Assembly (NCBI GenBank): GCA_019638935.1
Contig: JAHBSW010000015.1
Coordinates: 1 to 50,575 of the forward strand
Direction of reading: 5' to 3'
DNA from: Cryobacterium sp.
GTDB taxonomy: Bacteria > Actinomycetota > Actinomycetes > Actinomycetales > Microbacteriaceae
Length of the DNA stretch: 50,575 nucleotides
Every line of letters starts with the position of its first letter. The first letter of the stretch is position 1. Both the position numbers and the translations under genes were made by a program. Shown here piece after piece: positions 1 through 50,575 of the stretch. The notes under the pieces were generated by a model. That model did not search any database and had not been told where the DNA came from. It was given only the letters and a program-made list of their open reading frames with translations.

Positions 1-1263
1 TGGTACGAGCTCGACGAGAACGGCGAGCGCGGCGGGGTGATCGTGCCCGAGGAGGCCGCGCTGCCGGTCGACCCGTCGTCGGACACCCCCCACGGTTTCG
101 ATGAGGGCCAGCGCGGCCAGCCGGGCGGCTTCGAGGGCGAGCACGACATCATGGACACCTGGGCCACGTCGAGCCTCACCCCGCAGATCGCCGGCGGCTG
201 GGAGACCGACCCCGAGCTCTTCGACCTCGTGTTCCCCTACTCACTGCGCAGTCAGGGCCAGGACATCATCCGCACCTGGCTGTTCTCCACCGTGCTGCGC
301 GCGCAGCTCGAGCACGGCACCGTGCCGTGGGCGAACGCGGGCATCAGCGGCTTCATCGTCGACCCCGACCGCAAGAAGATGTCAAAGTCGAAGGGCAACG
401 TCGTGACCCCCTCGGCGATGCTCGACGAGCACGGATCCGACGCGGTGCGCTACTGGGCTGCCTCGTCACGCCTCGGCACCGACGCGGCCTTCGACCCGCA
501 GAACCCGAAGCAGATCAAGATCGGCCGCAGGCTCGCCATCAAGGTGCTCAACGCGGCCAAGTTCGTCTACTCCTTCCCCGAGCCCCAGCCCGCTGGTTTC
601 GATACGCCTGCTGCGCAGGCCACTCAACCGGCGACATCCGACCCCGCTGGTCGAGTAAATCCGCAGGGTCGTATCGAGACCCGCATCACCCATCCGCTCG
701 ACCTCGACCTGCTCGCCGAGCTCGACCGCGTGATCGAGACCGCGACCAGGGCGTTCGACGAGTTCGACCACGCCCGCGCGCTCGAAGCCGCGGAGCAGTT
801 CTTCTGGACGTTCTGCGACGACTACCTCGAGCTCGTCAAAGAGCGCGCCTACCAGACGACGGATGCCGCAGGCCAGACGAGCGCGGTGGTCGCGCTGCAC
901 TCAGCGCTCGACGTGCTCCTGCGGCTCTTCGCGCCCTTCATCCCCTTTGCCACGGAGGAGGTGTGGTCGTGGACCCACGATACGAGCGTGCACACCGCCG
1001 CATGGCCCACGCCGCAGGCTACCACCCAGCCCACGGGACTGCTGGAGCTTGTCGGGGAGGCGCTCGTCGGCATCCGTGGGGCGAAGACCAACGCCAAGGC
1101 GTCGCAGAAGACCGAGGTTGCGAGTGCGACGATCACGGCTCCGGCCCTGTTGCGTGAAGCAGCCGACGACCTCAGGGCCGTCGGCCGAATCAGTGAGCTG
1201 GAGATAGTGGAGGGTGAGCACGTCGAGGTGACCTCGATCGTGCTCGCGGAGCACGGCAACTGA
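1..1263 (+). CDS. valS: Valine--tRNA ligase, C-terminal part (5' truncated by window)
   Basis: This is the 3' part of a class I aminoacyl-tRNA synthetase that charges tRNA-Val in the cytoplasm. The frame is open from base 1, so the start lies outside the window. Visible are the end of the catalytic core with its DIMDTWATSS segment, the KMSKS ATP-binding loop in DRKKMSKSKGN near bases 367-399, then the helical anticodon-binding domain (WTFCDDYLELVK, FAPFIPFATEEVW). A foreign-looking stretch of about 30 codons (bases 590-682) separates the two domains and matches the palindromic repeat family found elsewhere in the window. The C-terminal coiled-coil arm seems short or absent: the protein ends soon after IVLAEHGN. 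The identification is firm; whether the insert harms function is not known. Confidence 0.96.
   Translation, partial: WYELDENGERGGVIVPEEAALPVDPSSDTPHGFDEGQRGQPGGFEGEHDIMDTWATSSLTPQIAGGWETDPELFDLVFPYSLRSQGQDIIRTWLFSTVLRAQLEHGTVPWANAGISGFIVDPDRKKMSKSKGNVVTPSAMLDEHGSDAVRYWAASSRLGTDAAFDPQNPKQIKIGRRLAIKVLNAAKFVYSFPEPQPAGFDTPAAQATQPATSDPAGRVNPQGRIETRITHPLDLDLLAELDRVIETATRAFDEFDHARALEAAEQFFWTFCDDYLELVKERAYQTTDAAGQTSAVVALHSALDVLLRLFAPFIPFATEEVWSWTHDTSVHTAAWPTPQATTQPTGLLELVGEALVGIRGAKTNAKASQKTEVASATITAPALLREAADDLRAVGRISELEIVEGEHVEVTSIVLAEHGN
590..682. repeat. Inverted pair of palindromic repeat units inside valS
   Basis: Two oppositely oriented, partly decayed units are seen. The first runs from GGTTTCGATACGCC at 594 to CACTCAACCGG near 632. 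The second, in reverse orientation, runs from CCGCTGGTCGAGTA at 643 to GTATCGAGACC at 671-681. They match the element found complete at 13079-13118. The reading frame of valS is kept through the insertion, which encodes a Pro/Ala/Gln-rich linker. Confidence 0.8.
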
Positions 1264-1302
1264 TCGCCGCGCGGCCGTGAACACACGCCGCGCGGTCGTC
1301 GG

Positions 1303-1539
1303 CTAGAAGCCGCGCATTGCCGCCGTGCGCTGAACGGCGAGTTCGCGCGCGGCACGTTCGGTCTCGAGCGCGCGAACGGCGACGTGCGACTCGTGGGTGA
1401 GAGTGCGGCGCGCGGTGCGAGCCTGAGCCCAGCGCAGCAACGACATGCCGAGGGTGGCCACGAAACGGTCGAACGCGGGCGCGTGGCGGCGACGCGGCGG
1501 GGTGGATTCGAAAGTCGTGCAAGCGGTCGTGGTGGTCAT
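1303..1539 (-). CDS. Small basic protein coupled to the ArsR-type regulator
   Basis: This is a 78-residue protein of unknown function. Its ATG overlaps the stop of the upstream regulator gene by the ATGA arrangement at 1536-1539, which argues that it is translated. It has a Thr-rich N-terminus, a basic stretch (PPRRRH), a short amphipathic/hydrophobic segment (FVATLGMSLLRWAQ, about residues 26-39) and a charged helical C-terminus rich in Arg, Glu and Ala. No signal peptide or known motif is seen. Placement suggests a role linked to the ArsR-type repressor or simply co-expression. Confidence rests on the overlap and the codon pattern rather than on a family match. Confidence 0.6.
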   Translation of the reverse strand: MTTTTACTTFESTPPRRRHAPAFDRFVATLGMSLLRWAQARTARRTLTHESHVAVRALETERAARELAVQRTAAMRGF

Positions 1540-2180
1540 TTCTTCACCTTCTTATTGGTCGTGGTGGTGTCGTCGTGGGGAACCTCTTCGCCGCCGATGA
1601 CGGGGAAGATCGAGAACTGAATCTGCACGGGCCGTGTGCCCGGGATCGTGCGGTCGCGGTGCGACTCGACGAAGTCGCTGATGAGGCCGGAGATGTGCTC
1701 CATGAACTCCTCGACCTCGCTGATCGTCGCGGAGAGGTTCGCGGTGTTGATGGTGCTCGCGTTCATCCACTCCTCGCCGAGAACGGCGGGGCCTTCGGCC
1801 ATGAACGCACTCAGCTGCCTTTCGCGCGCCGTGTGCCACTCGTCGAGAATGATCCCCGTCGCGTGGCGCGCGGCGTCTGATTCATCGACGGCATCAACCG
1901 CGATGCCACCGGGAGGGCGATCCCACCACCGCTCTCGGGCGTTGCCGCGACCCTCGACCTCGCGAACGAGGTCGTGCTTTGCGAGCTGACGCAGGTGATA
2001 GCTCGTGGCGCCGCTGGACTCGCCCAGACGCTCGGCGAGTCCGCTCGCGGTCGACGGGCCGAAGGTCGAGAGCGCGTCGAAGATCTGCACCCGCAGCGGG
2101 TGCGCGAGCGCCTTGAGCGCGTCGATCTCGAGCATGCGACCGAACTTGGCCGGGTCGCGTTCTTTGGCTGCGTCATTCAC
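1536..2180 (-). CDS. ArsR-family winged-helix transcriptional regulator
   Basis: This is a 214-residue regulator from a GTG start (VNDAAKERD). The winged helix lies near residues 15-85: ALKALAHPLRVQIFDAL, then LAERLGESSGATSYHLRQLAKHDLV as recognition helix region, then a wing with RERWWDR. The C-terminal half is helical (EWHTARERQLSAFMAEG, ISEVEEFMEHISGLISDFVESH) and probably dimerises or binds a ligand; no metal-binding Cys cluster of the ArsR/SmtB type is seen. The open frame extends upstream to 2261, but that extension is encoded by the operator repeats, so I prefer the GTG at 2180 or the ATG at 2135. No Shine-Dalgarno is seen, so a leaderless transcript is possible. The downstream 78-residue gene is coupled to it. 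Autoregulation through the array at 2184-2257 is likely. Confidence 0.85.
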   Translation of the reverse strand: MNDAAKERDPAKFGRMLEIDALKALAHPLRVQIFDALSTFGPSTASGLAERLGESSGATSYHLRQLAKHDLVREVEGRGNARERWWDRPPGGIAVDAVDESDAARHATGIILDEWHTARERQLSAFMAEGPAVLGEEWMNASTINTANLSATISEVEEFMEHISGLISDFVESHRDRTIPGTRPVQIQFSIFPVIGGEEVPHDDTTTTNKKVKK

Positions 2181-2183
2181 GAT

Positions 2184-2257
2184 TGCAAAGATAGCATTGC
2201 AAAGATGTCTTTGCAACTCTTTCTTTGCATATTTTTCTTTGCAACGAAATCTTTGCA
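2184..2257. promoter_or_regulatory. Six-copy phased operator array, TCTTTGCA / TGCAAAGA
   Basis: An A+T-rich patch between the divergent ArsR-type gene and metY holds six copies of one octamer. TGCAAAGA starts at 2184 and 2198; TCTTTGCA starts at 2208, 2222, 2236 and 2250. Spacing within each orientation is exactly 14 bases. The middle two copies form a perfect 20-base inverted repeat, TTGCAAAGATGTCTTTGCAA, at 2197-2216. This is the expected form of a winged-helix dimer site; the further copies suggest cooperative loading. Confidence 0.75.
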
Positions 2258-2419
2258 CCACTCGGATTCAGCCGCACCGCAGAACGCATGGTCATGTCGG
2301 CCGAGGATCGTTTCCCTTTGTTACGCCACTGCCTCGGCTGCTCACCCCTCCCCACCTATCGTGAACCCACAGGACCGCCCAGGCGGCCACATCACCTCGC
2401 GACGGGGAACGGACAAAAG

Positions 2420-3715
2420 ATGGCTGATCGAGTGTACGGGTTTCGCACGCGGGCAATACACGCGGGCAACATTCCGGATGCGGTGAGCGGGTCTCGAGCG
2501 CTGCCGGTGTACCAATCGGTCGCCTTCGTGTTCGACGACACCGCCGACGCCGCTGCTCGATTCGCGCTGCAGAAGTACGGCAACGTCTACTCTCGGCTCT
2601 CGAATCCAACGGTCGCCAGCTTCGAAGAGCGGATCGCCAGCCTCGAAGGCGGCCTCGGTGCCGTCGCCACGGCGAGCGGACTGAGCGCCGAGTTCATCAC
2701 CTTCGCCGCCCTCGCCGGCGCCGGCGACCACATCCTCGCCAGCGCACAGCTCTACGGTGGCACCATCACGCAGCTCGACGCCACGCTGCGCAACTTCGGC
2801 GTCGAGACCACGTTCATCAGCTCCACCGACCCCGAGGACTACGCTACGGCGATCCGCGACAACACCAAACTGCTGTTCGCCGAGACCATCGCCAACCCGT
2901 CCGGGCAGATCGCCGACATCGAAGGCCTGGCTGATGTGGCCCACGCCGCGGGAATTCCGCTGATCATCGATTCCACCCTCTCCACGCCCTACCTCAACCG
3001 CCCGATCGAGTGGGGTGCGGATATCGTCGTCCACTCGGCAACCAAGTTCCTGGGCGGCCACGGCACGACGCTCGGCGGAGTGGTCGTGGAATCGGGTCGA
3101 TTCGACTGGCACAACCCGCGATTCCCCTCCTTCAGCGAGACCGTGCCCCACTACGGCGGTTTGACCTGGAACGGAAACTTCGGCGAGTACGCCTTTCTCA
3201 CCCGCCTGCGGGCGGAAGAGCTGCGCAACATCGGCCCGGTGCTGTCGGCTCAATCCGCATGGCAGCTCGCCCAGGGAGTCGAGACGCTTCCCCTGCGCAT
3301 CCAGCAGCACGTCGACAACGCTCGAGCCGTCGCCGAATGGCTCGACGCCGATCCCCGCGTCGACTTCGTCAACTGGGCCGGGCTCGCCGGCCACCCCCAT
3401 CACGACCGTGCCAAGAAGTACCTCCCTCTCGGACCGGGCAGCGTGCTGAGCTTCGGGGTCAAGGGCGGCCGGGAACGCGGTCGCCGCTTCATCGAGTCGG
3501 TCGACCTCGCCAGTCATCTCGCCAACATCGGCGACACGAAGACCCTCGTCATCCACCCAGCCTCCACGACGCAGGGCCAGCTCTCCGACCAGCAGCTCGT
3601 CGATGCGGGCGTGGAACCCGGGCTCGTGCGCATCAGCGTGGGCTTGGAAGACATCGACGACATCGTCTACGACCTCGACCAGGCGCTCGATGCCGCGGCG
3701 AAGGATGAGAAGTGA
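2420..3715 (+). CDS. metY: O-acetyl-L-homoserine sulfhydrylase
   Basis: This is a PLP enzyme of the Cys/Met metabolism family that makes homocysteine from O-acetylhomoserine and sulfide in the cytoplasm. The ATG at 2420 (MADRVYGFRTRAIHAGN) is chosen because it gives the family N-terminus and has a GGGGAACGGA purine tract just upstream; the protein is 431 residues, as usual for MetY. Motifs: YSRLSNPT near 57-64, LEGGLGAVATASG near 75-87 for PLP phosphate binding, the Asp of IIDSTLSTP near 184, and the Schiff-base lysine in HSATKFLGGHG (K209). A 158-base leader precedes it, containing an inverted repeat GCCGAGG/CCTCGGC (2300-2338); I could not match this to a SAM riboswitch class. The next gene overlaps its stop. 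Confidence 0.94.
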   Translation: MADRVYGFRTRAIHAGNIPDAVSGSRALPVYQSVAFVFDDTADAAARFALQKYGNVYSRLSNPTVASFEERIASLEGGLGAVATASGLSAEFITFAALAGAGDHILASAQLYGGTITQLDATLRNFGVETTFISSTDPEDYATAIRDNTKLLFAETIANPSGQIADIEGLADVAHAAGIPLIIDSTLSTPYLNRPIEWGADIVVHSATKFLGGHGTTLGGVVVESGRFDWHNPRFPSFSETVPHYGGLTWNGNFGEYAFLTRLRAEELRNIGPVLSAQSAWQLAQGVETLPLRIQQHVDNARAVAEWLDADPRVDFVNWAGLAGHPHHDRAKKYLPLGPGSVLSFGVKGGRERGRRFIESVDLASHLANIGDTKTLVIHPASTTQGQLSDQQLVDAGVEPGLVRISVGLEDIDDIVYDLDQALDAAAKDEK

Positions 3716-4311
3716 CCACGCAGACCGAACCCACCGTCGACACCCATCTCGCCAATGGGCTCACCTGCGCGCTGCCCACCGGCTCCCCGCTGGCCCGGCT
3801 GCTGAGCACCCAGCGCACCTGGCTCGGACCCAGCGCGAAGGAGCGGTTGCGAATCCTGCGCAAGGCGAACTCGATCGCGATCGTGGGATTCTCGACCAAT
3901 CCGGCGCGCGCAAGCTACTTCGTCGGAACCTACCTGGTTCAGTCGACCGACTACCGCGTGCACTTCGTCAACCCCAATGCGGCGGGACAGACCGAGCTCG
4001 GGCAGACCGTGTACGCATCGCTCTCCGACCTGCCGGAGACTCCCGACATCGTGGTCGCGTTCCGACGCGCCGACGACATCCCCGCCGTAGCCGATGAGGT
4101 CGCAGCACTGCGCCGAGCGGACGGAACGCCGCCGGTGCTGTGGGTGCAGTTGGGGATCTGGAACGAGGATGCCGCCTACAGAGCCGAAGAGATCGGCCTC
4201 ACCGTCGTGATGGACCGGTGCATCAAGATCGAGCACGCCCGTTTTCACGGCGGACTGCATCTGCTCGGCTTCGACACAGGACAGATCACCTCGCGCAAGA
4301 CGATCCGCTGA
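3712..4311 (+). CDS. CoA-binding domain protein (YccU/CoA_binding_2 type)
   Basis: This 199-residue protein starts at a GTG that overlaps the metY stop (GTGA, 3712-3715), so the two are translationally coupled. Its core is a Rossmann-like CoA-binding domain: AIVGFSTNPARASYFVGTYL near residues 58-77, VHFVNPNA, then DIVVAFRRADDIPAVADE and a C-terminal VVMDRCIKIEH segment with the conserved Cys. Family members bind CoA or acyl-CoA and are small soluble proteins without known catalysis. A role in sulfur or acyl-group handling beside MetY is plausible from context only; this pairing is common in actinobacteria as I recall. Confidence 0.88.
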   Translation: MTTQTEPTVDTHLANGLTCALPTGSPLARLLSTQRTWLGPSAKERLRILRKANSIAIVGFSTNPARASYFVGTYLVQSTDYRVHFVNPNAAGQTELGQTVYASLSDLPETPDIVVAFRRADDIPAVADEVAALRRADGTPPVLWVQLGIWNEDAAYRAEEIGLTVVMDRCIKIEHARFHGGLHLLGFDTGQITSRKTIR

Positions 4312-4348
4312 TCGAATTCGCCAGCCCTCGCTGCCCTCGCTACGCGTC

Positions 4349-5158
4349 TTACCCCTTGGCGATGATCTCGCCGTGAGGCATGGCGAACCAGCCGTCGTCG
4401 TCATTCACCCAGTCGCGCCATGAACGCGAGATCGCGGCGAGCTCATCCTTAGTCGCCAATCCCGCTTCGAGCGCGTCCAAAGCGAGCGTCGACTCGAGCA
4501 TTCGCTCCTCCCACTGTCCGCCCCAGTACTCGCGGTCCGCATCCGAATTGAAGGTCCAGATGGATGCGGTCGACACGATGTCGGTGAAGCCCGCAGCTCT
4601 CGCCCACGCCTTGAGCCGCCGGCCCGCGTCGGGCTCCGCGCTGTTGCTGCGGTAGACGGCGCTGAGCAGGGAGAGCCAGCTGCGGAGTCCCTCCGTCTCC
4701 GGGTACCAGAAGCTCGAACCGTAGTCGACCTCGCGAACGGCGACGACTCCGGCGCTCGAGCGCACGCGGCGAAACTCCCGCAGCAGGTCGACGGGTCGTG
4801 ACACGTGCTGCAGCACCTGATGAGCATGAACGATGTCGAAGGTCTCGTCGGCGAAGTCGAGCGAGTAGGCGTTGCCTGTCACGAACTCCACATTCGATAC
4901 CTCGCGTTCGACCGCCAGGGCGGTGGCGCGGCGAATGACCTCCTCGGAGGCATCGAGGCCGACCACACGGGCCGGGTACACCCGGGAAGCGATGTCAAGA
5001 GTGATCGTTCCCGGACCGCAGCCGACATCGAGCACCGTCGCTCCCGGCACAAGGTAGGGCTCGAGGTACGCGGCAGAGTTGGCCACGGTGCGCCAGCTGT
5101 GCGACCTCACCACGCTCTCGTGGTGTCCGTGGGTGTAGCGGTCTCCGGGTGTTGTCAT
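4349..5158 (-). CDS. Class I SAM-dependent methyltransferase
   Basis: This is a 269-residue soluble methyltransferase of the Methyltransf_11/UbiE-like group. Motif I is VLDVGCGPGTITLDIA near residues 42-57; the acidic residue after beta-2 is in VVGLDAS near 65-71; motif II is in FDIVHAHQVLQHV near 107-119; motif III is near LREFRRVRSSAGVVAV. The C-terminal third (SLLSAVYRSNSAEPDAGRR and DWVNDDDGWFAMPHGEI) is typical of small-molecule methyltransferases of this type. The substrate cannot be read from the sequence. It is divergent from the M3 peptidase gene, with only 25 bases between starts, and convergent with the CoA-binding gene. Confidence 0.88.
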   Translation of the reverse strand: MTTPGDRYTHGHHESVVRSHSWRTVANSAAYLEPYLVPGATVLDVGCGPGTITLDIASRVYPARVVGLDASEEVIRRATALAVEREVSNVEFVTGNAYSLDFADETFDIVHAHQVLQHVSRPVDLLREFRRVRSSAGVVAVREVDYGSSFWYPETEGLRSWLSLLSAVYRSNSAEPDAGRRLKAWARAAGFTDIVSTASIWTFNSDADREYWGGQWEERMLESTLALDALEAGLATKDELAAISRSWRDWVNDDDGWFAMPHGEIIAKG

Positions 5159-5183
5159 GAGGTCAGACTAATAAGGTTGAAGC

Positions 5184-7205
5184 ATGACGAATCCCTTTGT
5201 GACGCCGAGCACCCTCCCCTACCAGTTGCCGCCGTTCGCCGACATTCGCGACGAGCACTACCTGCCGGCGTTCGAGCAGGGATTCGCTGAGCAGCTCGCC
5301 GAGATCTCGAACATCACCCGGGCGCGTTCGATGGGCACTTTCGAGAACACGCTGGTTCCTCTCGAGCAGAGCGGGCAGCTGCTCATGCGCGTCGCACGCG
5401 TGTTCTACAACAAGAGCTCCTCCGATTCGAACGACTTCACGAACGAGCTCGAAGAGAAGATCGCTCCGCTCATGGCCGCGCACGCGGACGCGATTCGTCT
5501 CGACTCGCAGCTGTACGCGCGCATCAAGACCGTGTACGACCAGCTCGACTCCCTCGACCTCACGGCGGAGCAGAAGTACCTGGTGCACCGCCACTACACC
5601 GAGATGACCCTCGCCGGTGCGGGCCTCGACGACGAGCAGAAGGAGAAGCTCAAGGAGTACAACCAGCGGCTCTCCACCCTCACGACCCGGTTCGAGAAGA
5701 ACCTGCTGAACGACACCAACGAGCTCGCCGTCGTCATCGATGATGCCGCCGAGCTCGACGGGCTCGGTGCGGGGGAGCTCTCAGCGGCGGCTGAGGCCGC
5801 CAAGGAACGAGGGCTCGAGGGAAAGCACCTCGTCACGCTCGTGCTGCCCACGGGGCATCCCTACCTGTCCGATCTCACGCGCCGAGAGGTGCGCGAGCGC
5901 ATCATGACGGCGTCGCGCTCGCGCGGCATCCGCGGCGGCGAGCACGACAACCGCGAGCTCGTGCTCGAGATCGCGCGCCTGCGCGCCGAGCGTGCGCGAC
6001 TGCTCGGCTTCGACACGCACGCCGCGTATGTTACGGCGGATGAGACGGCAGGCACTGCCGAGGCGGTCGCCGACATGCTGGGTCGGCTGGCTCCCCCGGC
6101 TGCCCGCAACGCGCGGGCCGAGCAGGTCGACCTCGAAGAGCTCGCCGGCCATTCCATCGAGGCATGGGACTGGGCGTACTACACCGAGAAGGTGCGCCAG
6201 GCGAAGTACGACGTCGATACCGCGGCGATGCGCCCGTTCTTCGAGGCCGAGCGAGTGCTGCAGGACGGCGTATTCTTCGCCTCGACCCAGCTCTTCGGCG
6301 TGACCTTCACCGAGCGCACCGACCTCGTCGGCTACCACCCCGAGGTGCGCGTCTTCGAGGTGAAGAACGAGGACGGCAGCGAGGTGGGGCTGTTCCTCTA
6401 CGACCTCTACACCCGCGACTCCAAGCGGGGCGGGGCCTGGATGAACGAGCTGATCGGCCAGAACGACCTGCTCGAGCATCCTGTCGTGGTCGTCAACAAC
6501 CACAACGTGCCCAAGCCCGCCGCGGGCGAGCCGACGCTGCTCACCTACGACGAGGTCAACACGCTCTTCCACGAGTTCGGGCACGCGCTGCACGGCCTCT
6601 TCGCGCGAGTCACCTACCCGAAGCTGTCGGGCACCGAGGTGTTCCGCGACTTCGTCGAGTTCCCGAGCCAGGTGTTCGAGATGTGGATGCTGTGGCCCGA
6701 GGTGCTCGCGAACTACGCCGTGCACCACGAGACCGGCGAGCCCATGCCGCAGGATCTCGTCGACAAGCTGCGCGCGTCGGAGCAGTTCAACGAGGGCTTC
6801 GCGACGAGCGAGTACCTCGCGGCGGCTCTGCTCGACCAGGCGTGGCACACGATCACCGCCGACGACACGGTCACGGATGTCGCCGACTTCGAGGCCAAGG
6901 CCCTCGCCGCGGTCGGACTCGACAACCCCGCGGTGCCGACCCGCTATTCGAGCACCTACTTCGCGCACACCTTCGCGGGTGGCTACGACGCCGGCTACTA
7001 CTCCTACATCTGGAGCGAGGTTCTGGATGCCGACACCGTCGAGTGGTTCAAGGCCAACGGCGGGCTCACCCGCGAGAACGGCGATCGCTTCCGCGAGAAG
7101 CTGCTCGGGGTCGGCGGCAAGAAGCACGCTCTGGAGGCCTTCCGCGACTTCCTGGGCCGCGACGCCGTCATCGAGCCGCTGCTGAAGCGCCGCGGGCTGG
7201 AGTAG
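5184..7205 (+). CDS. M3 family metallopeptidase (peptidyl-dipeptidase Dcp-like)
   Basis: This is a 673-residue cytoplasmic zinc peptidase. The HEFGHALHG motif lies at residues 463-471, giving zinc ligands H463 and H467 and catalytic E464, with the third ligand probably E492 in DFVEFPSQVFE. The length and the C-terminal YFAHTFAGGYDAGYYSYIWSEV block fit Dcp/oligopeptidase A. No signal peptide is seen. It degrades short peptides, often releasing C-terminal dipeptides. The start ATG has no strong Shine-Dalgarno; TAATAAG just upstream could be a -10 element of a leaderless transcript. The gene ends 12 bases before the converging toxin gene. Confidence 0.94.
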   Translation: MTNPFVTPSTLPYQLPPFADIRDEHYLPAFEQGFAEQLAEISNITRARSMGTFENTLVPLEQSGQLLMRVARVFYNKSSSDSNDFTNELEEKIAPLMAAHADAIRLDSQLYARIKTVYDQLDSLDLTAEQKYLVHRHYTEMTLAGAGLDDEQKEKLKEYNQRLSTLTTRFEKNLLNDTNELAVVIDDAAELDGLGAGELSAAAEAAKERGLEGKHLVTLVLPTGHPYLSDLTRREVRERIMTASRSRGIRGGEHDNRELVLEIARLRAERARLLGFDTHAAYVTADETAGTAEAVADMLGRLAPPAARNARAEQVDLEELAGHSIEAWDWAYYTEKVRQAKYDVDTAAMRPFFEAERVLQDGVFFASTQLFGVTFTERTDLVGYHPEVRVFEVKNEDGSEVGLFLYDLYTRDSKRGGAWMNELIGQNDLLEHPVVVVNNHNVPKPAAGEPTLLTYDEVNTLFHEFGHALHGLFARVTYPKLSGTEVFRDFVEFPSQVFEMWMLWPEVLANYAVHHETGEPMPQDLVDKLRASEQFNEGFATSEYLAAALLDQAWHTITADDTVTDVADFEAKALAAVGLDNPAVPTRYSSTYFAHTFAGGYDAGYYSYIWSEVLDADTVEWFKANGGLTRENGDRFREKLLGVGGKKHALEAFRDFLGRDAVIEPLLKRRGLE

Positions 7206-7217
7206 CGCGGAACGACG

Positions 7218-7589
7218 TCACAGATCGTCGATGAGGTGGCGGCTGAGGACGTCGGCGATCTCGTCGAGCTCCAGTGTGCCGGTGGCGACGGCGAGCACAA
7301 GGTCGTACTTCTCGTCCTGGGTCATGTCGAGGTCGAAACCGTTGAGGTTCACGAAGGCCACGGTGAGCACCCAGGCGGTGCGCTTATTGCCGTCGAACAG
7401 TGCGTGGTTGCGGGCGATAGACGACATGAGCGCAGCCGCCTTGAGCTCCAGGGTCTCGTAGGCGTCCTTGCCGAAGGCACTCGCAGCGGGTCGAGCGAGA
7501 GCTGAGAACAGCAACCCTTCGTCGCGCACGTGCAAGCCCATGCGCTCGACTGCAGCAACTGCCTGCTCGGGGTTGAGGTACCCGATCAC
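7218..7589 (-). CDS. doc: Doc-type toxin, Fic/Doc family
   Basis: This 123-residue protein carries the Fic-fold active motif HALFDGNKR at residues 62-70. The lysine in GNKR, in place of the glycine of AMP-transferring Fic proteins, is the Doc signature; Doc of phage P1 phosphorylates EF-Tu. The start is a GTG overlapping the stop of the antitoxin gene (GTGA, 7586-7589), as usual for antitoxin-first pairs. The second position of the motif is Ala rather than Pro, common in chromosomal Doc proteins. Substrate and activity are inferred from the family. Confidence 0.9.
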   Translation of the reverse strand: MIGYLNPEQAVAAVERMGLHVRDEGLLFSALARPAASAFGKDAYETLELKAAALMSSIARNHALFDGNKRTAWVLTVAFVNLNGFDLDMTQDEKYDLVLAVATGTLELDEIADVLSRHLIDDL

Positions 7590-7792
7590 GAGTCTTCGAG
7601 GCGAGCAAGAAGCTCAGCGTCGCGCACGAGGGTTCGCTCGACGCTCTGCATGACCCGATCGGTCTTGGTTGCAGTTTCCATGAAATCCTCCACAGCTTGA
7701 AGCACGATGGCGTGCTTCGAAGTATGACGAGCATCGGCGATCTGCTGCAGCCGTGCATCGACATCTGGGGAGAACCGCACTGTCATAGCCAT
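7586..7792 (-). CDS. Ribbon-helix-helix antitoxin for the Doc toxin
   Basis: This is a 68-residue protein beginning MAMTVRFSPDVDARLQQIAD, a typical ribbon-helix-helix strand followed by helices (residues 1-45), then a charged tail that would contact the toxin. It lies upstream of doc and overlaps it. Either ATG at 7792 or 7786 could start it; no strong Shine-Dalgarno is present at either. Antitoxins of this kind repress their own operon, and an inverted repeat lies just upstream at 7804-7816. Confidence 0.82.
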   Translation of the reverse strand: MAMTVRFSPDVDARLQQIADARHTSKHAIVLQAVEDFMETATKTDRVMQSVERTLVRDAELLARLEDS

Positions 7793-7803
7793 GTGTGGAA
7801 TAG

Positions 7804-7816
7804 TACCACTTTGGTA
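7804..7816. promoter_or_regulatory. Inverted repeat, candidate toxin-antitoxin operator
   Basis: TACCA-CTT-TGGTA is a perfect inverted repeat 12 bases upstream of the antitoxin ATG. Its position fits a self-regulated RHH antitoxin promoter. Support is positional only. Confidence 0.4.
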
Positions 7817-7841
7817 TCGCTGCCCTTGAACCGGGCCGGTG

Positions 7842-8852
7842 CTACTGCCGAAAGAGCGCGCTGTAGGCGTTGAGCGCGAGCTGTCCGCCGAGGTGCGCGT
7901 AGAGCACGTTGCTCGTCGCCGGGATCTCCTTCGACGTCACCAGGTCGATGAGACCCGCCATCGACTTGCCCTCGTAGACGGGGTCGATGATCATGCCCTC
8001 GAGCGAGCCCGTGAGGCGAATCGCGTCGAGCGTCGAGTCGACGGGGATGCCGTAGAGGTCCCCCGCCCATCCCTCGAGCACCGTGATCTCGTCGTCGCGC
8101 AGGTCACGGCCGAGTTCGATGAGCTGGGCCGTGCTGCGCGCGATGCGGCCGACCTGCTCGCGCGTCTTCTCGAGAGTCGCCGACGCGTCGATGCCGATGA
8201 CGCGGCGCTCGCGTTCCTGCCCCGCGAAGCCCGCGATCATGCCTGCGTGCGTCGAGCCCGTGACGGTGCAGACGACGATGGTGTCGAAGAAGACACCGAA
8301 CTCCTGCTCCTGCTGCTCGACCTCATAGGCCCAGTTGGCGAAGCCGAGTCCGCCGAGACGGTGGTCGGATGCTCCGGCCGGGATCGCGTACGGCGTACCA
8401 CCGCGCGCCTCGACATCCGCGATCGCCTGCTTCCAGCTGTCACGGAAGCCGATGTCGAAACCGGCGGAGTCCAGCCGCACCTCGGCACCCATGATGCGGG
8501 AGAGCTGGATGTTCCCCACCCGGTCGTTCAGGGCATCCGGCCAGTCCACCCAGTTCTCCTGCACGAGCACGGCCTTCATGCCGAGCTTCGCCGCGACCGC
8601 GGCGACCTGCCGCGTGTGGTTGGACTGGTAGCCGCCGATCGAGACGAGGGTGTCGGCGCCCTGGGCGATCGCCTCGGGCACGAGGTACTCGAGTTTGCGG
8701 GTCTTGTTGCCGCCGAAGGCGAGGCCGCTGTTGACGTCCTCGCGCTTGGCCCAGATCTGGGCACCGCCGAGGTGCTGCGTCAGCCGCGGGAGCGGGTGGA
8801 TCGGGCTCGGCCCGAAGGTGAGCGGGTAGCGCTCGAAATCCGAAATCGACAT
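7842..8852 (-). CDS. acdS: 1-aminocyclopropane-1-carboxylate (ACC) deaminase
   Basis: This 336-residue PLP enzyme converts ACC, the plant ethylene precursor, to 2-oxobutyrate and ammonia. It matches AcdS closely from [15 protein letters not shown] through [18 protein letters not shown] to [15 protein letters not shown]. The PLP lysine is K50 (K51 in the Pseudomonas enzyme). The residues that separate true ACC deaminase from D-cysteine desulfhydrase, Glu295 and Leu322 in reference numbering, are kept here as E294 in DPVYEGKSM and L321 in YAHLGG. A strong AAAGGAGCT precedes the ATG. The gene is divergent from a GntR-family regulator, a known actinobacterial arrangement, and 43 bases with a GTATAC core lie between them. 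Confidence 0.93.
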
Positions 8853-8877
8853 GAAATCCCAGCTCCTTTGAGGTCAG

Positions 8878-8889
8878 TAGTATACACTA
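8878..8889. promoter_or_regulatory. Candidate GntR operator, TAGTATACACTA
   Basis: The palindromic core GTATAC (8880-8885) lies midway between the acdS and gntR starts. FCD-type GntR proteins often bind sites with a GTATAC centre, so this could control both divergent genes. Confidence 0.5.
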
Positions 8890-8895
8890 TCTTAC

Positions 8896-9546
8896 ATGCC
8901 GGTTCCGAGCATGACTAGCCCTCGTCGGCGCACACTTCTGCGCGTCGACATCTACGAACGCCTGCGTGAAGCGATCGTCGATGGCACGTTCGGGCCTGGC
9001 GAGAAGCTCAAAGACACCGAGCTGGAGAACTGGCTCGGCGTCAGTCGCACCCCCATTCGCGAAGCGATCCAGCGGCTCGAGCGCGACGGGCTCGTCGTGA
9101 CCCGCCCCAATAAATCGACCATCGTCACCGAGTTCGACCCGGCCGCGACGAAGAGCACCTGGCAGGTGGTGTCCGCGCTGCACGAGCTCGCGACTCGGCT
9201 CGCCCTCCCCCACCTCGGACCCGACGAGCTCGACGAGCTCGAGCGCGCGCATCTGGCGTTCGCAGCCGCGCTCGATGCCAATGACGCCGACGCGGCGCTG
9301 CAGGCCGACGATGACTTCCACGCCGTCTTCGTCACCGCGAGCGGCAACCCGGTGCTCGCCGACCTGCTCGATCAGGTGACGCCCGTGCTACGTCGGGTGG
9401 AGCGGATGCGGTTCCAATCGACCGTCGCGCGCGAGTCCATCGCTCAGCACGCCGGCATCCTCGATGCTGCTCGCCGCGGCGACCCCGACGAGGCCGCGCG
9501 AATCACGCGCGAGAACTGGCAATCCCTCGAGCGCTACGAGGCGTAG
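8896..9546 (+). CDS. GntR-family (FCD subfamily) regulator of acdS
   Basis: This is a 216-residue one-component regulator. The winged helix lies near residues 15-80 (YERLREAIVDGTFGPGEKL, ELENWLGVSRTPIREAIQRLERDGLV). The helical FCD effector domain follows, with candidate metal/carboxylate ligands in DDDFHAVFV and in SIAQHAGILDAARRGD. Divergence from acdS and the shared 43-base promoter region suggest it controls ACC deaminase; this matches the GntR genes reported beside acdS in other actinobacteria. ATG 8896 or ATG 8911 could be the start; neither has a clear Shine-Dalgarno. Its last codons form part of a large inverted repeat shared with the end of clpX. Confidence 0.87.
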   Translation: MPVPSMTSPRRRTLLRVDIYERLREAIVDGTFGPGEKLKDTELENWLGVSRTPIREAIQRLERDGLVVTRPNKSTIVTEFDPAATKSTWQVVSALHELATRLALPHLGPDELDELERAHLAFAAALDANDADAALQADDDFHAVFVTASGNPVLADLLDQVTPVLRRVERMRFQSTVARESIAQHAGILDAARRGDPDEAARITRENWQSLERYEA

Positions 9547-9561
9547 CGCCACCAGTTCTCG

Positions 9562-9562
<1 letters not shown>
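9509..9562. terminator. Two-step inverted repeat between convergent gntR and clpX
   Basis: Outer arms GCGAGAACTGG (9509-9519) and CCAGTTCTCGC (9552-9562) are perfectly complementary, as are inner arms GCGCTACG (9531-9538) and CGTAGCGC (9542-9549). The structure spans both stop codons. A bidirectional terminator or mRNA-end stabiliser is the simplest reading; there is no U-run. Confidence 0.6.
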
Positions 9563-10836
<1,274 letters not shown>

Positions 10837-10970
10837 GGCCCCTCCTTCGGTGAAACTGCTCCTTGAGCCTAACCCGATGAGGCGACACTGTGCCGGAATG
10901 CGACACAAACCCTCCCCGGCGTGCCGCGCCTAGACTGGAGGAACCCTTTCTTCGCGACAGCAGGATGATC

Positions 10971-11591
10971 ATGACGACCAGATGGGCACGAATCGCCCGC
11001 GGCACGATCGCTGCCGTCGTTTCGACCTTCGTCGCCCTGTTCTTCCACGGCGTCGCCGGCGGGCCGGTCCCGCCCCTCGCCGGCCTCGTCGCCTGCGTCG
11101 TCTTCGCCGCGCTCGTGTGCATCGCGCTCACCGGGGTGACGCTGTCCCGCATCAGACTCGCGCTCTCGGTCGGCGTGAGCCAGTTCCTGCTGCACAGCTT
11201 CTTCATCATGTTCTCCGGAACCGATACGGCCGTCGTGACGGGCACGGGCGGCCACGTGCACGGAGCCGAGGCGGTCGCTGCGCAGCTCTCCGCACTCGAA
11301 CCGGGTCAGGCATCCGTTCACGTGCACGACTCGGCGATGTGGGTCGGCCACGCGCTCGCGGCCGTCATCACGTTCGCCGCACTGCGCCACGGCGAGCGCT
11401 CATTCTGGACACTGCTCGAGCTCGGCCGACGCACGACGAGGGCGATCGTGCGACGGATGCCGCTCGCGGTGATTCCCGTCAGTCGGCCCGTGCTGCTCGT
11501 CGAGCGGGTTCGGCGTGAGCGCCCCCGAACCCTGCGTCCCCTGCTGTCCGCACTGCGTCACCGTGGGCCACCGACCCTGCTGAGCGTGTGA
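10971..11591 (+). CDS. His-rich integral membrane protein of the copper module
   Basis: This is a 206-residue protein with about four hydrophobic segments (residues 12-30, 36-56, 62-84, 120-137). An extracytoplasmic loop carries GGHVHG and SVHVHDSAMWVGH, so histidines 95, 97, 117, 119 and 127 could bind a metal. A basic cytoplasmic tail follows. It precedes ycnI and copC on the same strand, which suggests a role in copper handling, for example metal transfer to or from the YcnI/CopC proteins. I do not recognise a named family. ATG 10971 has AGGA five bases upstream; ATG 10965 is an alternative. Confidence 0.75.
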   Translation: MTTRWARIARGTIAAVVSTFVALFFHGVAGGPVPPLAGLVACVVFAALVCIALTGVTLSRIRLALSVGVSQFLLHSFFIMFSGTDTAVVTGTGGHVHGAEAVAAQLSALEPGQASVHVHDSAMWVGHALAAVITFAALRHGERSFWTLLELGRRTTRAIVRRMPLAVIPVSRPVLLVERVRRERPRTLRPLLSALRHRGPPTLLSV

Positions 11592-11684
11592 CGTCACGCT
11601 CGCAACCGACTCCCTACATTTTCGTTGCGCGCACCGGGCTTCTCGGGTTGCGCGCGACACCGACGCAGTGTTTAAGGAACAGCA

Positions 11685-12389
11685 ATGAAAACTCCCCTGA
11701 AGATCGGCCTCGCCGCGACGGCAGGCCTGGCACTCGCCATCGCCACCCCGCTGGCCGCTCACGCCCACGTGACGGTAACGCCCAGCGGAACGGGCGCAGG
11801 CTCGTACTCGGTGCTCACGTTCGCCATCCCGCACGGTTGTGACGGGTCCGCAACGACCGCGATTCGCATCACGATTCCGAACGGGGTCGAGTCGGTCACC
11901 CCGACCGTGAACCCCAACTGGGACGTCGCGATGCTGCGCGAGGGTGACCGCGTCGCGACCGTCACCTACACGGCGCATGACGCGCTGCCCGGTGAACTGC
12001 GCGACACGTTCGAACTGTCGGTGCGCTTGCCAACCGGCGCCGCCGGCGACGTTCTCGCCTTCCCGGTGCTGCAGTCGTGCGTGGAGGGCTCGGTCGACTG
12101 GGCGCAGGTCGCCGCAGGCGCGGGAGAGGCCACACCCGAACTGCCCGCGCCGAGCATCACCCTCACCGAGTCGACCGGCGGGCACGGGCACGATGCTGAG
12201 ACCGGGCACGAGCAGGGCACGGAGCACGACACCGCAACCGTTACGGCCACGGCATCCGGTTCGACGGATGTTCTCGCCCGCGGTTTCGGTATCGGCGGCC
12301 TCGTCGTGGGTGCCGTCGGCATCGTCCTCGCGGTCGCCGCGAGTCGCCGCGCCACGGGCTCGGATTCGACGAGAGGAACCGCGAAGTGA
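11685..12389 (+). CDS. ycnI: YcnI-like copper-binding exported protein
   Basis: This 234-residue protein has a signal peptide (residues 1-27, ending AHA) so that the mature form starts with a histidine (H28, HVTV). YcnI/DUF1775 proteins bind Cu(II) through this terminal histidine and a nearby Trp; a Trp is present in NPNWDV. The beta-sandwich domain (about 28-165) is followed by a His/Asp/Thr-rich linker and a C-terminal membrane segment (FGIGGLVVGAVGIVLAVAA), which anchors it on the outer face of the membrane. AAGGAA precedes the ATG. Its stop overlaps the copC start (GTGA). Confidence 0.9.
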   Translation: MKTPLKIGLAATAGLALAIATPLAAHAHVTVTPSGTGAGSYSVLTFAIPHGCDGSATTAIRITIPNGVESVTPTVNPNWDVAMLREGDRVATVTYTAHDALPGELRDTFELSVRLPTGAAGDVLAFPVLQSCVEGSVDWAQVAAGAGEATPELPAPSITLTESTGGHGHDAETGHEQGTEHDTATVTATASGSTDVLARGFGIGGLVVGAVGIVLAVAASRRATGSDSTRGTAK

Positions 12390-13036
12390 TCCGCTCGAAA
12401 AAGGTGGCCGCCGTCGCCGCCCTGCTTCTCGCTGCGGGAGGTGTGTTCGCGGCCTCGGCCCCGGCATCCGCCCATAACTTCATCGTGTCGACGACCCCGG
12501 GCGATGGTGCGGTGCTCACGACGCTGCCCGAGCGGTTCGAGATCACGACGAACGATGCGCTGCTCGATGTCACGGGCAATGCGAACGCGTTCGTGTTCGA
12601 CATCATCGATACCGCGGGACTCTACTACGGCGACGGGTGCGTGGCCGTCGCGGGCGCGACGATGGCGACGGATGCGGCGCTCGGCACCGCGGGCGACTAC
12701 ACGATCGCGTACCAGTTCGTGTCGGCCGACGGCCACTCGGTATCGGGTGAGTTGGCGTTCACGTGGGACCCCGCCGCGGGCGAGCCTGTTTCGACGGGTT
12801 CTGCCGCTGCCCCGGAGTGCGGTGTCGAACCCGGGCCGGAGCCCACGGTCGAGCCCACGGAGGATCCGACCGCTGAGCCGTCGACTGAGCCGAGTTCGTC
12901 GGCCGAGCCCGGCGCGGGGTCACCGCAGGGCGGCCTGCTCGACGAGCTCCTGTGGGTCGGTGGTGCCGTCGCGGCGGTGGTCGTCGCCGTCGTGCTCGCT
13001 CTCGCTCTTCTCCGGCGCCGCCCGCCGGTCGAGTAG
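12386..13036 (+). CDS. copC: CopC-domain copper-binding exported protein
   Basis: This 216-residue protein starts at a GTG overlapping the ycnI stop. After a signal peptide (1-29) the mature chain should begin with H30, the conserved Cu(II) ligand of CopC. The CopC fold follows (STTPGDGAVLTTLPERFEITTND), including the conserved SADGHSVSGELAF block with a second His. A Pro/Glu/Thr-rich linker with PTVEPTEDPTAEP repeats (about 150-180) leads to a C-terminal membrane helix and a basic tail. The last codons, including the TAG stop, lie inside a palindromic repeat unit, so the C-terminal PPVE probably comes from the repeat. There is no copD gene next to it. Confidence 0.9.
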   Translation: MIRSKKVAAVAALLLAAGGVFAASAPASAHNFIVSTTPGDGAVLTTLPERFEITTNDALLDVTGNANAFVFDIIDTAGLYYGDGCVAVAGATMATDAALGTAGDYTIAYQFVSADGHSVSGELAFTWDPAAGEPVSTGSAAAPECGVEPGPEPTVEPTEDPTAEPSTEPSSSAEPGAGSPQGGLLDELLWVGGAVAAVVVAVVLALALLRRRPPVE

Positions 13037-13118
13037 CGCGCTTGCGCGCGTATCGAGACCCGCCTCCCTGAGGCGTCAGGTCTCGATACGCCGCCGGAGG
13101 CGGCTACTCGACCAGCGG
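13025..13118. repeat. Inverted pair of palindromic repeat units between copC and clpP2
   Basis: The first unit (13025-13060) runs from CCGGTCGAGTAGCGCG to CGCGTATCGAGACC. The second (13079-13118) runs from GGTCTCGATACGCCG to CGGCTACTCGACCAGCGG. Each unit is itself a hairpin (GCGCGC-type or CCGCC/GGCGG stems). They lie between convergent genes and could terminate both transcripts. The copC stop TAG is at 13034-13036 inside the first unit. Confidence 0.9.
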
Positions 13119-13130
13119 TGCGGCTCGCGG

Positions 13131-13820
13131 CTACTTCGTGATCGCCGCGGGAACGTTCTTGCGGGTGGTGAGCACCTGGTCGATGAGGCCGTACTCGAGG
13201 GCCTCGGCCGCGCTCATGATGTAGTCGCGGTCGATGTCCTCGGTCACCTTGTCGACGGGGCGACCGGAGTGCGCCGAGATCGTCTGCTCGAGCCACTCGC
13301 GCATCCGGAGGATCTCGCGCGCCTGGATCTCGATGTCCGAAGCCTGGCCACGGCCAGCGTCGCCAGTTGCGGGCTGGTGGATGAGGATGCGCGCGTTCGG
13401 CAGCGCGAGCCGCTTGCCCGGGGCACCGGCGGCGAGCAGCACGGCGGCGGCGGAGGCCGCCTGCCCGAGGCACACGGTCTGGATCTGCGGCCGGATGTAC
13501 TGCATCGTGTCGTAGATCGCCGTCATCGCGGTGAACGAGCCACCGGGAGAGTTGATGTACATGACGATGTCACGGTCGGGGTCCTGGCTCTCGAGCACGA
13601 GCAGCTGAGCCATGACGTCATCGGCTGAGGCGTCGTCGATCTGCACACCGAGGAACACGATGCGGTCCTCGAAGAGCTTCGCGTAGGGGTCCTGACGCTT
13701 GTAGCCGTAGGCGGTGCGCTCCTCGAACGAGGGCAGGATGTAGCGCGACTCGGCCGCGGGGCGCGCGAGTCCGGCGGCACCTGAACCGGCGAGGCTTTGG
13801 GCGGGGGTGATGAATTCCAT
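13131..13820 (-). CDS. clpP2: ClpP2 proteolytic subunit
   Basis: This 229-residue serine peptidase subunit forms the mixed ClpP1P2 barrel of actinobacteria. The catalytic triad is S123 (GQAASAAAVLL), H148 (ARILIHQP) and D199 (IDRDYIM). The oligomer/handle region INSPGGSFTAMTAIYDTM is normal. The N-terminus is longer than in ClpP1 and includes RYILPSFEERTAYGYKRQDPY, typical of the ClpP2 paralogue, which binds the ATPases. It lies 16 bases downstream of clpP1 and is co-transcribed with it. Confidence 0.95.
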   Translation of the reverse strand: MEFITPAQSLAGSGAAGLARPAAESRYILPSFEERTAYGYKRQDPYAKLFEDRIVFLGVQIDDASADDVMAQLLVLESQDPDRDIVMYINSPGGSFTAMTAIYDTMQYIRPQIQTVCLGQAASAAAVLLAAGAPGKRLALPNARILIHQPATGDAGRGQASDIEIQAREILRMREWLEQTISAHSGRPVDKVTEDIDRDYIMSAAEALEYGLIDQVLTTRKNVPAAITK

Positions 13821-13836
13821 GTCTCTCGTTGCCGTT

Positions 13837-14436
13837 CTACTTCGTCGCGGTCTTGTCGTCGGTTCCGCCGCCGCCGACGACGTCGGTGGCGAACTCGCGC
13901 AGGTGGTCGACGAAGCCGTAGTCGAGCGCCTCCTGGGCGGTGAACCAGTTGTCGCGGTCGCCGTCTTTGATGATCTGCTCGATCGACTTGCCGGTCTGCT
14001 CGGCGGTGAGCTCCGCCATCCGCTGCTTCATGTCGAGGATGAGCTTCGCCTGGGTCTGGATGTCGGCGGAGGTGCCGCCGAAGCCGCCCGAGGGCTGGTG
14101 CAGCAGCACGCGCGCGTTGGGGGTGATGTAGCGCTTGCCCTTGGTTCCCGAGGAGAGCAGGAACTGACCCATCGAGGCGGCCATGCCGATGCCGACCGTG
14201 ACGATGTCGTTGGGGACGAACTTCATCGTGTCGTAGATGGCCATGCCCGCCGTGATCGAGCCGCCGGGCGAGTTGATGTAGAGGAAGATGTCGCGCTTGG
14301 AGTCTTCCGCGGCGAGAAGCAGGATCTTGGCGCAGATCTCGTTCGCGTTCTCGTCGCGAACCTCGGACCCGAGCCAGATGATGCGGTCCTTGAGGAGTTG
14401 GTCGAAGATGCTGCTGACCAGTGCCGGTTGGGCCAT
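13837..14436 (-). CDS. clpP1: ClpP1 proteolytic subunit
   Basis: This is a 199-residue subunit with triad S88 ([11 protein letters not shown]), H113 (ARVLLHQP) and D162 (GDRDNW). The ATG at 14436 ([15 protein letters not shown]) is chosen over the longer frame because the family begins here and GGAG lies about ten bases upstream. It pairs with ClpP2. The upstream region has CTTGAGC (14463-14469) and GGCGACAC (14494-14501); both octamer-like motifs recur upstream of clpX. Two palindromic repeats separate it from tig, so it may have its own promoter. Confidence 0.95.
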
Positions 14437-14527
14437 GCGTGGGGGCTCCGTTTCAGTTGTCGCTTGAGCTACGAATCTATCCGACGCGCCGCCGGCGACA
14501 CGGGCGTGTTCGCCCACGGCAAAGCCT

Positions 14528-14619
14528 GGTCTCGATACGGCCGCTGGTGCGGCCTACTCGACCACCGGATTCGACTCAGCCCGTTGGTCGAGCGCCGTCC
14601 TGAGGCACTCGACCAACGG
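14528..14619. repeat. Palindromic repeat unit plus CCGTTGGTCGAG hairpin between tig and clpP1
   Basis: The unit GGTCTCGATACGG ... CCTACTCGACCACCGG (14528-14568) belongs to the window-wide family. Next to it, CCGTTGGTCGAG (14581-14592) and CTCGACCAACGG (14608-14619) form a hairpin with 12-base perfect arms. Together they may act as a terminator or attenuator between tig and clpP1, both on the minus strand. Confidence 0.85.
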
Positions 14620-14627
14620 ATCTGAGG

Positions 14628-16031
14628 TTACTTGTGATCGTGCCCGTAGTGCTCGTGGCCGGGCTTGCGCCCGTGGGCGTCGCGACCCGCGGCATCCGTC
14701 GTTCCCTGATTGAGGCGCTGGAGCAGCTCGGCCGCGTCGTTGTCGGGCCCGACGTCGTCTTTCGGGATGAAGTCGCTGACGTCGACGGCCTTGCCCTTGC
14801 TGTCGACGACCTTGGCCTTGCCGAGCACCGTGGCGAGCGCCTTGCCGCGTGCGACCTCGGCCACCATGCCGGGGAGCTGGCCGTTCTGCTGCAGCACCTC
14901 GATGAACTCGCCCGGCTCCATGCCGTACTGGCCTGCAGCCTGGATGAGGTAGGAGGTGAGCTCGTCCTGACCGACCTTGACGTTCTCGGCCTCGGTGATC
15001 GCGTCGAGCAGGATCTGGCTGCGGAAGGTCTTCTCGCTCGAGACGACGACCTCGGCGCGGTGCTCGTCGTCGTCGAGGCGGTTCTCGTTCTCGAGGTGGC
15101 GGTGCACCTCATCGTCGATGAGCTGCTGCGGCACCGGGATCTCGACCTGCTCGAGCAGCACGTCGACGATCTGGTCGCGCGCCGCGGAGACCTGGCCGAA
15201 CACCTTCGACTTGCCGAGCTGAACCCTGAGGTCGTCCTTGAGTTCGGCGATGGTGTCGAACTGGCTGGCGATCTGGGCGAAGTCGTCGTCGGCAGCGGGA
15301 AGCTCGCGCTCCTTCACCGCAATGAGCTCGACCTCGATCTGCGCGTTCTCACCCGCGTGGTCGCCGCCGATGAGTGGTGACTCGAAGGTCGTCTTCTCAC
15401 CGGCGGTGAGGGTGTCGAGGACTTCGTCGATGCCCTCGATGAGCTCGCCACTGCCCATCTCGTAGGAGATGCCGTCGGCGGTGTCCACCTCGCGGTCGCC
15501 GATGGTGGCGCGCAGGTTGAGCTGCACGAAGTCACCGGCCTTCGCGGGGCGATCGACCGTCACGAGGGTGCCGAAGCGGGTGAGGAGGTTCTGCAGCTCC
15601 TCGTCGACCTCGGCATCCGTCACCTCGAACGCGTCGACGGTGAGCTTGAGGCCGTCGAGCTTCGGCAGGTCGAAGTCGGGGCGCACATCGACCTCGACGG
15701 TGATCTGCAGGTCGCCCGAGAAGTCCTTGACGTCGGGCAGTTCGACGATGTCGGCCGTCGGACGCCCCATCGGGCGCACCTTGGCCTCGTCGGCGGCGGC
15801 GCGGTAGAACCCGTCGAGGCCGTCGTTGACGGCGTGGCTGAGCACCTCTCCGCGTCCGACGCGCTGGTCGATGATGGGCGCAGGCACTTTGCCCTTGCGG
15901 AAGCCAGGAATGGTGACCGACTCGGCGATGTGCTTGTAGGCGTGGTCGATGCTGGGCTTGAGCTCCTCGGGGGTGACCGAGATGTTCAGCTTCACGCGGG
16001 TGGGGCTCAGACGGTCGACGGTGGTCTTCAC
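14628..16031 (-). CDS. tig: Trigger factor (ribosome-associated chaperone/prolyl isomerase)
   Basis: This 467-residue protein has the three trigger factor domains: ribosome-binding N-domain with the signature [12 protein letters not shown] (about residues 46-57), FKBP-type prolyl isomerase domain ([18 protein letters not shown] to [24 protein letters not shown], about 155-250) and the helical C-domain. It binds nascent chains at the ribosome exit. The GTG at 16031 ([15 protein letters not shown]) has AGGAGAAA upstream; the open frame above it runs antisense-free through the tRNA-Pro gene and is not coding. The C-terminal tail is His-rich (HEHYGHDHK), which could bind metal. Confidence 0.95.
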
Positions 16032-16081
16032 GATTTCGGTTTCTCCTGGGTGTTGTGTGGGCTGTGCCTGTGTGGACTGTG

Positions 16082-16155
16082 TCGGGGCGACAGGATTTGA
16101 ACCTGCGGCCTCCCGCTCCCAAAGCGGGCGCTCTACCAAGCTGAGCTACGCCCCG
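16082..16155 (-). tRNA. tRNA-Pro (anticodon TGG)
   Basis: Read on the minus strand, CGGGGCG (16155-16149) pairs with the 3' CGCCCCG. The D-arm GCTCAGCTTGGTAGAGC, the anticodon arm with loop TTTGGGA, and the T-arm GGTTCAAATCC are all present. The anticodon is TGG. CCA is not encoded. It is 74 bases long and lies directly upstream of tig. Confidence 0.95.
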
Positions 16156-16438
16156 TGGTGCAAGGCTCGTGGCCAGGGAACCGGATGACACGCGTGCGCA
16201 CAGAAATTGGCCTCAGCAAGTCTAGCCGAGAGCGACAGGGTGATAGTTCCGTGTCGACGGATGCTTGCGCTCGCCTCGTTCACGCCAGAGAGCGGAACTT
16301 CTCGACATCCGTGTGCCTCCGGCGGGGCTTTCGCGCTCTCAGAAGCGATTCTTCCGCCACTGTGCGACGGTAGCCGGCTCGGACCAGTCGTGCATTAGTA
16401 TTGCTACGCGCCGCCGACGCTTTGGCTGGACGGCGTGC

Positions 16439-16509
16439 GGGGCGGTAGCTCAATGGTAGAGCCTCAGTCTTCCAAACTGATTACGCGGGTTCGATTCCCG
16501 TCCGCCCCT
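16439..16509 (+). tRNA. tRNA-Gly (anticodon TCC)
   Basis: Acceptor arms GGGGCGG (16439-16445) and CCGCCCC (16502-16508) pair. The D-arm is GCTCAATGGTAGAGC, the anticodon stem TCAGT/ACTGA with loop CTTCCAA, and the T-arm CGGGTTCGATTCCCG. The anticodon TCC reads GGA/GGG. CCA is not encoded. The 283 bases between this and tRNA-Pro hold no convincing gene. Confidence 0.95.
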
Positions 16510-16666
16510 CCCATTTTCACCCTCGCACCATAGGGGTTGCTGCTTGTCCTCCACAGCGGCAGCGGTGACACGAACTCTCCTCAATCTGCGCGAGAGTGCG
16601 GTCCGGCGCCCCAGCACAGGACGATCATCGGTAGCGTCCAGTGCCGAACCGGCGCACACTAGAGAC

Positions 16667-16975
16667 ATGGAGTTCACCGTGGGGCTTGACACCATCGCCA
16701 CTCTGCTGACCGTGGTCGCAGGAGTGGTAGGACTCGGAGCGACCGTGGTCGCCTCAAACGGACGAACACGAACCGAGTTGAAGAGCGACATCGCCAAGTT
16801 GTGCACGGAACTCAAGAGCGACATCGCCACGTTGCGCACGGAACTCAAGAACGACATCGCCGAACTGCGCATCGAAGCCGGGAGTGACATCAGCAGGCTC
16901 GACGACCGCGTGTACGCGCTCGCCGCAGGGCTCGCGCCCCGGCTGGTTCCCGACCGCGATAACGACTCGGGGTAG
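16667..16975 (+). CDS. Small membrane protein with 11-residue coiled-coil repeats
   Basis: This 102-residue protein of unknown function starts at MEFTVGLDT. One membrane segment (about residues 8-30, IATLLTVVAGVVGLGATVV) is followed by four tandem 11-residue units at residues 36-79: TELKSDIAKLC, TELKSDIATLR, TELKNDIAELR and IEAGSDISRLD. These are encoded by four 33-base repeats, 16772-16903, the first three nearly identical in DNA. An 11-residue period gives a right-handed, nearly straight coiled coil. A second coil-like segment (DDRVYALAAGL) ends the chain. An N-terminal anchor plus a cytoplasmic coil suggests a self-assembling membrane-tethered protein. The longer frame from 16544 is less likely. 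Confidence 0.72.
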   Translation: MEFTVGLDTIATLLTVVAGVVGLGATVVASNGRTRTELKSDIAKLCTELKSDIATLRTELKNDIAELRIEAGSDISRLDDRVYALAAGLAPRLVPDRDNDSG

Positions 16976-17002
16976 CCCGCGTTTGTCGGCGGGTCCGGTC
17001 TT

Positions 17003-17479
17003 TCAGCTGGTAACGCTTCCTCCAACAGGCACGCTCAGCGGCCGCGCATTCACGACATCTTTCATGATGAGGGTTGTGCTCAGTCGCAAGACGCCGGGCA
17101 GCGACGCAAGGGTGGTGTCGTAGAGCCTCTGGAATGCCGCGAGGTCTTGGGTGGCGACCCGCACGAGGTAGTCGGGGTCACCGAACAGTCGGTGCGCATC
17201 CGTCACCTCCGGCACCGCCGTCAGGGCGTCCTCGAACAGGGTTAGGGTCTGCGTACCGCCCTCGCGCATCGTCACGAAGACGAGCGTCTGGAACCCAAGA
17301 CCCACGGCAGCCGGGTTGAGCTGGGCACGGTATGCGGCTATCACTCCCGACCGCTCCAGTTCGCGCAGCCTCCGATGGCACGCCGAGACGCTCACGCGCA
17401 CCTGGTCGGCGAGCGCGGTGACGGTGGTTCGCGCGTCCGACTGGAGTATCGACAGAATCTTCCGATCAATCGCATCCAT
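17003..17479 (-). CDS. Lrp/AsnC-family transcriptional regulator
   Basis: This 158-residue regulator starts at MDAIDRKILSILQSDARTTV. The helix-turn-helix is near residues 17-45 (TALADQVRVSVSACHRRLRELERSGVI), followed by the RAM/AsnC ligand domain (GFQTLVFVTMREGG, VTDAHRLFGDPDYLVRV). Divergent from lysE, it probably senses an amino acid and controls the exporter. A pair of perfect 11-base direct repeats lies between the two genes. Confidence 0.92.
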   Translation of the reverse strand: MDAIDRKILSILQSDARTTVTALADQVRVSVSACHRRLRELERSGVIAAYRAQLNPAAVGLGFQTLVFVTMREGGTQTLTLFEDALTAVPEVTDAHRLFGDPDYLVRVATQDLAAFQRLYDTTLASLPGVLRLSTTLIMKDVVNARPLSVPVGGSVTS

Positions 17480-17527
17480 GCGGATGATTCTCCCACAAAT
17501 CAGCGAGATTAGAAGAATTTCGATAGC

Positions 17528-17560
17528 ACTTTGCATCACATCTGACGTAACTTTGCATCA
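17528..17560. promoter_or_regulatory. Direct repeat ACTTTGCATCA x2, candidate Lrp-type site
   Basis: ACTTTGCATCA occurs at 17528-17538 and 17550-17560, exactly 22 bases apart, i.e. two helical turns on the same face. It lies in the A+T-rich divergent region between the regulator and lysE. Confidence 0.6.
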
Positions 17561-17588
17561 AAACGAGCCGTAGCGAAGGGAGTGCCCC

Positions 17589-18209
17589 GTGGGGCTCGAG
17601 CAAGTCGCGGCGTTCTGGGCCATCTCCATCCTGTTCGTCATCACGCCGGGAGCCGACTGGGCCTATGCGATCACGGCGGGCCTCCGCTTCCACTCCACCG
17701 TGCCGGCCGTACTCGGAATGCTCGCAGGTCACCTCCTCGCAACCCTCGTGGTGGCCACCGGGCTCGGCGTTGTGGTAGCGAGCGTGCCCGGGGCGCTCCC
17801 CGTGCTGACCATCGTCGGCTCGCTCTACCTCATCTGGCTTGGTATCGGAATGCTACGCAGCAAGGGTTCAGTGCACGCGACGGAGGTGCGGACATCCGGT
17901 TCGACGCTTGGCCAGTTCGCGCGAGGCCTCGGTGTGAGCGGGCTGAATCCCAAGGTGTTCCTGCTCTTCCTCGCGCTGCTCCCGCAGTTCACAGATGCCA
18001 CGGGATCGTGGCCCCTCGGCGCACAGATGATGGCGCTCGGCCTGGTTCACGTCGCGAGCTGCGCGCTCGTGTACCTCGTCGTCGGATTCGCCGCGCGGCG
18101 GATGCTCGCCGCCAGCCCGACGGCCGCACGCGTCGTGACGCGCATCTCCGGGATCGCCATGATGATGATCGGGGCGCTGTTGATCGTTGAGAGGATTGCG
18201 GCGAGGTGA
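17589..18209 (+). CDS. LysE/RhtB-family amino acid exporter
   Basis: This is a 206-residue inner membrane protein with about six hydrophobic segments. The family N-terminus is [24 protein letters not shown] with the conserved TPGAD, followed by [17 protein letters not shown] and [22 protein letters not shown] containing the conserved NPK. The start is a GTG preceded by GAAGGGAG. It exports amino acids or related small molecules; the exact substrate is not readable. The neighbouring Lrp regulator fits substrate-induced export. Confidence 0.9.
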
Positions 18210-18249
18210 GACGCACGGTGAAGCACGACCGACAGGGAAGAAGCGAGCA

Positions 18250-18954
18250 ATGACAATCGACAACCAACGTGAGACCTACGCCGAGCTCACTACGCCGCAC
18301 GTGGCAGACGCGTGCATGCGACTCGGCATTCCCGTGCGCTGCGCACCCGCGGGCGTGCGGCCCGTATCGAGCGGGGTGCATATCGTGGGTCGTGTTCTTC
18401 CCGCACGCCATGTCGGCAGCGTCGACGTCTTTCTCGAGGCGTTCGGGGATGCAGGCCCCGGTGATGTTCTCGTCATCGACAACGGTGGGCGCCTCGATGA
18501 GGCGTGCGTCGGTGACCTTGTCACGCTCGAAGCGTCACGGGCTGGGCTCGCCGGAATCGTCATCTGGGGCCTCCACCGCGACACTCCTGAGCTGCGCGAG
18601 CTCGGCCTGCCCGTGTTCAGCATGGGCGCCTTCCCCACCGGACCGCAGCGCGTGGGCCCACAGCCCGACGATGCCCTTGAGAGCGCGTGGTGCGGCGACG
18701 TCATGGTCACAGCAGCAGACCTCGTGCTCGCCGACGACGACGGCGTGATCTTCGTGCCGCTCGACCGCGCGGCGGAGATCGCGAACGTGGCGGTCGGCAT
18801 CCGTGATACCGAGCGTCGACAGGCAGCGCTGATGCACTCCGGCACGAGCCTTCGCGAGCAGACTCGGTTCGCGGACTATCTCGCGGCGCGCACCAAGCAG
18901 CCCGTAACGTTCCGTGAGCACCTGCGCTCGCTCGGCGGTGCGATCGAGGAGTGA
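18250..18954 (+). CDS. RraA-like protein / 4-hydroxy-4-methyl-2-oxoglutarate aldolase family
   Basis: This 234-residue protein is of the RraA fold. The N-terminal [14 protein letters not shown], the [25 protein letters not shown] block and the [14 protein letters not shown] loop (Arg-Asp pair that holds the divalent metal in HMG/CHA aldolases) are present. The length is near that of the aldolases, longer than E. coli RraA (161), so an aldolase or decarboxylase acting on an oxo-acid is more likely than RNase E inhibition. It lies 40 bases downstream of lysE. The ATG at 18250 is chosen for its match to family length; the substrate is uncertain. Confidence 0.8.
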
Positions 18955-18973
18955 GCAGCGGATACGTCGGTCG

Positions 18974-19324
18974 TCAGACGGTGGCGAGCAGCCCCGCCAC
19001 CGAGTCGAGCGAGCCGGGAACAAGGCGGTAGTACGCCCAGGTGCCGCGCTTGGAGCGGGTCAGGTAGCCGGCATCCGTCAGCACCTTGAGGTGGTGCGAG
19101 ACGGTCGGCTGGCTCAGCCCGAGCGGTTCGGTGAGGTCGCACACACACGCCTCGGCATCAGCATGGGCGGCGATCATCGAGATGATGCGCAGGCGGGCGG
19201 GGTCGGCGAGCGCCTTCATCGACGCGGCGAGGCTCTCGGCGTTCGGCGTCGACAGCGGCTCGCGGGTGATCGGTGAGCAGCACGACTGCAGGTCGCGGAT
19301 CGGGAGCAGCTCGGCGATGGTCAT
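18974..19324 (-). CDS. arsR: ArsR arsenite-responsive repressor
   Basis: This 116-residue winged-helix repressor has the classical As(III) site in the first DNA-proximal helix, ACVCDLTEPLGLSQPTVSHHLKVL, where the CVCDL cysteines bind arsenite. An extra CC pair occurs near the N-terminus (LQSCCSPI), which may add a metal ligand. The recognition helix SQPTVSHHLKVLTDAG and wing RGTWAYYRL are normal. ATG 19324 gives a standard N-terminus; ATG 19342 would add MCENGF with another Cys. It is divergent from the Cys-rich peptide and arsC, with a shared operator region. Confidence 0.92.
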   Translation of the reverse strand: MTIAELLPIRDLQSCCSPITREPLSTPNAESLAASMKALADPARLRIISMIAAHADAEACVCDLTEPLGLSQPTVSHHLKVLTDAGYLTRSKRGTWAYYRLVPGSLDSVAGLLATV

Positions 19325-19345
19325 GAACCCATTCTCACACATCTA

Positions 19346-19387
19346 TTGACAGTCATCGATGTATGAGCGGATACTTCTTACATCGAT
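19346..19387 (+). promoter_or_regulatory. Promoter and ArsR-type operator for the peptide-arsC transcript
   Basis: A -35 TTGACA (19346-19351) and a -10-like GATACT (19370-19375) are 18 bases apart. The inverted repeat ATCGATGTA (19355-19363) / TACATCGAT (19379-19387) spans the spacer and start region, and a further CATCGAT is at 19391-19397. A repressor bound here would block both divergent genes. Confidence 0.6.
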
Positions 19388-19412
19388 AACCATCGATAGA
19401 AGGAGGTGCATG

Positions 19413-19481
19413 ATGAACGAGGACTGCTGCGAACTGCTGAACTGTCCACCCGACATCTGCAGCCCCGGCTGCTGCTGCTGA
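19413..19481 (+). CDS. 22-residue seven-cysteine peptide between arsR and arsC
   Basis: This short ORF, too small for most gene finders, has the best Shine-Dalgarno in the region: AAGGAGGT at 19400-19407, six bases before ATG 19413 (ATG 19410 is also possible). It encodes 22 residues with cysteines at 5, 6, 11, 16, 20, 21 and 22, containing NEDCCELLNC and ending PGCCC. It has acidic residues and prolines but no signal peptide. It lies under the arsenic-type promoter and 45 bases before arsC, in the same frame. It could be a thiol peptide binding As(III) or metal, a leader peptide sensing Cys-tRNA, or both. I know no described family. Confidence 0.65.
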   Translation: MNEDCCELLNCPPDICSPGCCC

Positions 19482-19526
19482 CACTGCAGCATCCACGGCC
19501 CCGCCACCATCGATCGAGAGGAAAGC

Positions 19527-19928
19527 ATGACCACGCCGACCGTGCTGTTCGTCTGCGTTCACAACGCCGGCCGCTCGCAGATGGCGGCGGGGTACCTCCG
19601 TGAGCTCGCCGGCGAGCGCGTGACGGTGCTCTCTGCGGGCAGTGAGCCCGCCGACAGCATCAACCCGGTCGCCGTCGCCGCCATGGCCGAGGAAGGCATC
19701 GACATTACCGGGCGTCAGCCTGCAGTGCTGACGACGGATGCGGTGCGCGAGTCCGACGTCGTCATCACCATGGGCTGCGGTGACGCGTGCCCCATCGTCC
19801 CCGGCAAGCGCTACGAGGACTGGGAACTCCCCGATCCCGCCGGGCTCGACCTCGACGCCGTGCGGCCCATCCGCGACGAGATCAAGGCGCTGGTGGAAAG
19901 GCTGGTCGCCGAACTGACGAACAAATGA
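19527..19928 (+). CDS. arsC: Arsenate reductase, low-molecular-weight phosphatase type
   Basis: This 133-residue enzyme reduces arsenate to arsenite. The P-loop CVHNAGR has nucleophile C10 and R16 (CX5R). Two further cysteines, C84 and C88 in MGCGDACP, form the redox relay, and D103 in LPDPAG is the general acid. Fewer than the spacing of the thioredoxin-coupled enzymes separates the second pair (CxxxC), so the electron donor, thioredoxin or mycothiol/mycoredoxin, is not certain. GAGGAAAGC precedes the ATG. No arsenite exporter gene is next to it in the window. Confidence 0.92.
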   Translation: MTTPTVLFVCVHNAGRSQMAAGYLRELAGERVTVLSAGSEPADSINPVAVAAMAEEGIDITGRQPAVLTTDAVRESDVVITMGCGDACPIVPGKRYEDWELPDPAGLDLDAVRPIRDEIKALVERLVAELTNK

Positions 19929-19991
19929 CCTCGAGAGCTCGACCCCTTGGCGCTCAACATCTCAACATCGCACGAGGCCGGTCTCTTCCGA

Positions 19992-20240
19992 CTAGCCCTC
20001 GGTGTCAAGTAGATCGAGCAGCTGAGATCGCGCTTTCATGGCATGGATCACGAGCTCGTTGCCGCTGTCGAACACGAGCACGACGGTTTCCAGCAAGCGC
20101 CCCTGCGTATCGAATCCGAGCCGCAGTTGCCGAGCCGGGCTGTCGTCATCCAACTCGTCGATCCAGAGCGACCAGGCGGCTGCTTGGATCGCGTCCTCCG
20201 GAAGGACTCCGTGCTTGAGCGCAGCGTCGTGAACCTTCAC
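19992..20240 (-). CDS. Putative toxin of an RHH-antitoxin pair
   Basis: This 82-residue protein starts MKVHDAALKHGVLPEDAIQAA and has central beta strands (RQLRLGFDTQGRLLETVVLVF) and a C-terminal ELVIHAMKARSQLLDLL. The pattern, with a conserved H near the start, RxLRLGxD and an HAMKAR end, resembles small RelE/BrnT-like toxins that cut RNA. Its ATG overlaps the stop of the upstream RHH gene (ATGA, 20237-20240), the usual antitoxin-first order. Activity is inferred from form and context only. Confidence 0.75.
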   Translation of the reverse strand: MKVHDAALKHGVLPEDAIQAAAWSLWIDELDDDSPARQLRLGFDTQGRLLETVVLVFDSGNELVIHAMKARSQLLDLLDTEG

Positions 20241-20500
20241 GCGGCCAGCGCCGCAAGCGCTTCGCGGATCACCTCGGAGCGAGTCTTCCCCTCGCGTTCG
20301 GCGAGCGCATCAAGCTCTGCTATCTCGTCGAGGGTGAGACGCAGCGCAACGACCTGAGACGGTTCAGCCCCGCGACCCGGACGCCCCCGGCCTCGCTTCT
20401 TCAGGGCATCAACGTCGTACCCGACGTAAGCCTCGGCCGCCCAAGCGGCGATCTGCTCATCAGTGACCGGCTTCCCATTAATCGTCTCGTCCGACGTCAT
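20237..20500 (-). CDS. CopG-like ribbon-helix-helix antitoxin
   Basis: This 87-residue protein has an N-terminal segment (TINGKPVTDEQIAAWAAEAYVGYDVDALKKR), a basic linker RGRGRPGRG that may contact DNA, and a C-terminal RHH domain (VVALRLTLDEIAELDALAEREGKTRSEVIREALAAL). It overlaps the putative toxin gene. The upstream 69 bases are A+T-richer and probably hold the self-regulated promoter. Confidence 0.82.
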   Translation of the reverse strand: MTSDETINGKPVTDEQIAAWAAEAYVGYDVDALKKRGRGRPGRGAEPSQVVALRLTLDEIAELDALAEREGKTRSEVIREALAALAA

Positions 20501-20569
20501 GAAAATAATGTATGACGAAAATAGCGCATGATCAAGGATTAGGTCGACAAACAGATCAAGGTAGTGGTG

Positions 20570-21460
20570 TCACAGGCGAGAGACTCGCAGGTCACGCCAG
20601 CCGAAGCGGCCCTCCTCGGGCAGGGCGCGGCGGATCTCGTCATCGGTGAAGCGAGTGCGCGGAACAAGATCGTCCGGCAGCGGGTCGAGACCGGCCGGCG
20701 CCTCGAAGACACCCTCGGCGAGCATCCGCACCTGCGCCTTGGCGAGCAGGGGAACGCGCATCGTCCACTCGAAGAGCTGCGCGAACACGCGGTGCAGCCA
20801 CACCGGCAGGCGAAACACGAGCACTCTCCGGCCCACGACGCGCGCCACCCGCCGCACGGCCTCGGCGAGCGCGAGCTGCTCGGCACCGAGAACGGCGATC
20901 GTCTCGCGCGACAGACGGCCACGCACGGCAGCCTCCACGACATCCGCGAAGTCACTCACCGGGATCGGGCGGATCGGCTTCGGCCGCAGCCCCACCGTCG
21001 GGAACAGCGGAATCGTGCGCACCGTGCGACTCAGATGATCGACCAGATGATCGCCGCGGCCGTAGATCATGCCGGGCTTGAGCACGGTGAAGTCGAGTCC
21101 CGAGGAGCGCACGAGCTCCTCCGCCGCGAACTTCGACTCGTGATAGCCGGAGCCGCAGTGCCCTCGCGCATTCACGAAGCTCACCATGACGACCTTGCCG
21201 ACGGATGCCGAGCGAGCCGCCTCGATGACGGCGGCAGTGCCCTCCACGTGAACGCGCTGGAACGTCTGCTCGCCGATCTCCCGGTTGATGCCCGCACAGT
21301 GCACCACGACATCGCAGCCGGCGAACGCGCCTGCGAGACCGTCGACATCGTCGGTCGAGATTCCCATGCGACGTGACACGACGACGGCCTCGGCCGGGTC
21401 GAAACGCTCGGCGATGTGGGTGCCGACGAATCCGGTGCCGCCCGTGATTGCTACCCTCAT
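20570..21460 (-). CDS. NAD(P)-dependent epimerase / atypical SDR
   Basis: This 296-residue protein has the N-terminal dinucleotide motif GGTGFVG (MRVAITGGTGFVGTHIAERF), VVVHCAGINRE, and a Ser/Tyr/Lys-type active region in GSGYHESKFAAEELV followed by FTVLKPGMIYGRGD. It is of the extended/atypical SDR type related to NDUFA9-like and sugar epimerase proteins. The ATG at 21460 has GGAAGGGGG upstream. The C-terminal hydrophobic part (RVLVFRLPVWLHRVFAQLFEWTM) suggests membrane contact. The substrate is not known. It is divergent from the giant membrane protein gene, 60 bases apart. Confidence 0.86.
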   Translation of the reverse strand: MRVAITGGTGFVGTHIAERFDPAEAVVVSRRMGISTDDVDGLAGAFAGCDVVVHCAGINREIGEQTFQRVHVEGTAAVIEAARSASVGKVVMVSFVNARGHCGSGYHESKFAAEELVRSSGLDFTVLKPGMIYGRGDHLVDHLSRTVRTIPLFPTVGLRPKPIRPIPVSDFADVVEAAVRGRLSRETIAVLGAEQLALAEAVRRVARVVGRRVLVFRLPVWLHRVFAQLFEWTMRVPLLAKAQVRMLAEGVFEAPAGLDPLPDDLVPRTRFTDDEIRRALPEEGRFGWRDLRVSRL

Positions 21461-21520
21461 CGTCGCCCCCTTCCACCTAGTGTAGGAGCGGACGATGACA
21501 GGCAAGGAGCTTCTTCGAGC

Positions 21521-24500
21521 ATGGCCGATGAACCGATCGACTTCATGAACTTTGCGGGACGCCTCGTCTTCCCCAAGTCCCCCACCGACCTCACCGACAC
21601 CGGCAAGTGCCCGGCCTGCTTCTACATCCTCCGCGGCGCGACCATCTGCCCCTCGTGCCGACTCGATCTCAACCACCCCGCCGCCGCCGAACTGCACGAC
21701 ACCTCGGTGCGTGCTGCCGACACCATCCTCGAGCGCGCCCGGATCATCGGCAGGATGCGGTACGAGACCGATCGGCTCCTCGCCGAGCGAGCGGCGGGGC
21801 CAATGGTCGCCCCGACAACCGCTGCGGCAGCGACACCCCCCGCAACGACCATCCCGGCACCCGCACCGGTCGAACCTGCAGCGCCCGAGGGGAAAGTCTC
21901 GATACGCGAGTCCGCTGACGCGGGCTCGCTACTCGACCAGCAAACAGCGGCTGAGGCGAACTCCCTACTCGACCAGCAGACAGGGGCTGGCGCGAGCCCG
22001 CTACTCGACCAGCAGAGAGCGGCGGCATCCGTCGATCGCCCCAAGCGCTCCTCGGTGCAGGTGTCGCTGCTCGTCATCGGTGTCTCGCTGCTGTCGATCG
22101 CGGCGATCTTCTTTCTCATCTACGCCTTCATCGTGTTCGGGCTCGTCTGGCGCAGCGTCATCGTCGGGGCCATCACCGTGGCTGCTTTCGTCGCCGCGTC
22201 GATGCTGCGAGGCCGCAACCTCAGTGCCACCGCCGAGGGCATCGCGGTGTTCGCCGTCGTGCTCGTCTACCTCGACGCCTGGGCGCTCAAAGCGAACGAC
22301 ATGTTCGGGCTCGGCAGCGTCGACAACCTGCTCTACTGGGGTGCCGTGCTCGTGCTGTCATCGGTCGGGTTCGCATTCTGGCACCGCCGATCGCTGCTGC
22401 GCGCGCCCAATGTCGCGGCGTTCGCGGCACTCGCTCCCGGAATGGGGCTCCTCGCCGCCGGCCTCTACACCGGCGACAGCGGCGTGCGCCAGGCCTTCAT
22501 CGGCTTCGCCGCCGCGGGTGTGGCCGGAGTCGCCCACGTCGCCACCCGCCACCGTCGCTTCGAGAGAACCGTTGTGCTCACGATGTCGCTCGGTGCCGTC
22601 ATCGTCGCCGCGGGGATCTCCCTGGGGCTGACCGCGGGTGCCGCAGAAAGCGTCAACGCCGGTCCCGCGATCGTCGCCGCCGTCGCGCTCCTGGTCTTCG
22701 GAAGCCTCCTCAGATCGAAGGCGTCATCGACCTTCGCCATCCTCTTCGGCATCGTCACCGGCATCAGCACGGCGTCCGCCGTGTCGCTCGGCGGTCTGCT
22801 CATCACGGCGACAGCGTGGGTCATGCTCGTACCGCTCGTGAGCGCCGTGGTCGTCACCCTCGTCTGGGAGTTCCTCTGGCGTCGCTCGCCCGAGGGGCCT
22901 GCGCGGCGCGCGCTCGCCGCCACCACGATCGGGGCCGCGGTGGTTGCAGGGATCAGTGCCATCACCCCGGTCGGCGTCGTCGGCTTCGGCACGATCTACG
23001 TCGCGCGGCACGGGTTGACGCCGAGCTGGCCCGCGGAGCTCTCCGACATCGTGCTCGACCGTGCCGGAGACGTCATTCCCTGGGCCATACTCGCCATCGT
23101 CGCGGTGGCGGCACTCGAGCTCGTCTCCGCACGCCTCAACAAGAACCTCGCCGTGGCACTTCCCGTGGCAGGCTGGATCCTCGCTCTCGCCTCCGTTGGC
23201 GCCGTGCCGCTGCTGAGCCGTCTCGACCTCGTCGTCGCCGCGTGGCTCGTGCTCGCCGCGCTCAGCCTCGTCGCGCTGCGCATGCTGCGCGATCGCACGA
23301 CTTTCCGTGGCCGATACCGCGCGGTGCTGATGGCTCTGGCCGCGGCATCCGCGATTCTCGGCTACACGCTGAGCTGGGCGCACCGCGACCTCTGGTGGAT
23401 CGCCACCCTCGCGATCATCGCCATGCTGCTGTTCAGCAGGATGCTCGCCAAGACAACCGGAGCACGCGCCGCCTTCGCGGGCGCGGCCGCGGCCCTCGCG
23501 CTGCTCTCGGCGGGGAGCGTCGCCAATCGGCTCACCCTCGACGTGAACCCCGGGCTGCAGGTGGGAATCGTCAACTATGTGACACTCACGTGCGTCGTCG
23601 CGGCGGTGCTGGTGCTGCTCTCGGCGCTTCCCGCAGACAGGATCGCCTCGGCGCTCGACCGTCGCGTCGTGTTCTGGGTCGGTTTTGCCGGAGCGATCGT
23701 CGCGTTCGGTGCGCGCGCGATCGTGACCGGCGGAGCGCCCGCTGACGCACTCGCACGTTTTCTGCTCCCCGAGTGGATCACGAGCCTCGCACTCGCGCTC
23801 GCACTGCTCGGCGGCCTTGCGGCATGGGTCTTCGTTCCCGCCAACAAGCCGTCGCGTGTCGAGCGCATCGCGGCGTCGATCGCAGCCACGCCCGCCCTCT
23901 ACCTTCTCGTCACGGCGTTCACGCGCGTGCTCGGCCTGCCCGCGTTCCTCGACGCCATCGCTCCCGTCAGCGCAGCCCTGCTCGGAGCCGCCGCGTCGCT
24001 CACGCTCACCGTGACACGTCCCTCGAGTGTTCCGCGCTGGGCTCGCGAGGTCGGCGTCGCCGCCGTCGCCGTGCCCGCCGTGGTCGGAGCCCTCCGCACC
24101 GATACAGGACTCGCCTGGCTCGCCCTCGTGCTCGCCGGCGTCACCGCACTGCTGCTCGCCATCGACAAGCAGGGTCTCTTCACGTCGACCTCACCGCGAC
24201 GCCACTACGGGTGGCTCGCCCTGGCCCTCGGCACCGCCGGCCTGTGGTGGCGACTGCGCGGCGACCAGGTCACCGCGCTCGAGCCGTATGTGCTCCCCCT
24301 GGCCGCAGCGCTCATCGTCATCGCCCTGCTCATCGCCCGTGCCGCGGGCTCGCAGCCCTCTCCCGCTGCACCCGCTGTCGCCCTCGCCGGGGCGCTCGTC
24401 GCGCTCGTTCCGCTCGGCATCAACGGGGCGACCGGCGCGCTGGAGCGACCCGTGATCGTGGCCGCGGCATCCGCGGTGCTCCTGCTTCTGGGCAGCTTCG

Positions 24501-25387
24501 CCGTGACCGAACGCGCCTGGCAGCGGTGGCTGGACGCCGCCGCGCTTGCGGGCGCGATCGGTGTGACCGTCACCGTCGTGGCCCGCGCGCTGCTGACGCG
24601 TGACGCCGTCACCGTCGACGCCTGGGCCGCTGCCCTGTTCGTCGTGCTGCTCGCCGCGGCGTTCGGGCAGGCGCGCAAACGCAGGGAGGCGTCAGCGGTC
24701 GAGCGCTGGCGCGAGATCGCGGGGGTCGCGCTCGCGATCATCGCGATGACGGCCGTGCTGCTCTTCGAGCTGCCGCAGTTCGGGTTGCGCCTCGGAACGG
24801 TGCGCGCCCTCGCGGTGCTGCTGATCTTCGCCGCCATTCACATCGTCTCGTTCTTCGTCAATGCGCGCCCGCTCACACCGCTCGTGGGCTGGGTCGCGAT
24901 GGCCTACGCGGGCATCGCCGGCATCGTCGGGGTCGTGGGCGACGTGCTCGACCCGCTCGAGCTCGCCACCATCCCCCTCGCAGCCGCGCTGCTCACGACC
25001 GGCGCGCACCGGCTCGCCACCGTGGCCGAGGCGCGCAGCTGGCCGTGGCTCGCACCGGGGCTGCTCGTGCTGCTGCTGCCCTCGCTCTTCGCGACGGCGA
25101 CGCTCTCGCCGTGGTGGCGTCTTGTCGGCCTCGGGGCCGTCGCGATCGCCGTGCTCGTCATCGGTGCCGTGAAGCGGCTGCAGGCGCCGTTCGTCATCGG
25201 CGCGGTCGTCGTGCTCTGGCACGGCATCGCGACGTTCCAGCCGCAGCTGCGCGCCGTCTACGAAGCGGTGCCGTGGTGGCTGTGGCTCGGCATAGGCGGA
25301 GTGCTGCTCATCGTGCTCGCCGCGCGCTACGAGAAGCGGATCGCGAACCTCAAGAGCGTCGCGATGCGGTTCGCGGCGCTCCGCTAG
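21521..25387 (+). CDS. Giant polytopic membrane protein with N-terminal zinc ribbon (SCO7613-like), paralogue 1
   Basis: This is a 1288-residue protein. A zinc ribbon at residues 30-46 has C30, C33, C43 and C46 (CPAC ... CPSC). A helical segment (about 55-90) and a Pro/Ala/Thr linker follow, then from about residue 180 to the end a chain of dozens of hydrophobic segments separated by very short loops (for example VSLLVIGVSLLSIAAIFFLIYAFIVF). It ends WWLWLGIGGVLLIVLAARYEKRI. The architecture is that of the actinobacterial SCO7613-type proteins, whose function is unknown. Three LLDQQ units in the linker derive from palindromic repeats. A paralogue with Cys at the same four positions lies at 43014-46760. 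AAGGAG precedes the ATG at 21521 by 11 bases. Confidence 0.85.
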   Translation: MADEPIDFMNFAGRLVFPKSPTDLTDTGKCPACFYILRGATICPSCRLDLNHPAAAELHDTSVRAADTILERARIIGRMRYETDRLLAERAAGPMVAPTTAAAATPPATTIPAPAPVEPAAPEGKVSIRESADAGSLLDQQTAAEANSLLDQQTGAGASPLLDQQRAAASVDRPKRSSVQVSLLVIGVSLLSIAAIFFLIYAFIVFGLVWRSVIVGAITVAAFVAASMLRGRNLSATAEGIAVFAVVLVYLDAWALKANDMFGLGSVDNLLYWGAVLVLSSVGFAFWHRRSLLRAPNVAAFAALAPGMGLLAAGLYTGDSGVRQAFIGFAAAGVAGVAHVATRHRRFERTVVLTMSLGAVIVAAGISLGLTAGAAESVNAGPAIVAAVALLVFGSLLRSKASSTFAILFGIVTGISTASAVSLGGLLITATAWVMLVPLVSAVVVTLVWEFLWRRSPEGPARRALAATTIGAAVVAGISAITPVGVVGFGTIYVARHGLTPSWPAELSDIVLDRAGDVIPWAILAIVAVAALELVSARLNKNLAVALPVAGWILALASVGAVPLLSRLDLVVAAWLVLAALSLVALRMLRDRTTFRGRYRAVLMALAAASAILGYTLSWAHRDLWWIATLAIIAMLLFSRMLAKTTGARAAFAGAAAALALLSAGSVANRLTLDVNPGLQVGIVNYVTLTCVVAAVLVLLSALPADRIASALDRRVVFWVGFAGAIVAFGARAIVTGGAPADALARFLLPEWITSLALALALLGGLAAWVFVPANKPSRVERIAASIAATPALYLLVTAFTRVLGLPAFLDAIAPVSAALLGAAASLTLTVTRPSSVPRWAREVGVAAVAVPAVVGALRTDTGLAWLALVLAGVTALLLAIDKQGLFTSTSPRRHYGWLALALGTAGLWWRLRGDQVTALEPYVLPLAAALIVIALLIARAAGSQPSPAAPAVALAGALVALVPLGINGATGALERPVIVAAASAVLLLLGSFAVTERAWQRWLDAAALAGAIGVTVTVVARALLTRDAVTVDAWAAALFVVLLAAAFGQARKRREASAVERWREIAGVALAIIAMTAVLLFELPQFGLRLGTVRALAVLLIFAAIHIVSFFVNARPLTPLVGWVAMAYAGIAGIVGVVGDVLDPLELATIPLAAALLTTGAHRLATVAEARSWPWLAPGLLVLLLPSLFATATLSPWWRLVGLGAVAIAVLVIGAVKRLQAPFVIGAVVVLWHGIATFQPQLRAVYEAVPWWLWLGIGGVLLIVLAARYEKRIANLKSVAMRFAALR
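21896..22015. repeat. Palindromic repeat and two 3' half-units inside a coding sequence
   Basis: A full unit runs from GTCTCGATACGCGAG (21896) to GCTACTCGACCAGCA (about 21942). Two further 3' ends, CTACTCGACCAGCAG at 21965-21979 and GCTACTCGACCAGCAG at 22000-22015, follow about 36 bases apart. They are read in frame as S-L-LDQQ-type units in the linker of the giant membrane protein. Confidence 0.85.
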
Positions 25388-25402
25388 ACGCGGAGGGCGC
25401 GC

Positions 25403-26788
25403 TCAGCACTCCACGACGCTCACGGCGACCGCGAGGCCGCCCATCGCCGTCTCCTTGTACTTGGAGTGCATGTCCTCGCCCGTCGCACGCATCGTCTCGA
25501 TCACCTCGTCGAGGCTGACCCGGTGCTCGCCGTCGCCCCACAGCGCCATCCTCGCCGCGTTGATCGCCTTGCCCGCCGCGATGGCGTTGCGCTCGATGCA
25601 CGGAATCTGCACCAGCCCGCCGATCGGATCGCAGGTGAGCCCCAGGTTGTGCTCCATGGCGATCTCGGCCGCGTTCTCCACCTGCTCCGGCGTGCCGCCG
25701 AGCACCTCGGCGAGGCCCGCCGCCGCCATCGACGAGGCGGAGCCCACCTCGCCCTGGCAGCCCATCTCGGCGCCGGAGATGGATGCGCGGGTCTTGTAGA
25801 GCACGCCGACCGCGCCCGCCGCGAGCAGAAAGCGCACGACCGCGTCATCACGCTCGGCCTGGGGCGCATCCGGCGGCAGCGCGTAGTGGAGCGCGTAGTA
25901 GAGCACCGCGGGAACGATGCCCGCCGCACCGTTCGTCGGGGCGGTGACGATTCGCCCGCCGGACGCGTTCTCCTCGTTCACCGCGAGCGCCACCAGGTTG
26001 ACGCGCTGCTGCCAGAACTCGGGCGCGTGGTCGGGGTCCTCTGCGAGCAGCCGCTCGTACCATCCGGGCGCGCGACGCCGCACCTGCAGTCCGCCCGGCA
26101 GAAGACCTCGACGGTTCAGGCTCGATTCGACGCACTCCACCATGACACGGTGAATCTGCAGCAGCTTCTCGCGCATGTCCGGCTCTGATCGCTGGTCGAG
26201 CTCGTTGCGCAGCATGACCCCGCTGAACCCGGTGCCCTCGCGGCGGCAGTGCTCCAGCAATTCTGCGGCGCTGCTGAACGGGAGCGGAACCTCCCGCTCG
26301 GCCTCGGGAACCACATCCTCACCGTCGCGCACGATGAACCCGCCGCCGACCGAGTAGAAGGTCGCTTCGTGCAGCACCGCACCGTTGGCATCGTCCACCG
26401 CGAAGGTGACCCCGTTCGTGTGAAACGGCAGCACGGTGAACGGATGCAGCACGATGTCGTGCTCCGAGCAGTCGAGCGGCACGGTGCCGGCAAGCATCAG
26501 CTTCGCCCCGCGGGTGAGTTCCTCGGCGCGCTCGGCAGCCCGCTGGGGGGTGATCTGGTCGGGCAGCTCGCCCTCCAGGCCGAGCAGCACGGCGTGCAGC
26601 GTGCCGTGGCCGCGCCCGGTTGCGGCCAGCGACCCGTACAGGTCGACCCGCACCTGGGCCACACCACCCAGCAGCCCGCGATCGCGCACCTCATCGGCGA
26701 AAGCCGCAGCGGCGCGCATCGGTCCGACCGTGTGCGAACTCGACGGCCCGATGCCGATCTTGAACAGATCGAAAACACTAATCGCCAC
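25403..26788 (-). CDS. sdaA: L-serine dehydratase (ammonia-lyase), single-chain Fe-S type
   Basis: This 461-residue enzyme converts L-serine to pyruvate and ammonia with a 4Fe-4S cluster. The N-terminal beta domain begins [22 protein letters not shown]; the alpha domain has [41 protein letters not shown], whose cysteines are cluster ligands, and ends with the [18 protein letters not shown] tail with the conserved C-terminal Cys. The start is a GTG (26788); an in-frame TGA lies two codons upstream, so no longer form exists. A 9-codon ORF overlaps the start, and a glycine riboswitch lies 77 bases upstream, so expression responds to glycine. Confidence 0.96.
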
Positions 26789-26807
26789 GGTTCACACCTG
26801 CGCTCAT
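26778..26807 (-). CDS. Nine-residue upstream ORF overlapping the sdaA start
   Basis: ATG at 26807 follows GTAGGAG by six bases, a much better Shine-Dalgarno than that of sdaA itself. It encodes MSAGVNRGD and ends at TAG (26778-26780), 11 bases inside sdaA in another frame. The sdaA GTG (26788-26786) thus lies within the uORF. Translational coupling by re-initiation is the simplest reading. Confidence 0.55.
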
Positions 26808-26861
26808 GAGGAACTCCTACCCGCCGCCGTCGGCTGTCTCGAGATCCTCCCCGCTCTGTCG

Positions 26862-27022
26862 TGACCTGAGAGTTTCGGCGGGGGCTCCGCCTTGCACCGT
26901 GGGTGGGCCCGTGGGGGCCGGTTTTCAGAGTTGCCTCGCTGTGACGGTTCGGGGGCCTGAGAGTTTCCCGGGGAGGGTTTGCTCCTACGGCGTCCACGTC
27001 TGTGTGGATCTCTCCCGCCACA
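26862..27022 (-). promoter_or_regulatory. Tandem glycine riboswitch upstream of sdaA
   Basis: Read on the minus strand, aptamer 1 (about 27021-26955) has GGCGGGAGAG, GCCGTAGGAGCAA and GGGAAACTCTCAGG, matching the gcvT-type glycine aptamer. Aptamer 2 (about 26930-26864) has GGCAACTCTG, GGTGCAAGGCGG and GCCGAAACTCTCAGG; it departs from consensus at GGTGCAA (usually GGAGCAA) and in its 5' P1 strand. Glycine can be converted to serine, so glycine-induced serine dehydratase makes metabolic sense. The 77 bases to sdaA hold the uORF and its ribosome site, the likely expression platform. Bases 27023-27129 show no further feature. Confidence 0.9.
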
Positions 27023-27129
27023 GTTCGTTCGGCATGTTCAGTTGTCCGTTCTGTCTTGAGCCTAGGCGCTGCGGCGCACTGCGGCAATGGCTGCGGCCTC
27101 CGCGTGCGCCACCGAGCCTACGAGCCCGA

Positions 27130-27768
27130 TCACCGCTGCAGCCAGGCGAGCACCGCCAGCACGCGGCGGTGATCGGTGCCGGAGTCCTCGAGCCCCAGCT
27201 TCTGAAAGATCGAGGTCACGTTCTTCTCGACGGCGCCTGTGCCGATGAAGAGCGTCTCGGCGATCGCGGCGTTCGTGCGCCCCTCGGCCATGTGCGTGAG
27301 CACCTCGCGCTCGCGCGGGGTGAGCGAGTCGAGGGGATCGGAGCGGCGACCGATCAGGTGCGTCACGACCTCGGGGTCGAGCACGGTGCCGCCGCCCGCG
27401 ATGCGTTCGACGGCATCCTGAAGCTCGTCGAGGCTCGCCACACGATCCTTGAGCAGGTAGCCGACACCGGAACCGCCCGAGGCGAGCAGCTCGCTCGCGT
27501 AGGCCACCTCGACGTACTGCGACAGCAGCAGGATGCCCAGCCCCGGCTGGATCTGCCGCGCCCGGATCGCCGCGCGCACGCCCTCGTCGCGGAAGCTGGG
27601 CGGCATCCGCACGTCGAGCACCGCGAGATCGGCGCTCAGCTCCGGCAGCGCGGCGAGCAGCTCCTCGCCGTCGCCGAAGGAGCCGACGACGTCGACTCCG
27701 GCCTCCTGCAGCACTCGAACGAGGCCTTCGCGCAGAAGAACGGAGTCGTCGGCGACCACTACCCTCAC
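27130..27768 (-). CDS. NarL/LuxR-family response regulator
   Basis: This 212-residue regulator starts at a GTG (VRVVVADDSVLLREGL) that overlaps the kinase stop (GTGA). The receiver domain has the acidic pair in VADD, phospho-acceptor D52 in AVLDVRMPP and conserved Lys in YLLKDRV. The C-terminal LuxR-type helix-turn-helix is SLTPREREVLTHMAEGRTNAAIAETLFIGTGAVEKNVTSIFQKLG. It is the partner of the adjacent kinase; targets are unknown. The frame remains open far upstream, but that part is the shadow of the kinase gene. Confidence 0.95.
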   Translation of the reverse strand: MRVVVADDSVLLREGLVRVLQEAGVDVVGSFGDGEELLAALPELSADLAVLDVRMPPSFRDEGVRAAIRARQIQPGLGILLLSQYVEVAYASELLASGGSGVGYLLKDRVASLDELQDAVERIAGGGTVLDPEVVTHLIGRRSDPLDSLTPREREVLTHMAEGRTNAAIAETLFIGTGAVEKNVTSIFQKLGLEDSGTDHRRVLAVLAWLQR

Positions 27769-29135
27769 ACCGTCAAGGGTATCCTCGCCGTCACCGTCGT
27801 CGGGCCACCGGCGGGGCTGTCGATGGCGAGCGTGCCGCCGAGGCCGTGGGTGCGCTCCTCGAGACCGGCGAGCCCGTGACCGTCGACCGATGCCGCTCCC
27901 CCGTGCCCGTCGTCGCCGACCGCGATCTCGAGCCAGGGATCGCCGCCCTCCTGACGCGTCGACAGCTGCACGCCGATCGCGCTCGCCCCCGAGTGCTTGG
28001 TCGCGTTCGTGACGAGCTCGCTCACGATGAAGTAGGCGTTGCGCTCGACCTCGGGCGGCAATGGGATTCCCGTGGTGACGCTCGTGACGGTGACGGGAAC
28101 GGGGTTGCGAACCGCGAGGGATTCGAGGGCGGCGAGGAGTCCTCGGTCGAGCAGGATCGGCGGCGCGAACCCGCGGGAGAGGGCGCGCAGCTCTTCGAGG
28201 GCCGCCCTGGACTGCTCGGTGGCTTCCGCGATGCGGGCACGCGCTGCGTCGGGGTCGCGGTCGAGCTCGCGCTCGGCCGAGGCGAGATCCATCTGAAGCC
28301 GGACGAGTCGCTGCTGCGGACCGTCGTGGATGTCGCGCTCGAGCCGGCGCAGCGAGTGGCCCTCGGCGGCCACCGCGGCACCGCGCGATGCGCTGAGGCT
28401 CGTGACCTCGCGGCGCAGGGCGTCTGACGCGAAGGCACCGAGCACGCCGCGCGCGATGAGGTGGTGGAGGTTCACGAGGGCGCGCGTGACGAACGGCAGG
28501 GCCGCGAGGAACGCGAGGCCGAGCACGAGCTGGATCAGGTTGTCGAGCATGCCCCAGTCGACTCCGCTCGACTCCCCGCTGATGCCGCCGAACACCCAGG
28601 CGAGCCAGCGGGAGAGGAACCACGGGTTCCGGCCCTCCGGGATGAGCCCGCCCCAGAACCAGTGGGTCGTGCCCCCGAGGCCGACGGCGAGCCAGGTGAT
28701 CGTGATCGTCCAGGTGACGAGGGAGACGATGAAGTTGATGAACGCCGTGTGCAGCAGGTAGAGCCAGTAGTGGCCGTTGCCGAACAGCGAGCGCGCCCAC
28801 CCCCAGAAGCCCGGCTGCACCGGCCAGTCGGGGCGCGCGATGGGGGCTCGGCCCGTCCACTCGAGGCGCACGAGCTCGACCGTGCCGAACCCGCGGGACA
28901 CGTAGAGCGCACCCGCCAGCAGGAAGATGCCGATGAAGAAGGTGATGAGGGATGCGGTGCCGCCGCTCACGAGGCCTATGGACAGACCGAAGCCCACGCT
29001 CGCGAGCGGCATCGCGAGCAGTAGGAAGCCCAGGTCTCGCGGCACGCCGCGCCAGTGGCGCCCGTACCGGGTGCGGTTGTCGGTCATGCCCTCCAGCGTG
29101 GCAGACGTCGGTGATTTGTCGATGGTTGTTGTCAT
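27765..29135 (-). CDS. Sensor histidine kinase, HisKA_3 (NarX/DesK-like) type
   Basis: This 456-residue kinase starts at MTTTIDKSPTSATL with GAGGCTGGA upstream. The N-terminal half has hydrophobic segments in pairs (about 30-75 and 125-225: LGFLLLAMPLASVGFGLSIGL, FINFIVSLVTWTITITWLAVGL). The phospho-acceptor motif is LERDIHDGPQQRLVRLQMDL, with His in the HisKA_3 form, followed by an HATPase domain with ELVTNATKHSGAS (N box) and GDDGHGG, GHGLAGLEERTHGLGG (G boxes). It has the putative-sensor domain type common in actinobacteria with lipid II or envelope-stress kinases; the signal cannot be read. Confidence 0.94.
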   Translation of the reverse strand: MTTTIDKSPTSATLEGMTDNRTRYGRHWRGVPRDLGFLLLAMPLASVGFGLSIGLVSGGTASLITFFIGIFLLAGALYVSRGFGTVELVRLEWTGRAPIARPDWPVQPGFWGWARSLFGNGHYWLYLLHTAFINFIVSLVTWTITITWLAVGLGGTTHWFWGGLIPEGRNPWFLSRWLAWVFGGISGESSGVDWGMLDNLIQLVLGLAFLAALPFVTRALVNLHHLIARGVLGAFASDALRREVTSLSASRGAAVAAEGHSLRRLERDIHDGPQQRLVRLQMDLASAERELDRDPDAARARIAEATEQSRAALEELRALSRGFAPPILLDRGLLAALESLAVRNPVPVTVTSVTTGIPLPPEVERNAYFIVSELVTNATKHSGASAIGVQLSTRQEGGDPWLEIAVGDDGHGGAASVDGHGLAGLEERTHGLGGTLAIDSPAGGPTTVTARIPLTV

Positions 29136-29203
29136 GAATCCAGCCTCGCGCCGGGCGCTGCCTCGCGACATCCGGTGACCGCCCGAATCGGAGGTGGGGT
29201 TAT

Positions 29204-29222
29204 CCCCCGCGTCGTGCGGGGG
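29204..29222. terminator. GC hairpin after the YtcJ-like gene
   Basis: CCCCCGC (29204-29210) and GCGGGGG (29216-29222) form a perfect 7-base stem with a 5-base loop, between the end of the amidohydrolase gene and the kinase start. A short tail ATAACC follows on the minus strand; no U-run, so termination is only possible. Confidence 0.45.
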
Positions 29223-29237
29223 TTCAGACGCGGGGGT

Positions 29238-30686
29238 TCAGAGAACCGAGTGCGTCGCGCGGCCCGCGAGTAGCGTCAGCGCGACGGGCATGCCCGCGAG
29301 ATTGCCGGGCTCGAACGGGTCGAGGTCCACGGCGACGAGGTCGGCGATCTCGCCGACGGCGACGCGCGAGTGGGCGGATGCCCGGAGCCCCTCGTCGACG
29401 GTGATCGCCTGCTCGGGGTGCCACGGTTCACGCCCATCGCGGGAGCGCGTCACCGCTGCGCTGAGCGTCGTCCACGGGTCGAGCGGAGCGACCGGCGCGT
29501 CGGAGCCGAGCAGCAGCTCCGCACCCGCATCGAGGAGGCTGCGGAGCGCGAAGGAGCGGTCGGTGCGACCCGGCCAGTAGCGTTCGGCGACATCACGGTC
29601 GTCCATGGCGTGCTCGGGCTGCACGCTCGCGGCGACACCAAGGGCCGCGAAGCGGGGAAAGTCCTCACGGCGAACGAGCTGGGCGTGCTCCATTCGAGCC
29701 CCCGCAGGAAGTGGGGTGCCGAGCTGCTCGAAGGCGTCGAGCACGAGACGCACGGCATCGTCGCCGATCGCGTGAACGGCGGGCGTGATCCCGCCACCGA
29801 CCGCGGTTCGGAGCAGCGGCAGGAGCTCCTCGGTCGGCACGGTGAGCAGACCGCGCTCGGAGGTTCCGGGATAGACCTCGACGCAGTACGCGGTGCGGGT
29901 GTTGAGGGAGCCGTCGGTGAGGATCTTGAACGGCCCGACCCTGAGCATCCCGTCGCCATCGAGAGCGTCGCCCGTGCGGTGGCCGGCCGCGACGGCCGCG
30001 TCGAGAAAGCTCGAGTAGATGCCAGCCTCGACGCGAAGACCCGTGAACCCCGCCCCGAAACGACGACGCCAGTCGTCGACGTTGGGAGCCATCTCGAGCT
30101 CGACCACCCCGACAACGCCGCGACCGGCGGCGTGGGTGGCGGCATCCTGAAGCCAGGTGTCGAGGATGGACCGGGGAACGTTCTGCAGTGCGGCGGTGAC
30201 GGCGAAGGCGTCGTCTTCGACGAGCACACCCGTGGGGTGCCCCGCGAAGCCGTACCTGGCGAGCGCGGCGGTGTTGAGCCAGGTTGTGTGCAGGTCGCCG
30301 CTCACGAGCACGGTCGGGGTGCTGCCGACGGCGGCGTCGAGAAGTGCGGCGGTGGGCGTGTCTGGCCAGAGCCCGTCGCGGAAGGCGGCACCGACGAGCG
30401 GAAGGTCACCCTCGGGCGCGGCCGCGGCGAGCGCCGCGCCCATGACGCGAGCCGCCTCGGCCGCAGACGCCACGCGCGACAGGTCGACCCGCCGCAGCGT
30501 GAACGCCACCTGGCTGAGATGCACGTGGTGATCCCAGAGGCCCGGCAGCAGCCAGCGACCGTCGAGTTCGATGGTGTCGCCGAATGCTTCCGCCACTCCG
30601 GCGGGCGAGATCTCGGAGATGCGTCCGCCCTCGATGAGCACGTCGACGAGGGAGTCACCGAGGCGTGCGCCCTTGAGCAGTGTCAT
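29238..30686 (-). CDS. YtcJ-like amidohydrolase
   Basis: This 482-residue protein is a member of the amidohydrolase superfamily, group 3. It has the metal-binding DHHVHLS after the first strand (LLPGLWDHHVHLSQV, near residue 50), a long central domain, VHAIGDDAVRLVLDAF and MEHAQLVRREDFPRF metal-site strands, and LLLGSDAPVAPLDPW with the conserved Asp. Such enzymes hydrolyse exo-cyclic C-N bonds; the substrate is unknown. AAAGGG precedes the ATG. A repeat element separates it from the upstream PaiB-like gene, so it may or may not belong to the amine operon. Confidence 0.9.
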   Translation of the reverse strand: MTLLKGARLGDSLVDVLIEGGRISEISPAGVAEAFGDTIELDGRWLLPGLWDHHVHLSQVAFTLRRVDLSRVASAAEAARVMGAALAAAAPEGDLPLVGAAFRDGLWPDTPTAALLDAAVGSTPTVLVSGDLHTTWLNTAALARYGFAGHPTGVLVEDDAFAVTAALQNVPRSILDTWLQDAATHAAGRGVVGVVELEMAPNVDDWRRRFGAGFTGLRVEAGIYSSFLDAAVAAGHRTGDALDGDGMLRVGPFKILTDGSLNTRTAYCVEVYPGTSERGLLTVPTEELLPLLRTAVGGGITPAVHAIGDDAVRLVLDAFEQLGTPLPAGARMEHAQLVRREDFPRFAALGVAASVQPEHAMDDRDVAERYWPGRTDRSFALRSLLDAGAELLLGSDAPVAPLDPWTTLSAAVTRSRDGREPWHPEQAITVDEGLRASAHSRVAVGEIADLVAVDLDPFEPGNLAGMPVALTLLAGRATHSVL

Positions 30687-30708
30687 GTGTGGCCCTTTCT
30701 GGTTGGGG

Positions 30709-30815
30709 GGTCTCGATACGCGCCTCCGGCGCTACTAGCCCGGCGGGATTCGGCGGTCGAGCAGCGGGCACCACCCGCGTATCGGGACCCAATCGCTGCG
30801 CCTACTCGACCGGCG
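30709..30815. repeat. Cluster of palindromic repeat units between paiB-like and ytcJ-like genes
   Basis: Three partial units are seen: GGTCTCGATACGCGCC ... GGCGCTACTAGC (30709-30746), reversed GGTCGAGCAG ... GTATCGGGACC (30755-30789), and a 3' half CCTACTCGACCGG (30801-30813). The stop of the minus-strand paiB-like gene (CTA at 30802-30804) lies in the last one. The units are more decayed than the pair at 13025-13118. Confidence 0.82.
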
Positions 30816-31422
30816 AGCCTCCGTGCACTCGCCGCATCTCGTCGGCGAGCTCGGGGTGCGAGTAGTGGTCTCCGTGGTCGAGCTCATCGATGATGCGGCC
30901 CGCCACCTGGGGACGATTCTGGCTGAGCTTGAGCCGCGCCTCGAACCGGGTGACGCGCATGCGGAACCCGGCCGTACCAGCCATCTCTTTGCGTCCGCTC
31001 TCCTCGTGGTCCTCGAGGAGAACAGGATGCGGCATCCGGTCCTCGAAGTGGTGCACGAGCCTCGACAGCACCGCCCAGTTCTCGTCATCGCTGAGGATCT
31101 CGGGCACACCGTAGAGGTGGGCGGTGACGTGGTTCCAGGTGGGCACATCCGGCTTGTCGTACCAGCCGGGAGAGATGTAGCCGTGGGGGCCCTGGATGAT
31201 GATGAGTGCCTCGTGCTGCCCGAGTTCGAGCTTGACGTCGTCGGGTTTGCCCACGTGGCTGACGATCGAGATGCCCTCGATGTCCTCCTCCAGCAGCATC
31301 GGATAGTGGCTGGCGACGAGACCCGTGGCGGTGCTGGTGACTATGGCGCCCCACGGGTTGTCGCGGATGAGGCGCCTGACCTCGTGCTCATCAAGGCTCG
31401 CGTAGCGGCCGGTGTCCATCAT
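30802..31422 (-). CDS. PaiB-like FMN-binding protein, copy 1
   Basis: This 206-residue protein is of the PaiB/FMN-binding split-barrel family: LIRDNPWGAIVTSTATGLVASHYPMLLE, IVSHVGKPDDVKLELGQHEALIIIQGPHGYISPGWY and VPTWNHVTAHLYGVPEIL, then a helical C-terminus with KLSQNRPQVAGRII. Bacillus PaiB was described as a negative regulator of sporulation and protease genes beside the polyamine acetyltransferase PaiA; others bind flavin or haem. ATG 31422 or 31419 starts it. Its last residues SPVE and stop come from a repeat unit. It lies 31 bases downstream of the GS-like gene, so it ends the minus-strand operon. Confidence 0.88.
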   Translation of the reverse strand: MMDTGRYASLDEHEVRRLIRDNPWGAIVTSTATGLVASHYPMLLEEDIEGISIVSHVGKPDDVKLELGQHEALIIIQGPHGYISPGWYDKPDVPTWNHVTAHLYGVPEILSDDENWAVLSRLVHHFEDRMPHPVLLEDHEESGRKEMAGTAGFRMRVTRFEARLKLSQNRPQVAGRIIDELDHGDHYSHPELADEMRRVHGGSPVE

Positions 31423-31453
31423 GGTTCCATCTTGGCACCACCCCGAGCGCGTC

Positions 31454-32827
31454 TCAGTACTTCCAGCGCAACAGCGCCACACGCTCCTCGTGAGGGGTAT
31501 CGCGGTAGGCATCCCACTCGCGCTGACGGATGCCGATGTAGCTGTCGACGAGCGAGTCGCCGAGCTGAGCTCGCAGCATCGAGTTGCCCGCGAGCAGGTC
31601 GAGAGACTCGCGGAGGTCGGCGGGCATACGCTGCACTCGTGACGCGGCGATCGACTCGGTGTCGCTGCTGCTGGCGAGTGCGTCAGGGGAGCCCACGACC
31701 GCGTGCGGAGCGTCGAGGTGATCTTCGACCCCCTGCAGTGCGCACGCGAGAATCGTCGCGACTGCGAGGTAGGGGTTCGCGCTTCCGTCCGCTGTCTTGA
31801 CTTCGACGTTGGCGCCCTCCCCACGTCGTCCCGAAACCCCCGGAATGTAGCGCAGTGCGGCTTCGCGATTCTCGACGCCCCAGCAGACATAGGCGCCGGA
31901 GAAGTGTCCCGGCTGAAGCCGCGCATAGCTGTTGATGCTCGGGGCGAGCATCGCGACGCTCGCGCGCAGGTGCTCGACGAGCCCCGCGAGCAGCTCACCC
32001 GCTGTCGTGGAGAAACCGGTTCCGTCATTGCCCTCGGCAAAGACGTTCGACCCGTCGCTGGTGATCGCCGAGAAGTGGATGTGGCATCCGTTGCCCGCGG
32101 TATCGATCGCCGAAACCGGGGCGAACGAGACGCGCATTCCGTGGGCGAGGGCGGTGCGGGCCACCAGGATGCGGGTGGCGATGTACTCGTCGACCGCGCT
32201 GACGGGGTCCTTCGGGCGCATGGACATCTCCAGCTGCCCCAGACCGTACTCCGGGTGAATCTGCTCCACCTCGATTCCGGCGGTCTGGCAGGCGTCGAGC
32301 AGGTCGGTCGCCCACTCCTCGACCTCGAGGATGGGTGTGAGCCCGTAACCCGGTCCGTTGACCGCGAACACGGGCGAATCCGCGTCACCCCGGAACAGCG
32401 TGAACTCGAGCTCGAACGCGACGCGCAGCTCGAGCCCGAGCGCCTCGGCGCGACGAACCTGCTTGCGCAGTGCGTGTCGTTGGCAGACGGCGAATGGCTC
32501 CCCGGCGGGCGTGAACTGGTCGGCGGGCGCCCACGCCAGCCCGGTCTTTGCGTCGATCACGCGCATGGCGTCGTAGTCGGCGAACAGGCGCACGTCACCC
32601 TGCGCCTGCGGGAACTCCTCGAGGTCGGCGATGGCGTCATCGGAGCACAGCAGCAGCGCCGAGGTCAGCGAGAATCCGGCCCCGCGGTTGACAGCGCTCG
32701 GCACACGCGCGGCGGGAAGGAGCTTGATCCGCTGAATGCCGGCCTGGTCGACCATGGTGAAGAGCAGGTTGCGGATGCCGCGCTCGGCGAGGTCCGCGGA
32801 AATTTCGGCATCCGTCAGTGTGGTCAC
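31454..32827 (-). CDS. Glutamine-synthetase-like ligase (PuuA/FluG C-domain type)
   Basis: This 457-residue protein is of the GS type I fold without the adenylation tyrosine region. The beta-grasp N-domain (LLFTMVDQAGIQRIKLLPA) and the catalytic domain (RVAFELEFTLFRG, EYGLGQLEMSMRP, GNGCHIHFSAITSDGSN, SINSYARLQPGHFSGAYVCWG, NVEVKTADGSANPYLAVATIL) are all visible. The substitution of RR/ENREA around the ATP/glutamate site is as in gamma-glutamyl ligases such as PuuA, IpuC and GlnA3/4, so it probably joins glutamate to an amine other than ammonia. GTG overlaps the stop of the M20 gene (GTGA). Neighbours point to an amine or amino-acid derivative as substrate. Confidence 0.88.
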   Translation of the reverse strand: MTTLTDAEISADLAERGIRNLLFTMVDQAGIQRIKLLPAARVPSAVNRGAGFSLTSALLLCSDDAIADLEEFPQAQGDVRLFADYDAMRVIDAKTGLAWAPADQFTPAGEPFAVCQRHALRKQVRRAEALGLELRVAFELEFTLFRGDADSPVFAVNGPGYGLTPILEVEEWATDLLDACQTAGIEVEQIHPEYGLGQLEMSMRPKDPVSAVDEYIATRILVARTALAHGMRVSFAPVSAIDTAGNGCHIHFSAITSDGSNVFAEGNDGTGFSTTAGELLAGLVEHLRASVAMLAPSINSYARLQPGHFSGAYVCWGVENREAALRYIPGVSGRRGEGANVEVKTADGSANPYLAVATILACALQGVEDHLDAPHAVVGSPDALASSSDTESIAASRVQRMPADLRESLDLLAGNSMLRAQLGDSLVDSYIGIRQREWDAYRDTPHEERVALLRWKY

Positions 32828-34071
32828 TGTGTGCTCCCGGTGTTCTCGGCGGCGAGCAGACTCTCGGCCGCGGTGGCGTAGGAGGCCAGCATGATGCGAG
32901 CGACGCTCTCGATGGCCTCGTCGGACGGTACGAAGCTGGGGTGATGGAGGCCCGGTGACGTGCCATCGGCGAGCCCCGTTCCGGCGAAGATCATGAGCGC
33001 GGGGAACACCGTGCCGTAGTAGGAGAAGTCGTCGGCGCCACAGGAGCGCAGCGCTCTGCCCTCCGTGAAGCCGCTCGACTCGAGGGCCTGGGTGACGGAT
33101 GCCGCCAGCACGGCGTCATTCTCCATCACCGGCTCTCCCAGCTCGAGGGTGACCTCGGCGGTGCAGCCATGAGCCGTGGCGATTCCCTGCGCGGTGGCCC
33201 TGACGAGCTCGTGGAGCGTCGTTCTGAACTGCTCGTCGAACGTGCGCAGGGTTCCCATGAGTCGCACCTCGCCGGGGATGGCGTTGTGCGATGACCCGCC
33301 GTGGATGCTGCCGATCGTGAGCACTGCCGGACTCATCGGGTCGGACCTCCGCGAGACGAGGTGCTGAAGCGCGCCGACGAGGGCGGCAGCGGCGACGATG
33401 GGGTCACGCGAGAGCTGCGGGTAGGCTCCGTGCGCGGCGCGGCCCGTGATCACGATGTCGAGTTCGTCAGCCGCCGCGTTCACCGGGCCCGCAACGGCGG
33501 AGAACGTTCCATCGGGCAGCTGAGGCTGCAGGTGCACCCCGAAGAAGGCACGGATGTCGTGACGCAGGAGCGTGTCCGAGACGATGAAGTCCGCGGCACC
33601 GCACGGCAAGGTCTCCTCACGCGGTTGAAGCACTGCGAGCAGCGGAACCGGCGCACCGAGCTTGACGATCGTGCGAGTAGCGGCAACGAGGGCGGCGAGG
33701 TGCACGTCATGCCCGCAGAGATGGGCGACGTCTCCCGTCGAGGACCAGGGCACGTCGCTCTCTTCGGCGATGGGGAGCGCGTCGAGCTCTGCACGGATCG
33801 CGATTGCTGGGCCTTCGGCCGCGCCGATGCGCGCTACGAGGCCCTGATCGATCCACTCGCCCGTGACCCCGAGAGCCTGCTCGACCAGCGTCGTGGTGTC
33901 GCGCTCGTTTCCGCTTACGCGGGGATCGGCATGAATCCGGTGACGCAGCTCGGCGGCGTCGGCAAGCTCGAGTTCGAGCAGTCGGTCGGCCTCAGCGAGG
34001 AACCGTTCCCTTCCTGCCCAGGTCGAGCTCCCGCCGGTGTGCCCCGTCGTGTCGCGTGTCGTCATCGACAT
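32824..34071 (-). CDS. M20 family amidohydrolase (hippurate hydrolase/AbgB-like)
   Basis: This 415-residue protein is of the M20D type. It has LRHRIHADPRVSGNE, IRAELDALPIAEE, HLCGHDVHLAALVAA (metal-ligand region), QPREETLPCGAADFI, GVHLQPQLPDG, the lid dimer domain with ITGRAAHGAYPQLSRDPI, and the C-terminal metal site near LHHPSFVPSDEAI. Such enzymes remove acyl or aminoacyl groups from amides (N-acyl amino acids, hippurate, IAA conjugates). In the expected metal Cys position the sequence has PCGAADF as usual. It starts three bases after the stop of the FluG-like amidohydrolase and overlaps the GS-like gene. Confidence 0.92.
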   Translation of the reverse strand: MSMTTRDTTGHTGGSSTWAGRERFLAEADRLLELELADAAELRHRIHADPRVSGNERDTTTLVEQALGVTGEWIDQGLVARIGAAEGPAIAIRAELDALPIAEESDVPWSSTGDVAHLCGHDVHLAALVAATRTIVKLGAPVPLLAVLQPREETLPCGAADFIVSDTLLRHDIRAFFGVHLQPQLPDGTFSAVAGPVNAAADELDIVITGRAAHGAYPQLSRDPIVAAAALVGALQHLVSRRSDPMSPAVLTIGSIHGGSSHNAIPGEVRLMGTLRTFDEQFRTTLHELVRATAQGIATAHGCTAEVTLELGEPVMENDAVLAASVTQALESSGFTEGRALRSCGADDFSYYGTVFPALMIFAGTGLADGTSPGLHHPSFVPSDEAIESVARIMLASYATAAESLLAAENTGSTQ

Positions 34072-34074
34072 CCG

Positions 34075-35202
34075 CTAGTCCCCCAGTCCGTAGAGTGCGC
34101 GAGCGTTGTCGCTCGCGATCATGTGCGCGAATCGTTCCGCATCCGCCGTTGTGACCCAGTCATCGGCGACCCATTCGTCGAGCAGTCTGCCGAGGCCGTG
34201 ACGCCAGACCGTGGAGCTCACGAGGTAGTGCTCCGCGAGCCCGTACGCATCGGATGCGAAGAGCACCTTTCCGAACGGCCCGACCTCCATGGCCTGACGA
34301 ATGAGCGTCGGAGCGCTCGGTCCGGCGTAGTGCGAGAGGCAGCTGACATCGAACCACACGTGCGGAAAGAGGTGAGCGAGCACCGCGGCCTCACGCACGA
34401 AGGGGTAGCAGTGCAGCAGCGCGATGCGTGCACCGCTTTCTCGTGTGGCGCGAAGGAACGGTGTGAGGTGGGAGGGATCGGCCCGGTCGAGTTGAACGTC
34501 GGCATCGCCGAAACCGACGTGCATCTGGATGACCGTTTTGAGGTCGACGGCGATCCACACCAGGTAGCTGATGATGACGGGGTCGGTGAGCCGGTAGCTG
34601 CCACTGGCGGCAGCGCCGGTGAGCCACGAGTCGACGGCGGCGGTCACGTCCGTGCGCGCGGGACGCTCGGGCGCGATGTCGAGCCCGAACCGGTAGGCGG
34701 CGATGGTCTTCACCCCCACCGCGGTGGCGTACTGGCGTCGGATCTCGGCTTCGACATCGTCGACGAAGGACTGTGCGCTCGAGCTGCGTGCCACGGTCTC
34801 GGCGATCGCCTCAAGGCGGATCACAGTGTCGGCGGCTTTGCCGCTCAGTTCGGCCATCTCCGCGGGTGATGCGATCGCCGCGGTCGGAAACCCGGTCTCG
34901 ATGAGGAAGCGGTCGATGCCGCTCGCCGCAAGCATCCGTCGGTGCACCTCGCGCGGGCCGAGTTCGCTGCGGCGCGCGAGGTAGCTCGCGATGTCGGTGT
35001 TGACCTCGAGGTCGAGGATCGGGCTGCACAGGCGACGCAGGGCGAGACCGAAGGGCGAGTCGAGGGCGGCGAGACCCGGGGGTGCGGGCCACTCCGATTC
35101 GCTTCCGAGCAGCGAGAACTCGGCGAGCGACAGCTCCCGATCGACGAGGCCATGGCAGTGGTGGTCGACGAGGCCAAGGTCTCGCGTTATCGATGAGCTC
35201 AC
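34075..35202 (-). CDS. Amidohydrolase-related TIM-barrel protein (FluG N-domain type)
   Basis: This 375-residue protein starts at a GTG (VSSSITRDLGLVDHHCHGLVD) that overlaps the RpiR stop (GTGA). It has the N-terminal HxH metal motif DHHCHGL, GIDRFLIETGFP, a central VIQMHVGFGDADVQL strand, IALLHCYPFVREAAVLAHLFPHVWFDVS and KVLFASDAYGLAEHYLV with the conserved Asp near the end. This order and the pairing with a GS-like protein match FluG, a eukaryotic fusion of an amidohydrolase and a GS-I-like domain; here they are separate genes two positions apart. Substrate unknown. Confidence 0.85.
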   Translation of the reverse strand: MSSSITRDLGLVDHHCHGLVDRELSLAEFSLLGSESEWPAPPGLAALDSPFGLALRRLCSPILDLEVNTDIASYLARRSELGPREVHRRMLAASGIDRFLIETGFPTAAIASPAEMAELSGKAADTVIRLEAIAETVARSSSAQSFVDDVEAEIRRQYATAVGVKTIAAYRFGLDIAPERPARTDVTAAVDSWLTGAAASGSYRLTDPVIISYLVWIAVDLKTVIQMHVGFGDADVQLDRADPSHLTPFLRATRESGARIALLHCYPFVREAAVLAHLFPHVWFDVSCLSHYAGPSAPTLIRQAMEVGPFGKVLFASDAYGLAEHYLVSSTVWRHGLGRLLDEWVADDWVTTADAERFAHMIASDNARALYGLGD

Positions 35203-36080
35203 TTCTGTTCGTCTCCGTCTTCTTCCTGTTCGCCGGCTCTCCCCGGTTCGGGAAAGTCGCGAGCACGCCACGCCGTGTCGTAGTCCTTCATGCGCTGCTT
35301 GGGCGCGTCGCCGAGCTTATCCACGACTCCGCCAAGGAGTGCTTCGACCGCGGCGGATGCGCCCACGAGCGAGTCGAAGGGGCTCGGCGCATCGAGGGCC
35401 ACCTGCAGCACGACCTCTGCTTCGGATGCGAGCGGGCTCAGCCAGCGGTCGGTGAGCAGGATGAGGTGCACGCCACGACGAGCGGCTTCGGTGCCGAAGG
35501 TGATGGTGCTCGCTTGGTATCGCCGGAGGTCTGCGACGAAGAGAACGTCCCGGCTGGTGAAGTCGGTGAGCATCGAGGTTCGGTCTTCGACACCGAGGAA
35601 CTGCACTCCCGGTCGCAGGATCTCGAGGTGCAGGGTGAGGCTTCGAGCGATGAGTGAGGTGAAGCGCCCACCCGTTGCGAAGATTCGACGTCGGGGCGAC
35701 ACGAGAAGGTCGACGGCCTGCTCGAACTCCTTCGGATCGAGCAGCGCGAAGGTGCGCGAGATGACCTGGGCAAAGGTGCGCTCCGCTCGCCCCAGGGCGT
35801 CATCACTCGTGGTGACGAGGTCGTACTGGTCCAGCGGAGATTGCATGCGCTGCTGGAGCTCGTCACGCAGCGATTGCTGGAACGCGGAGTAGGAACCGAA
35901 GCCGAGTCGCTCGGTCAGCCTGAGCACTGTCGGGCCGCTGACACCCGCCTGTGCGGCGAGCTTGGCGACGGTCTGAAGTCCGGCGACGGGGTAGTCGGCA
36001 AGCAGTATCCGCGCGACGGCGCGTTCCGCCCGGTGCAGGTCGGACATCGCTCCGCGAACTTTCTCGGCCACAGTCAACAT
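35199..36080 (-). CDS. MurR/RpiR-family regulator
   Basis: This 293-residue regulator starts at MLTVAEKVRGAMSDL. The N-terminal HTH_6 domain (residues 1-77) includes RAVARILLADYP and LAAQAGVSGPTVLRLTERLGFGSYSAFQ. The SIS domain (about 125-255) contains RRIFATGGRFTSLIARSL and VLFVADLRRYQASTITFGTEAARRGVHLILLTD. A charged tail rich in Glu, Gly and Asp ends it. SIS domains often sense phosphosugars, but RpiR proteins beside amine and amino-acid genes are known. No Shine-Dalgarno is seen; ATG follows an A+T-rich promoter shared with the transporter, so a leaderless transcript is likely. Confidence 0.9.
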   Translation of the reverse strand: MLTVAEKVRGAMSDLHRAERAVARILLADYPVAGLQTVAKLAAQAGVSGPTVLRLTERLGFGSYSAFQQSLRDELQQRMQSPLDQYDLVTTSDDALGRAERTFAQVISRTFALLDPKEFEQAVDLLVSPRRRIFATGGRFTSLIARSLTLHLEILRPGVQFLGVEDRTSMLTDFTSRDVLFVADLRRYQASTITFGTEAARRGVHLILLTDRWLSPLASEAEVVLQVALDAPSPFDSLVGASAAVEALLGGVVDKLGDAPKQRMKDYDTAWRARDFPEPGRAGEQEEDGDEQK

Positions 36081-36133
36081 GTAACAAACAATATACCTAG
36101 TGGGATTGACATGGAATATGTAATGAACATAAT
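36079..36133. promoter_or_regulatory. Divergent control region between rpiR-like and livJ-like genes
   Basis: A strong plus-strand promoter is visible: TTGACA (36106-36111), 16 bases, CATAAT (36128-36133). Two 12-base direct repeats, ATGTAACAAACA (36079-36090) and ATGTAATGAACA (36118-36129), agree at 10 positions. One overlaps the regulator start, the other the -10 region, so one repressor could block both directions. Confidence 0.65.
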
Positions 36134-36201
36134 CTTGCGTGAACCGCACAGATCAAAGCCTCCCGTGTGGAAATCAGCGTCGCATTCAAAGGAGAAGTGC
36201 C

Positions 36202-37383
36202 ATGAGAAAGACACGTTCCGTAGCCGTCGCGGCAGGGCTTGCTTCGCTCGCCCTCGTCGTGACCGCGTGCAGCAGCACGCCCGCAGGAGAGGGCGAGGGC
36301 GATCCGATCATCATCGGACACGCCGCCGACTTCTCCGGTGACTACTCGTTCTACGACAGCCCCATGCGAGCCGGAGCCGAGCTCGCCATCGACGAGATCA
36401 ACAAGGCCGGCGGCGTGCTCGGCCGCCCGCTCGAATACCGCGCCATCGACGGTCGTGACGATCAAGCCGAGACCCTCCGTGCCACAGAGGAGCTCCTCGA
36501 CGCCGGGGCCGTCTACCTCATCGGCACGACCGGTTCACCATGGGCCGCTCAAGCCACCCTCTCCTGCGAGGCCGGCGTTCCGATCTCCACCGGCGACGGA
36601 ACCTCGCCCGATCTCGTTGGCCAGATCGGTGAATGCGCGCACCACGTGATCATGTCCGACAACGTTCAGGCCGCGGTCGCCGCCGAGTACGCACTCGAGC
36701 AGGGCTGGACGACCGCATTCGTCATGCGCTCCAGCGACGACCCCTACACCGACGGCGTTCCGAACTACTTCACGGACACGTTCACGCAGGGCGGCGGAAC
36801 CATCGTCGGCGAGACCGAGTTCCGCATCGGTGCGGGCGACTACAACGTGCAGGCGACCGAGATCGCGAACCTGCCCGAGCAGCCCGACTTCATCTTCACC
36901 CCGATCTTCGTGTCGGACACCCAGGTGTTCCTGCGCCAGCTGCGCGCCCAGGGGGTCACGACGCAGGTCGTCGGCGCTGACGGTGCTGTCGATGCATCCG
37001 TGCTCGACGCCGGAGACGCCGCAGAAGGGCTCATCGCGACCTTCCACGCGTGGCCCAACGACGGCGATGCCCGCATCGCCAAGTTCATCGACGACTACAC
37101 CGCCTTCCACGGCTCTGCTCCGGAGTCGATGGTCGCCGGACTCGGCTACGACGAGATCTACCTCATCGCACAGATCATCGAGGCCCAGGGCGAGGCAAGC
37201 GCCGAGGCAATCATCCGCGGTCTCGCCGACGCCCAGTTCACGGGCGTCACGGGGTCACTCACCATGGACCCCACCACGCGGCGAGCCAACAAGGAGATCA
37301 CGCTGGTCAAGATCGAGAATGGTGAGATCGTGTACCTCGACTCGCTCTCGCCGAAGCACGTCCCCGCGGTTCCGGGAGACTGA
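36202..37383 (+). CDS. Branched-chain-amino-acid-type ABC transporter substrate-binding lipoprotein
   Basis: This 393-residue protein has a lipoprotein signal with lipobox LVVTAC (C23), so it is anchored to the outer face of the membrane. The periplasmic-binding-protein type I fold is seen in IIIGHAADFSGDYSFYDSPMRAGAELAIDEINKAGGVLGRPLEYRAIDGRDD, VYLIGTTGSPWAAQATLSCEAGVP and VAGLGYDEIYLIAQIIEA. Members bind amino acids, amides, urea or aromatic acids. AAAGGAGAAG precedes ATG 36202. As the first gene of the five-gene transporter operon it should be the most abundant product. The facing catabolic operon suggests an amide or gamma-glutamyl compound as ligand. Confidence 0.93.
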   Translation: MRKTRSVAVAAGLASLALVVTACSSTPAGEGEGDPIIIGHAADFSGDYSFYDSPMRAGAELAIDEINKAGGVLGRPLEYRAIDGRDDQAETLRATEELLDAGAVYLIGTTGSPWAAQATLSCEAGVPISTGDGTSPDLVGQIGECAHHVIMSDNVQAAVAAEYALEQGWTTAFVMRSSDDPYTDGVPNYFTDTFTQGGGTIVGETEFRIGAGDYNVQATEIANLPEQPDFIFTPIFVSDTQVFLRQLRAQGVTTQVVGADGAVDASVLDAGDAAEGLIATFHAWPNDGDARIAKFIDDYTAFHGSAPESMVAGLGYDEIYLIAQIIEAQGEASAEAIIRGLADAQFTGVTGSLTMDPTTRRANKEITLVKIENGEIVYLDSLSPKHVPAVPGD

Positions 37384-37390
37384 TCCAACG

Positions 37391-38113
37391 ATGGACACTT
37401 TGCTCGACGTGCGGGGACTGGTCGCGGGATACGGACCGATCACGGTTCTCCACGAACTCTCCCTGCACGTCGGGCGGGGTGAAATCGTCGCCATCCTCGG
37501 CGCCAACGGTGCAGGGAAATCGACGCTGCTGCAGGCCCTTGTCGGAATGATTCGCCCCACGGCAGGCGCCGTAGCCTTCGATGGCCACGACGTCAACGGC
37601 AACAGCCCCGAACAGATCGTTCGCCGGGGAATGACCCTTGTTCCCGAGGGCCGGCGAATCTTCAGCAAGCTCTCGGTGATGGAGAATCTGCGAATGGGCG
37701 CCTACTCCCGGCGCGACCGCGCCGTAGCTCTGGAGCAGATGGATCGCTACTTCGAGCTCTTTCCGGTGCTCGCCGATCGTCGCAACCAGGCCGCCGGCAC
37801 TCTCTCCGGCGGCGAGCAGCAGCAGCTCGCGATCTGCCGCGCGCTGCTGAGCAACCCGAGCCTGCTGCTGCTCGATGAACCGTCGCTGGGTCTCGCGCCG
37901 GTCATCGTCGACAAGGTCTTCGAGCTCATCGCCACGCTGCGTGACGAAACCGGCCTGACGATCGTGCTCGTCGAGCAGAGCGTCGTCGACGCTCTCGAGA
38001 TCGCCGATCGTGCGTATGTGCTCAGCAACGGCCGTTTCACGGCCGAGGGGACGAGTGAGCAGATCGCCGAACTCGACCTTGAAGCAAACTACCTCGGTGG
38101 TGACAACGCATGA
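37391..38113 (+). CDS. livF: ABC transporter ATPase, LivF type
   Basis: This 240-residue ATPase has Walker A GANGAGKST (37-45), signature LSGGEQQQLAI (138-148) and Walker B LLLLDEPSLGLAP (D162, E163). The LVAGYGPITVLHELSL opening and VPEGRRIFSKLSVMENL are typical of LivF. It starts 7 bases after the binding-protein gene with no clear ribosome site, and its stop overlaps livH. Confidence 0.94.
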   Translation: MDTLLDVRGLVAGYGPITVLHELSLHVGRGEIVAILGANGAGKSTLLQALVGMIRPTAGAVAFDGHDVNGNSPEQIVRRGMTLVPEGRRIFSKLSVMENLRMGAYSRRDRAVALEQMDRYFELFPVLADRRNQAAGTLSGGEQQQLAICRALLSNPSLLLLDEPSLGLAPVIVDKVFELIATLRDETGLTIVLVEQSVVDALEIADRAYVLSNGRFTAEGTSEQIAELDLEANYLGGDNA

Positions 38114-39003
38114 CCGTCGAACTACTCGTTCAGCAGCTCATCAATGCGCTGAGCCTCGGCTCGATCTACGCCCTGCTGGCACTGGGCCTCGCCGTGGTCT
38201 ACAGCGTGCTCGGCCTGCTGAACTTCGCCTACGGCGAGATCATCACCATCGCCGGGTACTGCATGTTCTTCCTCGTGAGCGGCGGCATGGACTTCTGGTA
38301 CGCCGCCATCTTCGGAGTCATCGCGGCGATCGCCACGTCACTCCTCATTCAACTCGTCGCGTTCAGGCCGCTGCGGGGTGCCCCCGCAAACGCCGTCATC
38401 TTCGCCTCGTTCGCCGTTTCGATCATCATTAAGGCGCTCATTAGCAACGTCATCTCACCGCGACCCAGGGGCATCCCCGTTCCCAGCTGGGTCGATGGTG
38501 TCATCCAGCTCGGATCATTCCGACTTCCGATACTCGCTCTCATCACCATCGCCATCGCCGTGGTCGCAATGGTCGCGCTCACCTGGGCGCTGCACTACTC
38601 CACCCCCGGTCTCGCCATTCGTGCCGCCGCCGAGGACTTCACGGTGACGAGACTCATGGGGGCGCCCGCTGGGCGACTCATCCTTCTCGCATTCGTGCTC
38701 TCCGGCATCCTTGCGGGAATCGCCGGGGTGCTGTGGATCGCACGAACCGGCAGCGTCTCCCCCGCCATGGGCTTCACACCGCTGCTGCAGTCCTTCATCG
38801 CGATCGTGCTGGGCGGCCTCGGCAACCTGCGCGGTGCGGTCATCGGCGGATTCGCCCTCGCCTTCATCGAAGTCGCCCTGCAGGTGCTTCTCCCGACGGC
38901 AGTGGTGCCGTTCACCGCAGCACTGACACTCGTCGCGGTCGTGGTCATCCTGTACTTCCGACCCCAGGGCTTCTCCAAGCTCGCACAGGAGCGAGTCGCA
39001 TGA
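38110..39003 (+). CDS. livH: ABC transporter permease, LivH type
   Basis: This is a 297-residue permease with about eight hydrophobic segments, starting VELLVQQLINALSLGSIYALLALGLAVVYSVLGLLNFAYGEIITI, the LivH signature. The EAA-like loop GLAIRAAAEDFTVTRLMGAP is present. ATG overlaps the livF stop (ATGA). Gene order F-H-M-G is a permutation of the E. coli H-M-G-F order. Confidence 0.94.
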   Translation: MTVELLVQQLINALSLGSIYALLALGLAVVYSVLGLLNFAYGEIITIAGYCMFFLVSGGMDFWYAAIFGVIAAIATSLLIQLVAFRPLRGAPANAVIFASFAVSIIIKALISNVISPRPRGIPVPSWVDGVIQLGSFRLPILALITIAIAVVAMVALTWALHYSTPGLAIRAAAEDFTVTRLMGAPAGRLILLAFVLSGILAGIAGVLWIARTGSVSPAMGFTPLLQSFIAIVLGGLGNLRGAVIGGFALAFIEVALQVLLPTAVVPFTAALTLVAVVVILYFRPQGFSKLAQERVA

Positions 39004-40028
39004 ACACGTTCTCTCGTCGCCGTCTGCGCAACGCCTTCATCACCTGGGCGATGCTCGCCACCGTCTTTCTCGTCGTCACCCTGCTCGCCGAGTTCGTGCT
39101 CGACCGCGGGCAGTCCCGGATGGCGACCGAGTTCATGATTCTCGCGAGCCTCGTGGTCGCCATTCAGAGTTACGTGGGCAACTCCGGCCTGCTCTCCTTC
39201 GGGCACGTCGCATTCTTCGCGGTCGGCGCGTACATCGCCGGGCTGGCCGCGATGTCGCCCGAGAAGAAGGAGCAGTTCCTTCCCAACCTGCCCGACTGGG
39301 TGATCAGCCTTGAAGCGAGTCTTCCGCTCGCGATACTCATCGCGGTGATCGGTGTGGCGATCTTCGCCGCCTTCACCGGCGTGCCGATCTCGCGCATGCA
39401 CCAGTCGGTGATTCCGATGGCCACGCTCGCACTGCTCGTCATGACCCACACCGTGGTGAACCTGTGGGACGACGTCACTCGCGGCACACGCGGTCTCGTG
39501 AGCGTGCCCGACCTCGTGACCACCTGGACAGTCTTCGCGACCGCCGTCGCCATCACCGGCGCTGCCCTGCTCTACGCCGCATCCCCCGCGGGCCTGCGGC
39601 TGCAGGTCGTTCGCGAGGACCCCATCGCCGCGGCCGCACTGGGCATCCGCGTCGCGGCGACCCGGTTCACCGGCTGGATGGTCTCCGCCGTGCTCATGGC
39701 CATCGGGTCAGCGGTATGGGCGCTCAACAGCCTCGCCTTCGGCCCCGAGCAGTTCTTCTTCGCACAGACGTTCTCGCTGCTGGCGATGCTCATCATCGGT
39801 GGAACCGGATCCGTCACCGGGGCCATCGCGGGAACCGCGATCGTGAGCGTCATCAACGAGTCCCTGCGAGGCCTCGAGCGCGGCTTCGCGATCGGGCCGA
39901 TTCAGGTCCCCGAGTTGCCAGGGCTCATCCAACTGGTCGTCGCCCTGGCCCTCCTGCTGCTGCTCATCTGGCGCCCAGCCGGACTGTTCGGCAACCGAGA
40001 ACTCTCGATCCCGAGGAGACGCAGATGA
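39000..40028 (+). CDS. livM: ABC transporter permease, LivM type
   Basis: This is a 342-residue permease with many membrane helices, containing YVGNSGLLSFGHVAFFAVGAYIAG and the cytoplasmic loop GLRLQVVREDPIAAAALGIRV, both typical of LivM. It lies in overlap with livH (ATGA at 39000-39003) and livG (ATGA at 40025-40028), so translation is coupled. Confidence 0.94.
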   Translation: MNTFSRRRLRNAFITWAMLATVFLVVTLLAEFVLDRGQSRMATEFMILASLVVAIQSYVGNSGLLSFGHVAFFAVGAYIAGLAAMSPEKKEQFLPNLPDWVISLEASLPLAILIAVIGVAIFAAFTGVPISRMHQSVIPMATLALLVMTHTVVNLWDDVTRGTRGLVSVPDLVTTWTVFATAVAITGAALLYAASPAGLRLQVVREDPIAAAALGIRVAATRFTGWMVSAVLMAIGSAVWALNSLAFGPEQFFFAQTFSLLAMLIIGGTGSVTGAIAGTAIVSVINESLRGLERGFAIGPIQVPELPGLIQLVVALALLLLLIWRPAGLFGNRELSIPRRRR

Positions 40029-40768
40029 GCACGCCCGAGCGCCAACTCGCCGTCAGCGGCGTGACGATGCGGTTCGCCGGACTCGTCGCGCTCGACGACG
40101 TGTCGCTGTCGCTGAAACGCGGCGAAGTGCTCGGAGTGATCGGACCGAACGGCTCGGGCAAGAGCACCCTGGTGAACGTGATCAGCGGGGTTCTCGCTCC
40201 GACATCCGGAACGGTCGTCATCGACGGTCACGATGTCACAGCCGTCGCGCCGCCGATCATTTCGCGCCACGGCGTCGCTCGCAGCTTTCAGACCGTTCGG
40301 CTGTTCCGTCGGCTGAGCGTGCGCGACAACGTCGCCGGAGTCGTGCGGAAGGCCAAGCGCCCCGTCGATCAGATCGTCGACGAGTGGCTTGAGCGACTGG
40401 GCATACTCCACCTCGCCGATCGCCTCGCCGGCGACCTCGCCTACGGGCTCCAGCGACGGGTGGAGATCGCGCGCGCGCTCGCGACAGGTCCCGGGTACCT
40501 GCTGCTCGACGAGCCGGCGGCGGGGCTCAACGACACCGAGTCCGCCGACCTCGAGCGCGTCATCCGCTCGATCGCCGAAGATCGAGAGCTCGACTGCGGT
40601 GTGCTCATCATCGACCACGACATGCGGCTCATCACCTCACTCTGCGATCGCCTCCAGGTGCTGTTCAACGGCAAGACGATTGCCGAAGGCATCCCCTCCG
40701 ATGTGCGCAACGACCCCGCGGTGGTCGAGGCGTACCTCGGCACACGTCCGTCGCCCGCCAAGGGCTGA
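40025..40768 (+). CDS. livG: ABC transporter ATPase, LivG type
   Basis: This 247-residue ATPase has Walker A GPNGSGKST (40-48), the LivG signature variant LAYGLQRRVEIARAL in place of LSGGQ, Walker B YLLLDEPAAGLNDTE, and the H-loop IIDHDMRLI. It pairs with LivF to drive the H-M permease pair. It is 19 bases before the second paiB-like gene. Confidence 0.94.
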   Translation: MSTPERQLAVSGVTMRFAGLVALDDVSLSLKRGEVLGVIGPNGSGKSTLVNVISGVLAPTSGTVVIDGHDVTAVAPPIISRHGVARSFQTVRLFRRLSVRDNVAGVVRKAKRPVDQIVDEWLERLGILHLADRLAGDLAYGLQRRVEIARALATGPGYLLLDEPAAGLNDTESADLERVIRSIAEDRELDCGVLIIDHDMRLITSLCDRLQVLFNGKTIAEGIPSDVRNDPAVVEAYLGTRPSPAKG

Positions 40769-40787
40769 ATCATCGAACGGAGCACCG

Positions 40788-41435
40788 ATGTGGACCCCGC
40801 GTCACTTCGCCTCACCAAGCCCCCTGCACGACTTTCAGGTGATCGACGAATACCCGTTCGGGCTATTCGTAACCCGCGACCATGCCGCCCCCGTGGCCAC
40901 CCACGCGCCCATGCTCGTTCACCCCGAGGATCGTGAGCGCGCCACGAGCGGGCTCACGGGAATACGCATCCTCGGGCACCTGGCGCGGGAGAACAGCCAG
41001 TGGGAGTCGGTCGCCGACGGCGATCAGGTTCTGCTCATCTTCCAGGGCCCACAGGGGTACGTCTCGCCGACCGTGTACGCCGACGAGCCGGCGGCCCCGA
41101 CCTGGAACTATGTCGCGGTTCACCTCACCGGCCCCATTCGCCTCATCCACGAGCACCCACGGATGCTCGACGTCATCGACCACACCATCGACGCCACCGA
41201 GCGCTACCACGTGCCCCACTGGAATGCGGCGCCGTCGCGCGGCTACCACGAGCGCATCGTCGGCGGCGTCGTCGCCTTCGAGGTCGAGGTGACGCACGCC
41301 ATCAGCAGCCACAAGCTCAGCCAGGATCAGCCCCCGCAGCGGCGCCAGGACGCCGTAGCCGACGCACTCCGCAGCGACGACTCCGCTCGGAGGGTGCTCG
41401 GCGAGTGGATGCGGCGCGCCAACGGCCTCGACTAG
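40788..41435 (+). CDS. PaiB-like FMN-binding protein, copy 2
   Basis: This 215-residue protein is of the same family as the product of 30802-31422: MWTPRHFASPSPLHDFQVIDEYPFGLFVTRD, APVATHAPMLV, ILGHLARENSQWESVADGDQVLLIFQGPQGYVSPTVY and APTWNYVAVHLTGPIRLI, ending KLSQDQPPQRRQDAV. CGGAG lies about six bases before ATG 40788. It is the last gene of the transporter operon, so each of the two divergent operons ends with a PaiB-like gene. Confidence 0.88.
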   Translation: MWTPRHFASPSPLHDFQVIDEYPFGLFVTRDHAAPVATHAPMLVHPEDRERATSGLTGIRILGHLARENSQWESVADGDQVLLIFQGPQGYVSPTVYADEPAAPTWNYVAVHLTGPIRLIHEHPRMLDVIDHTIDATERYHVPHWNAAPSRGYHERIVGGVVAFEVEVTHAISSHKLSQDQPPQRRQDAVADALRSDDSARRVLGEWMRRANGLD

Positions 41436-41453
41436 GCGCTGAGCGAGCGCGCC
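41435..41453. terminator. Possible hairpin between convergent genes
   Basis: GGCGC (41435-41439) can pair with GCGCC (41449-41453), followed on the plus strand by CTTTACT. It lies between the converging paiB-like and nei genes. The short stem makes this tentative. Confidence 0.35.
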
Positions 41454-41466
41454 CTTTACTGGTGCA

Positions 41467-42474
41467 TCACGCCTGGCAACTGGGGCACCAGTAGAGCTTG
41501 CGCGCCGCCGCGATCTCGAGCGCAATGTGGGTTCCGCAGACGCGACAGGGCAGACCCGCGCGGTGGTAGACCCAGTGGCGGTCGTCGCGGTGCGCGAGTG
41601 CTCGCGCGTACGCCTCGGGGTCGAGATCGTCCATCGTGAGCATCTGGCCGGTCTGCACGCCGATGTTCAGCAGGTGAGTCCAGTCGCGCCAGAGGGCGCG
41701 CGCCACGTCATCGGGCAGGGTGTTGCCGGGCGTATGCGGGTTGAGGCGAGCCCGGAACAGCAGCTCGGCTCGGTAGACGTTGCCGATGCCGGCGACGACC
41801 GACTGGTCCATGAGCAGCAGGCCGATGGGCGTGCGCTTCGCGCGCACCGTCTCGGTGAACCGGTCCTCGGATGCTTGGCCCCCGTCGACGAGGGGGTCCG
41901 GTCCGAGCTTCGCGATCGCGAAGGCGACCTCCTCGGGCAGCAGCACCTCGCACGCGGTCGGACCACGCAGGTCGGCGACGGCGGTGTCGGTCAGCAGCCG
42001 AACCCGCACCTGTCCGACGGGCGGTGGCGGGAACTCGGTGAGGTCGGTCTCTTTCTCGGTCTCAGCCATGCGCAATCGGGTGCGGCGGGGTGCGCCTATG
42101 GAGGCGAGGGAGTCCTCGTTCTCACCGCGCGTGCCCGCACCCTGCGTTGCCGCGTCGACGCCCTTCATCCCGGTCTGCCCGATGCGGCCACGAGCCGCGG
42201 CGGCGGAAGCATCCATGCTCACGTCGCCAGCGAAGTCCCACGCCCCGTAGATGCCGAGGTGCACGCGCAGCCACTTTCGCGGCGCCGACTCGTCGGCAGC
42301 GAACTCGAGGAAGAGCTGCTTGCCGACCGCCTGAGCATCCGTCACCGTGAGCCCGTCGAGTTCGGCGGCACCCGCGGCGAAACGGCCCTGGGGCGACGAC
42401 GCGGTGACGCGGTGGCCGACGAAATGCGCCTCGAACTGCCGGGCGATGCGGTGAACGGAGTGACCCTCGGGCAC
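41467..42474 (-). CDS. Fpg/Nei-family DNA glycosylase (Nei2-like)
   Basis: This 335-residue DNA repair enzyme removes oxidised bases. After removal of Met the chain starts PEGHSVHRIARQF, giving the catalytic Pro and Glu. The H2TH region is in LLLMDQSVVAGIGNVYRAELLFRARLNPHTPGN, and the C-terminal zinc finger is CRVCGTHI ... YWCPSCQ. An unusual insert of about 60 residues (about 85-145), rich in Ala, Gly, Thr and Glu, sits in the N-terminal domain. GTG start, one base after the rpiB stop, so the two are co-transcribed. Confidence 0.93.
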   Translation of the reverse strand: MPEGHSVHRIARQFEAHFVGHRVTASSPQGRFAAGAAELDGLTVTDAQAVGKQLFLEFAADESAPRKWLRVHLGIYGAWDFAGDVSMDASAAAARGRIGQTGMKGVDAATQGAGTRGENEDSLASIGAPRRTRLRMAETEKETDLTEFPPPPVGQVRVRLLTDTAVADLRGPTACEVLLPEEVAFAIAKLGPDPLVDGGQASEDRFTETVRAKRTPIGLLLMDQSVVAGIGNVYRAELLFRARLNPHTPGNTLPDDVARALWRDWTHLLNIGVQTGQMLTMDDLDPEAYARALAHRDDRHWVYHRAGLPCRVCGTHIALEIAAARKLYWCPSCQA

Positions 42475-42475
42475 G

Positions 42476-42961
42476 TCAGTCGACCTGCTTGCCCGCTATC
42501 GCGCCCGTGCGCTCGAACTCGGCGATCTGCTCGATCCGGCGCACGTGACGCTCGTCGCCCGGAAAATCTGTCGCGATGAAGAGGTCGATGAACTCGATCG
42601 CCTCGTCGACGGTGTGCTGACGAGCACCGATGGCGATGACGTTGGCGTTGTTGTGCTCGCGGGCGAGCTCGGCGGTCGCGCGGCTCCAGACGAGGGCGGC
42701 ACGAACGCCGGAAACCTTGTTCGCGGCGATCTGCTCGCCGTTCCCGCTGCCGCCGAAGACGACACCGAGGGCCTCGACGCCGGCGTCCTGATCGGCGACG
42801 ACCGCCTTCGCTGCATTGATGCAGAACGCCGGATAGTCGTCGAGGGCGTCGTACTCGGCCGGTCCGTGGTCGATGACCTCGTGGCCGGCATCCGTCAGAT
42901 GGGCGTGCAGCTGGCGGCTGAAATCGAGGCCCGCATGGTCGGTCGCGATGTGGATGCGCAT
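42476..42961 (-). CDS. rpiB: Ribose-5-phosphate isomerase B
   Basis: This 161-residue enzyme interconverts ribose-5-P and ribulose-5-P. It has the N-terminal IHIATDHAGLDFS, GVVFGGSGNGEQIAANKV and VSGVRAALVWSRATAELAREHNNANVIAIGARQH. The catalytic base in actinobacterial RpiB is the Glu of GNGEQ, in place of the Cys of the E. coli form, and it is present. It lies directly upstream of nei, a common actinobacterial pair. Confidence 0.95.
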   Translation of the reverse strand: MRIHIATDHAGLDFSRQLHAHLTDAGHEVIDHGPAEYDALDDYPAFCINAAKAVVADQDAGVEALGVVFGGSGNGEQIAANKVSGVRAALVWSRATAELAREHNNANVIAIGARQHTVDEAIEFIDLFIATDFPGDERHVRRIEQIAEFERTGAIAGKQVD

Positions 42962-43013
42962 GAAGCCAGTCTAGGTTCGCCCTGGCACCCGGAGCTCGGC
43001 CCGTCGGCGAGGG

Positions 43014-46000
43014 TCACGCCAGGTCGCGCAGCCGCGCGGCGATGCTGCTCTCCTCCCCCGCTCGACGCTCGTAGGTGACGGCGATGATGAGCAGCACCGC
43101 TCCGACGACGGCGAGGGTGATCCACCAAGGCATCGACTCGATGCCACGGCCGATCTGCACGACGAAGACGAAGAAGTTCTCGACGGGCAGCACGACGACG
43201 CCCATGAGGAAGGGCGCGGCGAGCTTCAGGCTCGCCCCCGCGAGAATGGCGACGAGGGCGATCACGATGACGAGGATGGCGCGCCAGGTCTGCGGGTCGG
43301 TGAAGGTCGCGACGATGGAGGCGAGGAGCATCACGCCGAGGCCGGGAGCGAGCAGCGGCCAGGAGCCCCGCCAGCGGGCGGGCCAGCTGTCGATAGATGC
43401 GGGCGGGGCACCGGGCTCGTCGTCCCTCGTGCCGGCTCGCGCACCGCGCAGGGCGACTACCCCCGCGAGCAGCAGGAACAGGCCGAGCGGCATCGAGAAC
43501 ACCTCGACCCTGAGGTCGCGGGGACTCCAGGCGACGATCGCGGTGGCGAAGGCGAGCGCGAAGAGGAACCAGACCGGCGGCAGGCTCGCACGCCCTCGTC
43601 GCAGCCGCAGCGCGACGAGCACCACCGCGACCAGGTAGGCGAGCATGAGCGCCCACATGACCCAGACCGTGAGCCAGTCGCGTTCGATGGCCGGCCACGT
43701 CGCGACCCCGACGTAGAGGGCCGTGGGGGCGTAGAGCCAGCGACTCGCCAGGCCGGATCCACCGTGGCCCGCCGCCGACTCCGTGACGTCGTGGCTGAGC
43801 AGCCTGGCGGCAACGGCCGCAGGCAGGGCGCCGGCCAGACCGATCCCGAGACACAGCACGACCAGCGGAACGTCTCCGACGACGATGGTGTCGGCGCCGA
43901 TGCCGAGGCGAACGCCCTGGATCGCACCCGCGGCACCGGCGACGATCGCGACCTGCAGGGTCGACGTGCGAAGCATCCTGAACCGCTCGGCCAGGGGGGT
44001 CGCGGAGGAGCGTCCGAGCAGTCCCCCGAGTCCCAGAAGCGCCCACGATGCGGCGATGAGTCCGTAGCCGCGCCACGGAGTCGCCGCCCCCTCGCTCCCC
44101 GACACGGCGAGCACGACCAGGAGCGGCACGATCGCCAGCACCAGACCGCTCGCGTAGAGCGGGACGCCCTGCGTGCCGCGCAGGGTGAGGATGAAGCCGA
44201 CCACCGCGGCGGCGATGGCCGGCGGAAGCAGGTAGGGCTCGACCGCACCGATTCCGGCGAGCGCCCAGACGCACCACAGCGCACCCGTGAGGCAGGCTGC
44301 CGCCAGCCACCACCCGTAGCGGCGTCGCGCCCAGAGCGACGCCGCTGCCGCGCCGAGAGCGAGGATGACGAGCACCAGCGCCGTCGTCGGAAGTCCGGCG
44401 GCAACCCTCACGAGCGCGAGCGCAACGGCTATGGCACCCGTGAGCAGCGCCGAGGCTTCGAGGGAGACGCGCGCGACCGCGACATGCCGCTCACCGATGC
44501 CCCGGCGCTCCAGTGCGGAGCGGATCGCCCCCGTGCTGGGCAGCGTGAGAGCGACTATCGCGGCGATGATCGGCAGCGTCACGGGCGAGGCGCTCATCGC
44601 GAGCACCTCGGCGCCGAGGCACACGATGACGACGGCGAGCGACGGCACGAGCAGGCCTGCGGCGATCGCGCGCAGCACGATGCCGAGTCCTTGGCGGCGC
44701 GAGACGAGCAGGGTCAGCGCGAGCAGGAACATGATACCGGTCGACAGCGCCGTCCAGCCGCTGCGCTCGAAGACCACCTTCACCACGCCGATCACGAAGG
44801 GCACGGATGTCACCGCCAAGATCGCGTGCCAGTCGGCGGATCTCAGTCGCGTCGTGACGGTTGCGACGAGCGCGCCGATCAGCCCGAACGACGTCGTCAA
44901 GCACAGGAGTGCGATCGGCCCGACGCCGAGCTGTCCGAGCGCCGTCGCCACGACGATGAGAGCGTAGGCGTAGGCGGCACCGACGTGCAGGAAGCGTGAC
45001 CTCGCAGGAAGTGGCCAGGCGATCCCGATGAGTGCGACGACGATCGCTGTTCCCGCCCATACGGTGAGCTGGGGGTCGCTCCACGAGACGATCACGGCGA
45101 GCAGCACGGCGACGTGCGCACCCATGAGCAGCGGCAGCCGCAGTCTGAACCGGGCGGCGCGCATCCGGGGCGCACGCGCCAGCGCGGCACTCATCACGAA
45201 CGCGAGGGCGAGGGGGATGGCGATCTGACCCCATCGGGGAAGGGTGGGCACGCAGGCGAAGACGAGGCCGGCGGTCGCCGCGAGCCACAGGGCGAACGCA
45301 CCCGAACCCGCCGCGCCAGGGGTGCGGGGGGCGCTGCGACGCAGCGCAGTCACGGCGAATGCCCCGAACCCGGTGGCTGCGGCCGCAAGGCCGACACCCA
45401 CGGCAACCACGTGGTCGGTTCCCAGTGCTCTGCCGACCAGATCGAACCCGCTGAGTGAGCCGAGCACCTGCGCGGCACCGATCTGCAACGCTCCGACAGC
45501 GGTGGCCACGACGCTGATCACGGCCAGCCCAATGGTGCCGGCGCTGAACCACAGACGGTCGATGCTCGCCGGCGTCGGTATGAGAGAGCCGAGAACGAGG
45601 AGCGCTGCCGCGCCCGCGGCCGCGCTCAGCGGAAAGTACCACTCCCACCAACCCTGCGCGCTCAGATCGAGCGCGAAGGGAAGCCCGGCGACGGCGGCAA
45701 CACCGGCCGCACCAGCGAGGAAGCTCCAGAGCCCTCGGGCGGGGTTTCGTGCCGCGAATACGCCGAGCACCGACGTGGCGGCGAGGATGGTGCAGATGCC
45801 GAGCCAGCTTTCCGTGGCGGTGCCGAAGGCCACCCCGGGCAGTTGGGTGAGCGCTGTCACGACCGCGACGATCTGCACGACCGTGATCGTGACGGTGTCG
45901 ACGCGGAGACGACCGTCGAATCTCTGCGCGACCGCGCGCGTGAGCTCGATGAGCGCGAGCCCGGCGAATGCCGTGCCGAGGTGGCCGTAGGTCGCCGCCA

Positions 46001-46760
46001 GCACGGTGCCACCCGCGTAGCCGAGCATGGCGGGCACCGCGGCGAGACCGAGCAGGGAAGTCCAGAGCCAGGTGCGGATGCGCACGAGAACCGACAGCGT
46101 GGCCATCACCGCCGCACTGACCAGCGTGCCGACCGCGGCGTACAGCCACGGACTGAGGCTTGCCGGTGTCGTTTCGGCGATCGCATACACGTCGAGTGCG
46201 ACGAACACCATGCCGAGCGCGCCGACGGCTTCGGCGGAGAACTGCAGTCGCCGCCGGGCGAGCCACCACGCGCCACCGAGGAACACGAGTGTGACGAGCC
46301 CGATGATGACGCTGCGGAGCACCCGGTCGCTGAGTTCGGGGTTGAAGAAGGTGAAGACGATGGCGGAGATGGCGAAGAGCCCCGCACCGGCCGTGGCGAG
46401 CACTGATTGCACGGTCGCGCTCGAGCGCGGGTTGGCGAGAGGCGCGGCGGCGGATGCTGATGGGCCTGTCGCAGGGGATGGTTCGCTTGCGAGAGGGGCC
46501 GCCTGCTGGCTGACTGTGCGTGGCACGCGCGCGAGTACGGTCTCTCGCTTCTTCAGGGCGGTGGCGGCTTCGGTGGAGACGTTCCAGAGTTCGAGACCGA
46601 TGCTGCCGCTCAGGTCTGCCCCGCAGTGGGGGCAGTGCGCTTTCTGCAGTGAGCCGATTCCGCAGACGGGGCAGGTCGCGTTGTCGAGGAGGTGGGCGAT
46701 CGCACTGTCGCTCCACTGCTGTGCGCTCCCCCGCGTTGCGGCCCCGGTGGGGGCGCTCAC
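43014..46760 (-). CDS. Giant polytopic membrane protein with N-terminal zinc ribbon (SCO7613-like), paralogue 2
   Basis: This 1248-residue protein starts at a GTG (VSAPTGAATRG) overlapping the XRE regulator stop (GTGA, 46757-46760). The zinc ribbon has C30, C33, C43 and C46 (CPVC ... CPHC), the same positions as in paralogue 1. A helical stretch (LWNVSTEAATALKKRETVLARVP), a Pro/Ser/Ala linker and a long series of hydrophobic segments follow from about residue 125. The end, WWITLAVVGAVLLIIAVTYERRA then IAARLRDLA, parallels WWLWLGIGGVLLIVLAARYEKRI of paralogue 1. No palindromic repeat lies in its linker. Function unknown; coupling to a regulator and a DUF2975 protein suggests control by that pair. 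Confidence 0.85.
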   Translation of the reverse strand: MSAPTGAATRGSAQQWSDSAIAHLLDNATCPVCGIGSLQKAHCPHCGADLSGSIGLELWNVSTEAATALKKRETVLARVPRTVSQQAAPLASEPSPATGPSASAAAPLANPRSSATVQSVLATAGAGLFAISAIVFTFFNPELSDRVLRSVIIGLVTLVFLGGAWWLARRRLQFSAEAVGALGMVFVALDVYAIAETTPASLSPWLYAAVGTLVSAAVMATLSVLVRIRTWLWTSLLGLAAVPAMLGYAGGTVLAATYGHLGTAFAGLALIELTRAVAQRFDGRLRVDTVTITVVQIVAVVTALTQLPGVAFGTATESWLGICTILAATSVLGVFAARNPARGLWSFLAGAAGVAAVAGLPFALDLSAQGWWEWYFPLSAAAGAAALLVLGSLIPTPASIDRLWFSAGTIGLAVISVVATAVGALQIGAAQVLGSLSGFDLVGRALGTDHVVAVGVGLAAAATGFGAFAVTALRRSAPRTPGAAGSGAFALWLAATAGLVFACVPTLPRWGQIAIPLALAFVMSAALARAPRMRAARFRLRLPLLMGAHVAVLLAVIVSWSDPQLTVWAGTAIVVALIGIAWPLPARSRFLHVGAAYAYALIVVATALGQLGVGPIALLCLTTSFGLIGALVATVTTRLRSADWHAILAVTSVPFVIGVVKVVFERSGWTALSTGIMFLLALTLLVSRRQGLGIVLRAIAAGLLVPSLAVVIVCLGAEVLAMSASPVTLPIIAAIVALTLPSTGAIRSALERRGIGERHVAVARVSLEASALLTGAIAVALALVRVAAGLPTTALVLVILALGAAAASLWARRRYGWWLAAACLTGALWCVWALAGIGAVEPYLLPPAIAAAVVGFILTLRGTQGVPLYASGLVLAIVPLLVVLAVSGSEGAATPWRGYGLIAASWALLGLGGLLGRSSATPLAERFRMLRTSTLQVAIVAGAAGAIQGVRLGIGADTIVVGDVPLVVLCLGIGLAGALPAAVAARLLSHDVTESAAGHGGSGLASRWLYAPTALYVGVATWPAIERDWLTVWVMWALMLAYLVAVVLVALRLRRGRASLPPVWFLFALAFATAIVAWSPRDLRVEVFSMPLGLFLLLAGVVALRGARAGTRDDEPGAPPASIDSWPARWRGSWPLLAPGLGVMLLASIVATFTDPQTWRAILVIVIALVAILAGASLKLAAPFLMGVVVLPVENFFVFVVQIGRGIESMPWWITLAVVGAVLLIIAVTYERRAGEESSIAARLRDLA

Positions 46761-47014
46761 GGTGTGTCCGCCTCGGCGTCTGCGTCGTCCGCATCGTCTG
46801 AGCCCGTGGCATCCGGAACCCAGGCGAGGATGTCTCCGGGCTGGCACTCGAGCACTCGGCAGATCGCGTCGAGGGTGGAGAAGCGCACCGCCTTGGCACG
46901 GCCGTTCTTGAGCACCGACACGTTCACGGGCGTGATGTCGATCGCCGCGGCGAAGTCGTTGACCGACATCTTCTTCTTGGCGAGTTCGACGTCGAGGTTG
47001 ATGATGATGGGCAT
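46757..47014 (-). CDS. Small XRE-type (YozG-like) regulator
   Basis: This 85-residue protein has a single helix-turn-helix: VELAKKKMSVNDFAAAIDITPVNVSVLKNGRAKAVRFSTLDAICRVLECQPGDIL, of the HTH_26/YozG type that usually partners a DUF2975 membrane protein. An acidic tail (DDADDADAEAD) follows. Its ATG overlaps the DUF2975 stop by one base and its stop overlaps the giant protein start. Confidence 0.92.
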   Translation of the reverse strand: MPIIINLDVELAKKKMSVNDFAAAIDITPVNVSVLKNGRAKAVRFSTLDAICRVLECQPGDILAWVPDATGSDDADDADAEADTP

Positions 47015-47490
47015 CAGACGACCTCGGACATGTCCTGCTGCAGCTGCCGGGCGTTGCGCAGAAGCCCGCGGATAACGACGATCAGCAGCGCGAGTCCCGC
47101 ACCGACGACGACGCCGAGCGCGCAGAGCAGCATCACCGAGGGCGAGGCGACGTTCGCCGCGGCCAGCGTGACCATGGACACCGCGATGAGTACGGTCGCG
47201 ACCACGATGGCCCCGAGGATGACATCGACCCAGAGGAAGGCGCTTTCACTGAAGATGGTGGACTTGCGCACCATGGAGAGCAGTCGCCAGACGCACACGA
47301 GCACGACCTGCACGCAGAGGAGGAAGAGCACTGCGACGACGATGCCCGGCCCTTCGAGGTGCCCGAGGTCGGGGTAGGCGTCCGCGAATTCCCGCGCCAC
47401 CCCGGGCACCACGAACAGCTGGCAGACCAGGAGGAGCGCGATCATCGCGACGAGCAGGGCCTTGAGGCAGACGATGGTTGCCCGATGCAT
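47014..47490 (-). CDS. DUF2975-family membrane protein
   Basis: This 158-residue protein has four hydrophobic segments (about residues 8-30, 47-72, 84-110 and 115-142) with short charged loops, for example WRLLSMVRKSTIFSESAFLWVDVI, where the RKxxIFS motif is the family hallmark. DUF2975 proteins are commonly encoded next to small YozG-like HTH proteins, as here. Function is unknown; a membrane signal receiver for the regulator is a fair guess. ATAGGA precedes the ATG. Confidence 0.9.
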   Translation of the reverse strand: MHRATIVCLKALLVAMIALLLVCQLFVVPGVAREFADAYPDLGHLEGPGIVVAVLFLLCVQVVLVCVWRLLSMVRKSTIFSESAFLWVDVILGAIVVATVLIAVSMVTLAAANVASPSVMLLCALGVVVGAGLALLIVVIRGLLRNARQLQQDMSEVV

Positions 47491-47498
47491 AAGATTCC

Positions 47499-47534
47499 TA
47501 TCGATAATCGGTGCAGGACTATCGACAAACGATA
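47499..47534. promoter_or_regulatory. TATCG-type inverted repeats upstream of the DUF2975 operon
   Basis: TATCGATA (47499-47506) is palindromic, and TATCG-ACAAA-CGATA (47520-47534) is an inverted repeat with a 5-base spacer. They lie 9 to 44 bases upstream of the DUF2975 ATG and could be sites of the XRE-type regulator. Confidence 0.45.
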
Positions 47535-47568
47535 CACGCTTATCCGCTGGGAGGGAAGGAGCGCCGCC

Positions 47569-47919
47569 TCAGGGGTGAATGATCGTGTACACCTTGACGA
47601 TCGTGTCGTCGACGACCCACCTGCCCTTCCACCCGCTCGGCATGAGCACGGTCACCTCCGGGCCGAGCTCGGTGACCGTGCCCGCGTCGTCCACTAGCCG
47701 ACCCGTGCCCGACAGGATGTGGATGTACTCGATGTAGCCCACATGGTCCGTCGTGAACTCGCCCGGCTCCACCCTCCACAAGCCCAGCTGGTGGCCGGAC
47801 GCATCCTCGACCACCACCGTGCTCGTGACCGGGTTGCCGGAGAGCACCCGCTCGGGCGCGAACGCGGCCGGCTCGGGCCACTCGATGTCTGCGGTTCTCA
47901 GCGCGACGATGTCAGTCAT
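47569..47919 (-). CDS. Cupin-domain protein (cupin_3/EutQ-like)
   Basis: This 116-residue single-domain cupin has GLWRVEPGEFTTDHVGYIEYIHILSGTGRLVDDAG for motif 1 and VLMPSGWKGRWVVDDTIVKVYTII for motif 2. The usual His of motif 1 is partly replaced (DHVGYIEYIHIL), typical of the DUF861 group. Such proteins often accompany FAD oxidases in amine and amino-acid catabolism. AAGGAGT precedes the ATG. It lies 33 bases downstream of the oxidoreductase gene in the same direction. Confidence 0.9.
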   Translation of the reverse strand: MTDIVALRTADIEWPEPAAFAPERVLSGNPVTSTVVVEDASGHQLGLWRVEPGEFTTDHVGYIEYIHILSGTGRLVDDAGTVTELGPEVTVLMPSGWKGRWVVDDTIVKVYTIIHP

Positions 47920-47952
47920 GCTCGGTACTCCTTCACTTCCTGACTCTGGCCG

Positions 47953-49362
47953 CTATCCGGCCCTGCCACTCACCCAGTCGGCGAACCTCGCGGCGGGGTG
48001 GGTACGAGGCGAACCACTCGCATACTCGCGGCGGTCGGCGTAGCGGTACGCCGCGTACAGCGCTGTCGCGCCGATCCAGCGGAGCGGTTCGAGCTCCCAG
48101 TTGCGGGTGTGGTGGTCCACCCACGGCAGCCGGGTCAGCTCGGTCGTCTCGCCCAGGATGAGATCGCGCACCGTACGGGCTGCCAGGTTGGTTCCGGTGA
48201 GCCCATGACCGACGTAGCCACCGGCGACGATCACTCCACTCTGGCGGTCGTGATTGACGGCCGCCGACCAGTCCCGCGGCACCCCCAGCACCCCCGACCA
48301 GCTGTGCTGCAGCCGGGCACCCGCGAGTCCCGGAAACAGCTCGAGAACTCGCGCGCCAAGCTGCGCCACCGCCTTCTCGGCGGTGCGCCCATCCTGATCG
48401 AAGCTGGAGCGGAAGTTGTAGGGCACCCCCCTGCCGCCGAGGGCGATCCGGCCATCCGCCGTGCGCTGAGCGTAGGTGAAACTGTGCGCCACATCGCCGA
48501 GCAGTTCGCCGCCCTTCCAGCCGATCGAATCGAACTGGTCGTCGGTGAGCGGCTCGGTGACGACCATGCTGCTGTTCATGGGAAGCATCCGTCTCGCCTG
48601 CCCGCTCAGGCTCACCGTGTACCCCTCGAGCGCCTGCACCACATGCCGCGCCCGCACGTCGCCGCGGTCGGTGCGCACCAGGTGCGGGCCGACGGCGGTG
48701 GCCGTGGTTCTCTCGTAGATCACGGCACCGCGCCGCTCGACCGCGGCGGCGAGGCCGTACACATATTTGGCGGGGTGCACGCGGGCACAGTGGCGAGTCC
48801 AGTACCCGCCCAGGGCGTTGTCGATGCGGATGCGTTCGGCGAACTCCGCAGGACTCAACTCGACGAGATGGTCGCCTCCCCAGCCCTGCTGTCGCAGTGC
48901 CGCGAGGTAACCGCGCATGCGGTGGAGCTGCGCTCTGTTGGTCGCCACGTGAAGCAGCCCGTCGTGAGCGATGTCCTCGTCGAATCCTTCGGCCCGGGCA
49001 ACACGAATCGACTCGTCGACGGCGCCGAACATCTCGTTCTGCAGCGCGATGGCCGCATCCGCGCCGTGACCCTTCGCGTACCTGCGGAACATGCCCGCGG
49101 GCTTCGCGCTCATCCAGCCGCCGTTGCGACCCGACGCCCCGAAACCTGCGAACTCCCTCTCGATGAGGGCGACCTCGAGGTCGGGGTTCGCCTCTTTGAG
49201 GTAGTACGCGGTCCAGAGCCCCGTGAGGCCTGCGCCGATGATCGCAACATCCACCTCGATCGGCCCGGGAAGAGGTGCGCGCTCCGGCGGTGTCGGCTCG
49301 CTCGCAACCCAGTACGAGACATGCCCGTTGCTGAAACCTGTCGAGAGGGTGATCCCCGTCAT
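47953..49362 (-). CDS. FAD-dependent amine/amino-acid oxidoreductase (PuuB/OrdL-like, DAO family)
   Basis: This 469-residue flavoprotein has the dinucleotide motif VDVAIIGAGLTGLWTAYYLKEANPDLEVALIE near residues 37-68, then FGASGRNGGWMSAK, the flavin-contact loop of the DadA/PuuB group, and the C-terminal GVIVAGGYVGHGLTGTNLAARTVRDLILG FAD-binding segment. Members include gamma-glutamylputrescine oxidase and sarcosine/D-amino-acid oxidases. A purine tract GAGGATG precedes the ATG. It is divergent from a PucR-type regulator and followed by a cupin, an arrangement typical of polyamine or amine catabolic loci. Confidence 0.9.
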   Translation of the reverse strand: MTGITLSTGFSNGHVSYWVASEPTPPERAPLPGPIEVDVAIIGAGLTGLWTAYYLKEANPDLEVALIEREFAGFGASGRNGGWMSAKPAGMFRRYAKGHGADAAIALQNEMFGAVDESIRVARAEGFDEDIAHDGLLHVATNRAQLHRMRGYLAALRQQGWGGDHLVELSPAEFAERIRIDNALGGYWTRHCARVHPAKYVYGLAAAVERRGAVIYERTTATAVGPHLVRTDRGDVRARHVVQALEGYTVSLSGQARRMLPMNSSMVVTEPLTDDQFDSIGWKGGELLGDVAHSFTYAQRTADGRIALGGRGVPYNFRSSFDQDGRTAEKAVAQLGARVLELFPGLAGARLQHSWSGVLGVPRDWSAAVNHDRQSGVIVAGGYVGHGLTGTNLAARTVRDLILGETTELTRLPWVDHHTRNWELEPLRWIGATALYAAYRYADRREYASGSPRTHPAARFADWVSGRAG

Positions 49363-49580
49363 CGATTCACATCCTCACCGCTGTGTGGGAGCCGAAGTAG
49401 TTGCTGTGTCGAGAGTAAAGACCCGCGCCCCACGGTGGCACTAGTGCTCTCGTACGAACTGGGCACCGGGCTTGTACCGCCGTGACAAGTGCAGCATGCG
49501 TACCCCACGCACCGCCTGACAACCGCACCGAATCGTTTGGCAGGCGGAAAAGCAGTCCGTATTGGTACTACCATGCGATC

Positions 49581-50575
49581 GTGACCGACACCGCAACCGC
49601 ACTGACGATCGACGACATCGTCTCCACGGCGAGCCTCGATGTCGAGTTCCTCGCCGGCGCGAGCGGAGGCACCCGCGAAGTGCTGTGGGCGCACAGCTGC
49701 GAGATGCCCAACCCCGCCCGCTGGCTCGCCCCGCACGAGCTGCTCATGACCGTGGGGCTGTGCGTGCCGACGGATGCCGACGGTCAAGTCTCGTTCCTCA
49801 AGAGCCTCTACGACGCGCAGCTCGCGGGTCTCATGATCGGCGACCACGAGACCGCTCCCCCGTTGAGCACGGAGATGCTCGCCGAAGCGGACAGGCTCGG
49901 CTTTCCCGTCATGCTCGCCGGGGAGCAGACACCGTACGCCGTCGTCGCCCGCCACGTCGCGGCGGCCAACACCTCCTCCCAGACCCTGCAGGTGCTCAAG
50001 CTGAGCAAGCTGTACCACGTGGCCGCCGATGCCGGACACGAACCCGCAACACTCATCGCCGACCTCGTCTCGCTGCTCGGGGTGGGGATCCGCATCGAGG
50101 ACCGCCCGACCGGGCTGCCCGTGCTTCACGCCGACGCCACGGGCAGAAGCGGAACGGCAACGACCAGCAGACGCTACCCGCTGCGCGGCAGCTATCCGGC
50201 CGATCTCATGCTGCTCGAGTACCCGGGCGAAGAGCTCGACAGCTTTCTGCTCGTGCACCTCATCAAGGTGCTCGAGGTCGCCGTCGACGGGGTGCTGCGG
50301 AGCGCCGACCGACGAGCCGAGGTCAGCGCGCGGGCCATGCTCGCCCTGCTCAACGGGAACACCCCAGCCGAGGCCGCTGCGCTCATCGAACCCCACCTGC
50401 CCTCCAGCGGGTTCCACCTGCTCGCCTTCGGCTCGGTCGAAGGAATACGCATCGCACGAGCCGTCGCGCTCCTCGAGCTGCCCGTGATCGTCGGTCAGGG
50501 GCGAACCAGCCACCTCGCCCTCGTGCCGAGCGACGCGGTGCCCCGGATGCGTGAACTCGTCGCCTCTCTAGAGGT
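49581..50575 (+). CDS. PucR-family transcriptional regulator, 3' truncated by window
   Basis: A GTG at 49581 opens a frame that stays open to the window end (331 codons). The N-terminal PucR domain is seen in ALTIDDIVSTASLDVEFLAGASGG ... ARWLAPHELLMTVGLCVP and AGLMIGDHETAPPLSTEMLAEADRLGFPVM. The GGDEF-like CdaR middle region (from LSKLYHVAADAGHEPATLIADLVSLLG on) follows. The C-terminal HTH_30 DNA-binding domain must lie beyond the window. PucR-type proteins regulate purine, GABA or polyamine catabolism; divergence from the FAD oxidoreductase suggests it controls that gene. The 218 bases between the two starts hold no recognised gene or clear operator. Confidence 0.88.
   Translation, partial: MTDTATALTIDDIVSTASLDVEFLAGASGGTREVLWAHSCEMPNPARWLAPHELLMTVGLCVPTDADGQVSFLKSLYDAQLAGLMIGDHETAPPLSTEMLAEADRLGFPVMLAGEQTPYAVVARHVAAANTSSQTLQVLKLSKLYHVAADAGHEPATLIADLVSLLGVGIRIEDRPTGLPVLHADATGRSGTATTSRRYPLRGSYPADLMLLEYPGEELDSFLLVHLIKVLEVAVDGVLRSADRRAEVSARAMLALLNGNTPAEAAALIEPHLPSSGFHLLAFGSVEGIRIARAVALLELPVIVGQGRTSHLALVPSDAVPRMRELVASLE

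Follow-up and report, generated by a model that had tools for sequence, protein, structure and literature searches.

The intergenic region between a divergent arsR and arsC pair in the 50,575-nucleotide contig of Cryobacterium sp. analyzed here (the window) contains a reading frame for a cysteine-rich micropeptide, which, on the evidence of its homologues, is a member of a previously unannotated peptide family of the Microbacteriaceae. The comparisons described below suggest that this is a real, overlooked gene, the product of which probably helps the cell to hold toxic arsenite. As to the means by which it does so, we give an even chance to a micropeptide that acts in trans under the control of ArsR, binds As(III) and is produced in excess over ArsC by way of a leaky terminator hairpin. 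Translation of the peptide, its induction by As(III), its binding of As(III), and a leaky-terminator effect of the hairpin in favor of the peptide are all predictions from sequence.

The features of the locus, where the micropeptide gene is placed between the two divergent ars genes, are collected in Table 1. A sequence-only reading had described a Shine-Dalgarno (SD) sequence, an ATG and 22 codons with seven Cys under a TTGACA/GATACT promoter with an inverted repeat, flanked by arsR and arsC, and all of these elements are present as described: the frame of the peptide runs from the ATG at 19413 to the TGA at 19479–19481, its Cys residues lie at positions 5, 6, 11, 16, 20, 21 and 22, and both flanking genes are supported by Pfam. 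The order from 19400 onward is AAGGAGGTGC-ATG-ATG-AACGAGGAC..., with a further ATG at 19410, and the starts of the homologues correspond to 19413. The inverted repeat is likewise real, with arms at 19342–19366 and 19376–19400 that are 80% complementary, although two palindromes describe it better. The window ArsR has a CC motif near its N terminus (LQSCCSP), and the ATG at 19324 may be an alternative start of its gene. A chance origin of the peptide frame is ruled out by the homologues elsewhere and by dinucleotide shuffles of the intergenic region, 1 in 5000 of which gave an ORF of at least 15 residues with at least seven Cys on either strand (the observed Cys count in this test is eight, because the test uses the longer frame from the ATG at 19359). 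We note in passing that the window genome has a second arsC (G000:C19:17368–17754), 59% identical to the first, and that the window also contains two overlapping small genes in a toxin-antitoxin-like layout (19992–20240 and 20237–20500, minus strand), the pair encoding an RHH/CopG protein (Pfam) and then an 82-residue protein without a Pfam match.

Table 1. Positions of the features of the arsR–micropeptide–arsC locus in the window.
Feature	Position	Strand	Basis or remark
arsR, ArsR/SmtB repressor	18974..19342	-	Pfam HTH_5
Putative ArsR operator, copy 1, TATTGACAGTCATCGATG	19344..19361	.	Overlaps the -35 box
Promoter-like TTGACA-18 nt-GATACT	19346..19375	+	TTGACA 19346-19351, GATACT 19370-19375
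Putative ArsR operator, copy 2, CATCGATAACCATCGATA	19381..19398	.	Between -10 and SD, 37 nt past the first
Shine-Dalgarno AAGGAGGT	19400..19407	+	Sequence; SD-like purine stretch in 19/19 peptide rows
Micropeptide gene, 22 aa, Cys-rich, MNEDCCELLNCPPDICSPGCCC	19413..19481 incl. TGA	+	ORF reading and homologues
Spacer from peptide stop to arsC, 45 nt	19482..19526	+	Strong hairpin site in 18/19 rows, not here
arsC, LMWPc-fold arsenate reductase	19527..19928	+	Pfam LMWPc

The family as assembled comprises 19 rows, which represent 18 distinct loci since L025 and L150, identical over 2822 bases, count as one genome; all belong to the Microbacteriaceae, with peptides of 21–26 residues. The sequence-only reading had proposed that short ORFs with CC ends be sought upstream of arsC-like genes in this family, and such ORFs are indeed found there. 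A first scan of the 250 nt upstream of arsC at 85 loci yielded a congener (L003), a Subtercola record (L025) and a Curtobacterium record (L031); a four-row profile run against 398 Microbacteriaceae genomes recovered, apart from the window and the congener, eight additional loci, of which seven lie between arsR and arsC; and genus-level searches contributed seven further rows, one of which is the same genome as L025. The final profile matches 16 of the 398 genomes at E ≤ 0.02, of which 11 were accepted, the five weak matches that were dropped having no adjoining arsR or arsC. The row filter required a CC-stop end, and all credible matches of the genus-level searches passed it, but the profile itself favors such ends. 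Because most loci from L086 on came by the peptide profile, the frequency should be taken from these 11 of 398 genomes and from the arsC-based sample, in which the peptide is present at 2 of 80 loci (L068 is too short to judge). Within the genus of the window, two of eight genomes carry the peptide, and two others, with a close arsC, lack it. Among 28 divergent arsR–arsC gaps, a set enriched for peptide loci, the peptide is present in 15, all of at least 188 nt, and at six of the 13 peptide-free gaps the ArsR is 64% identical or more; of these six gaps, five measure 67–128 nt and one 416 nt.

Membership beyond the Microbacteriaceae was rejected on the basis of an order sample and a phylum sample of 396 genomes each, in which seven genomes (beside that of the window) and 14 genomes, respectively, have a match at E ≤ 0.05, one of the latter being also in the order sample. 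Of the weak loci, fifteen were inspected: ten came from the order and phylum samples, and the other five were those dropped in the search of the family genomes. Tblastn of all 44 weak loci placed arsR or arsC next to none of them, so that they were treated as chance matches. With no credible member in either sample, the family seems to be confined to the Microbacteriaceae, and to be patchy there. Plasmid copies were also considered and discarded, the search for them returning just two tblastn matches, both weak, one within istB and the other within a chemotaxis gene.

Relatives without the Cys pattern had been named in the sequence-only reading as evidence that would weigh against it; instead, a C-x4-C-P core and a terminal Cys-Cys-stop are kept in all 19 rows, and a second Pro in all but L149. 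The number of Cys per peptide is four in four rows (L093, L094, L146 and L095), five in one, six in eight and seven in six. Three sequence types can be distinguished, namely CCELLNCPPD/CCDPLTCPPE in the genus of the window (type 1), CCDP[ST]VCPP with CC ends (type 2), and an LC-like type with C-x4-CPPEL and CC or CC-x3-CC ends (type 3). The same reading had named synonymous and nonsynonymous rates of similar size as counter-evidence, and here the outcome is divided: pN/pS is 0.38 in one group and 0.50 in another, which supports a real peptide, but 0.73 when pooled over the first 19–21 codons of the wider LC group, and undefined in the four-Cys group, which has nonsynonymous differences and zero synonymous ones. 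This last pattern counts against simple purifying selection, although the numbers are low and the third positions nearly all G/C; some synonymous third-position changes do occur at conserved residues. It would be possible for the peptide to be a functionless product, its frame being a translated spacer that loads ribosomes or stabilizes the mRNA ahead of arsC, and the strong SD sequence, short length and sparse spread of the family (11/398) would suit such a role. Considering the residue-level conservation over 18 loci, however, as well as the persistence of the peptide without arsC (see below), we regard this as highly improbable.

The view that no family of this kind had been described in ars operons agrees with the databases and with the literature covered. 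Pfam and NCBIfam searches with 18 members, at E values up to 10, returned no family, and a PDB search with the peptide profile no sequence, bearing in mind that profile searches have little power on 22 residues; in the titles and opening abstracts of open-licence literature, no such peptide was described in ars operons. A known RNA family was rejected as well, as the eight Rfam rows obtained are all far below the gathering score (snoRNA, miRNA and isrG models).

The two putative operators are of one palindrome type, CATYGA-N6-TCGATG, and from their position and symmetry we infer that ArsR would bind at both. Two copies of this palindrome, or close variants, are present in all 19 peptide rows, 33–39 nt apart. 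The first lies over the -35 box; the second follows the -10 region and precedes the SD sequence, in L145 by ~60 nt. The gene for ArsR adjoins this promoter in 18 of the 19 rows, the odd one being L091. The operator pair is, however, independent of the peptide, since the same two palindromes can be recognized by eye at arsR–arsC pairs that have no peptide (L009, L057 and L066). At L066 (1150–1317, matching L174, G157), a different ORF of 55 residues, again with a CC-stop end, sits behind the second operator in the peptide-free arsR–arsC gap of 416 nt.

Downstream of the peptide, 18 of the 19 rows have a GC-rich hairpin with a stem of 9–17 pairs that begins 2–16 nt past the stop, with a folding energy of ≤ -20 kcal/mol over 50 nt and z between -2.2 and -5.2; the same test identifies a hairpin behind 15 of 75 control genes, which are script-picked ORFs in the same stretches rather than annotated genes. 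The hairpin structure itself is supported by covariation: in an alignment of nine LC-group rows, pairing is seen in 98% of cells, and both sides are altered in 4 of 11 pairs, a degree of compensatory change that 13 of 500 shuffles reach, while the covariation score and the percentage paired were reached by no shuffle and slid alignments attained at most 52.5%. This alignment takes in nine of the 18 hairpin rows, was hand-trimmed, and includes L090 by its second hairpin. As read from the sequences, no peptide row has a U run 3' of the hairpin, which is thus not a textbook terminator. A dispersed hairpin repeat could be discarded, since the one stem-loop pattern tested occurs at 10 of 180 loci, each of which is a copy of a peptide locus. 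The window is the sole row without the hairpin, its first 50 nt past the stop folding weakly (-5.7 kcal/mol, z 1.06), and the element is not visible from the window because this copy has been lost. In a longer fold, the terminal Cys codons of the window (GCUGC) pair with GCAGC just downstream.

These observations bear on the possibility of a cis-acting leader, in which ribosomes that are slowed at the terminal Cys codons, as charged tRNA-Cys runs short when arsenite ties up thiols, or that are stalled by the nascent chain, would mask the beginning of the hairpin and allow transcription or translation to continue into arsC. Counted in favor of such a leader are the invariant CC-stop end, the short distance from the stop to the hairpin (18/19 rows) and an arsC behind the peptide in 17 of the 19 rows, and the pairing of the Cys codons of the window with the sequence downstream keeps this reading alive for the window genome. 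Furthermore, the terminal Cys codons are exclusively TGC (38/38, compared to 51/66 for other Cys codons, in 18 rows), which hints at a role at the nucleotide level, although the p value of 0.0008 for this bias is too strong as the rows are related. A precedent is provided by mycobacterial poly-Cys sORFs, which are reported to act as cysteine-responsive attenuators (PMC9094748, PMC4633059 and PMC13236596). However, antiterminator pairing found no support, as the coding region pairs with a hairpin arm of its own locus no better than with one from another locus (16 rows, p 0.29, 0.37), and these rows give no sign of an alternative structure; a simple masking model does not need one. In addition, conservation extends past the Cys residues to Pro, and in the LC group also to ELG and PEL, the product of arsC does not serve cysteine synthesis, and two loci retain both peptide and hairpin without a working arsC behind them. 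Taking these points together, we consider a leader unlikely, although it is the strongest of the rivals.

The two loci in question, L142 and L091, differ in what remains of the operon. At L142, arsR, the operators, the peptide and the hairpin are followed by 68 nt to a convergent gene, similar by eye to the RraA-like gene of the window, with no arsC, copies of which are present on other contigs of the genome. At L091, the operator, peptide and hairpin are intact, but there is no arsR within the surrounding 18 kb, and another contig of the genome has an intact arsR–arsC pair without the peptide. Past the hairpin of L091 there is a stretch of 28 residues that resembles the ArsC C terminus with 64% identity (E 0.25, weak alone); these ~28 codons (L116 ~7831–7914) give the appearance of a decayed ars operon, and the locus may be caught in mid-decay, the evidence for an arsC remnant being this match together with its position. 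At both loci there would be nothing for a pure arsC leader to do, unless the loci are simply decaying. As a separate observation, an RraA-like gene flanks the arsR–peptide unit in two genera (18187–18954 in the window; 689–1429 at L142, the latter by eye), and it lies beyond arsR in the window and beyond the peptide at L142, as would be seen after an inversion of the unit.

The phylogenies of the two flanking genes differ in how well they accommodate the peptide. On the ArsR tree (33 rows), the presence of the peptide needs two changes (bootstrap range 1–3) and a single peptide clade is not rejected (p-AU 0.356), whereas on the ArsC tree (31 rows) it needs five changes (bootstrap range 5–7) and a single clade is rejected (p-AU 0.0134). 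Note that the rows were hand-chosen after larger trees had been inspected, such that these p values do not come from a blind test, that L175 (the same place as L145) was left out of both trees, and that many branches are weak. This difference in fit points to inheritance of the peptide together with ArsR, with the arsC behind it having been exchanged; we give it moderate weight, because gene closeness could suffice to explain it and because a leader would work before any arsC. The same pattern would also suit a role of the peptide as a relay or brake for ArsR, competing with or delivering As(III) to its CC site and thereby setting the induction threshold. The peptide is co-inherited with ArsR and not with ArsC, L142 has arsR and the peptide alone, and a CC motif is present both in the window ArsR and at the peptide ends; yet the co-inheritance may merely reflect which gene is nearer, and at L091 the peptide has no arsR beside it, ArsR being encoded on another contig. 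We therefore see a relay as quite improbable.

The Cys residues could, in principle, serve another chemistry, with the peptide either serving ArsC as a thiol partner or buffering Cd, Zn or Cu instead of As. Many ArsC enzymes need a thiol partner, and the Cys pairs would suit disulfide exchange or soft metals. However, a CxxC pair is absent from all 19 rows, two loci have no working arsC in cis, and the promoter adjoins arsR, which makes a redox or other-metal peptide very unlikely. With regard to efflux, the search covered one pump, ACR3, in the peptide genomes alone: 5 of 17 peptide genomes, all of one genus, have an ACR3 over the curated cut-off, the window genome (94.86% complete) has none over it, and in six more peptide genomes the matches are weaker and may represent different transporters from the ACR3 superfamily.

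Returning to the As(III)-binding micropeptide, ArsR would repress the divergent promoter by way of the two operator palindromes, until As(III) that enters the cell or is produced by ArsC releases it and the peptide gene is transcribed. Strong translation of the peptide would follow, and its 4–7 Cys would bind As(III) in three-thiol sites and so buffer arsenite close to its source until export or hand-over, while the hairpin present in most relatives would act as a leaky terminator or 3' stabilizer, giving much peptide and little ArsC. We favor this trans-acting peptide in light of the residue conservation, the pN/pS values, the palindromes in 19/19 rows, the hairpin, L142 and L091, and the co-inheritance with ArsR, and the low presence of ACR3 (5/17, and not in the window genome) is counted in its favor as well. 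Counted against it are the patchiness of the family (11/398), the four-Cys rows, the pooled pN/pS of 0.73, the TGC bias, the possible decay of L091 and a hairpin that has no U run. The sequence-only reading had left the choice between a thiol scaffold and a leader peptide; the family has turned out to be real, and the loci without arsC, together with the inheritance with ArsR, favor the scaffold over the leader. The two roles could also be combined in a nascent-peptide sensor, in which As(III) on the ribosome-bound chain would cause a stall at the Cys-stop over the hairpin and open arsC, and the released peptide would act as a buffer; we hold this to be a remote prospect, but were it true, a single 22-codon gene would be both sensor and sponge.

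The peptide family is new, and, if its function holds, it would be a novel variant of the metallothionein-like peptides. Were As(III) binding to be true, some ars operons would hold a layer that genome annotation has missed, with a gene-encoded thiol buffer of ~22 residues and, as part of the same unit, a hairpin through which the proportion of buffer to enzyme could be adjusted. The locus offers a compact and clean system in which to study how cells cope with the arsenite produced by their own arsenate reductase.

Among known systems, SmtA and the mycobacterial MymT are short, Cys-dense proteins encoded beside or under a metal-responsive regulator, and buffer soft metals. The micropeptide resembles these in being short and encoded beside arsR, with 4–7 Cys in 21–26 residues and the terminal CC in 19/19 rows, and differs from them in being so small (21–26 residues), in having no Pfam or NCBIfam match, and in being paired with arsR and arsC; its Cys spacing is presumably different too.

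A second comparison is with the leaderless poly-Cys sORFs of mycobacteria, which lie upstream of an operon gene (Canestrari 2020, as described in PMC9094748, PMC4633059 and PMC13236596). Both are short upstream ORFs with a Cys cluster at the C terminus; however, the micropeptide rows have an SD-like stretch (19/19) and predicted promoter-like elements well upstream, a 5' UTR with a palindrome, conservation beyond the Cys residues and a hairpin past the stop, and the micropeptide is found in an arsenic operon, with two loci that have no working gene behind it. The ars1 operon of Bacillus sp. CDB3 likewise has a hairpin within an ars operon, and this intercistronic hairpin is reported to lower downstream expression (PMC4562236), its mutation giving more than one-fold more of the long transcript; it is placed between arsC and arsD and has a U run, in contrast to the hairpin described here, which follows the micropeptide and has none. 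Finally, in AfArsR, As(III) is reported to be bound by three Cys that lie close together in a single chain (PMC11212059), the site in this case being inside the regulator and not, as would be the case for the micropeptide, on a free peptide.
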